Shown: positions 1 through 64,000 of the stretch, one piece after another | How the letters are laid out: each line of letters begins with the position of its first letter | Position numbering within the stretch: the first letter of the stretch is position 1 | Assembly (NCBI GenBank): GCA_027603945.1 | Contig: JADIIU010000007.1 | Location: forward strand, 124,001-188,000 | Direction of reading: 5' to 3' | Length of the DNA stretch: 64,000 bases | DNA from: Terramyces sp. JEL0728 | Taxonomy: Eukaryota > Chytridiomycota > Chytridiomycetes > Rhizophydiales > Terramycetaceae | The notes under the pieces: model-generated | What the model was told of the DNA's origin: nothing | The model's database searches: none | Seen by the model: only the letters and a program-made list of their open reading frames with translations | Made by a program: the position numbers and the translations under genes

Positions 1-163
1 ACAAGTTAAAACTGAAGAAAGAATCAATCGCATGCAGCCTAGCTACTTGATTTGCGATCCATGTTTGGACAAACCAAAGAAATGGCCAGATGGGAGTATT
101 GGCCAGCGTATACAAGAGCCGCCACGGCCAGATTTCTATGGAAGGCTGTATGGTCTGAACTAG
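1..163 (+). CDS. C-terminal end of an unidentified protein (5' partial)
   Basis: An open frame enters from the left edge (codons from base 2) and stops at 161-163. It gives about 53 residues with a CDPC motif followed by a Lys/Pro-rich stretch, ending FYGRLYGLN. The single CxxC pair suggests half of a zinc site, the other half probably lying upstream of the window. I do not recognise the family. The frame stays open from the edge and its stop lies 56 bp from the convergent copper transporter stop, the tail-to-tail spacing common in this window. No intron is needed in the visible part. Confidence 0.45.
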   Translation, partial: QVKTEERINRMQPSYLICDPCLDKPKKWPDGSIGQRIQEPPRPDFYGRLYGLN

Positions 164-219
164 AATGAACTGTAATATAAAAATCCACAATTTATTCGTT
201 TAAATATATATACTATCTA

Positions 220-581
220 CTAAGCATCGTTGCTGAAAATGTAATGTCCAACAGCCATCCCTAATAAAACGGAAGCCATCAGAAACCCATTCAAGGACAT
301 GAGGAACAACATCAGCAAAAAATGCCCCAAGTACTCTAAAATATATCGCACAGTCTTGCCAGTCTTATTTTGTCTAATAACGCCTTTCAGCATAAGTTCG
401 CTTTCCAACGACACTTCATTCTTTACTGATTTGTAGTATTCAAAAATAAAGCTGTAAATAAATAGGATGAGACACAAGAGAGCGGTTGGGAATGGACCGT
501 CAATAGTTGTAACCAAAAAATAGAATTCTATCGTTAGCGAATTTTACTTGTGTTCCAATTAATCGCAATTTGGTTGTCCAT
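220..581 (-). CDS. Ctr-family copper transporter
   Basis: Coding sequence is complement(220..527, 548..581), with a 20-nt intron at 528-547. The 113-residue product starts MDNQIAINW, a short N-terminus without the usual Met-rich repeats. It has three predicted membrane segments. The second carries the MxxxM copper-selectivity motif (MLFLM) and the third the GxxxG-type packing motif (LLGMAVG), as in Ctr1/Ctr2 transporters that form trimeric Cu(I) channels. The ATG at 581 is chosen because splicing joins it in frame to TM1; the exon-2 frame alone has no good start. The lack of an N-terminal Met cluster and small size fit an organellar (Ctr2-like) or low-affinity form, which is inference. A 34-bp imperfect tandem repeat lies immediately upstream. 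Confidence 0.85.
528..547 (-). other. Example 20-nt spliceosomal intron (copper transporter)
   Basis: On the minus strand this intron reads GTAAAATTCGCTAACGATAG. It has the features shared by nearly all introns here: a GTA donor, total length about 20 nt, and a TAAC branch-like motif 3-6 nt before the terminal AG. Removing it joins the only upstream ATG codon to the Ctr transmembrane frame. Confidence 0.85.
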
Positions 582-947
582 TGTGAAGCAAAGTTTTTTG
601 TGGAGTTGGCTTTCACAGTCACAATGGGTTTTTGTGGAGTTGGCTTTTACATTGTCACAGTGGTCAGGAAATATTAAATAGCTGATATGGAAATAAATGA
701 AACGGCAGCTCCGCGCAGATTAAAATTTATGCTTGCGAGAATTATTTGATGACGAGAGCGTAGATTTACTAGCCAGCAGTTTTTGAGATTTCAAATTTGG
801 TAAAAGGTGACATTTGAATGGAACCCTTCTCCAGGTTGATCATAGGAAAGGTTTAGCGGGTTTGGAATAGCGAAACTAAATCAACCATTTCTATTCTGTT
901 TGGATGACAGACAAGATCACCCTGTAGTTGCTGAGAAATTTTTACAA
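582..947. other. Intergenic region, no gene seen
   Basis: This 366-bp stretch holds the upstream region of the copper transporter and of the thioredoxin pseudogene. Apart from the 34-bp imperfect tandem duplication at 595-662 I see no coding frame, tRNA or repeat. Confidence 0.5.
595..662. repeat. 34-bp imperfect tandem duplication
   Basis: Two adjacent copies begin with the same 19 bases (TTTTTGTGGAGTTGGCTTT) at 595-613 and 629-647. Each is followed by a diverged tail containing CACA and ATTGTCAC-like bases. The period is 34 bp. It lies 14 bp upstream of the copper transporter start codon, so it may be a duplicated promoter element; that role is inference. Confidence 0.7.
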
Positions 948-1339
948 ATGGCACTCAAATTTAACTCTTGAACAATACAAAGAAATCATTAGAACGAACC
1001 CATTGGTGTTTGTAAAAGTAGGAGCAACCTGGTGCGCACCATGCAAAGTAATCAAACCGATATTCCATGGTATGCTTGGAAGATGAATTCATGATATGTT
1101 CATCTTGCCAAATCCCAGCAAGTCATGAACATCCAGCTGATAGATTCAAGGAATGCTTAACCATGGATGACTTTGACAAAGCGCAGATCTACACTCAACT
1201 CAAATCTAGAGTCAAATGGTTAATGTCTCTGGAGTTCTGTAAATTGGACGAAGAGCAAGTTACAAAGTTGTACCTCGACTTGAAAGGAGATAGAAAAGGC
1301 CTTCTTAAAGCACTGAAAGGAGAAGCAAAAGAAGAATAA
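948..1339 (+). pseudogene. Decayed copy of the neighbouring thioredoxin-like gene
   Basis: This is a degenerate paralogue of the gene at 1551-2213. After the ATG at 948 a 2-nt deletion relative to the intact copy shifts the frame to an early TGA. In the shifted frame the active-site region is still readable (TWCAPCKVIKP). The sequence then jumps to the far C-terminal domain (DEFMICSSCQIPA ... LYLDLKGDR), so about 100 codons covering the rest of the thioredoxin fold and the first CxxC of the C-terminal domain are missing. The 90-codon remainder still runs open to a TAA at 1337-1339. The frameshift plus internal deletion make a working thioredoxin unlikely; use as a truncated protein cannot be excluded. 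Confidence 0.75.
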
Positions 1340-1550
1340 AGGAAATACAAATGTATTTTGCAGTTTTGATATATTGTATGAATAGAGTTAGCTGGAGTAC
1401 CTGGCAGGTGAGAAACACAAAGAAACTCTAGCCCTATCATTAGGTGACAGGCGTGAGTCAGACCAGTCACCGCCAAGATTCTTTGAGATATGCATCATCA
1501 ATGTCATCAGATAAAGTATAAATTGCCAATAATGCAATCACATTATCGCA

Positions 1551-2213
1551 ATGGCAGATTCCAATCTTGCACTTGAAGAATACGAAACAATAATCCAAGC
1601 TAATCCACTAGTATTCGTAAAAGTAGGTGCAACATGGTGTCCGCCATGCAAAATGATCAAACCAATATTCCACAAACTCTCTACAGAGTACGAATCTGCG
1701 AAATTTATTGCGATTGACACGGATACATCCAAAGGCAATGAAGACTTTGCAGCAAAATATGGAGTGCAATCCTACCCAACCTTTTTGTGTTTCCACAACG
1801 GCAAAGTAATGCAATCGCTTATTGGCGCTGACAAGCAAGCACTCGCAAGTATGGTGGAAATGATGACAACATCGCCAACAGACAAATTCGTGTGGTGGGG
1901 ATTCAGCTGTGATGTGTGTGAAAAGTCAAATATCATTGGAAACTTGCTGATCAGCAAACAAGACGAGTTTATGGTTTGTACATCATGCGCGATTCCGGCA
2001 GATAAACCAAAAGATAGTTTTATGGAATGTTCAAACTTTGATGATTATGAACAAGCGCAGTTGTATTCTCAGATGCCTGGAAGAGTTGAATGGTTAATGT
2101 CTTTGGAAAACTGCAAAATGACCAAAGAACAAGTTACCAAATTGTACCTTGATTTGAAAGGAGATCGCATTGCTATACTAAACACAATGCAGGAACCGGA
2201 AGGAAAGTTGTGA
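1551..2213 (+). CDS. Thioredoxin-domain protein with a C-terminal Cys-rich extension
   Basis: A single-exon gene of 220 residues. Residues 1-105 form a complete thioredoxin domain with active site ATWCPPCK and the cis-proline region SYPTFL. From about residue 120 a second domain follows: a WWGF segment, a CDVC pair, then CTSC, then an alpha-helical tail ending in a conserved LYLDLKGDR block. Two CxxC pairs spaced about 27 residues apart suggest a zinc-binding fold. The thioredoxin half should reduce disulfides in the cytosol; the extension I do not recognise. The extension is conserved in the neighbouring pseudogene, arguing that it is an old part of the protein. The ATG at 1551 is the first in frame and lies just before the thioredoxin fold. 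Confidence 0.85.
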   Translation: MADSNLALEEYETIIQANPLVFVKVGATWCPPCKMIKPIFHKLSTEYESAKFIAIDTDTSKGNEDFAAKYGVQSYPTFLCFHNGKVMQSLIGADKQALASMVEMMTTSPTDKFVWWGFSCDVCEKSNIIGNLLISKQDEFMVCTSCAIPADKPKDSFMECSNFDDYEQAQLYSQMPGRVEWLMSLENCKMTKEQVTKLYLDLKGDRIAILNTMQEPEGKL

Positions 2214-2359
2214 ATAAACCTTGGCACATTAAAATATTTTGAATCGAGTTTATTCAAAGGCAAGATTTCCTTCTGATCAAATTCAACTGGAAAAAGTCTA
2301 TGAATCCTCTATTTAGAAGAGTAGAATGGATTGGCGTTAATATCCTTTGTATTGTTGGG

Positions 2360-3679
2360 TTATTTTTCGGCTGTTCTCCTTGTAAGCATTCCCAAGAATA
2401 CATGAAATTTCCTTGTAATAAATACAAACAAGAATATTTGGACAAACGAGAATCCAATGTAGGCAATAAATGTTCTGTCGTTTCCAATGATTTCAGTCCT
2501 AAATCGAAGAATATAAGCTACCAAGAAAAAAATGGCATTTAGTCCCTGTATAGTTGCAAACAATATCGCAAACGTCAATACAGATCCTTTGAATTGGTCA
2601 AACTGGGATAGTTTCAGTGAAATCAAAATTGGGGGAAGCATCGCAAGGGCCAAAAACAGCAATGCCCATGCAAAATATACAATAGCCATCTTGAAATATA
2701 TCTGCGCAAATAGCAGCGGGTTAAAAAATTGAATAAAGTAGAGGTATCGGTATCCCGAAGTTCCTAAATGCACCAGAACGATTAAAGTATTTGCCGCTAA
2801 TTTGCGATGGCTGTTGAATAAGAATATCCTTCCAAGCATCTGCATTGAACTAATGGCTATATATAGCGTGCACAGATTGCTAATAGAGAATATCAGTATT
2901 TTAAATGCAATGGAATACCGGCTGCTGGGATATCTGACAAGACTGTAAAATAAATACACAATCAAACACGCAAATAAGGCGATATCAAAGACCAAGCTGA
3001 ACAAGAAATTCAGTTTGTATTTGCTGCGCAATTGTCCGAAACTAGTCAACATCATGGCTATCGATGAAGGCACTGCGATAATCATAAAAAACATTACCAC
3101 CAAATCCACTTGGTCGAATACGTTGAGAGTCAGAAACGATTGTGGGATATATGCAGTCCAAGATCCATATTTTATTCCGCCGCTGAATATTTTGTTGTAG
3201 ATTGTTACTTGCCCAATACCTGCATTATAAATAGTCGGGTATTGTTGAATGGAATAGGATTGAAACGGTGCCGAGCAATTTAACCCATCGTGGATCTTTA
3301 TCTGGATTCCATTACAAGACACCCCATCCACACAAGTATCAGTTTGGCTGATATATGCCGTATATTGCGCAGCTTCCAAGACACAGAAACTCTGATTCGT
3401 TGTGCCAACCGGCGCTGAATTATCCAAAGTGGTAGCATCTGTAATGGAATGAATTGCCAAGCTGGAATAGCTATTTGTATATAGAGTGTTAAGAGATGAA
3501 TAGCAGCATCCGTTCCACCTTTGTACTGGGTCTAAACCGCAAACCGACTCTGGATAATCAGCGGTGATTGCTTTATAGATGGGAAAGGCATTTGCATTGC
3601 TGTACGAGTACATTATTGCAGGCTGCCCAGAGCAATCCGTATCATTCCACACAGTCTGGAATATTTGAGTGGACAGCAT
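2360..3679 (-). CDS. Seven-TM (GPCR-like topology) membrane protein with Cys-rich ectodomain
   Basis: As a single exon this encodes 439 residues. About 200 N-terminal residues are polar, rich in Cys (motifs WNDTDCSG, NGCC, TCVDGVSC), and carry N-glycosylation sequons, so they are probably extracellular. Seven hydrophobic segments follow (about 195-220, 232-258, 265-290, 295-320, 330-360, 368-395, 400-425) and a short basic tail. The topology is that of a G-protein-coupled receptor, but I see no family signature. The frame from ATG 3679 lacks a signal peptide. An alternative start at 3707 with a 19-nt intron gives a short hydrophobic leader (MFLDCFAIINA) joined to TVWNDTDC, which may be the true N-terminus. 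A second multi-TM gene occurs at 62179-63215. Confidence 0.75.
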   Translation of the reverse strand: MLSTQIFQTVWNDTDCSGQPAIMYSYSNANAFPIYKAITADYPESVCGLDPVQRWNGCCYSSLNTLYTNSYSSLAIHSITDATTLDNSAPVGTTNQSFCVLEAAQYTAYISQTDTCVDGVSCNGIQIKIHDGLNCSAPFQSYSIQQYPTIYNAGIGQVTIYNKIFSGGIKYGSWTAYIPQSFLTLNVFDQVDLVVMFFMIIAVPSSIAMMLTSFGQLRSKYKLNFLFSLVFDIALFACLIVYLFYSLVRYPSSRYSIAFKILIFSISNLCTLYIAISSMQMLGRIFLFNSHRKLAANTLIVLVHLGTSGYRYLYFIQFFNPLLFAQIYFKMAIVYFAWALLFLALAMLPPILISLKLSQFDQFKGSVLTFAILFATIQGLNAIFFLVAYILRFRTEIIGNDRTFIAYIGFSFVQIFLFVFITRKFHVFLGMLTRRTAEK

Positions 3680-3786
3680 TAATTATTGCGAAACAATCCA
3701 AGAACATAGAGCAAACTATTCCCCCATTGTGACGCGCATTGTCCATCTGTCAATGATAAATATTTTACAACAATTGAGAATTTGAA

Positions 3787-3987
3787 ATGGAAGAAGCGGA
3801 TGTATCTGCAGATCAAATGGGACGGACGGTCCAATTCCTTGCCAAGACATATATCAGTTGGCAGATTTGGAAAGAAACTGAACCTGAATTATTCTGGTAC
3901 TTGACGCTTGATTCAGGCTATTCGAAAGGACTTTTAAAGTATGGAAATGCGACATCAAATTCACCGGAGATGAGCATTCGTATCTAG
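3787..3987 (+). CDS. Small hypothetical protein
   Basis: A 66-codon frame opens with ATG at 3787 and ends TAG at 3985-3987. The product starts MEEADVSADQMGRTVQ and has no recognised domain or membrane segment. Its start resembles the beginning of the next gene (DQMGR here, DQIGR at 4018 onward), so it may be an upstream exon or a partial duplicate of that gene. No GT-AG pair joins the two in frame, so I list them separately. It is 107 bp from the divergent 7-TM gene. Confidence 0.35.
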   Translation: MEEADVSADQMGRTVQFLAKTYISWQIWKETEPELFWYLTLDSGYSKGLLKYGNATSNSPEMSIRI

Positions 3988-4017
3988 TATATAATTTTAA
4001 TCAAGATTGAATTGGAA

Positions 4018-4450
4018 ATGCCTTTGGATCAAATTGGCAGATTAGATACCGGAATCAAAGACGGCTCGTTAGCAATTGAGATTGACAAAATCCATGGAAT
4101 TGATCCTGTGCTTCATAGAGGCAAAAAAGACGTAAATATCGCTGATGAAAGGTAAAAATCTCGAAATTCCAAGTAAGCTTGGCACCTGCTCAACCAGCGA
4201 ATATTGAAAGCAAAAAGAGTATTGAAGCATTGGAAAAACGACTGTTAAAAGTAGAAATCAACGAAAGAAGTAGATCTATCGACCTTAGTGGTAATATTCC
4301 GTAACTGTAGTTGTTATGCGGGACTTTTTGGGATACTCGGTAATGATGATGAAGAAATTTGAAGAATTGGACAAGAAGGTCGATGAAGGTCTCGTCAGTT
4401 TATCCGCCAAATGCGACAAGATGGAAAAGACAGTATTGAAATATAAATAA
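4018..4450 (+). CDS. Small hypothetical protein with C-terminal helix
   Basis: Coding sequence is 4018..4151, 4178..4290, 4311..4450, with introns of 26 nt and 20 nt. The 128-residue product begins MPLDQIGRLDTG. It has a charged middle (IEALEKRLLKVEINERS) and a C-terminal amphipathic helix likely to form a coiled coil (FEELDKKVDEGLVSL). Both introns are supported because they remove frame breaks and have the usual donor and acceptor. I do not recognise the family. A small coiled-coil subunit of a larger complex would fit, but nothing shows which. Confidence 0.55.
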
Positions 4451-4558
4451 ATATTTCAAATATAAGCCATCCTATTTCGTGTTGGCCTAATTTATCGTGA
4501 ACTCGGCTGTTTGCCTATTCTGACGTTTTAACTTTTGCCACTTTCGTGGAAAGAAGAA

Positions 4559-6885
4559 ATGGATGAAAGTGAAATGGAACTAGAAAATTTTCAAAAAGGA
4601 TTATCCCAAGACGATTCAGACTCTGAATTAGAGCCCCCATTTGAAATACATGGCATATCACCAACGCAAAAACAGAATTTGGAGCATCCGTTAGAATCAA
4701 AGTTGTTTACCACAGAATTTGCCCCGTTTCCGCAAACTTCAAATGTTGAACAAAGTAATAATCCAATACACACGACTGTGAATGATTTTCCAGATACTGA
4801 TTCGGATGATCAAGCGCCAGAGTCAATTCAATTCGAAATGAGGCCATTGGTAGTTGAAGATCGACCGCCAAACAGGCAATACGATTTGTCTCATTTGCAA
4901 ACTAGGCCAGAACCAGCAAGGAATATTCGGCGACAGCCGTCTAGACCCAAAATCGCTGGATGGAAAGATGTCCGGAACATGGATTCATTCTTGACAAGGG
5001 TATTTAATCTTATTGATCGCTAGATTTACAATTACTATGAAGGGAAAGGACTTGTGTGTATAGTATTAACTCAAATTACGGATTTGTTGACAGTCTTGTT
5101 TATTGTTGTCTTGTGCACTTTCCTTGGGGAATGTGTAGACTATTCGTTGATTCATGACTCCAAAAAACTGGAACAGATACTAGTGCCAGAGTGTTTCAAT
5201 AGGTAAGATGTTTATAACACCAGCATGCGTATCATCACGAAATTCATTTTGTTTTTTAGCATGTCGTGGATATTATACCAGTTCATTCGCATAATAGGAG
5301 AAATACCAGAGTTACTAGAAATGAGAGAATTTATGAACAACGTTTTAAAAATTAACGATGTCGAATTACAAACTATTTTGTGGAACGAAGTCACGAAAAG
5401 GATGATTGAGACAAAGAAATCTATGGCTCCAACTCAAACTAATGAGCGTTTTGACGCACATGTAGTGGCAAATCGAATACTCCGAAAAGGTAACCAGATC
5501 TTGATCCACAGAGAATTATATGATTGCTCTGTTCAACAAAGATATCCTTGATTTGTCGATACCATTTTTAGGATCATCTCAATGGATGACGTGGTTAATG
5601 CAAGATTACTTGACATATGGGCTGTTCTCGTATGTGTTTGATGACAGCGGCAAAATTAGAAAACGATTTCTAAAACAAAGACACAGAGATGTGCTAGCTG
5701 AGGGGCTGAGGAAGCGATTTCAAAATATGGTAATCCAGTACTTATATAGGCTATCATTACCTTGGCGTTGTCTCCTTTCCTTTTCTTCTTCATGGCAGTT
5801 AGATCTTTCTTTAGAATGGCTGAAGAATACCGACAAAACCCTTCCCTGCTAGGAGCAAGGAGTTATTCCACACTATCACACTGGAAAATGAGAGAGTTTA
5901 ATGAGATGCCACATTTGTTCAACAAAAGATTGGTTCGAAGCTATGAAAATGCCAACAAGTACATGCAGCAATTCCCAAACCAAGTCGTAATTATATTAGC
6001 CAAGTAATTAACCGCTGATGTAGATTCATTGCGTTTGTATCTGGCTCTTTTGCGACGGTATTGTTAGCTATTACGTTGTTTGAAGAAGAGTTTCAACAAG
6101 GGTTTGAAATTACACCGACAAAGTCTGCATTCTTCTATATAGGTGTCTTTGGGTCTATAATGGCTATTGCACAGAGCGCAACACAAGAAAATATTGTGCA
6201 TGAGCCAACAAAATGGTTTCAAGAATTAGTTTTGGATACCCATTACAATCCTCCGGAATGGAGAGAGTTGTCACATACTCAAAAAGTAAAAGATGATTTT
6301 GGGACAATGTTTCAGTACAAAATTGTTCTTATTGGATTGGAAATATTCTCAGTCATTTTTGCCCCTGCGATACTGTACTATTCACTTCCTAGCTGTTCTG
6401 GCAAAATTATTGATTTCTTTAGAGAGTTTTCAGTACATGTTGATTCCACCGGATACATCTGTTCATTCGCTGTATTCGATTTTGAAAAGAATGGAAACGC
6501 CAAGTATGGTGCAACCAACCGACCTATAAATGACGAAAAAGCCTCAAAGAACGGGAAAATGGAAGTGTCAATGATCAACTTCAAAGTATAATATACATTA
6601 ACATAGAATAACAATCCTGACTGGAATCCTGGAAACAGAAATACTGAATACATCTCCCGACTTATCACCAGGAGACCTATGAGAAACGATTTGGCGCGCA
6701 CGGTTTTAACCCAAAGAATGACCGGAATGGGAGCGTCTCAAGCGGTGATCGGGAACGCTGAACTCCCCCATTCTATGATCCAAGGCGAGTCCATGATTGG
6801 AAGTGTGATTAGCCCTGAAAACATTGGCCGCGAATTGTTTGGACTGTTGGATGCAATGTATGAAGCAAATAGAAATTTAAATTGA
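4559..6885 (+). CDS. ATG9: Autophagy lipid scramblase ATG9
   Basis: Seven exons (4559..4999, 5024..5202, 5224..5489, 5512..5729, 5750..6003, 6024..6585, 6607..6885) with introns of 20-24 nt give 732 residues. An acidic N-terminal tail (about 130 residues) precedes the ATG9 core: the NYYEGKG entry motif, repeated membrane segments, and the hallmark block around FIAFVSGSFATVLL restored by the 20-nt intron at 6004-6023. The C-terminal core motif MINFK is joined by splicing to NNNPDWNP, as in other ATG9 proteins. ATG9 is the trimeric scramblase of Golgi-derived vesicles that seed autophagosomes and works with ATG2. The C-terminal tail is short compared with yeast Atg9. Start chosen at the first ATG of the acidic N-terminus. 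Confidence 0.95.
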
Positions 6886-7018
6886 TGTATAAAATAACTG
6901 TAGTTTGTATTTTCTCATTAGCTTGATTGAATTCAATATTTAGCCGTCTAGAATCTTGAAAGTGGGTCCAAAAAACCTTGTTTTGGTATTTGGAAATTTA
7001 TGCAGGTAAACTTTCACC

Positions 7019-7903
7019 ATGATTAAACTTCCATCTACCTACGAATTCACATCATTCATTGGTTCGGGTGCATTTGGAACAGTGGTAAGATGCCAAGATT
7101 TGAAGAGAAACATGTCGGTAGCAGTAAAGATCATCCCCAAGCCAAAAATCACTAATTGGGTTGTTTACAATGACAAAAAAATTCCCCTCAAAGTAGAAAT
7201 ACTGTTACACTGTCACCACAAGAATATTATTCAAATCCTGGATTACTTTGAAAGTCCAGAGGATTTTTACATTGTCTCTAACGTCCCAATGCGTAGATGC
7301 TTTAAGATGAACGAAACTAGGATGGATATGTTTCAGTACATTGAAAACTACAATCCGTTGGCAGAAAGCACAGTCAAGCTGTTATTTCAGCAAGCAGCGA
7401 GTGCGGTTGACTATCTGTACGATCGGAATGTCTGTCATGGTAATTTAGGATAATATAGGCGACATCAAAGACGAAAACTTTATTGTGGATGAAAATATGG
7501 TTGCTGTTCTTATTGATTTCGGGTGTGCTAGGTACTGTGAGCGTACGCACTCCTAATTTAGATGACAAAAAATATAGTGGATTAGGCGGGACGGTTGAAT
7601 ACTGGAGTCCGGAATTCTACACCCAGGTATGTTTCAATCGATACGCATCTGATATATGGGCATTAGGAATCGTATTAGTACGTTTTACTAACAAGTATGT
7701 GCTATGGAATGGATGCACGCCTTATAATTTAAACAAAGAATTCGCACCAATATTTCACGGCAGTCCCAGCTATATCGAGGCATTAGAAGGCGAGTTGGAT
7801 TAACATAGGTATGCTACAAAAGGAACCGGAAGATAGGATGTCAATCAAAGATGTAGTCCTATTGGTGTCGTTTTGGAAAGTAAGTAGCAATAAATGTAAT
7901 TGA
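7019..7903 (+). CDS. Protein kinase, PAS-kinase-like (CAMK-type) domain only
   Basis: Exons 7019..7439, 7459..7542, 7562..7677, 7696..7789 and 7809..7903 give 269 residues, almost exactly one kinase domain. Visible motifs are the Gly loop GSGAFGTV, catalytic VAVKII lysine, IDFG (DFG), the activation-segment GTVEYWSPE and the helix-H motif MLQKEPEDR. The catalytic loop reads HGDIKDEN instead of HRDIKDEN: Arg of HRD is replaced by Gly while the catalytic Asp is kept. Sequence around HGDIKDEN and GTVEYWSPE is closest to PAS kinases, but no PAS domain is present. Introns are 18-19 nt; the last (7790-7808) must be GC-AG to restore helix H. Confidence 0.8.
7790..7808 (+). other. Probable 19-nt GC-AG intron (kinase gene)
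   Basis: The sequence GCGAGTTGGATTAACATAG separates IEALE from MLQKEPEDR. No GT donor in the correct phase gives the conserved helix-H motif, whereas this GC donor gives IEALEGMLQKEPEDR. The typical TTAACATAG end supports it. Confidence 0.6.
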
Positions 7904-7926
7904 GCAATGAGTTTATTTAAAGGTGC

Positions 7927-8193
7927 CTATTTAGATATATGGTTTCTTAGGATTGGTGATGAACAACTTCTTTCCACAGAGTTGCTGTGGTTGTACGAGG
8001 CAGTGCGTGTTCTCCTGGCTGGTCTCGACTGTAATTCGCTTTCAGGGATGCAGATTTCAACAATGTTACAAGGTTTGATTTCATCTTGTGGACTGACCGT
8101 GTTTGCCTGACTCCAGTCATGTTCAGACATTTGCACTCCTTCCTTGATATCGCCTGGAACCGAAACTTTATCTCTTAATTTACAGGTATTCAT
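7927..8193 (-). CDS. Small hypothetical protein
   Basis: An 88-codon open frame starts at ATG 8193 and ends TAG at 7927, convergent with the kinase (23 bp between stops). The product is polar, with an acidic middle and a basic C-terminal segment (SRPARRTRTASYNHS), and has no recognised domain. Support is only the open length, amino-acid composition and the tidy tail-to-tail spacing. It could be chance; the overlapping plus-strand frame looks less protein-like. Confidence 0.35.
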   Translation of the reverse strand: MNTCKLRDKVSVPGDIKEGVQMSEHDWSQANTVSPQDEIKPCNIVEICIPESELQSRPARRTRTASYNHSNSVERSCSSPILRNHISK

Positions 8194-8549
8194 ATTTAGA
8201 AGTTGGTGTGGAACGAATCTTTTTATCTGTTGGGATATCTCATGGGGTTATGCCAATTTTATGCACTCAGCTCAATCAGGAATTTACCGCTTGATGTAGA
8301 TTATCCGTGCAAGAATATGCTCACCTAATACAAGAGATCGCACTACTTATTCTCGTATACCATGCAAGAATCCTATATTAAGACGCATGCAAATGAAAAT
8401 AATCCAACCAAGTGCATTATGATTGAGATTCATTTGAAAATAGCATGTGAAATCGACCGTAAATCAGATGGTGTGACGAATAATTTAAAAGCAAATAGAA
8501 ATCAAACGATATTTTAATAAAGCAACTTTCTATTCCTAAATAGAACAAA
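8194..8549. other. Intergenic region, no gene seen
   Basis: This 356-bp AT-rich stretch separates the hypothetical gene at 7927-8193 from the 3' end of YPT1. I see no conserved protein, tRNA or obvious repeat. Confidence 0.5.
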
Positions 8550-9267
8550 TTAACAACATCCACCTCCAGCTTGCTGAGTAGGAACGGCTTGTCCAACTTT
8601 GATGTTTGCTTTATCTTTTGATGGCTGAGCTGATGTAGTGGATCCCATTCTACATTAATTTAGCTGTACCTGTCTTTAATTTGTTTTGCCATTGTCATGA
8701 AAGCTTGCTCGACGTTGGTAGCGTTTTTGGCGGAGGTTTCCAAGAATGGAATTGCCAATTGGTTTGCAAATTCCTACGAATCAGTACAAAGTTACGCTTG
8801 CTGTTGTAAATTCTACAACCTTCTTTTCTACTAAATCGGACTTGTTTCCAACTAAAAGCTTATTGACACCCTCTGATGCGTATCGGTCGATTTCCTGGAG
8901 CCATTGCTTGACATTTGTGAAAGTGTCTTGATCTGTAACATCGTAGACGACGATAATTCCGTGTGCTCCACGATAATAACTGGAAGTAATGGTTCTGAAT
9001 CGTTCTTGGCCTGCAGTATCCCAAATTTGAAGTTTGACTGTTTTACCTTCGAGCTCAATAGTGCGAATTTTCTAGTTTAATAACAAAATACGAAATCGAC
9101 TCCAATTGTACTGATATAGGATTCAGTATAAGTGTCGTCCTAAATTAAGGAATAAATACAGCAAAACGCAGCAAAAGACAAGATTTTCCAACTCCAGAAT
9201 CACCAATGAGTAAAAGTTTAAAAAGGTAATCGCTTTGGTTATTTCACAGTTACTATTCTGGATTCAT
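8550..9267 (-). CDS. YPT1: Rab GTPase YPT1/Rab1
   Basis: Six exons separated by introns at 9233-9253, 9140-9159, 9072-9091, 8774-8795 and 8650-8669 (20-22 nt) give 204 residues. The first coding exon is only 14 nt (ATGAATCCAGAATA), joined to CGATTACCTTT to give MNPEYDYLFK, the exact Ypt1/Rab1 start. Motifs: P-loop GDSGVGKS, effector STIGVDF, WDTAGQE, NKSD, ETSAK, and a C-terminal GGGCC double-geranylgeranylation signal. Rab1/Ypt1 controls ER-to-Golgi tethering with USO1 and COG, both encoded in this window, and early autophagy with ATG9 vesicles. The identification is secure because all five junctions restore near-identical Rab1 sequence. Confidence 0.97.
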
Positions 9268-9516
9268 TATTTCGGATGATTGAAGAAGTTCTAACGATTT
9301 TCAGAACGCCACCTTTTCTTTACGTGTAAAAACAACGCGATGGGAGTGGATAAATAATTTACGACTAGAGTGGATCCAGTCCACAATTGTATGCAATGTC
9401 AGGTAGCAGTATTTGCGCTTAAAACCATGTGGATACCGCATGCGGCCGGAATATGTTGCATCACCCGTGTCCACCCTTGCCAACTCCACCAAGGAATATT
9501 AGATTTAACTTTTATA

Positions 9517-11556
9517 TTAATTGTTGTAAATTGTGCATGTAGAATCAGCCCCGCCACAAGCCATCATGCCTTTATACACAGAATGATGGTCCAGTGCCCA
9601 AACTCCCTCGCCTCCTTTTGTTTTGAATGTATTTAATTCTTGTACTACTTGCCGCGAATCGAAATCATACCACTTGATAGTGCCATCATGACCTGGATTA
9701 GTTTCATGTACCTCCTGATTCTAAGGTCGAGCCATCTGATGACATAGAGAGAGCCGACACACCTCCAGTATGGCCTTGGATGGTTGAAATTGCCTTGCCT
9801 ATGTTAATGCTAATTACCTGTATGCATATCAAATAATCTTATATCTCCGTCTTCATGAGCTGTAATTAATATTGGTTCTATTGGATGTTTGATAATCTTG
9901 TTGATTTGCGTGCGGATAGAAGAATCTGCGTTAATTCCAATTACCAAAGGTTAAATTACTCTCAAAAGCAGTAGTTACAGTTCCTGTTTGAATATCGAAC
10001 GCTTTAACTACGCTGTTCTTGTAGGCTGCAATAACTGTATTTGCATTTCCCCAGCAAACACTTGTTGGAGATTCAAACTGGCTCAAAGACGACTTTGTAA
10101 ATCCGTTGTACCAGAAAGTCGATTTAAGAGCCGGAGATTCTGAATTTATGTCCCAAAGTTTTAGAGATCCGTCTGCAGAAGCAGAGATTAATAACGGGGC
10201 TGCCGGATGTGGTTTGATTTGCCACACTGCGTCCGAATGTCCTACCAGAGTAGATGCTGCATATGAAGGTTCTGAGTCAGTCAATTTCTACCATATTTTG
10301 AATAGGCGGGTCTATTTAAAGGTGGAATATTCCAAATTCGAATTGTTGCATCCATACTGGCAGTAAAACATATTTCATCTAAAGATGAGATTGCCACACT
10401 TGTAATTGCAAGTGTGTGTCCACGGAATGTAATCACTGTTTTAGAGTCTCGTCTAATATAAGCACAGATTACTCTTTATCCACTACTGCGCTCGGGGATA
10501 CTCGCCATAACTTGGCAGTTTTATCCTCCGACCCTGATAAAACTGCCAAATCAGTAGGGTGAAATGCAATTGCTCGCACTGCGTCGAAATGCCCTCGAAG
10601 TGGAGGCTGTGCTTGCCATAAACTCTTCTTGACAACATTGGGGGCCGCTAAACTTTCATAATTAGCCCCGACTTCAGTTCCGTAATTGGTGCTGAGATCA
10701 CTTGGTGGACTGTCTGGCGAATTGCTGTCTGTTGGGGTATAATTGACAGATTCATCTAAATCAAATGCAGCTTACTGGTATCAATCTTTTTAATTGAAGG
10801 AGGTAATTTAATCGAACCCTTGGACATTGTCTTTACATGCCCATATTTTTTCTTTGAACGATCGGCTTTAATTGTTGCAGAATGCAAATCGAAATTGTCT
10901 GGCAAATTCCCAAAATCTATTCCGGTTCCTTCGTCTTGGAATGGCGATCTTTTAACCGTTCCTTTTTTGTACTGTTCTAGATCGCTATCCACTGGCTCTT
11001 CGCGTTTGGTTTCCCCTCCTTGAAACGGCAAATCGTTTGAAATCTTTCTTCCAATTGTTGCAGTTGATAAAAGCACATCCGCCTCTTTCAAATAACTTGT
11101 TAGTGACATCAAACCTCTTCAAAAGCTCTCTACTTCTCGAATGGCCAAATCCTTTGGTGAAATTCAACAATGTTCCTTGAGGCAAAACATTCGCTTGTGG
11201 AGTTGACGTTTCTGTAGGTTCGGGTTTATCTTCTTCGACAATAGTTGGCGGGACAACTGGGGTAGGGGAAGTAGTCTGTTCACCCTGCTTGTTTCGCTCT
11301 TGTTTCAACGCATATTCCAACATCTTTATCCTCCTCAGTAGATCAGACTTGAGATTATCCATTGCTCTGCGTTCTCCTTCCAAGTAAGCGACTTTAGCCT
11401 TATATTAGCTGAATATACTTTTAATTCCGATCTTTCTATCTCCCATTCGTTTCGTTCTCTCTCAAACTTTCTCCATTCGTTTTGCAAATAGTGTAGAACC
11501 CCTGGAAAGGAATAATTTTTCAAGTGGTTGGGAAGCGGTTTTTGAGATTCGCTCAT
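9517..11556 (-). CDS. STRN: Striatin (STRIPAK scaffold)
   Basis: Nine exons with introns of 19-20 nt at 11399-11418, 11096-11114, 10756-10775, 10453-10472, 10272-10291, 9926-9944, 9799-9817 and 9693-9711 give 627 residues. The N-terminal striatin domain has the caveolin-binding-like start YSFPGVLHYLQNEW and a coiled coil ending RRIKMLEYALKQER. A short ELLKSYLKEA motif follows, then six or so WD40 repeats (GHFDAVRAIAFHP, GHTLAITSVA, GHSDAVWQI, GHTGGVSALS) to the end. Striatin nucleates the STRIPAK complex, bringing PP2A to GCKIII kinases. Its start codon is only 16 bp from that of the divergent S-formylglutathione hydrolase gene. Confidence 0.95.
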
Positions 11557-11572
11557 TGTCAGATTGGAAAAA
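11557..11572. promoter_or_regulatory. 16-bp bidirectional start region (striatin / S-formylglutathione hydrolase)
   Basis: Only the 16 bases TGTCAGATTGGAAAAA lie between the two divergent start codons at 11556 (minus) and 11573 (plus). Both starts are fixed by conserved N-terminal sequence, so promoter and 5' leaders must overlap or lie inside the opposite gene. Confidence 0.75.
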
Positions 11573-12480
11573 ATGACTACAATCCTGTCGCAATCCAAAT
11601 GCTATAATGGAACGGTAACAAAGTACTCTTTAGTAAACCAGATATTCCCATTGCTCAGCGGAATTGTCTTGCGAAATGAAATTCAGCGTTTTCAAACCAG
11701 AATCAATAAAGGGAACATTATTTTTTCTCTCAGGGTTAACCTGCAATGAAGTAATCCCCGTTAATCGTAGGACAATTTCATTCAAAAATCCTGCGCATTA
11801 TCCAAGGCAAGCGAATTGGGACTGATCTTGGTATGTCCAGATACTTCCCCAAGAGGCCTCGGTAATTGAGACTAACGGCAGGAATCCAAGGTGAAGATGA
11901 CGCTTGGGACTTTGGTACTGGTGCCGGATTCTATGTTGATGCAACTGTAGAGAAATACAAGAACTACAGAATGTACTCTTATGTCACTGAGGAGCTGTAC
12001 GATTTGGTAGCTAAAGAATTCTCCATTGACAAATCTAAAGTTGGCATATTTGGTCGTAAGCCATTTTTAATCAGATTCAATGGGTGGTCATGGTGCATTG
12101 ATTTGCGCTCTCAGAAATCCAGATAAATTCAAGACTGTTTCAGCATTCGCTCCAATTTGCAATCCATTAAACTGCGCTTGGGGAAAGAAGGCATTTACCG
12201 GGTATTTGGTTGATAAATGGAGCGCGTATGGTATCCTGCAATAATACTAGATGCAACCGAGTTGAAGAAGGGGTATGCCGGACCTCCAAAGAAAATATTG
12301 ATTGATCAAGGAGACCAGGACCAATTCTTGAAAGAGCAATTACTGCCATTGAATTTTGTCAGCGCAAAGAATGATTTGGTCAGCGTAAATTACCGGGAAC
12401 ACCAAGGCTACGATCATTCGTACTGGTTTATCCAGACTTTTATCAACGATCATCTTGAATTTCACTCTTCTCAATTCTAA
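11573..12480 (+). CDS. S-formylglutathione hydrolase (esterase D family)
   Basis: Six exons with introns at 11623-11641, 11751-11770, 11862-11881, 12056-12074 and 12231-12250 (19-20 nt) give 269 residues. The alpha/beta-hydrolase fold shows [10 protein letters not shown] (oxyanion region), [22 protein letters not shown], and the nucleophile elbow GHSMGGHGA, which exists only after removing intron 4. The catalytic Asp is in DQGDQDQF and His in GYDHSYWF. The enzyme hydrolyses S-formylglutathione to formate and glutathione, the last step of glutathione-dependent formaldehyde detoxification in the cytosol. Length is about 280 in other species. It ends 17 bp from the convergent SWP1 gene. Confidence 0.96.
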
Positions 12481-12497
12481 TAAATCCAATTATCCGC

Positions 12498-13271
12498 TTA
12501 ATTCTTTATTTGAGATCTGTTAATTAGGGCATATCTTCCTAAAGTGATGGTAACTAGCCAGATTGGAGTGCCGTAACCAAACAACTGGAACAAGTTCAAT
12601 TGGAGCCAGAAAGTATAGAATAGCCCAAGCGATACTCCCAGTGATACCAGAAACAATGATCCAACTAGGGTAGTTGATGCGTTTGAAGTCAAATTGCGAA
12701 CGTTAGCTCCCATCGATCCCCACTAGGTTAATGAAGCTTACCGCTGCCAATAAGAATACCCAAGGTACTAGAGTAGCAATTGAAAACACATTTGACAATA
12801 ATGGATTTGGCTCCTTCATTTCAGGCTGGAAAGTGTGGAATAGTTCTTTTTTCAATTGGAAATCATCTTCCTTTTGAGCAACGGTGCTCTTGATTCCTAA
12901 TTTCCCTAAAGGATATTCCAACTTTTCATTCTTGTCGGCGATAAACAATTTGTAATCATAATCGCCAGTGTGCAGAATGTTTTTGTGGTTCTTGTTTAAT
13001 CATAATATACCAATTCAAATGAATATCCAGATCCCTTCTTTTCCAACACAAACGCTTTGTCCCCAATAGCAAGAACAATTTGGTGTGGTGTATATGATTC
13101 CAAATCAACATTGAACTGTAGTTTTTCGCTCAAAGTTAGCTTGATATCCTGTTTCTGAGGGAACTTTAGGGCATGGTTGATCTTTTCCATGGATTCCTTG
13201 TAATGAGATAGCTTTAGCGAAACATTTATTGCACTGGTGAGCAGCACAAACAAAAAGTAGATTGGTTGCAT
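12498..13271 (-). CDS. SWP1: Oligosaccharyltransferase subunit SWP1 / ribophorin II
   Basis: Three exons with introns at 12991-13010 and 12723-12741 give 244 residues, short like yeast Swp1 rather than the roughly 630 of mammalian ribophorin II. A signal peptide (MQPIYFLFVLLTSAINV) is followed by a beta-rich luminal region, the HTFQPEMKEPNPLLSNVFS block typical of the family, and three C-terminal membrane segments including FYTFWLQLNLFQ. The subunit belongs to the OST complex that transfers glycans to Asn in the ER. Start placed at ATG 13271, directly ahead of the signal peptide. Confidence 0.88.
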
Positions 13272-13458
13272 TTGAAAAAAGCAGATTTCAAAATGGAAAC
13301 TTGCGTTCAACTCTAGCAATAATATTTCACAATTGCCAGGTTTGGGATTCGCCGAACGGAATCGATTTCATTCAAGAGCAAACGCAAATAGCACTATTAC
13401 TGAGTTTCAATTTCAACAAAGTACTCAATAACTAGAACCAAACGGAAAGAAAGTCGCG

Positions 13459-13531
13459 GCTCCTTTGGCTCAGTTGGTAGAGCGTAGGTCTCATAATCCT
13501 AAGGTCGTGAGTTCGAATCTCACAGGGAGCA
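13459..13531 (+). tRNA. tRNA-Met (CAT anticodon), intronless
   Basis: The sequence folds as a full cloverleaf: acceptor GCTCCTT pairs with AGGGAGC (one G-T pair), D arm GCTCAGTTGGTAGAGC, anticodon arm AGGTCTCATAATCCT with CAT at 13492-13494, T arm GTGAGTTCGAATCTCAC. The discriminator base is A13531. A1-U72 initiator features are absent (pair 1-72 is G-C), so it is an elongator tRNA-Met. No intron is present. Confidence 0.95.
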
Positions 13532-13533
13532 CA

Positions 13534-13539
13534 TTTTTT
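13534..13539 (+). terminator. RNA polymerase III terminator (T6)
   Basis: A run of six T begins three bases after the tRNA discriminator, the expected Pol III stop. Confidence 0.85.
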
Positions 13540-13605
13540 CTTGATTTTTATCTGATACTCGATAGTGCAATCCAATTAGGATACGGGGGATAATGGGTTT
13601 AAGTG

Positions 13606-14674
13606 CTAATATTTATTCAGAAAATACTCTTGATTGTATTCGAGACTCTTTATACTTTTGCAAAAATCATCCACAAGTATGGTATTCAAATCGTTCTGGA
13701 AAACAGCGCTAAACGAGTCTAATTGAGATATAACTTACCGTTTCTGCATTCGTATTCTTTCAGCAAGCTGAATACTTGGTCGGGGAGCAAGTTCCCAGTT
13801 ATGACGTGTTTGTACTGATTATTTTCTAGCTTTACACTAGACAGATTCGCACGGTTGAGCTGAGCATTAAGGAACATCTTGTTTGAAAGGAGTCTCGGCT
13901 GTGCGTTGTAATTCAGTAGAAAGTCGTAAAGGGCATGCACAGATTTTTTAAATGTGAGTGAATAGTTTTCGACTATTGGCTCAGGCTCATCTTCGCTATC
14001 GCTATCATCAGTATGTTTTCTTTCGATGTTTTCAATAAATTCGATTCCTTCGTTCTCCAGGATACTACGCAAGCCAGGAGTGGACTTGTTCATGTGTGCA
14101 ACGATTTCACCGTCTGGAGTTAGCACAGGGTACCTTTTAAGTAAAATAGAACTGTAAACTCGCAAATATAATAGAAATAGTCTGATTTGTATGATTTGAG
14201 CATCAAGTACAACGACTGCATTGACAATTTCCAATCTTTAGACTGGTGAAACCAGCTGTACAAGTGTTTTGTTAAAGAGTCTTTTCTAAACAGCGTGTTC
14301 TTGTCGTTTGAAGAGGGCTGGCTGGTACAAAATTGAATCATCTCCATTGTTTCTCTCTTTGGATCTGGTTTAATGTGAAAATCGCAGATAATTACTATCC
14401 GCGTTTTCAATGCCCAGTCTATGTACAGATCCTCTGCCTTTTTGGGTTCGATTTTGATTCTTTCAATTTGTATCTCTTTTAAAGGTATGGAAACTTCTTG
14501 TTCCCGCTCTTTTTTAAACAACTGTAAGGTTGTGCTCTTGAACGATGTTTGCTTCTTTTGAGTCTGTGTGATTGTGAATGGGTTGATCCTCTTTTTGCCG
14601 ATATTCGATTCCGCTGCGGGTTTCTCGCCCTTGTTCAAGATTCTTGTGAACTTGACTGCCTTGGTGTTCTCCAT
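13606..14674 (-). CDS. DONSON: DONSON homologue (replication fork / CMG assembly factor)
   Basis: Three exons with introns at 14114-14133 and 13719-13738 (20 nt each) give 342 residues. The conserved DONSON core is visible: DWALKTRIVIICDF, LYSWFHQSKDWK, YYICEFTVLF, and the family hallmark TPGLRSILENEGIEF, followed by an acidic linker and a C-terminal domain (HALYDFLLNY ... LLSNKMFLNAQL). Splicing of intron 1 converts a stop after FYLKG into FYLKDGEIVAH. DONSON supports replication initiation and fork stability in animals and plants and is absent from yeasts. The product is shorter than the roughly 570-residue human protein, mostly at the N-terminus. Start ATG 14674 lies 36 bp from the divergent coiled-coil gene. 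Confidence 0.88.
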
Positions 14675-14710
14675 TTTTTCCGATTTGTTGTCCAGAATCT
14701 AAAACAGGAG

Positions 14711-16445
14711 ATGCAAAAGTCAAGAGAGGAGAAGCTCGCTGAATGGCTAACCAACAAAGTTTTAAAACAAAAGAACAGCAACACCGTCACCAAGAAAGAT
14801 ATCAAGCCAGACTCAAAGGTAACCAAAAGTGAAATCAAAAAGCCAGCCAAACAGGCGCTGGAGAACAAAGTACGGCCTGCACTTGAAAAAACCAAGGAAA
14901 AAGAACCTACAGTAAAGCACAAAAAGCAAGTGGATGCTCCTGAAAAGGAATCAGTTGAAAATCACGTCAAAGAAAGCGTACCCGATGAACAAGATATAAC
15001 AGATACCCTGGACCTATTACACAAGGAAGATCCCACCGAAACGATAGAGATCAAGAACGATTCTTTTAGTGACAATAAGGAACACGACCTGGTTAACCAT
15101 AATATTGTTGTGCAATTGGAGTTGGAATCAAAGAATAATCAGATTGAGCAACTATCCTTGCTAAACAAACGCCTGAAGGCGCAACTGGAAGAAAATGAAA
15201 GCCAAAAGGACCATATTATTAATGAAATGGAACAGATTGTCAAGAAACTCACTGCTGAAATCGATGAATTGGAAAAGAAGCCTGAAGAACATGCTGATAA
15301 ATGGATCTTGCTCACGAAAGTTGAACAATTGCAAGAAATTATAAATGAAAAAGATTTGGAAATCAGCCGATTATCAACCACTGCTGCACATGGAGAAACC
15401 CCAGTAATTTCAGAACTGCAGAATCAAATCAAGGAGCAAGAGGCGGAAATTAATGATATAAAAGCAAACCAAAGCTACCTTCAATCGAAAATTAATGAAT
15501 ACCAGCAAATCTTGAACCAAAAAGATTCAGTGATTCAAATGCAAAAATCCCAGTTGAATGAAATCCAGGCTAACTTGAATCAATCGCAAAACGAGCTGTT
15601 CTTGCTGAAAAATACTTCAAAGAAAGAATATGATCAAGATTATAGTAATTTGAAAAATGAAAATCACCAACTCCACAGCGAAAACAAAGTAATTAAAACA
15701 GACCTTGAATCCAGTATTGAATGCATAGAGTTATTAGAAAAAGAAATCAACGAATTACAAATGAAACTCTCTGAAACTGAAACTGCAAACGAAATCAATA
15801 CCAATATGTACAAACAAAATATCAACGAGCTTGAACAAGCTTTGAGTGAAACCCTTGTGGAAAACAAACAACTCTTTGATGTAAGCGGTATTAACATAGA
15901 CCAATTCCGAAATGGAAAAAGAAAAACAAGAGTTGGTGAGTGTAATGGAAGAATTGGAAACTATTCAAAGTAAATACGAAAATAGCGACGATAGAATTAT
16001 GGAATTGGAGCAAGAAAATCTATCTATAATGGCAATGAATTCTAAATACCAAATTGAAATGGCAGAGTTCCAATTGGCGCTAAAAGATTCTCTGGATGAA
16101 AACAAAGAATTATATGTAAGAAACCATTTAACAAGATGAAACTGGACTCAAATCCAAACAAGCAAGATTCTGAGTGCCAAACGGAAGCCTGCGATAAAGT
16201 AGATTTCAAAGAGACGATCACCAAACTCTCCCTTGCTGGCAATATCCAAACCCAAAAAGTAAACGCTTTCTAACGAGTATAATCAAACGATTAAGCAGTA
16301 CGAAACCAAGATTATCAATTTAAAAAAGGAAAAACTAGTAATACAAAATATCTTGGAAAAGGAAAAAGAACTTCAAAATCGGTTAATTAAAGCTTTGGAA
16401 AATGCTGATGAGCAAAACAAGGAATTAAAGGATAAATTGAAATAA
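14711..16445 (+). CDS. Long coiled-coil protein, family not recognised
   Basis: Four exons, with introns of 19, 20 and 19 nt (donors GTAAGCGG, GTAAGAAACC, GTAAACGC), give 558 residues. A basic, Lys-rich N-terminal 150 residues lead into near-continuous heptads rich in Leu, Glu, Gln and Asn from about residue 135 to the end. After intron 2 there is a short non-coiled segment (SECQTEACDKVDF). The three introns all fall between heptad blocks and in phase 0, suggesting exon duplication. Such proteins act as tethers, centrosomal or flagellar scaffolds; no specific motif decides. It is divergent from DONSON and 45 bp upstream of the Myb-like gene. Confidence 0.75.
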
Positions 16446-16490
16446 ATTTTGATTTCGTATAATTTCTGATTTTTCACATAACCAACCTTA

Positions 16491-17243
16491 ATGCAGGATC
16501 TCAAAATAGCAGAAAATGAAAGGATCAAACAAACAGTAATCAACAAATATAAAGATATTAAGAACAGAAGAATTCAACTGGTGGATGAGATGCAGGAGCT
16601 GAAGAAACAGCTGAAGGAAACAAATTCTTTCCTGTTTAAATTATCACAAATCCCAAGCACAACCAAACTAGATATTCAGCTGGAACCGTCCCTAGTCCAA
16701 TCACCGTCAGAGTCACACCCATATGAGCTCAATGGCGATATCCACTCCCCTATGGACAAGTGTTTTATTCTAAACAAGAAAGGAATTTGGACAAATAGAG
16801 AAATTAAGGAGCTGAAATACCTAGTAGATTTGAAAGAAAAAGTAAAACCGTTGGATAACGATGATTGGCAACGTATCAGCAATCAATTGAAAAGACCGGT
16901 GAAAGACTGCATGCTGACTTTTCACAATTCAAGGAAGGTAAACCAAATAAAGTATCAAACGAGTTGGAGCAAGCAAGAATCAAACAAATTGCGAATGTTG
17001 TACGCGTACTTGGGCAATGATTGGAAGTCAATTTCAACCTGGATGAACAAATCTCCCAAGCAGTGCTTTAACCACTATTCTAAAATTGATTTAGTAAAAG
17101 GAAGATGGACTGTTGATCAAGATGAAAAATTGAAAGAGCTCTATGCTAAATATAAAGATGTAAGTAAAGTCCAAAGTGAAATAAAGTACAAGAGCACATT
17201 TCAGATTAAACAACGGTTAAGGAGGTTGAATCTAATAAAATGA
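16491..17243 (+). CDS. Myb/SANT-repeat DNA-binding protein
   Basis: A single exon of 250 residues. An N-terminal coiled helix (residues 5-50) is followed by three SANT/Myb-like repeats: one starting IWTNREIKELKYL (about 98-148), one starting SWSKQESNKLRML (about 158-198) and one starting RWTVDQDEKLKEL (about 205-245). The tryptophans that build the Myb core are present at the start of each repeat and within repeats 1 and 2. This suggests a sequence-specific DNA-binding protein such as a SNAPc-, REB1- or Cdc5-like factor; which one cannot be told. The start codon at 16491 is the first in frame. Confidence 0.75.
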   Translation: MQDLKIAENERIKQTVINKYKDIKNRRIQLVDEMQELKKQLKETNSFLFKLSQIPSTTKLDIQLEPSLVQSPSESHPYELNGDIHSPMDKCFILNKKGIWTNREIKELKYLVDLKEKVKPLDNDDWQRISNQLKRPVKDCMLTFHNSRKVNQIKYQTSWSKQESNKLRMLYAYLGNDWKSISTWMNKSPKQCFNHYSKIDLVKGRWTVDQDEKLKELYAKYKDVSKVQSEIKYKSTFQIKQRLRRLNLIK

Positions 17244-17330
17244 CTGTTATTCGCTCCCTGCACCTATTCTTAGCTGCTGCTGGCATCCAACGTTCTGCAA
17301 ACTGTTTTCAGCGAAAAAATTTATCCGCAA

Positions 17331-17582
17331 ATGCAAAACCAGGGCAAACTCGTTGAAATACTACTGAAACAACAAGAGGCAGAGGAAAAACTGAATAGGG
17401 CCTTTCAATCTGCAGACTTGACCGATGGCGATAGCGTAAATTTTAACAAGCAACTTCAAGAAACCCTTATAGCCGGGATAAAAAAACTCCTGGCATTAAA
17501 GAGCCGAAAATTAAGGACTATAAAGCAGTACCGACATCAAAGCCGGAGTTTCAGGATGCTAGATAGGCGGCACAGTACTTGA
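17331..17582 (+). CDS. Small helical hypothetical protein
   Basis: An 83-codon frame with ATG at 17331. The product begins MQNQGKLVEILLKQQEAEEKL, predicted helical, and ends in a very basic segment (SRKLRTIKQYRHQSRSF). No domain recognised. A possible 15-nt intron-like segment (GTAAATTTTAACAAG) lies in frame in the middle and could be spliced or translated. It follows the Myb-like gene by 87 bp. Moderate doubt whether it is a real gene. Confidence 0.4.
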   Translation: MQNQGKLVEILLKQQEAEEKLNRAFQSADLTDGDSVNFNKQLQETLIAGIKKLLALKSRKLRTIKQYRHQSRSFRMLDRRHST

Positions 17583-17963
17583 TGTAAAATAAAGGTGTAA
17601 TTTTTTCGGTCATTGCTGCACTTTATATGGAGATGCGACTGATTCGATCTCTATTACAGGTTTGGTTATAAGGCTAGTTTAGGTCTTTCCATATATACAC
17701 GCTAGCGAAAAAAATAACGGTACCAGCACGAGCTATTCAAGCTTCTCCAGCTGAATAACTCGGTTTCATTTTTGCGCGAGGCATTCATACTTTGAATTGC
17801 GGTTCAAGAATTCTGCTACAGGCACACCGCTCCCCTCGGCCCTTATCCCGGTTTGAAGATTCGTCTGCAATCCTGTAGTTGTGAATGGAGCGGCCGGGAA
17901 TAATAGATAGGCCGCACCGCAAAAAATATAAGAAGCGACTTTTGAAAAAAAGTAAACAAAAAT
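17583..17963. other. Intergenic region, no gene seen
   Basis: This 381-bp stretch lies upstream of the MBOAT gene. It contains a palindromic SacII/NotI-like GC patch (GAGCGGCCGGG near 17887) and TATA-like sequence near 17691, but no coding frame or tRNA I can support. Confidence 0.45.
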
Positions 17964-19107
17964 ATGGACTATCTTTCAAAAGATACTCAGGACCTCATTT
18001 ATATTGCGACCTACATTCTGCAAAACCCAGTCATTATGTTCTGTATGCCTGGATTGCACTACCTCTTACTTCAGTCAAATCTGACAGACAGACAAGCAAC
18101 TCTTCCAGTCTTGGCATTGATCTTTGTGTTGCCACTAATCAGGTTCGACCCATGCTCAGTCATTCACTTCATGTATGCATTTTCTGCTCTTTTCATGTTC
18201 CTTCGAATTTCAGACATTTACTTTGTCAGCAGAAACTTTGTAAAGTTATGGGAATGGAGAGATTATATGGAATATTTCTTTACTTATGAATTGACTGCAG
18301 TTAAAGAGAAAAAGGAGGAAAAGGAAAAGAAAGAGTTGCATAAACGCAGTGTTGCCTACAAGGATCAGAACCAGGAATATTTTGTGCGTGTGGGGATGAT
18401 TACTGCAGTGAAAGCAATTGCACTGTATCTCATTTGGAGATACATCAAGTATGGCAGACCTAACTGGCAACCGCTTCCCTATGAAATGGTGCACTTTAAA
18501 GATATGGGGCTGGTGTTTGATCAATACATGCTTTCACTGGGTTTATGCATCATGTTGGATCTTAGTAGGCTAGTTTTTAATTATAGTGGTCTCGACAAGT
18601 ATGCATTGGTGGTCCTTCTTTTTCCGTATTTCGTACGCGCCAGTTATGAACCAACCTTACTTTTCCACTTCGATTAGAGATTTCTGGGCAAACAGATGGA
18701 ACTTGCATGTTGGCTTATGTCTTCGTCGTATTTGCTTTGAACCTGTAGTTGCTTACTTTGGATACAAACCAAAGCAAAAGATACCACCAATGGTACTCAT
18801 CATCGGCGCCTTTTCCACCTTTGTTTACAGTGCTCTGATGCACGAATGGTTGCTGTTTGCAATGGCGGATAATTGGTCTTATGGGGAACACTTTTGGTTC
18901 TTTACTCTGCACGGCGTAATTTCCACGTTGGAAGTCGTTATTAGAAAATTCATCATCAAAACATTCAATGTTGACTTGGCAAAGGCTATCCCTAAACCTA
19001 TTCAAATCTTGTACGCAAACACTGTCCTGATGATGATGGCTCCATTGTTCTTGAATCCATATATTAGAGAGCGAATTTACATCAAGTACGTTGATAAATT
19101 TATTTAA
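17964..19107 (+). CDS. MBOAT acyltransferase, wax-synthase-like
   Basis: Two exons (17964..18564, 18587..19107; 22-nt intron) give 373 residues with about eight membrane segments. Splicing creates the wax-synthase domain start MHWWSFFFRISYAP and the FWANRWN motif, matching the (S)xRDFWGxRW signature of plant/fungal wax synthase domains. The presumed catalytic His lies in YSALMHEWLL. Family members transfer fatty acyl groups to alcohols or sterols in the ER. The exact substrate cannot be read from sequence; wax ester, sterol ester or toxin-type acylation by fungal relatives are all possible. Without the intron the frame ends early. Confidence 0.85.
18565..18586 (+). other. 22-nt intron of the MBOAT gene
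   Basis: Donor GTAGGC and acceptor TTATAG give the only length congruent with the frame change from LGLCIMLDL to MVSTSMHWW. The alternative shorter GT-AG pairs leave a stop. Confidence 0.8.
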
Positions 19108-19269
19108 ATACATTTTAGCTGATTTTAAATTGGTATTTGTTCGCCATCTCCCTCCACTGTATGTATCTGTAGTAGGATGGCATTGTCTCATCGTACAATA
19201 CGAAACGATACAATACAGATATCAAGTCGAGTCGATACACCAACCTCAAATCTTGCAATTAGTTGTTTA

Positions 19270-21598
19270 TTAATTAATATAGGAATATTGGTCCTTTTCT
19301 TCTGTCCTTTGGATAAACTGCTTTTCAATCAATCCTTCAATGCATTTCTTTATAAGCGGAATGGCAGGATGGAATCTGGCACTTGAATTTCTTATCACTT
19401 CGTCAACAAGAGCCAAATGTGACATTTGCTGATGGGATTTCATTACTCGCACAATGACTGCTTGGACAAAGAACCGTCTGTCTTCTTCTACGGCTTTCTT
19501 TGTGGTGTTTATATCCTCTTTTGCATCTGTAATTGCAATTGCAGGCATTTTTAATTTCAGTCGTTTGCTAATATTAGAAAACGGTTACTTTGTAAAGTTA
19601 AAGTTGATTTTGTATTGCGAGTCTTCTAAAAGTAGGATTTCAAGATCAAGAAATGCTTGCAGTAACTTTTGAATTTCTGCTGGCTTGAAGTTGGTAGTTT
19701 CTTGTAATTCCTGAATGGAATAGCCATTCGCTGTATTGAACGGCAATATAACCATCAATTGGCGCAGCGAGAGACTTAGCTCGTACTTTTTGTCATAGTG
19801 GTTCATTTTGATTTCTCCTCTGGAAAAATGGTGATTCCAAACCAATTTTCTTCCAACTCGCGAAGACGGATTTACATAGAAAGAGTTGAATTCTTGGATG
19901 CGGCTTTCGATCTATGTTAAACGGTTGCTACTTCAATTGGCAATCTGTAGCCATCGAAAGTATCTGCAGGAATTGGCCAAGATCCGGTTGTAAGAACAAG
20001 AACATGGAAATCGTTTTCACTGTGCACTTTCTTGAATTCGACATTGATTTCATCGCTTAAAGTAACGTCAGTAAACATTCTTTGCATTTTACTGGTAAAT
20101 TCAAACCCGCAAGCTTCTTTCAGCTTTGAAATCATGGATAATTCAATGTCATTTGAAGTAGAAGTGTTGTACAGCAAACGCTTGGCAAGTGAGCGCATGT
20201 AAAACTTTTGGAACAAGTCTTTTTCATCTATGTATACGAATAATTTAGTTAACTTGAACAACTTTGCTTCTAATTCTTGTTCCGACAAGTGTACTTTCGA
20301 TGATTTCTTTAGCATATGGTCAAAGTATTTAGAGATGATTTCTGGAAAGTGGATATTTGGAGCTGCATTTGAGCTGTTTATCAAGAATCTAAACGCCTTT
20401 GTTATTTCAAATTACCTTATCCATAGCAGCTTCAAACTCGTGCTCGCCTTGAAAAGAATGCTGTACAAAACGTAAAAATTTAGCGTGGAAGGTTAGAATT
20501 TGGTCCAAGAATGCAAATGGATCTTTGGAGTTGTCGTGTGTGAAATCCACCAGTACTTTTGTAATATGCGCTTCAAATACTTCCACGGGCACTCTGATTC
20601 CATCTGGGATTTTTGAAACTATTCTGTATGCCAACAATGATTTGGTTTCGTCCTCGCTCTGAATCATTAAAGTAAACTCGTCCAAAATTCTTTGGAAATG
20701 GTTGATGATGTAGCCTTCCTTGAACGCATCCAAGACCTGTGGTTAGCACAGAGCACCTTTTCAAACGAAGACTCGTGAAGGTACCTCCCGCTTCTACGAG
20801 ATTCCTCATCGAATCTGCCCAAGGCACGTTCAATAAACAAAGATATATCCAAGCTCTGGATTAGATTTGTTGATTCCGCAGAATAATATGAAACGGCACT
20901 CTTCAAGTATACTTCTTCAAACTCCTGCATGTACAATGCAATTGGTGTGTCCGAGTGCTTATTTATTTCAACTACAGTTAGCCTTACTTACTAAATGAAT
21001 TGATGCAAGATTTGACCACTCGGTCATTGATTTCGCTCCCGTTTCTGTTTTCTTGAATCTGGTACAGAATTTTGTCCACCAACAAGTTGGAATGATTCAG
21101 GTTTAGCTCGACGAGTATTTTTGCTTGCCAAATAATATGTGCATGCTAATATTACAAAGAAATACTGCTAGGATTGGCAGTCTAAGCAATTGCTCTGTAA
21201 GTGTGTTTTTATATGGATTTGACTTGTGCAATAGCTGCTTATTCAAATAATCACATGCTCTATCCATATGTATAGCTGCAGCATTGTACTTTTCCCACTG
21301 TTCGGAATATCCTTCCAGCAGATTTTTTGAGTTATCGATAATCTGGTCAAATTGTACATACCTTTTTGACGCCAACAGCATGCTCCGTTAAAAACTCTAC
21401 TATTGCTTTCAATAACATTTCCGATCTTGGTTCTGGTAATGAAGTGCAGCAATCAAAAGTCATTTGGTACAAAGCTATTGCGTTTACTTGACTGTTGTAT
21501 AGAAACAGGGAGAGCAGCTCTATCCGAAAGTTTTCAAACAGCTCTTCAAAATTAATGGTCTTTCATCAACTGAGAGCTACCTTTGGACGGAGCGTCAT
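19270..21598 (-). CDS. Cullin (CUL2/CUL5-like ubiquitin ligase scaffold)
   Basis: Nine exons with eight introns of 19-21 nt (the first at 21560-21580) give 722 residues. The N-terminus MTLRPKTINFEELF resembles the CUL2/CUL5 type. Mid-protein cullin repeats are followed by the cullin-homology domain: FYMRSLAKRLL, EACGFEFTSKMQRMFTD, VLVLTTGSWP. The C-terminal winged helix contains the neddylation site region (VRVMKSHQQMSH) and ends YSYIN. Cullins bridge substrate receptors and RBX1. In fungi CUL2/5-like members are unusual compared with CUL1, CUL3 and CUL4, so subfamily placement needs a tree. It ends 162 bp from the MBOAT gene and starts 14 bp from the GWT1 stop. Confidence 0.93.
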
Positions 21599-21612
21599 GA
21601 TTAAACTTTTTC

Positions 21613-22997
21613 TCAAAAACAAATTTCGCGAGTGTAAAATTTAAGTGTTATATTGGCTTTGTGCAAGCAAAGGGCGATGAATCCAACAACAAACATATAC
21701 ACGAGAACTATCGCTATCGCGGGGCCATCGGTAATCGACAGTGTGTCCACAGTCAGATTTACCAGCCCAGTGAATACGTTGGCAAGCAAGAATATGGCCA
21801 ATTGATTCCTATTTACGCTTGCAAAAATCACTGGTGTATGGTTAAATGGGGCAATAAATGTATCTATGATAAAAAATCCCGCCAAGAAACCCACACAAAC
21901 CCAGGATGACCACATTGTATAAGGAAGGTTGGCCATTCTTCGAGATACTTTCCAATCATTCGCAATAGAAATGTACAGTCCAATTGAAGTGCAGACGAGA
22001 TATTTGAAGATGACGAAAAATCGATTTCTTTGAAGTTTGTCGTCCCATGCAAGTGTCAACAGCTCTGAGCCAAGAGATGCCGCAATCAAAAAGATGGAAT
22101 AATAGCCTAGGTTAACTATGTGTTACCAAGCAAACTATAAATCCCTTCTCTATTCATGGAAATCAAATCGATCCTTGGACCGTGCAAAATGTAGTTCTCA
22201 AGACCATAGTTGCTCAATACATATTGATAACCTATGTGAGAGAGAAATTACCGCATATACATCCAAGTGCCACGAGTATAATTGGCATTTTAGGAATCAG
22301 AGCAGATTGAATCGACACGAGGATAGGTAACAGCGACAAAGTAACGAAAAAATTCCAATGCACTCCATACTCTGTGACATGTTCCTAATTAACCAGACCG
22401 TACTTGATAATCCAGCAATTTGGTGAAAACCGCCCTGCCAAATCCCAATACAAGACAGGGAATGAGCTGTTTCAGGGTCTTTATAAAATCACTTGATTGA
22501 TTATTGATTAGTTTTGGTCCTGCAACAATCCCAGACGAAAATATAAAGGCGCCCACTCCAACATCCATCAGCGAAGTTCCAAAGGTTTCTGTCTTTGCAA
22601 ATCTGCGGGGAAATACATGAAAATCTACCGCCAAGATTGCAGAAATAGTTAGCAATTGCAAATACCCTCTGAAAGCAACGATAAATGGCTCATGCCTTTG
22701 CGGTTTTGGAGGATTTGAACTTTGGGGTAATCTGACGTAAAATAACACTATTAATGAGAGCTGCGCTGTTATTATATACATTGTCCAGTGCGCAAATGTA
22801 GTTGAAAGGACAAATGGCACCACCAGAATGATAAATTCCGATGCATATTGCTTGAATCCTCTGAGTGGAAATGACCGGTAAAAAAGTTTGTTTAACAGAT
22901 ACGCATACAGAATTACTACTAGTATCAGCTGGATTTCATAGATGGTCGACCCTGTATGTCCGGTTACATGTCTTTCTTTTGCTTCCTTGCCTGACAT
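21613..22997 (-). CDS. GWT1: GPI-anchor inositol acyltransferase GWT1/PIG-W
   Basis: Four exons with introns at 22385-22403, 22232-22251 and 22107-22126 (19-20 nt) give 441 residues and about 12 membrane segments. The start [18 protein letters not shown] matches the family N-terminus (KxxHVxxxxGxT). Splicing restores the signature [16 protein letters not shown], the most conserved stretch of PIG-W, and later [17 protein letters not shown]1 adds palmitate to inositol of GlcN-PI in the ER, an early step of GPI-anchor synthesis. Upstream in-frame ATG at 23120 exists but would overlap the divergent SIW14-like gene and lacks conservation, so 22997 is preferred. Confidence 0.94.
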
Positions 22998-23025
22998 TTC
23001 TCCTCTACGTGTAACTTTTTCCCAA
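22998..23025. promoter_or_regulatory. 28-bp bidirectional start region (GWT1 / SIW14-like)
   Basis: Divergent start codons at 22997 and 23026 leave 28 bp, including ACACGTAG. Both starts agree with family N-termini or the first in-frame ATG. Confidence 0.6.
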
Positions 23026-23614
<589 letters not shown>

Positions 23615-23646
23615 TAGTATTATATCCGCAATTAAAAAGCATTATA

Positions 23647-25049
23647 TTAGTTTTCAAAGTCGTCAGAGTAACTTGAGCGATTATCATTAGCTATGCTCTC
23701 TGCTTTGCTTACTTGTAAACCATCTGGAGTCTTTCTATCTAGTATTTCAGATCTGGTTGCATAAAGCTCTAATTTTTCTATTGGAACGTCAATCATGTTT
23801 GGAGAAACTGATTTTGCCGAGACTGCCATGCTTGGTTTGAAAATGTTTGTTTTCTTTTCCTCCAAAGTTGGTGTATCCTTTGACTCGTTGATTACTTCTG
23901 GTTTAGCCAGCGATATAGTTACTACTGGGGTTCTTGTCTTTTCTATCTGCAATTCATCAATATCAACAATTTTTGAAAGCGGAACATGGCCTGGCTTGTA
24001 CTTTGATTTTGTAGGATGAAATTTTGAAGTCGATTTCAAAGATATTTTTGAAGTAACCGAAACAGAATCGTCGTCATTTCCAAGGTGTGCGACCAACAGA
24101 GGATTAACATTTCGTTCTCGTTCCTGGTATTAATTGAAAGTACGTGGAGACAATTGGTTAATCGAATTACTTCAGCTTTCGAGACATCTAATTCTTTGAT
24201 CAATTTGCTGATTTTGGTTTTTAACGCGATTACTTCTCGTAGTTTCATTTCTTCCCCCTTTTCCAATAATGTTTGAAGCGACTTGTTAGATTTGCAATAC
24301 CTCGATTTTTGCATAGCATTGTTTCAGTCCTGCTTCATGCTGCAAGGTCTTTTCGTTTTGAATAACTGCATCAGGGGATTCGTATTGCTTCAATCTAGCT
24401 TTCAAGTGTTGGGCTCTGACTTGAAGCCTGTGATATTCTTCTGCTTGTGAAATAGAGTTCTTTTCCAGCAACATCTGCTTTTCTAGTGACCTTTGTCGAT
24501 CGATCTACCTTAATTCAAAAACTACTCTTGTTACGCGCAATTCCTCATTCATTGCTTTAAATACTTTGGGGAAATCTCCCTGTTCCTTGTTTAGAGCCTG
24601 CAATCCTTTTTCCTGCCTTGCGTTCACGATTTTCAGCGTCTTCAGTTCCTGTTGTAACCTGTGAATTTGAAGTTTTTGTTCGTCGTTTACACTTATTAGT
24701 CTCGTTATTTCCATAAACGACGTACTGGCAATATTTGCATAATCTGGATGCTTTATCTTTTGCTTTGGTTTGACTTTTAGACTAATCTGCGAACAGGGCT
24801 TTGCTATTCTCGGCGGTTTAAAGTCTTCATCTCTTTTTAGTACTGGGACTCTAGTTTCTCCTGATTTAATAACGAATCACGTTTTACTCCTCCTTTCAGC
24901 GGGATATGCAGATCTTTATGGTTTCTATCCTCTTTAAAAGTAAAAGAGGTCAATATTGCGTTTGGTTCAGGCAATGGTGTGATAGATCTTGCTATGCTGA
25001 CTGGTCCTGACACTTCAGACCTCGGGATTTCTCCATTCAAAGTTTCCAT
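23647..25049 (-). CDS. Lebercilin-like ciliary coiled-coil protein
   Basis: Five exons with four introns of 19-21 nt (first at 24861-24880) give 440 residues. After a polar N-terminus of about 100 residues comes a coiled coil with the lebercilin-domain pattern: LQQELKTLKIVNARQEKGLQ followed by NEELRVTR, then long helical repeats (LKARLKQYESPDAV, KLIKELDVSKAEVIRL). The last 150 residues are low in structure, ending SSYSDDFEN. Lebercilin (LCA5) binds the intraflagellar transport machinery at the ciliary axoneme. Assignment rests on the RQEK-type block and coiled-coil layout, so lebercilin-like rather than orthologue is claimed. Confidence 0.72.
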
Positions 25050-25596
25050 CCCTCTGACGCGTTAAAAATCAATGCAGAATTTGTCCTTAACATTGACTAG
25101 ATCTGACTTTAGATCTAGTTTAATACAACCCCAAGTGATAGCGCAATCTCGGTCATTGGCATGGGTTTGAGAGTGAGTAATTTTAATATATCAAAGACTA
25201 GAGCGTTTCTGTTTTTAATTAGCTGATTTTAATATTGGACACAAATAGGGGCTTTATCAAGGAGCTTTTGATCTGCACACTGACGTTTTCTGATGTACAT
25301 GTCCGTTTCCTTCGATGCTAGTACCCTGGAAATATCAATGAAAGGGATCAGCCGAGGAAGATTGCATAACGGGATGTAGATAAATCTGAAGGACAGCAAT
25401 CTGGTTCTGGAGCTGAGACTAGCAAAAGATCAGCCGATTCCTTATTTTCTTTGTCGGTAAAATAATTTCTCCTTGGTTGCTTATAAGCTTGCACCATAGC
25501 TATCAAGAGAAACAAATCTGTATCAAGTAAAAATAAATTAGATATTTATTCCCTATAAACAGGTAAATCAAGTTATCCACAATTAAAAAGTCAAAT
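25050..25596. other. Intergenic region with a perfect short hairpin
   Basis: This 547-bp gap separates the lebercilin-like start from the homeodomain stop. It holds the inverted repeat at 25097-25118 and otherwise only short frames without conservation. Confidence 0.45.
25097..25118. repeat. Perfect inverted repeat, 8-bp arms, 6-nt loop
   Basis: CTAGATCT at 25097-25104 and its complement AGATCTAG at 25111-25118 flank GACTTT. It lies about 50 bp upstream of the lebercilin-like start codon and could be a protein-binding site or RNA hairpin; no function is shown. Confidence 0.6.
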
Positions 25597-26526
25597 TTAA
25601 GTATTCACCCACTTGAGGAAGCTTTGAGGGTCTGTAAAAGCTTCTGGGAATGAAGGATCGTTAGCCGTCGTTGGTGGGCTGTTGTAATAAGCGGGGGTTG
25701 GTTGAATTGGAGTAATTAAATTTTCCAAAAAGGTATCAGCAGAAACAGGCGTCTCATTGAACTCTGTCTTGATACCAATGTAATTTGGAGACTGCTTTGG
25801 AGCAACGGAATACTGAGTGTAGCAATCAGCTCCAAATTGAGTGTATTTAGGAGTTTCTAAATCATAATTTGTGGGGGATGGATAGCAGTATGTTGGGGTT
25901 TGTCTAAGCGGAGAGTTTCTGTTGTCATAGTACGATGGAAACGGAACTACAGTTAATAACAAATTACCTCCAAGCTGAATATCCAAGATTTGCTTGTATT
26001 CTTGAGGGAACCGTTGAACCAGGTCTGATCTTTTTCCAATAAACGATAAAGGAGGCGTTGGAACAGTATCAAAAACACTAGTTACAGGTTCTTGAGGCGG
26101 AGCGAATTTTGTATGTGCTTGAAATTTAGGAGCGGTATAAGCTAAATCAGGAGTGTCAGATAAAGCGATTCCAGAATCAGGACAGACAGGAGTAGTGATT
26201 GGAGTGATTTTGGAAAAGGTATCGTATGGCGAATGTGCTTCCCTTTCTTCAGCCTCTTCTTGATGGTCCGAAAAATCTTCTCTATTTTCAGGAGAGTCTG
26301 GAGAATAGCTGGCAGGCCGTTTTGCTTTTGCTCTTCTATTTTGAAACCAGATTTGGATGGATCGGGAGGTTTTGTTCAAGTCCCTAGCAAGCTCTTCCCT
26401 TAATTGTTTATTTGGCTTAATAATTCCTGATTCATAAATAGCAACTAATCTTTCGGAAGCTTCAGGTGAAAAACGGATTCGTGGTACCCTGCCGTTTGGT
26501 AAGCTGAGTCTTGCTGGGTTGTACAT
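25597..26526 (-). CDS. Homeodomain transcription factor
   Basis: A single exon of 309 residues. A homeodomain lies at about residues 14-73: RIRFSPEASERLVAIYES in helix 1, KQLREELARDL in helix 2 and the recognition helix SIQIWFQNRRAKAKR, with invariant W, F, N and R present. It is a typical 60-residue (non-TALE) domain, most like fungal PHO2-type factors. The remaining 230 residues are low-complexity, rich in Pro, Thr, Ser and Tyr, with an acidic stretch (EEAEEREA) just after the domain that may activate transcription. It is flanked by the two longest gene-free stretches of the window, fitting a more complexly regulated gene. Confidence 0.93.
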   Translation of the reverse strand: MYNPARLSLPNGRVPRIRFSPEASERLVAIYESGIIKPNKQLREELARDLNKTSRSIQIWFQNRRAKAKRPASYSPDSPENREDFSDHQEEAEEREAHSPYDTFSKITPITTPVCPDSGIALSDTPDLAYTAPKFQAHTKFAPPQEPVTSVFDTVPTPPLSFIGKRSDLVQRFPQEYKQILDIQLGGNLLLTVVPFPSYYDNRNSPLRQTPTYCYPSPTNYDLETPKYTQFGADCYTQYSVAPKQSPNYIGIKTEFNETPVSADTFLENLITPIQPTPAYYNSPPTTANDPSFPEAFTDPQSFLKWVNT

Positions 26527-27384
26527 CTACAGATATAAATTAAATTTTTTTGGGCGGAATTTCAACTCTTTTTATGTAAAGCAGCTGAGGGGTGGCTTTT
26601 CTGGTGGTTCATACACGAAAAACTGACAGGAGCTCCCTGTGTCAAAGCGCAAAATACTGGTGGAATTTCATAGTCAGCAGTCTGTTTTTCTCGCATAAAA
26701 TTTAATCTAGGAATCAGCTATGCTCTGATTTTCTTTTACTATCATTTTACAGCTTTCGGAAATCGATTGAGTATACGAGTGCCACACAAGATTTTGTGGC
26801 AACCTCAGAGAAAACTTTGGCTCTGCCAACGGTAATTGTTTTACCTTCGAGGGCTGCAGTACTACGCCGTCTATTCCTCATGGCTCTGAGACAAGTCACC
26901 AACTTGATTTATTCAACTTGTAGGTGACGAAATATAGAAAAAAGGAATAAATTATTGTGATACAATTGTGTTACGATCCCTCGAAAACGACAAAGCAGAC
27001 CTTTTTTGGCTGACCGACACAGCCCAAAGTTCATTATACCCCACTTTACCTGGCCCGCTAATAATGACTGTTTGGCAAAGGAAAATTCGTGGTGTCGACT
27101 GGACTCTGCTCTTGAACAGCGACTTGGCCAAGACCCCAGCGCACGCTGTTGTTCATACTGGAACATGGAACAGAACACATGGTAATACAAATTACCTTGT
27201 GCTCACTTTACGTGTCCGATGAATATCCGTAATCAATGGGTTAATCACAAACAAAACAAAAGTAGAGGAAAATATTGTGAATTCCAGTGCATTCAAAGGT
27301 GTCTTCCGCAACTTGGCGAGGGCAAGAATCAGCGAATACTTGACACCTTAACCAGCGGCTAAGAATGCTTTGCAAGTGTGAAAT
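26527..27384. promoter_or_regulatory. 858-bp gene-free region upstream of the homeodomain gene
   Basis: No frame here has protein-like composition or splice structure, although two overlapping frames of 80-93 codons exist on opposite strands around 26910-27220. The region is by far the longest noncoding stretch here. It includes a direct repeat CAACTTGATTTATTCAACTTG-like pair near 26899 and GC-richer sequence at 27040-27180. It probably holds the homeodomain promoter and may hold a noncoding RNA, which I could not identify. Confidence 0.4.
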
Positions 27385-28814
27385 TTATTGTGATAGCAGC
27401 TTTGCAATATCCAAGACAGTCTTGTCACGACCATACTGGCCCACTATTTGCATACCAATTGGCATACCGTTTTCGCTACCAGCATTCAGACTAATAGCAG
27501 GCAGTCCCGCCAAGCTTATAGGAACAGTAAATACATCGTTGATATACGGATTCCAGTCCTTGCTTTTGGTCAGTTCCAGGGTAGGAGCGATTGCCAAAGC
27601 ACTTGGCGTCAACAGCGCATCAACCTGGGGCGAATCTTTAAACGTTGCTCCTGTCAAAGGATTCGCCGCTTTAAATACCTTATCAAAGTCCTGTTGAACC
27701 TTGCTGCGTACTTTCTGTGCCGCAATGTAGAATTTTGACTTTTCCCTAACATCAGCAATAAGCCTACAATGACTTTAATACGAATGCACCAATCATTATT
27801 CTCTTTTTAACTTCATTTCCAAACCCAATAGTCCTGGTTTGAACAAGGGAATCTTCTGGATTTTTGCAGCCATATCTGATACCGTCATACTTTGCCAAAT
27901 TAGAATATGCTTCAGCAGGCGCTAGTATGTAGTATGCCGAGAGCGCCGCTTGAGTGGATGGAATAGAGACAGGCACTATGGTAGCTCCTTTCTTTTCCAA
28001 TCTCGAAAGCGTTTCGCTCCATACTTGGAGTACAGAATCGGATATTCCTTCAACGTGGTATTCTGCAGGAACGCCAATCCTTAATGTCTCTACTGGCACC
28101 GTTTCAGTGCTGTCTTTAAACTCTACGGTTGTAGGATCGAGAGCGTCTTTCCCTTTCAATACATCTAGCATTAGCCAATCGGTACCATATACATCAGATA
28201 ATAAACCCAATTCTCTTGATAATATTCCCACTGTATCTAAAGAATTTGCATAAGGCACCAATCCATATCTGGATATCCTCCCATATGAGGGTTTGAACCC
28301 GTATATACCACAATATGAAGCAGGCAATCGAACACTACCACCAGTGTCAGACCCAATAGCACTTGATTAGTCTCAAATTACACTTGGCAAAATCCAGCAG
28401 CTACAGCAGCAGCGCTTCCTCCTGAACTTCCTCCGCAAACTCTGGTATCGTCAATAGGATTTAATGCCGGACCAAAATTGCTGTTTGTGTTGAATGACCC
28501 CATTCCAAACTCATCCATATTTGTTTTTCCGATCATCAATGCTCCTTCTTGCTTCAATTTCCTAGCTACTGTAGACTCTATTGGCGATTGATAATCTATC
28601 ATTAAACCCACTTACTAGATAGCATTTTCGACCCACATGTTGTTTTCAAATCCAAAGTAGCGAAATTATCCTTGATTACAGTCGTTAAATCCGCTAATCT
28701 TCCTTTGTTTTTCCCAAGTTGATCAAGTAGTATTTGCGGATTAGTTTGTGAAATCAATGCGTTCAGTTTCTTGTTTTTTAATTGTATCTGTTGCTGCAGT
28801 TTTTCAGTTTTCAT
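27385..28814 (-). CDS. GATA: Mitochondrial glutamyl-tRNA(Gln) amidotransferase subunit A
   Basis: Four exons with introns of about 20 nt (28362-28381, 27746-27767 and one near 28610) give 455 residues of an amidase-signature enzyme. The first intron restores KMLSNYQSP, the second [16 protein letters not shown]. Catalytic Lys lies in the early K-x-N block ([10 protein letters not shown] region), and the Ser pair in [15 protein letters not shown] with the nucleophile in GSDTGGSVR. The C-terminal part has [11 protein letters not shown] and [10 protein letters not shown]. GatA (yeast HER2) hydrolyses glutamine and feeds ammonia to GatB for mitochondrial Gln-tRNA synthesis. The N-terminus ([16 protein letters not shown]) is basic and may serve import. 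Confidence 0.94.
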
Positions 28815-28997
28815 TTGGCGAAAAAATGAACTGTCATTCCCTCAGTGTAGAAATATATAGTGCTGCAATAATTTCGGTGTTAATTCGTATTCTACCACTT
28901 GCATGATACCCAGCTCAAAATTAACCAGTGCACCGTATTAAGTAGATTTTCCCATAGTGATGTGTTTTTCCGTTTCATCTTCATCTTTTTAAAAATC

Positions 28998-30533
28998 ATG
29001 GCATTTTCAAGTGCAGTAGTCCTGACAGATTTAAATGATTTCATATCACCTTCGCAGGCTTGTATAAAACCAGTTGATACACCAAAACCGACAACGGACA
29101 GTGCACAGGTATTTCTTGTATAATGTAGGTGAAAATTGACAGCGATGGGACATATTACCAAGTACAAATTGATGGGAGCGAACAGAAATTAGAGTCTGCA
29201 AGTATATCATTGAATGATTGCCTGGCATGCAGGTAGATTTTCTTAATCAAAGTGGGTGCATTACTTCTGCTGAAAGTGTATTGATTACTCAACAGAGCTA
29301 TGATGAATTTTACAAAATATTAAAACAAAATATGGAATTCAAGCAGAATGGACAATTGCAGGACGTTCAAATCATCTGCATGTCAATTTCTTCACAGTCG
29401 AGAGCGTCATTAGGTGCAAAGTTTGGGATGAACAGTCAAGAAATATGGCACAAGTTATCGCAATGCATGCTTAACCATTTTGGAGTGGATCATGTGTTTG
29501 ATGTTGACTTTGCCAGAGATTTAGCACTATTAGAAAGCGGAAAATCATTCGTATCAAGGTTCAAAAATCAAGGAGATCTGCCAATGCTAGCAAGTTCATG
29601 TCCTGGCTGGATTTGCTATGCAGAAAAGACTCATGGGACAATACTGAATTTAATCGACACTACGAAATCACCACAACAAATTATGGGGTCGCTGTTAAAA
29701 GATTATTTCGCACAGAAACTAGGCGTGGCTCCAAACAAGATATATCATGTATCTATTATGCCCTGCTATGACAAGAAACTGGAAGCTTCGAGACAGGATT
29801 TTTACAGCGATTTATACAGAACGAGAGACGTCGATTTGGTATTAGCAACCACAGAAGTAGAAACTGTGCTACAAAAGGAGCAGATAGATTTATCACTGGC
29901 ACAACTAATCCCCTACCATTCAATGTACTCTAGATTTAACATAGGTTTACTAAATCTGATGGTGCTCATCTACGCAAGACAGAGGGCTCAAGTTCTGGCG
30001 GATACTTGTCATACATAATGCGGTATGCTGTATATTCTCTATACAATATAAACATCTCTCCGTCTGATGTGGAAAATGGAGCGAATGGAATCTCAGTCAT
30101 TCCAGGCAGAAACTCTGATTTCACTGAAGTATTCTACACCCCTCCTAACCACAGCGAACCTGCTCTTAGATTTGCATATGCTTATGGTTTTCGAAATATC
30201 CAAAACCTAGTGCGCAAAGTAAAGACAAAGTCTAAGCGCACAACCACCAAATATGATTTTGTAGAAGTTATGGCATGTCCTTCAGGATGTATTAATGGCG
30301 GTGGGCAACTGAAGAATGAAACAGTTCCTGCAAAAGAATGGATTGCTGCCCAAGAGCAAGTGTATCAACAAGACAAGGACCAGCTAATGACTGCACCTGA
30401 ACAAAGCCCGGTTGCACATTTATATCAAGAATGGTTAGGAGGTGAGGGAACTCCCAAAGCCCAGCATATGCTCCATACCGCATACCACGCTGTAGAAAAC
30501 AATTTTCAATCTGGTCTGGCTGTCAAATGGTAA
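28998..30533 (+). CDS. NAR1: Cytosolic Fe-S assembly factor NAR1
   Basis: Exons 28998..29108, 29129..29232, 29253..29924 and 29945..30533 give 491 residues with a [FeFe]-hydrogenase-like fold. The N-terminal cluster ligands are in SQACIKP and CLACSGCITSAE (restored by intron 2). The H-cluster-like cysteines appear in SSCPGW, IMPCYDKK and MACPSGCINGGG. Intron 3 converts a frame end into YHSMFTKSDGAH plus TEGSSSGGYLSY, the conserved NAR1 block. NAR1 (NARFL/CIAO3) passes Fe-S clusters to the CIA targeting complex and has no hydrogenase activity. The C-terminus ends AVKW, like the tryptophan-terminated CIA targeting peptide. Confidence 0.96.
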
Positions 30534-30672
30534 ATAGCCCAATATATACTTTCTTGAGTTTCCATTATTCCCCAGTTGGAAACTTACCAAGTTGTTTTAT
30601 CGTAGTTTCCGCCTTTGTGTTAAATATTGGGGGGTTTCTTTGTCCTGATTTGGGGTGGCATAAGTTTTGAGC

Positions 30673-30714
30673 TATAAAAAAACAATTTTTGTTTCGCCCG
30701 CAAGCGATATAAAA
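30673..30714 (+). promoter_or_regulatory. Tandem TATA-like elements upstream of the cyclin gene
   Basis: TATAAAAA at 30673-30680 and TATAAAA at 30708-30714 lie 92 and 57 bp before the cyclin start codon. Position and sequence fit core promoter elements. Confidence 0.45.
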
Positions 30715-30764
30715 CTCCAGCCTTGCTTGTTTTCCTTTACATTTTGCATTAATTCACATTCGCT

Positions 30765-31433
30765 ATGGCACCTGCAAAGTTACTTTCAACCCAGAAAACA
30801 AAAGAAGCTCAGCAGTACTTTAACATGAGGAGAAATGCAGACATCAAATTTTCAAAGACGATATTCAGCAGCAGCACGATGCCTCCGCATTTCATACAAT
30901 TCCTCTCTACATTTATATATGCGCTTTGGCATGACCAAAGCTTTACATACCTTACAAATTACCCGACACATGGATTGCTTGAATTCCAGAAATTTATTGT
31001 AGATTTATTAGGCAGAATCAAAATCAGCTTTTCTGTTATTATTTTAGCTCTGAAATACATCCATAGAATTAAATGTAGATGCCCTCACATCCAAGGCAAG
31101 CCCGGAAGCGAGTACAGGTTATTCGTTTGCACCTTAATTCTATCAATGAAGTATTTGGCTGATAACGTATATCCTAACCGTGCATGGCACTCGCTGTCGA
31201 AAATACCGTTGATCGAGATTAACTTGGCAGAAATTGAATTTATGGTGCAACTAGGATATGATTTGCATGTTACCGAACAGAAATACTTTGGATGGCTGAT
31301 TGTTGTAGATGATGCATTCCAGAAATACAGAAGTATGCTCAGCATAAAGTCGGGGCAGTGCTTAACTCCACCGTTAGACTCGCCAGTTCTCGCTTCTTCA
31401 AATGAACTAAAGCTGTTTGGCAAAATACGTTAA
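30765..31433 (+). CDS. PHO80/PCL-type cyclin
   Basis: A single exon of 222 residues. Residues 45-180 form a cyclin box with the pattern of fungal PHO80/Pcl cyclins: ILALKYIHRIK (helix 2), SEYRLFVCTLILSMKYLADN (helix 3), WHSLSKIPLIEINLAEIEFM and LGYDLHV (helices 4-5). Such cyclins activate PHO85-type CDKs in nutrient and morphogenesis control. The tail past residue 195 is short and Ser/Pro-rich. It is preceded by TATA-like elements and converges on HEL2 with 44 bp between stops. Confidence 0.9.
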   Translation: MAPAKLLSTQKTKEAQQYFNMRRNADIKFSKTIFSSSTMPPHFIQFLSTFIYALWHDQSFTYLTNYPTHGLLEFQKFIVDLLGRIKISFSVIILALKYIHRIKCRCPHIQGKPGSEYRLFVCTLILSMKYLADNVYPNRAWHSLSKIPLIEINLAEIEFMVQLGYDLHVTEQKYFGWLIVVDDAFQKYRSMLSIKSGQCLTPPLDSPVLASSNELKLFGKIR

Positions 31434-31477
31434 TAAATTGTACTAATTAAAATTGACATCATACACGGAAAGTTTAT

Positions 31478-33389
31478 TCACCCTTTCTTTTTGCCTTTGT
31501 CTGATTCTTGACCGTCTTGCCTTGCCCATCCTGTTTTGGAGCTAGTAATAGTTGCATTAATTCTGGCATTGGCTTTGGCAGGCTTAGAGCTTGAAGGGAG
31601 ACTAGGGAATTGATTGGCAGCAGGATTTGCAAATCCCGATTTTACTACCGTTGATAGAGATGGAGTATTTCGCTTCGGCAGTGCAGGTGATTTGGGTTCA
31701 TTTTGCGGGGTAATTGCTAATGATTCAATAGACACCTGAGGGGATCTCTGCCAGGTAGCAGGCTTTGGATTTGGGTTAACTGTTGGCGTGGGTTGTGGAA
31801 TTGGTTTTTTCTTTGGTGCAGGAGGTTGGGCCCAATTTGAAGGTTTGACATAAACCGCGTCATTTTCCTGCTGCATCTAACTTAGAAATTCAGTTACTGT
31901 AGCTTTATGGTCATTCCATGCTCTTAACATTGCGGTTTTTTTGGGCTCAGACCTTTTCATTGCTTCAAATTCTTCAATAGACATTCCCTTCTTTTTAGGC
32001 TTTTTTTGATTTGCTTGAACTTGAGGTTCTTCTGGAAACGTCTCTGCGAGTTTCTGCCAGGCTCTATGCACCTCATTCATCACCAACTCCTTTTGTACAC
32101 TTTGGTTATTCTTTAAACTGAGGTTAACGAATTCTTTTAAAAAGGCGTTTGCCGTGAGAGTGCTATTTTTAAACGAAGCTGTCATGATCTTGAATTGTGC
32201 AAAGAAATTCTCGTTGCTTTTGAAAATTTTTTCTAAACTAGCCGATAATTCTGGGCTAGCATCTGCAAGTGCGTTATCCTGTGCAGGGGTCAGTTCAATT
32301 GGCGCTGGAGCTGATAGTTCTGCCGGAGTAGGATTGGTTGTTTCAGTTAAATTTCCACTAAACCCACGCCGCTGTCCACCAAGCACTGAAAAATTGTCTG
32401 CCGCATTAGTAGCCGGGCTCGAACTCTGTGTTTCTGGTCTATCTGATCGTTGACGACCTCGTCGAACTTCCTCATCCCTGCTCCTTGTTGTTCCCGACCC
32501 TGAATAGTTGAAATCTAACTGAATAGCCTTTCCTTTAGCTTTTGCCTTAGTATCCCCATGTTCCTGCAACTACGATTAAACACGGAAAACCATATGTCCC
32601 TGCAAATCCAAATCAGATCCAAACACAACAAACTTTTGGTCAATACATCGCTGCTCTCTACATAGAAAGTGCTCTTCAGTAAAATGAACCACTAATGAGG
32701 TATAATTTTGAAAATAAAGGTGCTGGATTCCATTTCGCTGGCAAAGAAAGCATTGCTCATGCGCTTCTCTACAATGGTCATACAACTCATCTAATCCGTA
32801 AAATCTAGTATGACAAAATCCACAGTCAGGATGTCCTTTGAATGATGGATCATCGGGATCTCCTTCCTTGTTGTGCCTTTTTAAAGTCTTTGTCGTATAC
32901 AGCGTGTGCTCATGAATAAACACTTTTTTGTGCCTAGTGCAGAGTTCGCTATTGTAAGCAATGGAATACCATAGCAGAGAATCGTGAACTTTCTTTATGT
33001 GATTTCTTAATTCGCCCCATCCCCCACCGCAAACAGTAGAACATTCATTGTCAGGGCAATTGAAAGCCAACAACTTTAACGTTTCGTCGTGCATTTCCTT
33101 TGTCTTGAAAAATATTCCAAGCTTCCGGTCGGATTTCATATTTGGTACTTTGTAAGTATTGAATTCTGAGTCGTGCACATCTGTATAAACAACCTGAGGA
33201 CAATCGGTCTTGTTAGTATACTATCGTACTTTGCAAAGGGGACAGGTTTGGACTTTGTATAGAGCTCGCATTCTCAGGGAGCACAAGTGGCAGACTACAT
33301 GGTTACATGGACCTACTGCATACCTGGTTGTTAGCTGGGACCTACCATTGAAAGGGATTTGCACAAATTGGACAAACCTCCTCTTTCAT
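31478..33389 (-). CDS. HEL2: RING E3 ubiquitin ligase HEL2 / ZNF598
   Basis: Five exons with introns of 18-22 nt give about 608 residues. Two introns split the RING finger: spliced it reads CPICANPF, then CNHVVCHLC and TCPLCK. C2H2-type zinc fingers follow (CSTVCGG, PDCGFCHTRFYG, HEQCFLCQR, EEHFLCREQRC). The C-terminal half is low-complexity with a helix containing FEAMKRSEPKK and a Pro-rich end. HEL2/ZNF598 ubiquitinates small-subunit proteins on collided ribosomes to start quality control. The junction around HMVFR/EHGDTK can be spliced as 18 nt (GTTTAATC...) or 21 nt; both keep frame, giving HMVFREHG or HMLQEHG. Confidence 0.93.
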
Positions 33390-33453
33390 TGTTTTGGGAA
33401 AATATTTTTTGGGCAAACTAAAACTAAAATCGAGTCACCTTGTGGTTATTTTA

Positions 33454-34767
33454 TTAGAGCTCTTCATGTTTAACTTTTTCCTTCTTTAGTTTTGGCTCAA
33501 GAGTGAAAGAGGTCATTCCTAATCCGGCGCTAGTAGCTTCCAAGAAGGATGAAATAGATGATTCGTCAAATGCAGTTTTCAACACCCTGTAGGATTTCCT
33601 TGGGTAATTCAAAGCCAACATTGAAGGGTACATATCACTAACATCAAAATCTCTAATTAATTTAGAGCCGGTTTCAATTGCATTTATCCACACAAAGTTG
33701 TAAAGGTTTTTTTGATAGTACTTTTTCTTGATGGTTTGGACGACAGCAATTTGGTCATTCCAAGCTTTCGTGCTTTCTGGATAGTCTGGCTCGTGGGTCA
33801 AGAATGAAATAATGCAAGTCTTGTCGGCCATGCATAGCTTTTTGAGGTCATTTTGAGATTTGATTTCTGGAATAGTTGGATCGTCTAATGTGAAAACTAA
33901 TTACATTCTACTTTTGCCTCCTTCTTGTCCTTCTTTTCCTTTTCTTTCTTGTCTTTCTTTTTGTCAGACTTCTTACGTTTGGATGGTGGAGCGTACTTGT
34001 CCAAGAATTCAACAAGCTGGGCCTGCTTGACAATTCCATCGTAAGGAATCACATTAGATCCGTCCTTTGGGAATAACAGAATGGCTGGAAAAGTTTCAAC
34101 TCCCAATTCTGCAACTAATTCGGCATTGGAGCTCTTAACTTCTCCAAATGCTAATCTGTCCAAATATTCAATTGAAAGTGCCTTGAATAGTGGCGGTGTA
34201 GTTTTCTTGTCCGTTACCAACACGACTTTATCCAGTTTATCGTTCTAGATTAGTTTCAAGTACAGATTTCTTAAACTCATCCAAAGCAACTGCTTTCTTG
34301 TGATTTTGCCCGATCTTGGCTACGTGTTTGTTGGGGATCATTGGCAATACTGCATCCATCATTGCTTTGGCAGTACGCTCTCCCTTGTAATCTATAGTAA
34401 ATACTCATGTACCCTGAGGCATCCCCTTTGCTCCTGCTGGGAAAATCTTTAATGTTGGGAATCCTTGAACTCCATATTGACCACACAGTGGTTGATTGGC
34501 TTTGTCATCGCAATCAACATTGACCAATTTAACCAATCCCTTCAATTTCGCCGCTGCTTGATGATAATCTGGTTTCATTGCATTACAATGACCACACCTG
34601 GATGAAAAAAGGGCTTACCATGCTACAGTTAGTCAGCAATTACGAGCGTAAAACATCACAAGCACTACCCCAGGTTCAGACAGAACGGCGTCTTTGAAAT
34701 CTCGATGCGAGGCAGGAACTACACTTGCCAGTACAGCAGTTAGAGCTACTAGTAATTTGGCGATCAT
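33454..34767 (-). CDS. ER protein disulfide isomerase with a 4-nt microexon in the active site
   Basis: Six exons with introns at 34623-34643, 34598-34618, 34392-34412, 34245-34263 and 33885-33904 (19-21 nt) give 403 residues. A signal peptide (MIAKLLVALTAVLASVVPA) leads into a thioredoxin domain whose active site FYAPWCGHC is assembled from three exons: ...GCTC, the 4-nt exon CATG, and GTGTGG.... YGVQGFPTLKIFP follows. A second thioredoxin-like domain lacks CxxC (FPAILLFP), then a Lys-rich linker (KKDKKEKEKKDKK) and a third domain (DKTCIISFL). It ends KHEEL, an HDEL-like ER-retrieval signal. The arrangement resembles PDIA6/MPD1-type enzymes with one active domain. Confidence 0.93.
34619..34622 (-). 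other. 4-nt microexon (CATG) in the PDI gene
   Basis: On the minus strand the sequence runs ...GCTC, intron GTAATTGCTG...CTGTAG, then CATG, then intron GTAAGCCC...ATCCAG, then GTGTGGTCATTG. Joining C+CA and TG+G encodes Pro-Trp of the conserved APWCGHC site. Skipping CATG shifts the frame and hits a stop, and retaining either intron gives an early stop. Both flanking introns are 21 nt. Confidence 0.85.
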
Positions 34768-34841
34768 TATAAAACTCCCAACAAGCTTTGTTGATTTGGT
34801 CAAAGATGATTGGCTGTTTCTGGCAGGAAAAAGTTCCACAA

Positions 34842-36029
<1,188 letters not shown>

Positions 36030-36171
36030 CTTTGAGAATCACGACTTAATAAACCGCATTTATCCCTCATTTATACGAGCTGCATGAGATTCCTTGGTAG
36101 CCAACTTCCAGTATCATAGGACCTCTACAGTATTCATATCCTCGGATGTCCGAATAATTAATAATAGTTTA

Positions 36172-36353
36172 TTATCTTGCTTCAAATTGAACCATTCTCT
36201 TTGTTCTCTTTTTATACATGATTCTGTATCCGCACTCCTGACAACGAATAGATTCCCTTGGTCTGATTACATTATCTTTCCCGCATTCTAAATCAAATAA
36301 AACCAACCTCCGCAGATATAAGTAACATCTAGTTTTGGTCTCTGAAAATCCAT
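36172..36353 (-). CDS. RPB12: RNA polymerase subunit RPB12 (RPABC4)
   Basis: Two exons split by a 20-nt intron at 36288-36307 give 53 residues, below usual gene-finding cut-offs. The spliced protein has the RPB12 zinc ribbon: YICGECGKDN, then [15 protein letters not shown] and the invariant tail [12 protein letters not shown]12 is shared by polymerases I, II and III and binds zinc through two CxxC pairs, both present; the intron splits the first pair (CG, then ECG). Divergent from the next gene by 30 bp. Confidence 0.96.
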
Positions 36354-36383
36354 TTTTGATTTTGAAAATTTTTTTTGTTGAAA

Positions 36384-36542
36384 ATGAACTTTAACGACGC
36401 TGTGTTTTACATTGAAAATATATTTCAGGATCTTGGATTGATTGATGTCCGAGTATATGGGATTGTGTTGGGAATGCTTGTTTTCGCGTCGCTGGGATAC
36501 TTGGTCCTAAAGAAACCAACTTATGCCAAAATAAAAGAGTAG
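36384..36542 (+). CDS. 52-residue single-pass membrane protein
   Basis: ATG at 36384 and TAG at 36540-36542 give 52 residues. Residues 22-42 form one hydrophobic helix ([18 protein letters not shown]), followed by a short basic tail ([10 protein letters not shown]). Size and layout resemble small subunits of ER or mitochondrial membrane complexes, but I recognise no family. Its position in a 30-bp divergent pair with RPB12 and an open, ATG-started frame support a real gene; it is too short for certainty. Confidence 0.6.
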
Positions 36543-36742
36543 ATCGTGATTTATTAATAATAGATTGAGAGTTACAAGATTGAACTGCAGTATTCAGATT
36601 ATATTCCGCTACTTGCGTGTTCAAACTGCAGGTCCTGAGATTTCCGAATTATTCAGTTATGCTGATTATCCCCTGAGAAGACACTCTTAATCAATTTTGA
36701 GCCTTCTCTTCAACCGGCGATTTCCTTGATATTTTCTTTCAA

Positions 36743-37294
36743 ATGACAATCTCCAAAATTACAACAAAACACATGCTGGAGGAAAGACTGGAATTAATCG
36801 AGCAGATAGTGTCGCCAGAACCAGTAAGCGCAAACACAGTGATACCCAAAGCAGACCCAAACCAGACAATTATTGGAGACTACATTCAATTCAAAAAACG
36901 ACTGGCTTCAATTGACAAACGAGAAATCCAGCACTTTTTAAAATTATACCAGGAAGAAGAACCAAATTTAAGCTACTCCCGCAACTTACTTGATCACCAT
37001 TTGATGAAGGAAATGGTTGTATGTTCATTTCAGGAATTAAACACTTTGATTGCACAGATGCAGGAATTAAAAGATTTGATACAAGTGGCAGATTTGGAAT
37101 TTGAATACAAGAAACAAGAAATCCATAAAGTTATTGAAATGTACGATTTGGAAAGTAACGATCTGGAAAGGCAGAGTGAGATGTTTTTGAAGCTGTTGGG
37201 CGACTACAATGATTTTATCCTCAAGATATCCAAGCTTTTTGTGAATTACCATTTGATATTGGATGGATTGGAAAGAGATATAGAGAAAAAGTAG
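36743..37294 (+). CDS. Dynactin subunit 3 (p22/p24)-like protein
   Basis: A single exon of 183 residues, helical throughout with coiled-coil segments at about 5-30 and 95-175. The C-terminal pattern LLGDYNDFILKISKLFVNYHLILDGLE parallels dynactin p22/p24 (LLEEYN...LSKQFVQWDELLCQLE type). The N-terminus LEERLELIEQIV also matches the family's first helix. Dynactin p24 sits in the shoulder of dynactin, the dynein activator; a dynein intermediate chain is encoded at 56295-58062. Similarity is by pattern only, so this is probable rather than certain. Confidence 0.55.
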   Translation: MTISKITTKHMLEERLELIEQIVSPEPVSANTVIPKADPNQTIIGDYIQFKKRLASIDKREIQHFLKLYQEEEPNLSYSRNLLDHHLMKEMVVCSFQELNTLIAQMQELKDLIQVADLEFEYKKQEIHKVIEMYDLESNDLERQSEMFLKLLGDYNDFILKISKLFVNYHLILDGLERDIEKK

Positions 37295-37328
37295 ATCTTT
37301 TGGTCTGTAAACCTAATATAAAACCGAT

Positions 37329-40300
37329 TTATTTCTTTAGTTGCTTCAATTCTTCTTCCATTTTCACCATTTTCACCGTGAGATCCTATTGTTAATTGCA
37401 AGTACTTCTAGTAATTTCTGCATCTTCAAATTGATTGACGACAAGATTTGTGGATCCATCTTTTGCATCCCCATGGCACTGCCAAGAATGTTCATGTTCA
37501 CCTATCGTTATAATTACTTGCCTTTTTAGGTTTATCGTCTGGCTGCAGCGCCATTTCATGCTCTTTTAGGATATACATTTGGACCACTTTGGATTTGGAC
37601 TCAACATCCTGGTTGGCGCGTTTCACTCTATCATCCATTTGGCGCAGCTGCGTTAATTCGACTATTACTTCTTCTTCAAGGTATTGTCCACGTTTTATTA
37701 ATGCTTCATTTTCTTGCTGCAAGAGCTCCACCTGCTTGTTATCAACGGGTTTGGATTTATCGTCGCCTACCTCTGATTTTTCTCCTCTTCTTTCTTTTGC
37801 CAGTTGTTTTTGTAAATCTTTGACCATTTGAGCTGATTTTCTATTTGCCAGCGTTAATTCATGATCAGTCTCTTTCAGTTTCTTTTCCAAATTTTCTTTT
37901 TCTGCTTTCAGGGTCTCCATTTCTGTTGAAGAAACAGTGGATTGTTCCAGAATCTTTGAATTCAATGCATCAACCTGGACTTTCAGTTCGTCAATCATGG
38001 TTTGATTACTTTCTAATTGCTGCTTTAGAGTTGTATTCTCAGCAGCGGACGCTTCCTTGTCTTTTTCCAATTTTGAAAGGGATTTCTTTGTTTTGTCTTG
38101 CGTTTCTTGCAGTTCGTCTTTTTGAGTTTTCAATTTTTTGAATTGGTCTTCTTTTTCGGCTAATGCTTTGGAATTTCTTTGGTACCCTGCTAATGTAACT
38201 TGATTTTCTTGAACCAGTAGTTCGTATTTGCTGGTTAATTCTTTGAGATCCTCGACAGCTTTTGTACTAGATGTCTGATCTTGTTTTGCTTTTTCAACAT
38301 CTTTTGCTAATTCTGTATTTTTCAAAGTCAAGGATTCAACCATTTTGGCTTGGTCTTGCTTGAATGTGGAAAGTTCAGCTTCCAGCGATTTGGTTTTTGC
38401 CAAACTCTTGTTAATCTCGTCTGTCTTTGCTGCAACCATTGTATCATATTTTTTGGTCAAGTCCAACTTTAGTGCATCTTGATCCTTCTTTTGTTTTTCC
38501 AGGTCTTGTGTCATTTTTGTCTTTTCCTTTTTGAATTTCTCTTCCAAGTCAACCTTTTCTTTTGTGTTTCTTAATTCCGCATCGATCATTGCTTTTCTGT
38601 TCTTTTCTTCTAAATCCAGCTTTTCTTTCTTTGACATTTCCAAATGGTCTAGCTTAAATTTTTCTTCTAGTTCTGCACGCAGCTTTTTGTCGGAAGAAGC
38701 CTTGGAATCCAAAAGCTGGGCAATCTGTTCTTGAAGACTCTTTGACAAGAAATCGCTAGCTTCCTTGTTTCTGGCAATTTGTTTTTGCAACCCTTCAACT
38801 TCGGCTTTATAACCGTTGATTTTGGAAGCATTTGTATGAATTTCTGCATTCTTTTTGTCCAATTCCACTTGCAAGTCTGACAATTTTTTATTTATATCTC
38901 CATTTTGCGTGATTGATCTGGATTTTTCTTCAGAAAGTGCTGCAATCTGCTTGTTAAGGTCTTCAATTTTAATCAAACTTTCTTTGAATTGAGCTTCGTC
39001 ACCTTTACTGTTTGCTTGACTTTCTAGTATTGAAATTTTTTGATTAAATTCTTGTTTCTGGGCATCAAACCCGCCAATTACCGACTGTAAATCATTGATT
39101 TTTCGCCTCAGTTCCATAGACTCTTTAACAGTTTCATTAAAGTCCTTTAGTAGTACTTCATTTTGCGCAAGCCCTTGGTATGCAGAACTTATTTCCATAT
39201 TCCGGACTTCGATTTCCTGTGTGAGTGAATTAATTTGGGTTAAATATTCTTCGTTGCTTGATGAAATTCTTTTTAGGTCTTCATAACTGCTGGTCTTTGT
39301 ATCTTTAAATAATGAGTCTCGCTGGGAAACCAATTCATTGTATTTTGATTCAGTTTCTTGGAAGTTGGCTTTAAGTGTGTCAACTTCTTGGTGTTTCGCA
39401 GCAATTAATATTTCGTAGTGCTGCTTCATGGCTGTCATTTGATTTTTATGTTCCAGATCCAAGGCATCCAGTGGAGAACCAGAAGTTTGCTCTGGACTTT
39501 CGCTCTTTAGTGCAGATAAACGCACTTGTAACGATTTTATCTCACTATTCAATTCATTTAGTTGTAATTGTTTTGCTGACTTGTCTGCATTCAGCTCTTC
39601 AATCTCCCTGGCCTTTTCCTCCAGGGATTTCTTGTAGTTATTAACAGCAGCCTTTTGAATTTCTAGTTCTTTAATGTAGTTGTCTATTTCTGCTGATAGT
39701 TTTTGTTTGCTCTCATTGAACTGCGATTGTTGTTGGTTAAGAGTGGCATTCAATTTACTGTTATCTCCTTTCAACTCTTCGTATTTTAACGCAGTTTCAG
39801 TGAATGTAGCTAGTTTTGAGATTAATAATTTATTTTCTTCTTCTAATTTGGATATGCTGGTCTCTTTTGTCGATATCTTTTCTTTTAATTCATGCAGCTC
39901 GGCGACCTTTGTCTCCAATAGCTTGATTTGATTTTCTTTGGTGGTTATTTGGTCAGTAAACTGCTTTTTTAGCTCCTGCACTTTATCCAAAGATTCGTTT
40001 GGCTTGGATGGCAGCGGAGGCAAGGTGGTCTCAACTGGTTTGTTCTTGATGGAAGCGAGTTCTCCTTTTAGCGATTCATTTTCACTCTCCAAAGCCTTTA
40101 ATTTTGCCAATTCCTTTTTGATTAATTCAGGATTGATTTCTTCTGTTGAGTAAACGCTGTTCGCAGAAGTTGCAAGAGTGGTAAGCAGGTTGGAAGTTTG
40201 TGGTAGGGCTGGGACTACCGCCGGTGTTGATGCTGGTGTTGGAGCGGCACTAACTGTTCTACTTCCCCACCAACTTCTTGCAGTCGCAGTCATCGAGTTA

Positions 40301-41140
40301 GCGACAGGAGAAGTTGCGGCAGGAGCAGGGCTATTGGGAGAAAGAGTGTGTGATTGCTGTGATGGAACAGGAAGCGATACAGACTTTTCATCCACCAGTT
40401 CAGAGAATTTTGCGACTGATGTTTGAGACGTAGTTTGCGCAGGTGCAGCTGGAGGAGCAATAGTAGGGGTTGATTTAAACCATGATGAAGCAATAGACTT
40501 GCCCTGTGACACATTGCTACTAGTATTTGCCAAATCAGCAGCCTTTCGTTCTTCAATCTGAATTTTATATTCCTCGATTTCTGCTTTCAAACTTCCAACG
40601 ACTTTTTGCAAGCGTACTTTTTCAGTTTTCCACTCTGCATTGCTCTTTTCCATTCCACTAACCTGAGCCTCCAAAATGTGGACTTTGGATTCGTAATTCA
40701 CAGCAGATTCTTCTGTGTAGGTTGCGTTTGGAGGATCAGTTACTGCGATGTTATGATCCGCAAGTAGCTGGCGTAGATGAGCAATTAAAGAATTAGATTC
40801 TTGAATTTGCTTGTCAGATTTCACTACCATTGAATGAATGGTATCTTTTAACGAGTCGTTCTATGTTAAATCCAAAAAACTTGTAATTTCTGGTCAGACA
40901 ACAGGTCGAATTCTGTCCTCAGTTTGGCCATTTCGTCGTATACATTTTGAATTACCCGTGCTTCCTTGGATTTCGAAATTAAACCTGAGTTAATTAATAA
41001 AGACTTTGAGCTTGTTTCAATTCCTTTTCTACAGCAGAGTTCTCTTTATTTAGCTGAGAGAGAGCAGCGACCGACTCATCTCTCTGCCGTGTTAGGACTT
41101 GTATCTATCGCATTAGATTCCAATTAACCTCCGATTCCAT
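37329..41140 (-). CDS. CCDC186: CCDC186 / CCCP-1-like long coiled-coil golgin-type protein
   Basis: Six exons (41129..41140, 41005..41104, 40881..40984, 37522..40860, 37406..37501, 37329..37385) give 1235 residues. The first coding exon is 12 nt. The protein is coiled coil almost throughout, with a Ser/Thr/Pro/Ala-rich break at about residues 190-300. The C-terminal module shows KSKVVQMYILKEHEMAL, GSAMGMQKMDPQIL and INLKMQKLLEDLTVKM, as in CCDC186 (Oichi) and worm CCCP-1, which tether endosome-derived carriers at the trans-Golgi. That module is reached through a 20-nt GC-AG intron at 37502-37521. A further upstream ATG at 41280 exists but cannot be joined convincingly. Confidence 0.85.
37502..37521 (-). 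other. 20-nt GC-AG intron (CCDC186)
   Basis: On the minus strand: GCAAGTAATTATAACGATAG. It has the classic GC-AG donor GCAAGT, the standard length, and a TATAAC/GATAG end. Splicing extends the coiled coil into the conserved C-terminal module; without it the frame ends at once. Confidence 0.75.
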
Positions 41141-41289
41141 ATGCTAAGAGAGCGCAAACTGCAAAGTGACGTCAATACAATTCCAAGCGAATTCAAAGAT
41201 AAAAAGAAATTGAATACTCAATGATTAACCGACTCTGAGATCATTAATTGCTATTGCAATTTCGTTGAGGATTTTTTCCATTTAAAAAC

Positions 41290-41776
41290 ATGGCAGGAGC
41301 TTCACAAAAGAAGATTGCTGAACGGAACAGATCGATAGTCAGCTCGCATCAAAATATTTATGCTGCGGTATTAGCATTTTACATTTTCTACAGAATCGCC
41401 TACAATTACAGCACTTTTACTTACTACCACGGATTTTGGTTTGCATTCATCAATACCGTCAATTTAACATTATTCTTTCAGATGAAAAGCATGTCTTTGT
41501 CAGGAGGAGATTTGGGACAGGAAGGCGGCCTGCTTTCGTTCTATTATGATATCCTATACATTGGATGGTTTGTCTTGGTCACCAGCTGCTTTTCTGATGG
41601 TAGATTGCGGAACTGACGATAGTATTCTTCTGGGCGTATGTATTTGTTCCACTAATTGCTGTTTACAAGCTGAAAACCTTGGTATATGTGCATTTATATA
41701 GGTTTCTAGCTTTTTTGGAAAGACAGCAAATACAGTTAAAAAGGAAGAGAGAAAGAAAAGTGTCTTGCTTGATTAG
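41290..41776 (+). CDS. TMEM208: TMEM208 / SND2 ER-targeting membrane protein
   Basis: Exons 41290..41599, 41623..41681 and 41702..41776 give 147 residues. The N-terminus AGASQKKIAERNRSIV and the block around SFYYDILYIGWFVLV match TMEM208/Snd2, with three to four membrane segments. FFWAYVFVPLIAVYKL (restored by intron 1) is the conserved last hairpin. A lysine-rich tail (TVKKEERKKSVLLD) follows intron 2. The family helps insert tail- or internally anchored proteins into the ER (SND pathway). Without intron 2 a longer basic tail is possible; the spliced form is preferred because the 20-nt intron is typical. Confidence 0.9.
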
Positions 41777-41850
41777 TGGAATTTGTATCTAATTGATTCA
41801 ATATAATTGTATGAATCGAGTTTGTCTTTTCGCGTTTTCATTGGCAGAAG

Positions 41851-43757
41851 ATGGACACCATTGCAGCTGATAATGTTCTAACGCAAGAACTAGTAGGGAA
41901 TTTTGAGCAGGATTATCCTGACCTATGCAAAAAACTGGGTACAAAGCCATTGGCAGTGCTAAAATTTGGATCTACTCTGCCGCCTTTACCACTAAAACAA
42001 AATGACATCTTGTCGCCAGAGTTATCCACCAAATCTTCAGAAATGTCAATGCCACAGTCGAGAATCGGAAGTGCTGGAAGAAAACAACTGGTACCACTAA
42101 ACGATGTCGATGCAGAAACGAAACCGGTTGCTCATACGGGATCAAAAGCAGATTTGTTGGCAGACACCGCTGTATCTACTCATAATATTGCACATAGCGG
42201 AGCCGCCAAAGCATATGTCCCTTCAAGAAAAGTAGTTAGCGATAGAAGGGAGGTTTCAATTCAAGAGTTTCTAAAGAAAGGACAAATTGAATTTGGCAGC
42301 GGAATGAACTTTTTTTCAGGATTACAGTGGACGAAAAGACAGGCGCCGTATACTTCTAGATATAAATTCACTCCTACAGTAAATATTTTGATGTTGGATG
42401 GTGAGGAAGATGAGGAAATACTATATAGAATTGAAATTAGAGGGTGGAAAATCCCAGTCCAAAACTTGGAAGCTTTAAATCTAATGCTGCCGCAAATGCA
42501 TAATCTAGTAAATGTTAGGTATTATGCCACTAATGCAGTCTATGGAACTGTGGATTAACCAATGTTCATATTCCCAGCCTGATATCGATCTGTGTTTCAG
42601 GAAATATCAGACAGTTGTTGTTGGATCAAAATCCATTTATTCCAGAAATTTCTTATGCATTATTTTTGGGAGAGGAATCTTGTTTGAGAACAATAACACT
42701 GCGCGGAAATAATATCACAGATTTAGGAGTAAAACTCATATCCAATGCTTTGAAAGCAAATAGGAATTTGGTTGGGCTGGACTTGTTTGAAAACAAAATC
42801 CAAAAAGGAGGGGCAGAAGCACTTTCAGAAGCATTAAAAGTTAATTCTTGTCTGCAGGCACTGAATCTCGGGAAGAATCACATTGGAGATGACGGCGCAC
42901 TGTTTTTGTCAAAAGTATGTGGTTATTTAACAAATAGGCTCTTTCAAATTACGCACTTAGTCCAGAAGAGGTGCAGTCACGTAAAAAGCAGATTACAGAA
43001 ATAGATAGACAAAAGCATGATGTGGAAGAAGTAAGGTTGGGAATAATGGTAGGATACTGGAGCGAATAAAAACAAAAAGGGAAGAAGAGCCCCTTCGGCG
43101 TTGAACAAGCCAGATAAAGGTGACAAGAAAGCTCCCCCTCCAAAAGCAGGGGCAATCCCACCAGCAAAAAAAGGTTCAGAGCCGGCAGCAACCGTAGCTA
43201 AAAAAGTTGAAGATCCCAAAGCTAAAAAAACTGTCGCTCCTCCAGAAGATAAAAAAGCAAAGAAACCAGTATCTGTTCAAAAGAACAAGAAAGGAAAACC
43301 AGAGGATCTAAAGGAAGAAGCCGAAGACGTAGATTTTATTAACACAGACCGCTGATGTTGTAAATAACGCCGAGCCAATGTTTGAAGTAAACAACCAATG
43401 GTACATCTTGGGAAACCGTATTTTGAACAGTCTCAATCTCTGCTCAAATGGAATAACAGATCACGGACTGAAAATACTTTACGATGTGGTAAATGAACAA
43501 GAATTTACAAGCGATCAAGCGCTGGATGGAATGCTGGGTCTGTTCCGCCTTATTCTTGTGGTAATATTCAATTAATATAGCACAACAACATCAGCCACGA
43601 CAACCCACTGTATTTGCAATTGAACACGTTACTAAACTCTAGAAATCCGTTCTTTGAGCCGGTAGATGATATGGATATCAGTGCCGATGGCAATAACGAT
43701 GGAGGAGAGTTTGGTGACGGTGAAAACGAAGATGGCTTCCAAGAGGAGCAAAACTAA
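41851..43757 (+). CDS. LRRC71: LRRC71-like flagellar leucine-rich repeat protein
   Basis: Six exons with introns at 42519-42538, 42915-42937, 43031-43052, 43329-43347 and 43561-43580 give 600 residues. An N-terminal unstructured region (about 220 residues) precedes LRRs of the RNI type: LVNVSLWNCGLTNVHIPSLI, LRTITLRGNNITDLGVKLI, LVGLDLFENKI, LQALNLGKNHIGDDGA. A Lys/Pro/Ala-rich insert (GDKKAPPPKAGAIPPAKK) separates these from two last repeats (NSLNLCSNGITDHGLK), then an acidic tail. This layout with the basic insert is that of LRRC71, an axonemal protein. It is followed on the same side by FAM161 and TTLL9 genes. Confidence 0.85.
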
Positions 43758-43797
43758 TTATAAATTGCATTATGTTTTATATTCATTTAATGATCTA

Positions 43798-46796
43798 TTA
43801 TTTAAAAGTTCTGCCAGAATTTGGTTTTGGGGAAGAGGTAGATCCCCACACACCTGAAAGAAAGCTCGATGCGTTTGTCAACAAATCAGAAGCTTTTTGA
43901 GGCTGGGACAATCCTGCGACCGCATTCATTATATCCAAAACCCTTCCACCGCTCGAATTGTCTGAAACTCCAAGTGGGACATCAGAATTGCTGCTCCTTA
44001 ATGTACGCAGCTTGATAATTGATTCAGGTTTCGATCTGATTTTGACAGAACTTTGACTTGGAATTGCAATGCTGGGCTTGGAATAGGTAGATAAGTGTGA
44101 AGGAGTGGTGATTGGTAGCAATGTGAATCGCGGAACAGTGGCAGCAAGTGGAACCAGATGGTGTTGTTCCTGTACAGTTCCAATTTTGCTTTTCGGCCTT
44201 GGTTAATAATTAGATACGCTTCCAACGGTTTGGGGTGTGATATAAATATCGGATTGAGAAGTGCAAGGGATTTCAGATAGTGCTTTTCGACATTTTTACG
44301 AACCAATATTTCAACTTCTTTGGATATGTTCTACATTAAACGAGATTACTTTTCCCACATTGACATTTAATTTGGAAATTACTCCCCGGCGCTCATTCAC
44401 ATCAGGTATGTCTGTTCCGGCTTGACCTATTGTCTTGGATATGAATACAATGTCAAAAAACAACTGCAGATCCCCATCGCTGGATCTTGGGAGCCCCTTG
44501 TTGAAGAAATCAGTAAGAGCATTTGCTATTTGCTTAAAGGAGGCTTCAAGCAGCATCAAAATGCATCGCTAAGGTAAAATACATTGAACCTTATCCATAT
44601 TGTATCCATCTACTCTGTTAATCGCCTTGCTTATATCAAACAAAGCAGTTGTCAGGTAATTTGAAGGATGAACTGGTAAAGTATAGATAGTTGGACTACT
44701 TTCTGATGTTGATTCTATTTTAGCGCAAATCTACCCTCCCAAAGTGATCTAAATTGGATACAGCTCTTCCAGTTAATGCTCTCCAAGTTGTGCAGAACAT
44801 AGTTATGCAATCGAACTGAAACAAAGTCTATCCATGGCTTGTGCGAACGAATATACAAATCGTCCAGGCCACTAGCAAGAATATGCACTTCCGAAACATG
44901 ACTATCTGCCTTCACATTTTCAAATAAATTCCTTGTTTCAAACATAACCAGCAAATCCTTTGAAATATCAAGCACAACTTTGGCAATTCTGCCTATGAAG
45001 ATCATCCTGTAATGAATCAATTCTTGATTTGTCGCTGATTCTCTTTCGATCTCCAAAAGAAGGTTTGATAAATAATGTATGTAGCTATCCAATGCAAATT
45101 CAAACGACTTTTGGGTTGCAAAACTAAGCTGTTCAAGGTCCTTTGAAATGAATGTATTCTTTTCGCTTTCCAAATTTACAGTGATTTCTGTAAAAAACTT
45201 AATCATTGATTGAATATCCTTTTGAATCAAAGTTGCTGAATGCTGAATTTTTGCTTCAATGTCAGCAATTAATGGAGTTTGTGTCTGACCTATAATTTCA
45301 ATGGAAGAGTTCTGATGTGTGAAATTCCCAAGCTTCTGGCTCCAAATGAATTCACCAACATCTTTTTCTAATATAAACCCATAGATACCTGGCGACAATG
45401 AAATATTTTTTAGATGATTGACGACAATTGCTAAAGTGCTTGTAAAGAGATTTCTAAAAACGTTTTCAATAATTGCAGTGCTGCACTGTATAAACTTTTT
45501 ATGGTATATCAGAGACCAAACAGAAATCCTGTTTGAAAAAATATGAGTGGACAGCTACAGTTAATTAGGTTTACAGTTGTCCATCCTTCGTTGGTGTCGA
45601 AATTACTTTGGATATTTTTGAAGACTGCGCTGCTGATTTCAATTAAGTCTGTTCCATTATTGATATTCGCCAGTAAGCTGGCCAACCTCAGCCCAATTGC
45701 AGAATTGATATCCTCGATCCACTTTGAGCATGTTTGCACTACATTTGAATTATCCAAAGCCCCGCTGGTGTTCATTGTCGGATGGTATTTTTTGACTGAC
45801 GCAGGCAAGTATCTAAACAGTAAACTCATATTTGCATTTTCGGCATATACCTTTACAAAGGTAGACATTGAAACATCTGTTCGGGAGTCGACTACACTTG
45901 GCAAGTATTTTTTCAATGCTGTAGACCCGGAAGTACTATAGAATACTGAAAACAGAGAGTCAAATGTAAATTTCAAAATATCATTCACTTCCAGTAATTG
46001 CTGGCTCAACAAATCCGTTTGATCTAAATGCAATTCAAGCTGGCCAAGTATCGACTTTTTGCGTTGATTCAAATACAACTGAAGAAGGTCAGCTTCCGTC
46101 TTGTTTTTCAAAATTCCAATTGATGCTAGCGCGTCCAGTAATTTCTAGATTAAATTTCGAATACATCCTGTCTAATATCTTTGATTCTAATTGCAGCCAA
46201 CGCTTTTTCAACAATCTGGCCCTGTAACGGTGCAATGGCTTCCCATTGACGTTTAACTACGGGGAAGTTGGTTTTGAATTTAGCAACCATGGATTCATTG
46301 GACGATTGAATATTGGAATAAACCAGTTTTGCAATCATATAAAACCTGCTTGCCGTAACAAAATTACAGCCTTCAGTCGCATTCCAGATATGCTCCGGAG
46401 TAATTACCAACAGCCTAATCTGAGCTGCGATCGGATATAATGTTACTATGTTATTTATAGGCTACTTTTTCCTGGTAGGGTAGATTCATTTTTGCTTCCA
46501 ACAACACTCGTGTGCGATTGCTTGCATATATCCTGAATAGATTTAAAAGTGCCAATCAATTCCTCAGTAGACTTTTTCATTTGTCCAACTGCATCCGCCG
46601 CATCAATCACATCTCTATAACTATCCCTAATTGTTATTTTTGGAATACCCAACCATGGTACGAAGGTCCTGCTTTTTACGGTCTGCATCTCCCCTTTTTT
46701 AACTAGCAATTACTTTATTTTCAATAGTATGGTGTGCAGTTCATCCACGTTGTGCTTTTGGAATAATATTTCTGCATCCACTTTGTCCTCGTCCAT
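43798..46796 (-). CDS. COG1: Conserved oligomeric Golgi complex subunit COG1
   Basis: Ten exons with nine introns of 19-22 nt give 938 residues. The start DEDKVDAEILFQKHNVDEL and the N-terminal helix ADRKKQDLRTMVGDSYRDV, restored by the first two introns, match COG1, as do IWNATEGCNFVTASRFYMIAK and LLQLYLNQRKKSILGQLE. The rest is helical. COG1 is the lobe A-lobe B link of the COG complex that tethers retrograde vesicles at the Golgi and interacts with Rab1/YPT1, USO1 and SNAREs. The final intron (GTATCTAATTATTAACCAAG) restores HLVPLAATVPRFTLLP near the C-terminus. Confidence 0.9.
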
Positions 46797-46921
46797 TTTA
46801 CGTTGGAGATTAAAAGGGAAAAATGAACAAGACACAAACTAGAAATGAGAATAATTAGCTATTGAAAGTTTCAACGAGCATCTTTAAAATCATATGACAT
46901 CATGTCAGAATTTTACACGCC

Positions 46922-48654
46922 ATGCCTCTTCAGCTTGCAGCAACTGGATTTGGGTTAAATAAATCAAGAATTGCATTCACAGATTCCAGTACGCAGTTGA
47001 ATGAAGAGACAGATGCCAAGCCAAGCTTAAAGAAACAGACAAAATCTCAAGTGAAGGAGATTTTGACATCTGCCTTACAAACTGGATCCAAAGAGGAATA
47101 TCAGGAGGCTTTGCTGTTGGAAAAGTATCGGGATGCATTACTAGCACAAGCTAGGGAATTACAAGGAGATTTTCAAGTAGATTTAGATGTAAGATGGCGC
47201 AAAATAGCTCCAAAAGTATATGGCTGGTCAGATAAGGCTATTCCAGGAATATCTAGCAATTATCGCACAATAAATGAATACCAAGAAATGGACTATGAGG
47301 AAATATGGGGAAACCTTAGAAGCTTGGCAGCCCACGAGTACAACTTGGAAGATCCTGAAGTAGCAACAGAATTTTTTGATGATTTAAAGGACATGATGCT
47401 GGGAAGTAATATCAAAAAGGTTAAACCGGAAATTATACACAAGAATTACCCTTGGCTGGAGAAAAGGAAGCTGTTTCAAAGTGAAATATGTTGCAAATCA
47501 ATAATTAAAAAGCCAAACACAAAAGTGAAGCCAAGAGACCCCAATAAGATATCAATTGCCAAACAGCGGTTTGCAGATGACGTGAAGAAAAAGGAAATGG
47601 AACTGCAAACGATCATGAATGAAAAGTTCCATGCAAATCCCATTCCTGCGTCTTCAATGCTACCCAAGTAATACGGCCTTCTTATGTAGATATAAATCCT
47701 TGATTGAGAATAGTGGGACGAGAAGCTTGGCCATAAGAAATGCTGCAATCAAGCAAAGTCTTCTAAAGCTGAAGGAAAGGGAACAGACCCCAGCCTGCCA
47801 GGTTTGTGGATTTAATATTTAGAAATCAAATGTTAATCCAATTCTTTTCAAAGCAATGAACAGTCTACCAGCAGCTCCAGATTTAGAACGCAGCACACTG
47901 AAAAAGAAGGAAAAATTGAAAAGAATTCTTGGTAAAATGCAATTTATCGCAGAGGAAATGACTAAAGAGTGTACGTTCCAACCAAAGCTATCTGAAAAGA
48001 TCCCAGATTTCAGAGCATTACAGCAGAAATTTCAATCAGAGCTGGAACAGAAAAAGAAAGACTGGGCACCGACAATGTGATGCTCTGTTAACACTAGTAC
48101 TCAGCCGTTTGAAAATATGAATCAGCACCATTTAGATCAAGTGAAGAAAGCCAAAGAAACAAAGAAAGCAATATTGACACTGGAAAATGAAGATTGCAAA
48201 CCAGAAAAGTTCAGTATTGTTTCAAAAAATGAACCTAAATTGACCGCTAAAACTACTCACTCCTTTAATCTATTCGTTCAGCACCGAAAACTGACAAGCG
48301 AAGCTCAAAAGCTTATCAAAGAAATCCAAGAGGAAGAATTGGAATCTCTAAAGAGAAAAAAGAAGGAGACTGCCGATAAAATTAGGTCTAGAATCAACCG
48401 CAGCTCCCAAATGACCAATAAAATCAACAAGGAACTGAAATTGAAACGACATTCGCAAGGTACTTTTGTATTAACCAGATCAATTGCGGATGGAAGACGA
48501 CTATAAAAAGAGAATTGAAGAAATGAATGAAAGAATAGCCAACAGATTGTGTTTGTTTGAAGAAGCGCGTCTAAAATCGGCCAATAACAAAGTAAAGTGT
48601 GAAATTCAGAGTATACTCAAAGAAGCGGGGTTGAAAGCAAAGGATTATGAATAA
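46922..48654 (+). CDS. FAM161-family centriolar/ciliary protein
   Basis: Five exons with introns of 22, 21, 21 and 19 nt (first at 47668-47689) give 549 residues. The C-terminal 300 residues carry the FAM161 (UPF0564) signature: NEKFHANPIPASSMLPKYK, then PILFKAMNSLPAAPDLERS, matching the repeated FKAxPVP blocks, inside long basic helices. The N-terminal part is helical without signature. FAM161 proteins bind microtubules of the centriole and the cilium base. The last intron joins RHSQ to DQLRMEDDYKKRIEEM. It begins 125 bp from the divergent COG1 start. Confidence 0.78.
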
Positions 48655-48723
48655 TAGATATGTTTTCTTTTGATTTTTTTCAAGTGTCAAAGCCAGTGTG
48701 AGTAATGACATAATCTTTTCTTA

Positions 48724-50199
48724 ATGGCAAAACTTGGTGACTCTGACAGTAATATAATCCAAACAGCCGTAGCCGTATCATCCCTTAATCTCAATTCAAA
48801 TACAGAAAAGGAAAAATCAGAAAGTAGTGAAAAGACAAACACGTAAATCTGAATTGATGTAGAAATAGTAGCCAATCCACAGCAAACACATCTGTTTCCC
48901 AAGTAGTGAGATTCAAAACCGGGTTGAAAAACACGGTTTGGGATTGCATGCGGGATAGAGGATGGAAAGAAACGGATAGCGATTTAGACTGGGATTTCTT
49001 TTGGGCCGATGTTCATTGGATCCACGAAACATTCGACCATGTATACCTGCAAGAACAGCAGCGAATCAACCACTTTAGAAACCATTATGAAGTACCAAAG
49101 GCTAATTCTAGCTGACAAGAAAAGACTTGCTAGTAAAAAATGTCAAGAGGATGATAAAAACTGTAGAGAAAGAGTACGGGAAGCAAGAGTCTCAAAAGTT
49201 TGAATTTATCTCTACATCATATGTTTTACCACAAGAGCACGCCCTATTTCAGGAAGAATTCAAACGAACACCAGGGGGGATTTGGATCATGAAGCCCGTT
49301 GGAAAAGCACAAGGAAAAGGAATATTCTTGATTAATAAAATGAGTCAGATTGCTAGTTGGAAAAAGGATCCTAGGATTAAAGGGAAAAGCGACGATGACA
49401 GTCCAGAAGCTTACATTGTTCAACGGTACATTGAAAACCCTTATCTTATTGGAGGTAATAGCAACTAATCAAGGCAAAAAGTTTGATATCAGGGCATACG
49501 TACTCGTTACTTCATATTACCCACTCGTTGTGTATATCCATCGAAACGGGTTCTGTAGATTTTCAAATTCACAATTTTCAATGAACGTTAAAGACATTTC
49601 CAACATGTATATTCATGCTACAAACGTGGCTATCCAAAAACACAATCCAAATTATGATGGCGATAAAGGATGCAAATGGTTATTGAGAAATCTAAAGACG
49701 TTTTTGGTAACGAAACACGGTGTTAAAAAAATCGATGAATTATTCACAGAGATGGAAGCGCTGGTTGTTCGTAGTTTGATGAGCGTGCAGAAAGTCATGA
49801 TTAATGATAAGCACTGTTTTGAATTGTACGGATACGATATTCTGATAGACGATAACCTAAAGCCGTACTATTTATTAACAATAGTTGGCTGCTTGAAGTG
49901 AATGCCTCGCCATCGCTTAGTGCCGAAACGCAATTCGACTATGATTTGAAATACGCAATGTTGAATGATGCTTTTAACGTAGTGGATTTGGAGAGAAAGT
50001 ATATTCATTTTTACATAGATTTCAAGACAAGAATAAACTACGAACAAGAGTTGGTGGTTTTGATTTGGTGTACAATGACGGACCAGTGAAGCACGAAAGA
50101 ACCAGCAGCTACTCTTCTTACTTGGGATGCTATCAACCTATTCCTAGAGCTCCCAGAGTAAAAAAGAGATTTGCAGCAAAGGAAAGAGCAAATAATTAG
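48724..50199 (+). CDS. TTLL9: Tubulin tyrosine ligase-like polyglutamylase TTLL9
   Basis: Six exons with introns of 19-20 nt give 458 residues. The TTL domain (ATP-grasp) is complete: [56 protein letters not shown] (ATP-binding), [46 protein letters not shown] and EVNASPSL (metal ligands), then [13 protein letters not shown]. Four junctions recreate invariant motifs such as KPWLLEVN. Sequence most resembles TTLL9/TTLL1, which polyglutamylate axonemal tubulin and regulate flagellar beating. The catalytic residues seen are intact. Confidence 0.95.
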
Positions 50200-50352
50200 A
50201 ATAAATAATTGTACTTTAACACGGAGAATTGCCCAATCGACAGCTCGCCGATAGATATTCTACTTTTTTCTCAGAATTGTTCAAAGCGTTTGAGGATAGC
50301 GCCTCAACTGATGAAAAGGGAGTGCGAAACAAAAAATCTTGCCAAGTTATCA
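50200..50352. other. Leader region of the STMP1-like gene
   Basis: The 153 bp upstream of the STMP1-like ATG are open in two frames but have no conserved start or motif. I read them as promoter and 5' leader. Confidence 0.35.
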
Positions 50353-50546
50353 ATGTTCAGATTTTTGTTGGGAGTAGCCGTCGGTATCTATATCGCTCAA
50401 GAATATTCAGAAAAGGTAATAGGTGATAATGCAAGATGCCTCCTATCAAATCGGTCGTCCAAAAATTAGTAGAGATGGTTTCAAAGGAAGTTCAAAATGT
50501 AAAGAACGACAAGACTGAAAAGAAAGATGCACCTAAAGAAGAATAA
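50353..50546 (+). CDS. STMP1: STMP1/DUF4535-like mitochondrial micropeptide
   Basis: Two exons (50353..50415, 50436..50546; 20-nt intron) give 57 residues. The N-terminus MFRFLLGVAVGIYIAQEY is the hallmark of short transmembrane mitochondrial protein 1 and plant/fungal DUF4535 (FxLGxxxGxYxAQNY pattern). A charged C-terminal helix follows (VKNDKTEKKDAPKEE). Such micropeptides sit in the inner mitochondrial membrane and associate with respiratory complexes. The ATG at 50353 is fixed by the conserved start. Its stop lies 8 bp from the convergent TBC1D19 stop. Confidence 0.82.
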
Positions 50547-50554
50547 ATTTGTTA

Positions 50555-52290
50555 TTAGTTTCGCTCAATTACAAGAAAATGTTCTATCAACGGAACCCAT
50601 TTAAGCATTGATAAGTCGTTGAAACAACACTGGATTAGGATACGCTTACCACTACATCCGACCGAGATTTGCAATTCAATAAAACGTCCCTTCTAAAGTC
50701 AAATACAGCGACTGCAGTCAGGGAAAGAATATCGAGTGAATCATACCCAATAATCCTATCCCATAAAAGCAATACCTGCTCGCAGTCTAGTATGCCTACG
50801 AATGCATATAATATCCACTTGAATGCGATTTCTAGAGGGCTGCAGTTCAAATTGTGCGAAAGGTGGAAATAGAGCTGTGCGTCGTGCTCTTTGAAGATGT
50901 TTTCAAATAGTATAGACAAGTAGAGTATAGAGCCTTTCTTGTTGCTTGGCAGATGCAGCTGATGAAAATATCTGCTTAGTGTATTTGTACCTGATATACA
51001 TTTCGCGGAACAGCAAATACGCTTCGCCAGCATCTGCAAATAGATAGCAGATCGGCATTACATATAGCGACAATCCCCAGAACGGGTAAATACCGTTCGG
51101 AACAACGTGGTGTGTGTCATGGTCTCGTAAATGATAAAATACCTCGCTGCGATAAAAAGTCCAGTTTCACATTATCTTTAATCCAATCGTCGCGACTCCA
51201 ATATAACAGTATGTCACGTATCATTTCTTCAAAAACGAAATATCCATCATCATTTTGCGCATGCTTTGCATCCACCTGGATTATCCTGTCAATCACCAAA
51301 TCATAAATGGCAACTTTTTTGTTTAATGTGTGCATAATTCGCTTTATCTAATATCAACTTGGGCTACATGTGATGGATAATATTGCGATATTTCTGACCT
51401 CAAGACAATATTCCATAATTCCGGTCTGAGACTAGCTGGTATTCCTCTTTTAACATAATTTTGAATTTGGCGTGCGGATTGATTGATGAGTAGTTGCTCG
51501 CCTTCTTGATTGTGTACAGCTACAAAGTTTGCATCAAGGAAAGATTCCTGATCTTGCAAGCCAATCTGACATACATGTGGGTTCAAATCTGCGTATTTCT
51601 CTTTTAGTGCTGCCAAATTATCCGTATGTATTTGTATTGACAATGCAGACCATATTCCAGGGGTCCTTGTTAGTGGAGGATTACTGCAACGGAGAGCATT
51701 TGACATCTTTCAGAGCTTCAAATAAATCCATATCGTCGTACAGACATATCTTTACATGCTGACTGTCCAATACTTTGGTTGGAAATATATTATACGGGAT
51801 ACATATATTTGATATTGCCTGCCCAAGAATTTCTTCCTTGTCTTCCATGAACGACTGCAGCTCTTCCGCAGTTCGCTACGGTAAATTACCAATTACTTCT
51901 CTGACTACGGGCAAGTTTATTTCCATTGCCATCCTTTCCAGCCTTCTCCTAATCATTGCTTCAAGTTTCAAATTAACGGCTGCTATTGAATCTAGCAATT
52001 CTTGACGACAAAGTGTTAAATAATAGATACTGGAAACCGTCGTGAGTTGATCCGCAAAGCTCTTCCGCTTGAATTGATTGTATTTTGTGATGTGTGAGAA
52101 TATGGTTTTCAATCAATTGCCGCATGTGTGTTTGCTCCATGAACAATTTGTGTATTCTACCTTCAAAATCCGAGGTATTATCTTTGTCTTGGAGCACAGA
52201 TTCCTACCGCTAGTTATGGCTTACGAGGATTTTAGATCTGTTTGACCAGTATGACGATGTATATTTTAATTCTTGTACCCATTTCTGCAT
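50555..52290 (-). CDS. TBC1D19: TBC-domain Rab GAP, TBC1D19-like
   Basis: Eight or nine exons with introns of 19-21 nt give about 519 residues, close to the 526 of human TBC1D19. Matching segments are IRRRLERMAMEINLP, RGIPASLRPELWNIVL (TBC entry), DDGYFVFEEMIRDIL, VVPNGIYPFWGLSLYV, YLLFREMYIRYFHQLH and LLLWDRIIGYDSLDIL. TBC domains stimulate GTP hydrolysis by Rabs; the canonical IxxDxxR arginine finger is not evident, as in human TBC1D19, so activity is uncertain. One junction near 52035-52071 needs a frame change; a 37-nt GT-AG intron fits but is longer than the others. Start set at ATG 52290; no spliced upstream extension holds a frame. Confidence 0.82.
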
Positions 52291-52649
52291 GGCTTCAAAG
52301 AAAATTGTTACGCGTTTATCTGCGAAATATCCTTGCTTATTTCGTAAGAGTATGAAGAGGAGATATACTTGCGTAATATTCTATTATCGTGTTTCATTTC
52401 TGTCCGAGGGTAGAGTTGTTGGGTTTAGCTCTATCTGGGTTTAGTTCTATCTGGGTTTAGCTCTATCTGGTACAGCAATATGGATCATATAGATGCAGTG
52501 GTTAATCGATTGAGCCTGCCAACACATCACTTCTAAACTGCCACTTCAAACGATGTGCGCAGCCGAGCCTCTCTTGACCAGGTTATAATATTTCACTCAA
52601 ATGATACTTTGCCAAATGAATTGTTGCGCTTCAAACTTTTTTTTCCAAA
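52291..52649. promoter_or_regulatory. Divergent promoter region TBC1D19 / ASF1 with 16-bp tandem repeat
   Basis: This 359-bp gap between divergent starts contains three copies of a 16-bp repeat at 52421-52470. Otherwise no coding frame is supported, although part of 52291-52397 is open on the minus strand. Confidence 0.4.
52421..52470. repeat. Tandem repeat, 16-bp unit, 3 copies
   Basis: The unit GGGTTTAGCTCTATCT occurs at 52421-52436, 52437-52452 (one C-to-T change) and 52453-52468, followed by GG. Each copy starts with GGGTTTA, which equals a plant-type telomere heptamer, but only one heptamer is present per unit. Confidence 0.85.
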
Positions 52650-53263
52650 ATGTCGCTTGTAAATCTGGTCAATGTTGAAATATTAAACAACCCGAGCGGA
52701 TATTTTGACAATTTCCAATTTGAAATCACTTTTGAAGTCTTGTCTGAACTGCAAGAAGGTATTTTCAGCCTAAGACAGATCTGGAATTTAAAGTTATTTA
52801 TGTTGGATCTGCCGAAAGTACAAACAATGATCAAGTATTGGAGTCTGTCATGGTAGGGCCAGGTAACAATTCTTAATCGCAGTTCCTGTTGGCGTTAGTA
52901 AATTTGTTTTGGAAGCACCAGCTCCCAAGGTGGAATTAATTCCAGAGACTGATATCGTTGGATTAACAGTATCACAAAGTTAACCCAGGTCATGCTTTTG
53001 AGCTGCTTCTATAGAGAAAAGGAATTTATTAGAGTTGGCTATTACGTCAATAATGACTATGTGGACCCAGAATTACGGGAGAATCCACCAAGTTCACCAG
53101 AATACAGCAAGCTCTGCAGAAGCATTTTGGCCGAAAAACCCAGAGTAACTAGTACTGACGATAGGTAACAAGATTCCCTATCCCATGGGATAACTTGGAA
53201 CAAAAGCAGGAGGAAAAAGTCCAAGATCAAGACATGTCTGAAGTAATGAATATTGAAGTCTAA
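52650..53263 (+). CDS. ASF1: Histone H3-H4 chaperone ASF1
   Basis: Exons with four 20-nt introns at 52759-52778, 52863-52882, 52970-52989 and 53145-53164 give 177 residues. The protein is near-canonical: MSLVNLVNVEILNNP, FQFEITFEVLSELQE, VIYVGSAES, VGPVPVGVSKFVLEA, VMLLSCFYREKEFIRVGYYV, NPPSS and RVTRFPIPWDN. The acidic region after residue 155 is short (DQDMSEVMNIEV). ASF1 hands H3-H4 dimers to CAF-1 and HIRA and its histone-binding surface residues are in the conserved part. Each junction recreates invariant residues, so the four introns are among the best supported here. Confidence 0.98.
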
Positions 53264-53469
53264 TTCAGATTGAAATTGTGGAGTAAATAATTAATAAATA
53301 GTGAAAATCAATTTACGCATTACGACTTGGTTCTTCCTAATTGGTTCAGAAATCAATTGCTTGGGGGCAAAAATCTTAATGTGCTGGTTGGTGTATTAAG
53401 TACTTTTCAAGAAATTTCCGGAGGATTCCTGTGGATGTGTCATTAAAAATCCAGAACATTCGGTCAGAG

Positions 53470-53477
53470 TATAAAAG
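53470..53477 (+). promoter_or_regulatory. TATA box of the gene at 53508
   Basis: TATAAAAG at 53470-53477 lies 31 bp upstream of the start codon, implying a very short 5' leader. Confidence 0.6.
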
Positions 53478-53507
53478 GAACCATCCTTGGACCAAAAAAA
53501 TAATACT

Positions 53508-54767
53508 ATGCCGCTGTATTACGCCAATCCAAGACACTATTCGCCATCTCCATTCGAAATGTATCAAGAACAGCTTAGGGCTGCTCAGTACCGTGAATTG
53601 CAAGAACAGTTGTACCGAGAAAGGGCAAGGCAAGCCTACTTGGAGGAACAAGCAAGAGAAGCCTACCTGGAACGCCTTTGCCAGCAAAAGCTGCAAGAAA
53701 GATTGGAAAACATTTACCGCGAAAGATCTCAATACAGCTTGGAACAATTGGTTGAAGCCAGGGTGAACCAGCATTTGGCTGAACTTGGGCTATATCAAAG
53801 ACCAAAATATGTGCAACCAGTACAGCGCCAATACCTCCAACAGGAACGACAATCTGTTGAACCAGAAGAGTACTACTATGCTCAACCCCAAAGGCAACCT
53901 CAATATAAAGTATATTTCCAACCTGCTCAAGCCGCATGCTGTAAACCAAATTCAAAAAAGCAAACACCAGAACCTGTTAGTGAATCCAAACCTCAATATG
54001 TCAAAATCCACATTGCTCCACAAGCAACAGCAGAAACCGCTCAAAATCCGCAACCAGAAACTGATAAGCAATCACGAGGCTCTCGCAAATGCGATTCAAA
54101 GCAAAGGTGCCAAAAAGCCAGAAGATCCGAAAAGACCTTTGACACAGTAAAGTCCTCAATCAACTCTGTCTTTGATGTTATTGAACACTTGATGAATCAG
54201 CAACCAGAATCATCCACACAATATGCCAGTGAACAAAAAACAGAATCAAAGCCAGTTAAGATTGATATTCAAGCTGATCGTGAACCTCTATCAATGATTG
54301 AAAAGCTAAAAAGAAACTCGGAAGTGCTTTTGGAACCAAAAGAACCTACTGCAGAAGATATTAAAGATGACGCTTCTGAAACCTCCAATTTGTCGATGGT
54401 TGAAATATTAAAGATGAAATCGGAAGCAATCTTGGAAGAAAAACAGGAGGCTCCTGCCAACAACCAAGCTACCAGTGTTCCTGAAGAAGAACCTGCTGAA
54501 GGTGAACAGATACTGGCTGAGTCTGCTGAACGAAAAGCTCAGGAACAACGAATTGCAGATGCTGTCCCAGAACTAGTCCCAGTGAATGAAGATGCAACAG
54601 CTGAAAATGGACCTGCTGCTGAACTTCAAGCAGCGCCAGAGCTCAAAGACATGCAAATGGGAAAACACGAAAGCAGAGACACTCTGATATCAGATGAGAA
54701 ATTGGACGAAATTCAAAGTCCCAAATCAACAATATCTGATACATTTGAAATGGTTGCGAATCAGTAA
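53508..54767 (+). CDS. Gln/Glu-rich low-complexity protein, unknown
   Basis: A single exon of 419 residues starting MPLYYANPRHYSPSPFEMY. Residues 15-95 are Gln/Arg/Glu-rich and helical (ELQEQLYRERARQAYLEEQ), 100-140 Tyr/Gln-rich, and the remainder Glu/Pro/Ala-rich. A motif is repeated: LSMIEKLKRNSEVLLEPKE (about 265) and LSMVEILKMKSEAILEEKQ (about 308), about 43 residues apart. No known domain. A TATA box 31 bp before the ATG suggests a strongly transcribed gene. Codon use looks coding, and the frame is long and intronless. Confidence 0.75.
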   Translation: MPLYYANPRHYSPSPFEMYQEQLRAAQYRELQEQLYRERARQAYLEEQAREAYLERLCQQKLQERLENIYRERSQYSLEQLVEARVNQHLAELGLYQRPKYVQPVQRQYLQQERQSVEPEEYYYAQPQRQPQYKVYFQPAQAACCKPNSKKQTPEPVSESKPQYVKIHIAPQATAETAQNPQPETDKQSRGSRKCDSKQRCQKARRSEKTFDTVKSSINSVFDVIEHLMNQQPESSTQYASEQKTESKPVKIDIQADREPLSMIEKLKRNSEVLLEPKEPTAEDIKDDASETSNLSMVEILKMKSEAILEEKQEAPANNQATSVPEEEPAEGEQILAESAERKAQEQRIADAVPELVPVNEDATAENGPAAELQAAPELKDMQMGKHESRDTLISDEKLDEIQSPKSTISDTFEMVANQ

Positions 54768-54859
54768 TAAAATTTTTGTTTATTAGTAGACCGTTTACCA
54801 TTTTTATTCAATGGAGATTTTGTTTCCAATCACTGATATCCCAATTTTTTGCTTTCAAA

Positions 54860-56265
54860 ATGCAAGACGAAATCTTGGAACAAGTGATTAGGTACACGGA
54901 GCATATGCAAGATGGCGAAATAGAATCAATTGCTGGTGGTTTCTCCAACTTGAGTGTATCTCCCAAGTTCCAGAAATTTTTAGGCACTGTTGCACTTATG
55001 GATACGCTATACATAGATGACAAAATGTCTCTGAAATATTTGCCAATCTTGAAAATAATATTAAAGGAAAACGACTCTCTGGAACGGATGACTATCGATA
55101 GGACATTTAATTTCATCAAATTGATAGAATACGTCTTTATCAACTGTAAAATGCTCTCTGTGTTTGATATTATGAGTAGCATTTATTTAATGTAGATCTC
55201 GATGGAGCTTCCACTTTTTCAATTTGCGGAATTAATTGGAGACTTGGGACTATGGTTAAGCTAGAGATTCACTCGTGCCAGCTTGATTTTGTAAATAATG
55301 GAGTGTCGACATTTCATTTATTGTGCAGTGGATTAAAAGGAAACAAGTATATTTCAGAATTGTGTATCACTCATTGTTTCTTGACTGATGTGCATTGCCA
55401 GGATATGGTAAACCTCTTATCGAGTACTAAATGTGTCTCTGCGCTAGTAATCTACGGAAATAACTTTAAAGCAGACTCAATACACGCAATATGCAGTGCA
55501 ATCAAAGAATCCAACACAATTAGAAAACTCGACTTGTCACAAAAAAATATGGATACAAAAAGTTTGTTGCATTTGTTTGAGTTTGTAGAAGAATATCAAA
55601 ATTTGGAAGGATTGGCTTTATTTGAAGTTAAGCTTGAAGATGAAGCTGTAGAATTATTGAATCGGGTGTTGAAAAAGAGTAGGCTAACCTCATTGAATTG
55701 TCTAGGGTCAAAAACCACCGCCAAAGGTTTCAAAGCACTCACAGAAACAATTGCGCACCACGAGTATTTGGAAGAAGTGGATTTGACCGATATTGACGCG
55801 GGCGACCATCACCTGCAATGTAAATACGTGGGGGAGATGATAAGAATTAACAAAACCATGTACAAGCTGGTATTCGAGAACTTTGACACCCTCTACATCG
55901 ATGAAATTATTAACGGACTAAAGGACAATTTTTATTTAAGCGGAATTAACCAGGAGGATGAAGATAACCATGACTTTCACCTAATTGAATACACAGATAG
56001 AAACAAAATCATTCATAATCATGCCGCGCTTGATTTCATAAACGGATCAAGAGCATTAATTATTACTACATTTCCAAACGATCTGAAGCTGTATATTTGT
56101 CGGTACTTGGCAGTTGGCTGTATGATCCCAAAATCGAAACAAAAATTAATAGTTTCCACTTTTCTAGATTTCAAATCAATCGGATCGTTGGCCAGCGACG
56201 AGGATTTTAGTCGCTCTGTTCTTCTGGATGCATGCACCAAACATCAAAACGAAAACAAATCTTAA
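54860..56265 (+). CDS. Leucine-rich repeat protein (RNI type), unknown
   Basis: Two exons (54860..55175, 55196..56265; 20-nt intron) give 461 residues. An N-terminal helical region of about 100 residues precedes six or so ribonuclease-inhibitor-like LRRs: ISELCITHCFLTDVHCQDMV, VSALVIYGNNFKADSIHAIC, IRKLDLSQKNMDTKSLLHLF, LEGLALFEVKLEDEAVELL, LEEVDLTDIDAGDHHL. The last 150 residues are non-repetitive, ending near SVLLDACTKHQNENKS. LRRs of this type bind other proteins; NOD-like or RanGAP-like relatives exist, but no effector domain is seen. Divergent functions cannot be ranked. Confidence 0.8.
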
Positions 56266-56294
56266 TTGTAAATACATTATTGCAACACATTTTA

Positions 56295-58062
56295 TTAATT
56301 GTTTTGGTATTCTCGTAGTATTTTAACGAAATTTTGAGTGTCGTCTGATTTGCGCTTTAGCAACTACGTTAGAAATTAAAGTACATGTCCGACTTCATAG
56401 ATTTGCATACTACCATCTAATGATCCGCACGCTATTTTACTTCCGAGTTTATCCCAAGACAGTCTGTTGAAGCCGTGGCCATTTTGTGCACTAATGGTTG
56501 ATATTGGGATCTCAGAGGTAATGAGGTTGTAAAGGTCTAAATTGCCCGACCCGTCTACACTCGCAAAGACCGAAGGAGAAGTTGGGCACCACTTTACGTC
56601 TGTAATAAAATCTCTGGATTCTTCAAACGATTTGATTGGTTTGATAGCGGCCGAGGAAGTTTTATACTGCTGAGTGTTCCATAACTTTACTGTCCAGTCA
56701 AACGAACTGGACAGCATCAAGTTCTGGAAATCTGGGTGCTTTGAAGGGTGAGTGTCTAGTGCAGTCACACAACTGCTATGGTCATCGTACAGCATATTAA
56801 AGTCAATGCCAGCCTTAATTCCAGCCCGTTCAAAGCGATTAACTTGGTATATTCTCCCCTTTTCCGATCCAACATATAAAATTGAAGTTTCAGAGTTTTG
56901 AAAGGCGTGGCAGGTTACAGACACATCGTCAGCCAGGTTCCTATCTTGCGACAAAGTAATTTCAATAATTTCCTGGCATTAAAGTGCCTTACCTGAGGAT
57001 TAGCCAAGGTATCCAGCTGCCAGGTGCAGACTACTCCATCTGTTGAGGTAGATACCAAATTATGTGCATTTTGAGTACCAACTATCGACATGGAATATAC
57101 AGGGTGAGAGTGGCCGGGAGAAGATAGCGACGTGGAAAGAACTGGTGTGTTTTTGGACCTTGTGTCCCATATTAAAACTTGACCGGAATAAGTCCCCCCT
57201 AACACTAAAGAGGGATGGAAAGGGGAGAATCTAGCAGTTGTTACATCAGACTATGTAAGAAATATCTACCTGGGCATGCAGGACAAATTCAGGTCTTTCA
57301 GACAGGTGAAGATTCCACACTAGCACAAGTCCGTCAGACTCGTTGATATTGGTAGGGTTTTTGTTGTAAGATGCAAGGCACAACTCTGGAAAGAGCGTTG
57401 ACCAATCCAAATCCGTGATTTGCCTATTGCGAGTCCATCTGTCGTGTTGAAATTGTTTGTAGAGTTGTATCTCAGATGTGTTCTTTTGTTGGGTGATTCC
57501 CTGAGTATAGTCAATCAAATAATCGTATTCCTCTTCCAGTGCTCTTTCCATCATCTTGGAGGACCGTTCGAAAAACTCGTTGAAATCCCCTGAATTCAAC
57601 AAATTCAACTTTTCCGTTTCTGTTAATTCTGCGACTGGAGCAGCAACATCTTCCTGAACAAAATTATCCGAAACTATTTTTTCAGAGGTGACTTCCTTTG
57701 CTTCAGCAGCTACTGGGATGTCGTCAGTCTGCATTTCTTTGGAGTACATGACTCTTTCTTCTGGCAAAAAGTCGAAAACTCCAATGCTTTCGATTGACAA
57801 TTCCTTGGCTATTGTTGGTTTTGGCTCCTCTGCTGGTATTGCTTGTGCACTAGTATCCCGAAGGCTGTTTTTCCACTCATTTCCAGGAGGTCCAATTAGC
57901 GAATTTACTAGCTCCTCTACTTCCTTGCTAGAGATCTTGTTAATCGATGATTACTGAAGAATACAAAGTTACAGTTTCGGAACGCATTAGCTTTGCTTGT
58001 TTCAGTTGAAGCAATCTCTCCCTCTTCTTTTCAATCTCCCTTTTCCTTTCGCTTTCCATCAT
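56295..58062 (-). CDS. Cytoplasmic dynein 1 intermediate chain
   Basis: Five exons with introns of 19, 19, 20 and 21 nt (first at 57936-57954) give 562 residues. The N-terminus is a charged single helix ([20 protein letters not shown]) that in this family binds dynactin p150 and NudE, followed by [13 protein letters not shown] and KEMQTDDIP, a TQT-like light-chain (LC8/Tctex) binding motif. Six WD40 repeats follow ([88 protein letters not shown]). The chain bridges dynein heavy chain and cargo adaptors; a dynactin p24-like gene lies at 36743. Start codon is 23 bp from CSTF2. Confidence 0.95.
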
Positions 58063-58085
58063 TTCCAAGTGAATTTTTTCTTAAA
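58063..58085. promoter_or_regulatory. 23-bp bidirectional start region (dynein IC / CSTF2)
   Basis: Only 23 bp separate the divergent start codons at 58062 and 58086. Both are set by conserved N-termini (the basic helix and RRM of the two proteins). Confidence 0.65.
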
Positions 58086-58877
58086 ATGTCCAACAAATCT
58101 GGAAGCAAATCAGTTTTTGTGGGAAATATCCCGTATGATATGACTGAAACACAATTGACGGACATCTTTTCTGAAGTCGGGCAAGTACTCAAGATGAGGT
58201 TTGTGTTTGATCGGGATACAGGAAAGCCAAAAGGTTTTGGATTTTGTACATTTCAAGACGCCGAAACAGCAGCTAGTGCTATAAGGAATCTAAATAATTA
58301 TGATATCAATGGCAGACAGTTAAAAGTTGCGTATGCGGATAATGATGACGACGCACCGGTAAAGAAGGAAGAATCTCTGGATGTACCTGGATTGATAAAG
58401 TCAATTTCCCCAATGGAAATCACTTCAATCTTGGCAAATTTAAAAGGAATGATCCAAAAGGATCCAAACCAAGCAACTGCGATGCTGGCAGCGGATCCCC
58501 CACTAGCATATGCAGTTTTCCAAGCGCTAGTAACCATGAATTTGGTGGACCAACAATCAATGACAGTAATTATTAACTTACCCAGAAAATTCTACAGACA
58601 AAGTTCCCAGCAACCTCTGGATTTCAGCCTCCTGTCCAACCTGCTATGCAGCCAATGGCTCCTATGCAACAACCCATGCCCTATGCTCAAACTGCAAACC
58701 ACCCTATGCAGGCACAACAGATTCAAGACCAGCAAAAGGTATATTTCTCTAATCTAGCAACTTTTATTACAAATTGTGAATCTCACTCCAGAGCAGATTC
58801 TAACATTCCCTCCAGATGAACGACACAAGATTTTGCAATTAAAAGCGCAACTGCTAGGCGGTGCTGCACCTCAATAA
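58086..58877 (+). CDS. CSTF2: Cleavage stimulation factor 64 kDa subunit (CSTF2)
   Basis: Three exons with introns of 20 and 19 nt give 250 residues. An RRM (residues 12-90) shows RNP2 VFVGNIP and RNP1 KGFGFCTF. The hinge domain (about 110-160, SPMEITSILANLKGMI, DPNQATAMLAADPPLAYAVF) binds CSTF3. A short Pro/Gln/Met-rich linker (PAMQPMAPMQQPMPYAQ) leads to the C-terminal helical domain QIVNLTPEQILTFPPDERHK. CstF-64 binds the GU-rich downstream element in pre-mRNA 3'-end formation. The linker is far shorter than in animals (total 577 residues in human). Confidence 0.96.
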
Positions 58878-58960
58878 AGAATTAATTATTTCAGAGAAAG
58901 GTATTTCAATCTTTGCCTTATCTTGAATCCAACTTGTGAAATTTTACAAGCAATCGCGAA

Positions 58961-61367
58961 ATGGACTTTTTGTTTGGAAAAGCAGAAAAAGCTACTCCCG
59001 ATGCTTCATCAACAATTGACAAGTTATGCGACAGAGTAAGAGATTCTACTCTGCTAGAAGATCGTCGCAGTGCAGTGCAAGGGTTGCGTGGATTAGCAAG
59101 AGATTGGCAAGTGGTAATTCACATTGACTGTAGCAAGTAGGAACAAAAGGGATGCCGTCATTAATAAATGTGCTTCAGAATGATCGAATGGATGTGGAAA
59201 TTATCAAATTAACCCTGGAGACGTTAAATATATTGTGTTCAACAAATGGGGATGACGATATGGGGAAAACATTGACCGAAATTTTTGTGAAGGATGCTCA
59301 GAATATCTCCCTCTTATTGGATATCCTTGCAGAAGTTGATTTCTATGTCCGATTCAACTGCGTGCAATTAATTACCACATTGTTCAATAACGTGGGGAAT
59401 GCATTGCACGAAGGCATTTTAACAAGCCCCCTTGGAATATCAAGACTGATTGATTTGCTGGATGACCGCCGTGAAATTATTAGAAATGGCAAGCTGGTTT
59501 TAACTGTAGATGGATTACTGCTGCTCATTTCTCTGACCGCAAACAATGCTGATATTCAAAAAATTGTTGCATTCGAAAATGCCTTTGACAGGCTATTTTC
59601 AATTATTATGGAAGAGGGCTCGATTGAAGGAGATATAATTGTTCAAGATTGCCTTCAGCTAATGTGCAACCTGCTAAAGCACAATGCCTCAAACCAAGTA
59701 GCATTTGTTAATATCAGAATCTATTTAGAGAAACTAGCTGTATTAAAAAGGTCCCTCATTTGTTGGTGTATAGAGATGCAAATGGACAATCCGTCAGCTT
59801 GGCTAAAAATCGAGATGAATTATCTGAACAAAAAATTGCAAATATCACTTCTGTATTAGAATTGATTCGAATTTTAGTTGAAGGAAATAATCAGAATACC
59901 ACCATCAACCAAAATCTATTTGGACAGTCCAATATGGTAGCGGCCTTATTTGAACTTGGAATGACCACACACATGCCTTTGAATATTCGGATTCAGTCTT
60001 TATTGGCTGTTGGCGATGTAATCAACTTGCATGAAGTCAATAGAGATAGGTTTTCCAGATGCTCAGCAAAGATGTCGATCCAAGCAGAACACACTGGATT
60101 GCCAAACCAAAAACCCCCACCAGGCACCCTTACCCAGAGTGCAATGGCTCTTATCCAAACAGCAATGGGGAAAAATCCATTTGGGCTGCAAAGTGCCGCA
60201 ACATACGCCTTTAGATGCTATATTGAGGATAATATGGAAGGGCAGATTGCAATTTCAACTTCATTAAAGCCATCTAGTGACTCTGAAACTGGAAGTTTGA
60301 TTGTTGCAAACCTATTGGACCTGACCACCGCACGAAAGGACCCGTGGGTGCTGTGGTTTGCAGCAAATATGCTGTTGCATTCTCTGCATCGAAATCCGCA
60401 CTCGCAAGACCTTGCATTGTCAGTTATATTCCAAGAACACGGAGGTACTTGAAACTAATGTAGAAACTATTTCATTAATCCACAAAGTCTGTTATACGCT
60501 GTTATGTGCAAGCAGAGACAACCTAGACCCAAAAGTTCAAATCGGCCTCCTATCACTACTGGCGGTATGGCTTTTTGAAAATACCAAGGTGGTTAAAGAG
60601 TTTCTGTCTGAAGGATCCAACATACAATATGTACTTTTAGTTAACGCAGCTTGTGGAGCAAATCAACCATGCCTCTGGAATCGATCCAATTGTTCAAGGT
60701 TTGGCAGCATTCCTGTATGGATTAGTTTTTGAATTCAATGATGACAGTGAACCGACTTTTACCAGGTGAGTGTAAATTGACGATAGGGCGAATCTTCAAA
60801 ATGTTGTGAGTAGTCGAATAGGCGTAGATAATTTTCTATCTCGAGCCCAAAGACTAAAAGAATCCAAACCATATCTATCAAACAGTGACGATCTGGAAAA
60901 TCCTTTCGATCATGTATTCCTCGATTTTTTAAAGTCACATCTAGATCAAATCACCAGATCTGTTACTGTATTCAAACCCAGAACAGTTTCTAGCAAGCCA
61001 AAGACATCAGGTATATTCTGGTAACCATAGAAAACGTCAATGATAGCCAATTAAAAATAATTTCTTTAACAAAGTCATTGCAGGGTAAGGATGCTGAAAT
61101 CGCACAGTTGCGTCAGGAAATTGAACAGCTTAAATATGTAAAGAGGTCTCCGGTAATTATTTTTAATACCAGTCGCCCCAGCCGCAGAAATCAAACTTTG
61201 AGATCGAGTCTCTCCGCCAGCAATTAAAAGAAAAGGACGAGAGAGCAAAAGAAATCGAAGAAGAGCAAGAAGACCTGCTCTTGTGTTTGGCTGATCAAGA
61301 AATCGAGATCCAAAATTTAAAAGAAAGGCTAAAAACACACGGCGAGGTGTTTGAAGATGATGAATAA
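58961..61367 (+). CDS. USO1: Vesicle-tethering factor USO1/p115
   Basis: Nine exons with introns of 19-21 nt, one of them GC-AG (59489-59509), give 748 residues. The armadillo head starts MDFLFGK and STIDKLCDRVRDSTLLEDRR; conserved blocks are LTSPLGISRLIDLLDDRREI, QKIVAFENAFDRLFSII and LQLMCNLLKHNASNQ. The tail is coiled coil and ends EDLLLCLADQEIEIQNLK with an acidic terminus (EDDE) like the acidic tail of p115. It tethers COPII vesicles with Rab1/YPT1, encoded at 8550-9267, and with COG. The coiled tail is short relative to yeast Uso1. Confidence 0.95.
59489..59509 (+). other. 21-nt in-frame GC-AG intron (USO1)
   Basis: The segment begins GCAAGCTGG and ends TAACTGTAG. It is divisible by three and has no stop, so translation could run through it, inserting GKLVLTV. 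Removing it gives the conserved p115 sequence REIIRNDGLLLLISLT, where relatives read REVIRNDGVLLLQ. This supports real splicing of a GC donor. Confidence 0.75.
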
Positions 61368-61467
61368 ACTCATTGCACTCTGTTTAATTTTCACAAATTC
61401 GTTAAGCCAGTACATACAATGGCATTTCCATGTCCAGTCTGTGCTGACAAGAAAAACTTTTCCGTCA

Positions 61468-62094
61468 ATGGCCAAAACCAAAGCAGAAAAAGAAGCTCCA
61501 ATTGCAACCAGATCATCATCCAGACTTCAAGGCAAGCCTGTTGAGGAAGCAGTAGCAAAGAAGATAAAGAAAGTTGCAGCAAAGAAGGTGGTAAAGGAAG
61601 AAGCAGTCAACGAAGCAGATGTGGAGGAAGAAGCCCCCACCAGCACCAAAACATTGAAAATTGGAGATCACATCCCATCCATTGAATTGGAAACTGAAGA
61701 TGAAGAGTCTGTTGATTTGTTGGAAATCTCCAAAAAGGCTGGTGTTGTAGTTTTCTTTTATCCAAAAGCATCTACCCCTGGTTGCACTATCCAAGGCTGT
61801 ACTTATCGAGATCACCACTCTGAGTTTGCGGAATTAGGCTACAAAGTCTATGGGTGCTCTGCCGACTCTGTCAAAAGCCAAAGTAGCTTCAAGACCAAGC
61901 AAAACTTCAATTACCATCTCTTTAGTGATCCAAAGTTCAAATTGATTGGCGCAATAGGTGCTAGAGCCCCTGGGAACAAAGTAACCAGATCTAGACTGGT
62001 GATTGAAAAGGGAGGTAAAGTTCTCGATATCCAAATTAAAGTCTCGCCAAAGACTGATACTACTGATGCATTGGAATTTATTAAGGGCTTGTAA
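61468..62094 (+). CDS. DOT5: Nuclear peroxiredoxin (PrxQ/DOT5 type) with Lys-rich tail
   Basis: A single exon of 208 residues. Residues 1-55 are Lys/Ala/Glu-rich (KAEKEAPIATRSSSR, KIKKVAAKKVVKEEA), resembling a nuclear-targeting or chromatin-binding tail. The peroxiredoxin domain follows, with the CP-x4-CR site in PGCTIQGCTYRD, catalytic Thr in STPGCT, KVYGCSADS, and FSDPKFKLIGAIGAR. CP and resolving Cys five apart place it in the PrxQ/BCP class, like yeast nuclear Dot5. The ATG at 61468 gives the basic tail; an overlapping frame before it is not conserved. Confidence 0.9.
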   Translation: MAKTKAEKEAPIATRSSSRLQGKPVEEAVAKKIKKVAAKKVVKEEAVNEADVEEEAPTSTKTLKIGDHIPSIELETEDEESVDLLEISKKAGVVVFFYPKASTPGCTIQGCTYRDHHSEFAELGYKVYGCSADSVKSQSSFKTKQNFNYHLFSDPKFKLIGAIGARAPGNKVTRSRLVIEKGGKVLDIQIKVSPKTDTTDALEFIKGL

Positions 62095-62178
62095 TACTTA
62101 ATAAATATAGCTTCAATTAATTTTTCGCACAAGATGAACTCGAAACAAAAAGAGGACATTGCATTCAAGAGGTTGAAT

Positions 62179-63215
62179 TCATCTGGAAAGTTTATTAAAA
62201 TCCTGATTAGTAGATTTTTTAATACTTGCGCTGTTTCTAGCCTGCACATTAATGACAGAGTCCCTTAAGGATTCCGATGTAACTTCAGAATATTTGGCTG
62301 ATGACGCTGATACATTCAATGTAGTGCAGATGTTGGAATTTAATGCATTGTCGGTGAATGTATAGCTGCTACTGAGGTATATATAAACTGCAAGTGCGTG
62401 GATCCATGGTGTCACTTGAGCCATATTATTTGTGGTATTATCCAATTGGCCATTTTTGACAACACAGATTATGCTGGCACCAAGTAGATACGTCGAAGTA
62501 CCAATCAAGAAAAAGTAGTCGATCCCGTTGAACTCGAAAGCAATTTTATGGACAAGTTCTTTTCGGGGTATGTTGAGCTGCTCGCTTAATTTTGCTATGA
62601 AAATCACGCTGGCGAATATGTAGATTATTGCTTCGATTCCTGCAGACACGCCTAGAAATACAAAATACGGCTAAATGAATAATTTGTTACTCCTTTATAA
62701 CTGCTTTGAGCAATTGGACCAAATTCAACTCCCATCGCACGTGGTATAAATACGAGTAATGAATACACGGTATAAAATATCCTAGTTATCACTCCGGCTG
62801 CAATCATTACTAGTATGGTATTTTTGATGATGCAGCTCGTTTTGAAAACTGCTGCCGTCCTTTTCCAAATCATCACAAAAAGCGATAGCGGGACAAACAT
62901 ATTGCAAAAGATGACTGGTGGATACAGGTTTTCTACAAACCTCGGCAACACTGGATATGGAGCTATCAAATAATCTAGCAGTATATAATTCATCGAAATC
63001 ACAATTAAATTGTTTAGAGCTGCAAACGAGGCAAAAATATAAATGGTGTGCTTCCATAGTCTCCATTTCCTAAATAATATTGACAGGATACTTCCCCATT
63101 TGGATAGCGCTAATCCTAGTATCAACACTCCAGGGCACCACCAGCTGTTCGCTGCCCTATCTGACATGAAAAATAAAAGTAGTGACATCACTAAATTTAT
63201 GCTAATCCTTTGCAT
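62179..63215 (-). CDS. Multi-pass membrane protein, about seven TM segments, unknown
   Basis: Two exons split by a 20-nt intron (near 62673) give 338 residues. A hydrophobic N-terminus (MQRISINLVMSLLLFFM) may be a signal peptide or first TM. Further segments are at about 32-50, 58-82, 103-125, 140-160, 185-205, 215-235 and 245-262, followed by a hydrophilic tail of about 60 residues rich in Ser, Thr and Asn. I do not recognise the family. Splicing joins QSSYKG to PYFVFLGVSAG, extending a TM. It converges on the peroxiredoxin gene and lies 30 bp from the glucanase stop. Confidence 0.72.
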
Positions 63216-63245
63216 AATATTAAAAACGAATGAAATTTATTCGAC

Positions 63246-64000
63246 TCAGAATACCCAGTTGCCGCTGTAAACTTGGATATTATTGATCAAAAAGTAGGCT
63301 TCGGATAAAGAAGTTGCTGGATTTTTGATAAAATTATCGCAAGTGCCTAGATTCGGACAATAGATGGAAAATGTAGTTCCGGCATAGTCTCCGCAAAAAG
63401 TCAAATTAATGATAAAGTACAAGTCTCTAAAATAGCCTGCTGAGCATGTGGGAGAGAAATGGTAGCCGACAATTGGAGCTCCCCAATTAGCTGGTGTCGG
63501 TTGTCCAATTTGTATATCATTTGGTATATTGTTGCGCGTGAATTGCCAGTATTTAATATATCCGTTGCTTGTGGGAACCCACTCTAACACAACAACGCCT
63601 CCGCCAAGGTTATTGAATCCTTTCCCAAAGGTATTTGCTTGTTGTACTATGGTTTGGCAGCCAGCGTTGTTTGTTATGTCACACGTATTTCCATTCATAA
63701 AACAGCCGCTGGTAGTATGTAAAGAGAATACGTTGGTACCAGTACCGTGTACTCCTTCAACAATATCGATTTCTCCTTTGAACGGCCATGGGGGAGCTGT
63801 CATCCAAATTGCTGGCCAGGAACCACAGCCAGCAGGTAAATGTGCTACATCAAATATGAATAATCCTCCTAAAAATGTTTGGATAGAATTTATACGAACA
63901 CTGTTTGGTACACCGCTGATAGCATCGTGTTTAGCTGCTATCTTGACTTGAGCGTTGACGGTATCATATGAAATCAATCCCAGTTTCTTGGCTGTTGTCC
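63246..64000 (-). CDS. GH16 endo-beta-1,3(4)-glucanase, fungal type (5' partial)
   Basis: The frame enters from the right edge and ends at 63246; at least 251 residues are visible without intron. The GH16 fold is clear: LGLISYDTVNAQVKIAA, GLFIFDVAHLPAGCGSWPAIW, the catalytic motif GEIDIVEG with both Glu residues, NVFSLHTTSGC, and conserved Cys pairs (GNTCDITNNAGC, YCPNLGTCDNF). This subfamily (MLG1-like) hydrolyses mixed-linkage or beta-1,3-glucan and is secreted. The signal peptide and N-terminal residues lie outside the window. Secretion is inferred from the disulfide-rich pattern. Confidence 0.92.
   Translation of the reverse strand, partial: TTAKKLGLISYDTVNAQVKIAAKHDAISGVPNSVRINSIQTFLGGLFIFDVAHLPAGCGSWPAIWMTAPPWPFKGEIDIVEGVHGTGTNVFSLHTTSGCFMNGNTCDITNNAGCQTIVQQANTFGKGFNNLGGGVVVLEWVPTSNGYIKYWQFTRNNIPNDIQIGQPTPANWGAPIVGYHFSPTCSAGYFRDLYFIINLTFCGDYAGTTFSIYCPNLGTCDNFIKNPATSLSEAYFLINNIQVYSGNWVF

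Follow-up and report, generated by a model that had tools for sequence, protein, structure and literature searches.

An apparent four-nucleotide exon at the active site of a protein disulfide isomerase gene, and candidate tiny exons between introns of about 20 nt, in the chytrid Terramyces sp. JEL0728

The tetranucleotide CATG, which lies between two 21-nt introns in a protein disulfide isomerase (PDI) gene of the Rhizophydiales chytrid Terramyces sp. JEL0728, is very probably a real, constitutively included coding exon of a functional gene, spliced intron by intron. The gene is located in a 64-kb stretch of contig C7, hereafter the window, of a genome of 15.0 Mb in 231 contigs. Its parts, and candidate tiny exons elsewhere in the genome, are collected in Table 1.

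Table 1. The PDI gene and candidate tiny exons of Terramyces sp. JEL0728 (positions of the first eleven rows are those of the window; elsewhere, C numbers denote contigs)
Feature	Position	Strand	Remarks
PDI exon 1	34644..34767	-	124 nt; runs from the start codon to the first base (C) of the FYAP Pro codon
PDI intron 1, GTAATTGCTGACTAACTGTAG	34623..34643	-	21 nt; branch motif CTAAC
PDI microexon CATG (putative)	34619..34622	-	4 nt; supplies the last two bases of Pro (CA) and the first two of Trp (TG) in APWCGHC
PDI intron 2, GTAAGCCCTTTTTTCATCCAG	34598..34618	-	21 nt; branch motif TTCAT (weaker), with the branch A 5 nt from the end
PDI exon 3	34413..34597	-	185 nt; first base is the G that completes the Trp codon, followed by CGHC
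PDI intron 3	34392..34412	-	21 nt
PDI exon 4	34264..34391	-	128 nt
PDI intron 4	34245..34263	-	19 nt
PDI exon 5	33905..34244	-	340 nt
PDI intron 5	33885..33904	-	20 nt
PDI last exon	33454..33884	-	PDIA6-like C-terminal domain, through stop codon
11-nt exon CATGGTGTGGA, PDI domain L008	C49:2602-2592	-	second intron after Gly codon; sole model giving FYAPWCGHCKS
6-nt exon for Cys-Gly, PDI L074	C20:137794-137799		introns before TGT and after GGA
1-nt exon G, cytochrome b5	C92:23531		needed for FEEIGHSDD
2-nt exon AG, Rap/Ras GTPase	C16:141956-141955	-	QFIEFYDP vs FVEKYDP of Rap1A
4-nt exon GACT, SAM-domain protein	C57:29011-29014		Pfam SAM_1, 1.9e-6
5-nt exon CGAGG, homogentisate dioxygenase	C9:149480-149484		VIPRGIRF vs VIQRGMRF
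Abutting introns, ARL2 gene	C1 from 92376	-	AG/GT, nothing between
Abutting introns, RRM protein (L086)	C44:11752		AG/GT, nothing between
Formin gene (L029-L031)	C106:23248-27781	+	Pfam Drf_GBD, Drf_FH3, FH2
Pro-rich gene (L032)	C17:67002-69000	+	four ACC and two ACCACC exons between introns of ~20 nt
Pro-rich gene (L033)	C106, about 2900-900	-	ACC/ACCACC exons between introns of ~20 nt

The PDI Gene and Its Probable Four-Nucleotide Exon

With five introns removed from the minus strand, the gene encodes a predicted product of 403 amino acids that contains FYAPWCGHC, in which C+CATG+G is read as CCA TGG, the Pro-Trp of the PDI active site. With the microexon included, the product carries the domains of a PDIA6-type PDI, namely Pfam PF00085 (Thioredoxin; 4e-33) and PF24541 (PDIA6-like C-terminal domain; 5.4e-20). 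A sequence-only reading of the window had described two 21-nt introns flanking CATG, and the sequence is indeed so arranged, with the gene on the minus strand. That reading had also held CATG to be needed for FYAPWCGHC, and this was borne out by an enumeration of splice models between FYA and CGHC (donors GT, GC or AT; acceptors AG or AC; introns of at least 10 nt; one or two introns). Three single-intron and fourteen two-intron models were open, and among these 17 the CATG exon model was the only one to yield APWCGHC. Its further claim, that skipping or retention destroys the enzyme, agrees with splicing in silico, where the product stops early if CATG is skipped or if intron 1, intron 2 or both are retained. 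We strongly infer that CATG is included constitutively, as the reading frame and the catalytic motif would demand.

The putative exon has the size and position of a microexon, being internal, no longer than 15 nt and bounded by canonical GT-AG introns with the usual branch distance. Under the intron model described below, intron 1 scores 11.5 (95th percentile of 214 called introns), while intron 2 scores 4.9, under the calling cut-off of 6, with its TTCAT at the usual distance. CATG is also a palindrome, as had been pointed out, but a trivial one, since the codons CCA TGG dictate the sequence and the symmetry carries no added meaning.

Head to head with the PDI gene lies a ferrochelatase-like gene, recognised by eye (window 34847-36030, plus strand), with introns of its own of about 20 nt. 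The window also holds a 309-amino-acid open frame with a homeodomain-like stretch, likewise identified by eye (25597-26526, minus strand), and a tRNA gene found with Rfam (13459-13531, plus strand).

Public Gene Models at the Tiny Exons

The public protein HDV01_006786 of Terramyces sp. JEL0728 is 97% identical to the spliced PDI over its full length. In the public Terramyces model the first donor is spliced to an acceptor 75 nt downstream, at the cost of PWCGHCNAMKP. The PDI model of Boothiomyces sp. JEL0866 reads GVVFVMCGHC, without FYAPW, and that of Boothiomyces macroporosus begins downstream of the active site, while APWCGHC is present in the PDI of Globomyces pollinis-pini. Among 24 aligned PDI sequences, APWCG is found in all relatives whose model covers the site, except for the broken Terramyces and Boothiomyces models. 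From these broken protein models we infer that the PDI microexon is common to the two genera.

In another example, the cytochrome b5 model of Boothiomyces sp. JEL0838 is without GHSDDAR, a segment present in Globomyces and Entophlyctis, at the place of the 1-nt exon of Terramyces. For the formin discussed below, no match labelled Terramyces or Boothiomyces occurs among the 120 listed of 742, some of which are unlabelled, and the length range leaves out models that are short and broken; this absence fits broken public models but is no proof of them. Public models of Terramyces and its relatives lose an active site in the one case (PDI) and a segment of a heme protein in the other (cytochrome b5).

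Introns at Active-Site Codons

Three other PDI domains of the genome (L002 on C2; L003 and L008 on C49) have one intron exactly at the position of PDI intron 1, in phase 1 of the Pro codon and before CATGG. Since these domains have it in common, the position of intron 1 is apparently old, with intron 2 a probable later gain 4 nt downstream. Candidate small exons of 11 and 6 nt occur at the active sites of L008 and of a further PDI, L074, and the thioredoxin L007 (C3) has an intron inside CGPC. In L001, L004, L005 and L006, CxxC is uninterrupted by introns. To judge from these gene structures, the active-site codons of PDI and thioredoxin genes have taken introns repeatedly. A second thioredoxin-type gene, with two thioredoxin-domain matches, is present in the window at 961-1856 (plus strand).

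Ultra-Short Introns as the Genomic Background

Introns were sampled in 264 kb, comprising the window and C1:1-200000. Candidates were defined by GTA, a branch motif and AG, with the reversed sequence as control, and those of 19-21 nt numbered 70 in the window (11 reversed) and 238 in the full sample (38 reversed). A simple model trained on these candidates and combined with codon usage, applied at a cut-off of 6, called 214 introns in the 264 kb and a single one in the reversed sequence. Nearly all of these were 19-21 nt long (211/214; 212/214 at 18-21 nt), and in 206 of the 214 the branch A stood 5 or 6 nt before the intron end. The called introns, being mostly 18-21 nt, are thus ultra-short in the manner of nucleomorph introns, although 10 of the 32 introns in the formin FH1 stretch measure 22-23 nt.

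Intron lengths form a single sharp peak, at 19-22 nt. Above 23 nt the forward counts are flat and exceed the reversed control (for example, 44 vs 11 at 47-60 nt), an excess that may come from mispaired real sites in real coding DNA. Because of it, longer introns are possible, and the idea that intron length serves as a ruler is an unproven hypothesis.

Searches for Closely Spaced Introns

At a cut-off of 4.5, which admits 482 candidate introns forward and 200 reversed in the 264 kb, two pairs of introns lay 0-12 nt apart, those of PDI and of ARL2, the latter with nothing between, as against none in the reversed sequence. The PDI pair drops out at a cut-off of 6 because of the score of its second intron. 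On the assumption of a coding fraction of roughly 70%, random placement of the 291 candidates obtained in the 264 kb at the loosest intron cut-off (19 reversed) would be expected to produce about three exons shorter than 7 nt. With two seen against about three expected, tiny exons show no sign of having been purged, and special selection need not be invoked for any of them.

When 0-12-nt exons were sought across the genome with a loose pattern, there were 58 matches against 81 in the control, so that the pattern is useless as a count. Reading of 40 loci around pattern matches yielded 15 with a candidate pair, of which five were accepted (L050, L058, L061, L067 and L069) and ten set aside (L041, L043, L045, L049, L051, L054, L059, L065, L066 and L070). 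Two of the latter, L059 (C11:199670-200070) and L070 (C106:500-900), lie near two contig ends and share nearly the same Pro-rich intron-array stretch, as would a duplicated gene or an assembly overlap. Stricter patterns for tiny exons gave 21 matches genome-wide, roughly half of which fall in Pro-rich array genes, vs 2 in controls. Among eight further candidates (L074-L081), L074 was convincing and five were without a pair; in L076 and L081 the frame is open also when an intron is kept or nothing is spliced.

Putative Tiny Exons in Other Genes

Beyond PDI, putative exons of 1, 2, 4 and 5 nt were located in genes for a cytochrome b5, a Rap/Ras GTPase, a SAM-domain protein and a homogentisate dioxygenase. 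For each of these, as for the 6- and 11-nt PDI exons, exactly one of the two-intron models recovers the conserved sequence, and none of the single-intron models does so. The cytochrome b5 with its 1-nt exon aligns without a gap at that exon to a solved cytochrome b5 structure (E 8.4e-29), and the Rap/Ras and homogentisate dioxygenase products likewise show no gap at the tiny exon against solved structures. The earlier suggestion that CATG would be among the smallest exons known is not supported, for 1-nt exons are described in Arabidopsis (PMC4674806) and Fusarium (PMC12940212), and exons of 1, 2 and 3 nt apparently occur in this same genome.

CATG, which came through all the sequence tests applied, fits best as one of a size series among introns of about 20 nt, and the series may extend to zero. 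In the ARL2 and RRM genes two introns abut, and both halves score as introns, although each pair could equally well be a single intron of 40-41 nt, which would give the same protein. A strict pattern for abutting introns had 10 matches genome-wide vs 2 reversed. It is possible that the ARL2 and RRM pairs are removed in two steps, as recursive zero-length exons.

Arrays of Putative Three-Nucleotide Exons in Proline-Rich Genes

The 952-nt FH1 stretch of the formin gene appears to hold 32 introns of 20-23 nt, which make up 676 nt of the total, and the tiny exons between them comprise 22 of 3 nt (21 ACC and one CCC) and one of 6 nt. The sole CCC exon rests on a 23-nt intron near 24970 that the automatic model misread and that was added by hand. 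Every 3-nt exon ends one Pro codon and opens the next. In the CCC exon, as in one GCC among eight 3-nt exons called in another gene, the wobble base alone is changed; positions 2 and 3 of the formin 3-nt exons are invariant, while between intron cores the median pairwise identity is 0.5. CC precedes the donor in 32/32 introns of the FH1 stretch, yet C precedes it in only 8% of the 238 candidate introns of the 264-kb sample, and, such donors being rare, ACC does not represent a splice consensus.

For exons of 3 nt the reading frame offers no check, and the proline runs of the protein were used instead. With all tiny exons included, the formin has runs of 8, 8, 8, 8, 8, 7, 7, 5 and 5 prolines; without the 3- and 6-nt exons these become 6, 4, 5, 4, 5, 4, 4, 3 and 5. 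At least four runs of exactly eight prolines occur in 15 of the 26 formin relatives examined. For example, the runs are 9, 9, 8, 8, 8, 8, 7 and 5 in Batrachochytrium dendrobatidis and 8, 8, 8, 8, 8, 7 and 5 in Gaertneriomyces. The other 11 differ, some having 7s or 9s and some being short or without a run of 5. Runs keep their length even though they differ in how many tiny exons they contain, which argues that every formin unit is spliced in.

Some units are nearly identical (25306 and 25332; 25017 with 25040 vs 25162 with 25185), and these point to an origin by tandem duplication of single units and of blocks. A strict pattern of two consecutive 3-nt exons, the first starting with A, had 10 matches vs 2 reversed; all are ACC, nine in the formin and one on C17. 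With a first exon starting with C or G, the pattern found one match vs one in the control each. Similar arrays are seen in two further Pro-rich genes. No Pfam match at E 0.1 was obtained for the C17 protein or for the C-terminal portion of the product of the minus-strand C106 gene, while the N-terminal portion of the latter had one at 0.013, below the family cut-off.

Alternative Readings

It is very unlikely that the 46-nt region at the PDI site, or 30 nt of it, is one intron, and that what is left encodes a degenerate or non-catalytic PDI. Some relatives of PDI do lack CxxC, and one of the three single-intron models that stay open is FYAPLFSSRCGHC, with a 30-nt intron. None of the three gives APWCGHC, however, and removal of all 46 nt shifts the frame and brings an early stop, while the 30-nt intron would have to use TAAG as its acceptor and would belong to a length class that shows no peak. 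The conservation of APWCG in the aligned relatives with intact models likewise speaks against the loss of the motif. Still harder to credit is an assembly or sequencing error, or a pseudogene, that mimics the microexon. There is one assembly, and the public protein comes from the same contig and is not independent of it, but CATG is flanked by two complete introns of normal size and signals, the rest of the PDI is intact over its whole length, the same structure recurs in unrelated genes, and the Boothiomyces models break at the same site.

An unlikely but less improbable reading is that the tiny exons are real and regulated, such that skipping or retention switches off PDI or varies the length of the formin proline runs. 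The weakness of PDI intron 2 would suit regulation, as would the symmetry of the formin 3-nt exons, any of which could be skipped at the cost of one proline with the frame kept. Full inclusion nonetheless reproduces the run lengths usual in other chytrids even where the number of tiny exons per run differs, and skipping would need introns of at least 43 nt, again a class without a peak.

A Possible Mechanism

Constitutive splicing of the tiny exons, the preferred reading, suggests a splicing machinery that measures introns and sets almost no lower limit on exon size. Each intron of about 20 nt would be defined as a unit in its own right (intron definition), and the introns would be excised in succession; after removal of intron 1, the microexon would just form the tail of an ordinary exon, with the next donor directly after it. 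If splice-site pairing is largely confined to distances of about 18-23 nt, a junction between donor 1 and acceptor 2 (46 nt in PDI, at least 43 nt in the arrays) would be disfavoured. Intron length would then act as the ruler, exon length would be nearly irrelevant, and a tiny exon would not be skipped. The sequence-only reading had remarked that a 4-nt exon leaves no room for simultaneous exon definition, which is probably true but immaterial, since introns of such a length, about 20 nt, suggest intron definition and removal one by one. As for their origin, a tiny exon may be left when a new intron inserts close to an existing one, and in proline tracts such exons may arise as an intron and its codon are copied together.

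Taken as a whole, the following account seems to us a fairly likely one. The genome would have a fixed intron ruler of about 18-23 nt and no minimum exon; exons of 1-6 nt would be constitutive and abutting introns removed in two steps; runs of single-codon exons would build the formin FH1 region, whose proline runs come out right only with all 22 of the 3-nt exons included; and a Pro codon together with its own intron would duplicate as units of 23-26 nt.

Relation to Known Systems

A constitutive 1-nt exon, for which intron definition and stepwise removal were proposed, is known from APC11 of Arabidopsis (PMC4674806), and conserved 1-nt exons of APC11 and VPS55 with pervasive misannotation have been reported across plants (PMC8831610). 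In the available text of these papers, the plant cases resemble those of Terramyces in that a tiny exon, constitutive there and apparently so here, is lost from public annotation. They differ in that the APC11 introns are far longer (the segment spans 422 nt) and that the exons are single cases, with no 3-nt arrays noted, whereas Terramyces has introns of about 20 nt and arrays. A 1-nt exon in CYP621A of Fusarium, supported by reads and called the first for a fungal gene (PMC12940212), is similar in being a tiny, misannotated exon within a conserved motif of a fungal gene. As far as the accessible text of that paper goes, the Fusarium case concerns one gene family and a 139-nt segment, whereas the Terramyces exons, predicted from genome sequence, form a size series with arrays among introns of about 20 nt.

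Introns of nearly the same minimal size occur in chlorarachniophyte nucleomorphs (18-20 nt, with efficiency dropping at 21-27 nt) and in ciliates (about 25 nt), according to the text available (PMC5014332), and the drop in nucleomorphs is in line with a length ruler. Terramyces, unlike nucleomorphs as described there, would combine ultra-short introns with tiny exons in the nuclear genome of a free fungus. Micro-exon genes of Schistosoma also contain many short exons per gene, down to 3 bp, but the available portion of PMC10526429 gives introns of up to 5 kbp, and the formin, with introns of 20-23 nt, does not share their pattern of short exons among long introns. Finally, stwintrons and recursive splicing, in the source text accessible, involve adjacent introns removed consecutively, and the AG/GT pairs of Terramyces resemble recursive zero-length exons. 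In a stwintron, one intron splits the splice signal of another and nothing between is kept, whereas at the PDI site no signal is split and the bases of CATG are needed and would be kept.

A search of the open-access literature found, among the matches listed, no paper on 20-nt chytrid introns, tandem 3-nt formin exons or Terramyces microexons. Single microexons, even of 1 nt, are already known; the novel aspect here would be the arrays of 3-nt exons and the size series of 0-6 nt.

Significance

Whether there is a floor to exon size, and whether exon definition or enhancers are needed, is an old question that has usually been studied one exon at a time and in genomes with long introns. Terramyces apparently holds a natural series of exons of 0-6 nt, together with arrays of 3-nt exons, between near-uniform introns of 20 nt, and such a series makes intron definition, splicing order and the length ruler directly testable. 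The genome also provides places to study how introns are gained, both beside an older intron and through duplication of an intron plus codon. If the account given above is true, the duplication of 23-26-nt units, each a Pro codon plus its intron, would constitute a route of intron multiplication.
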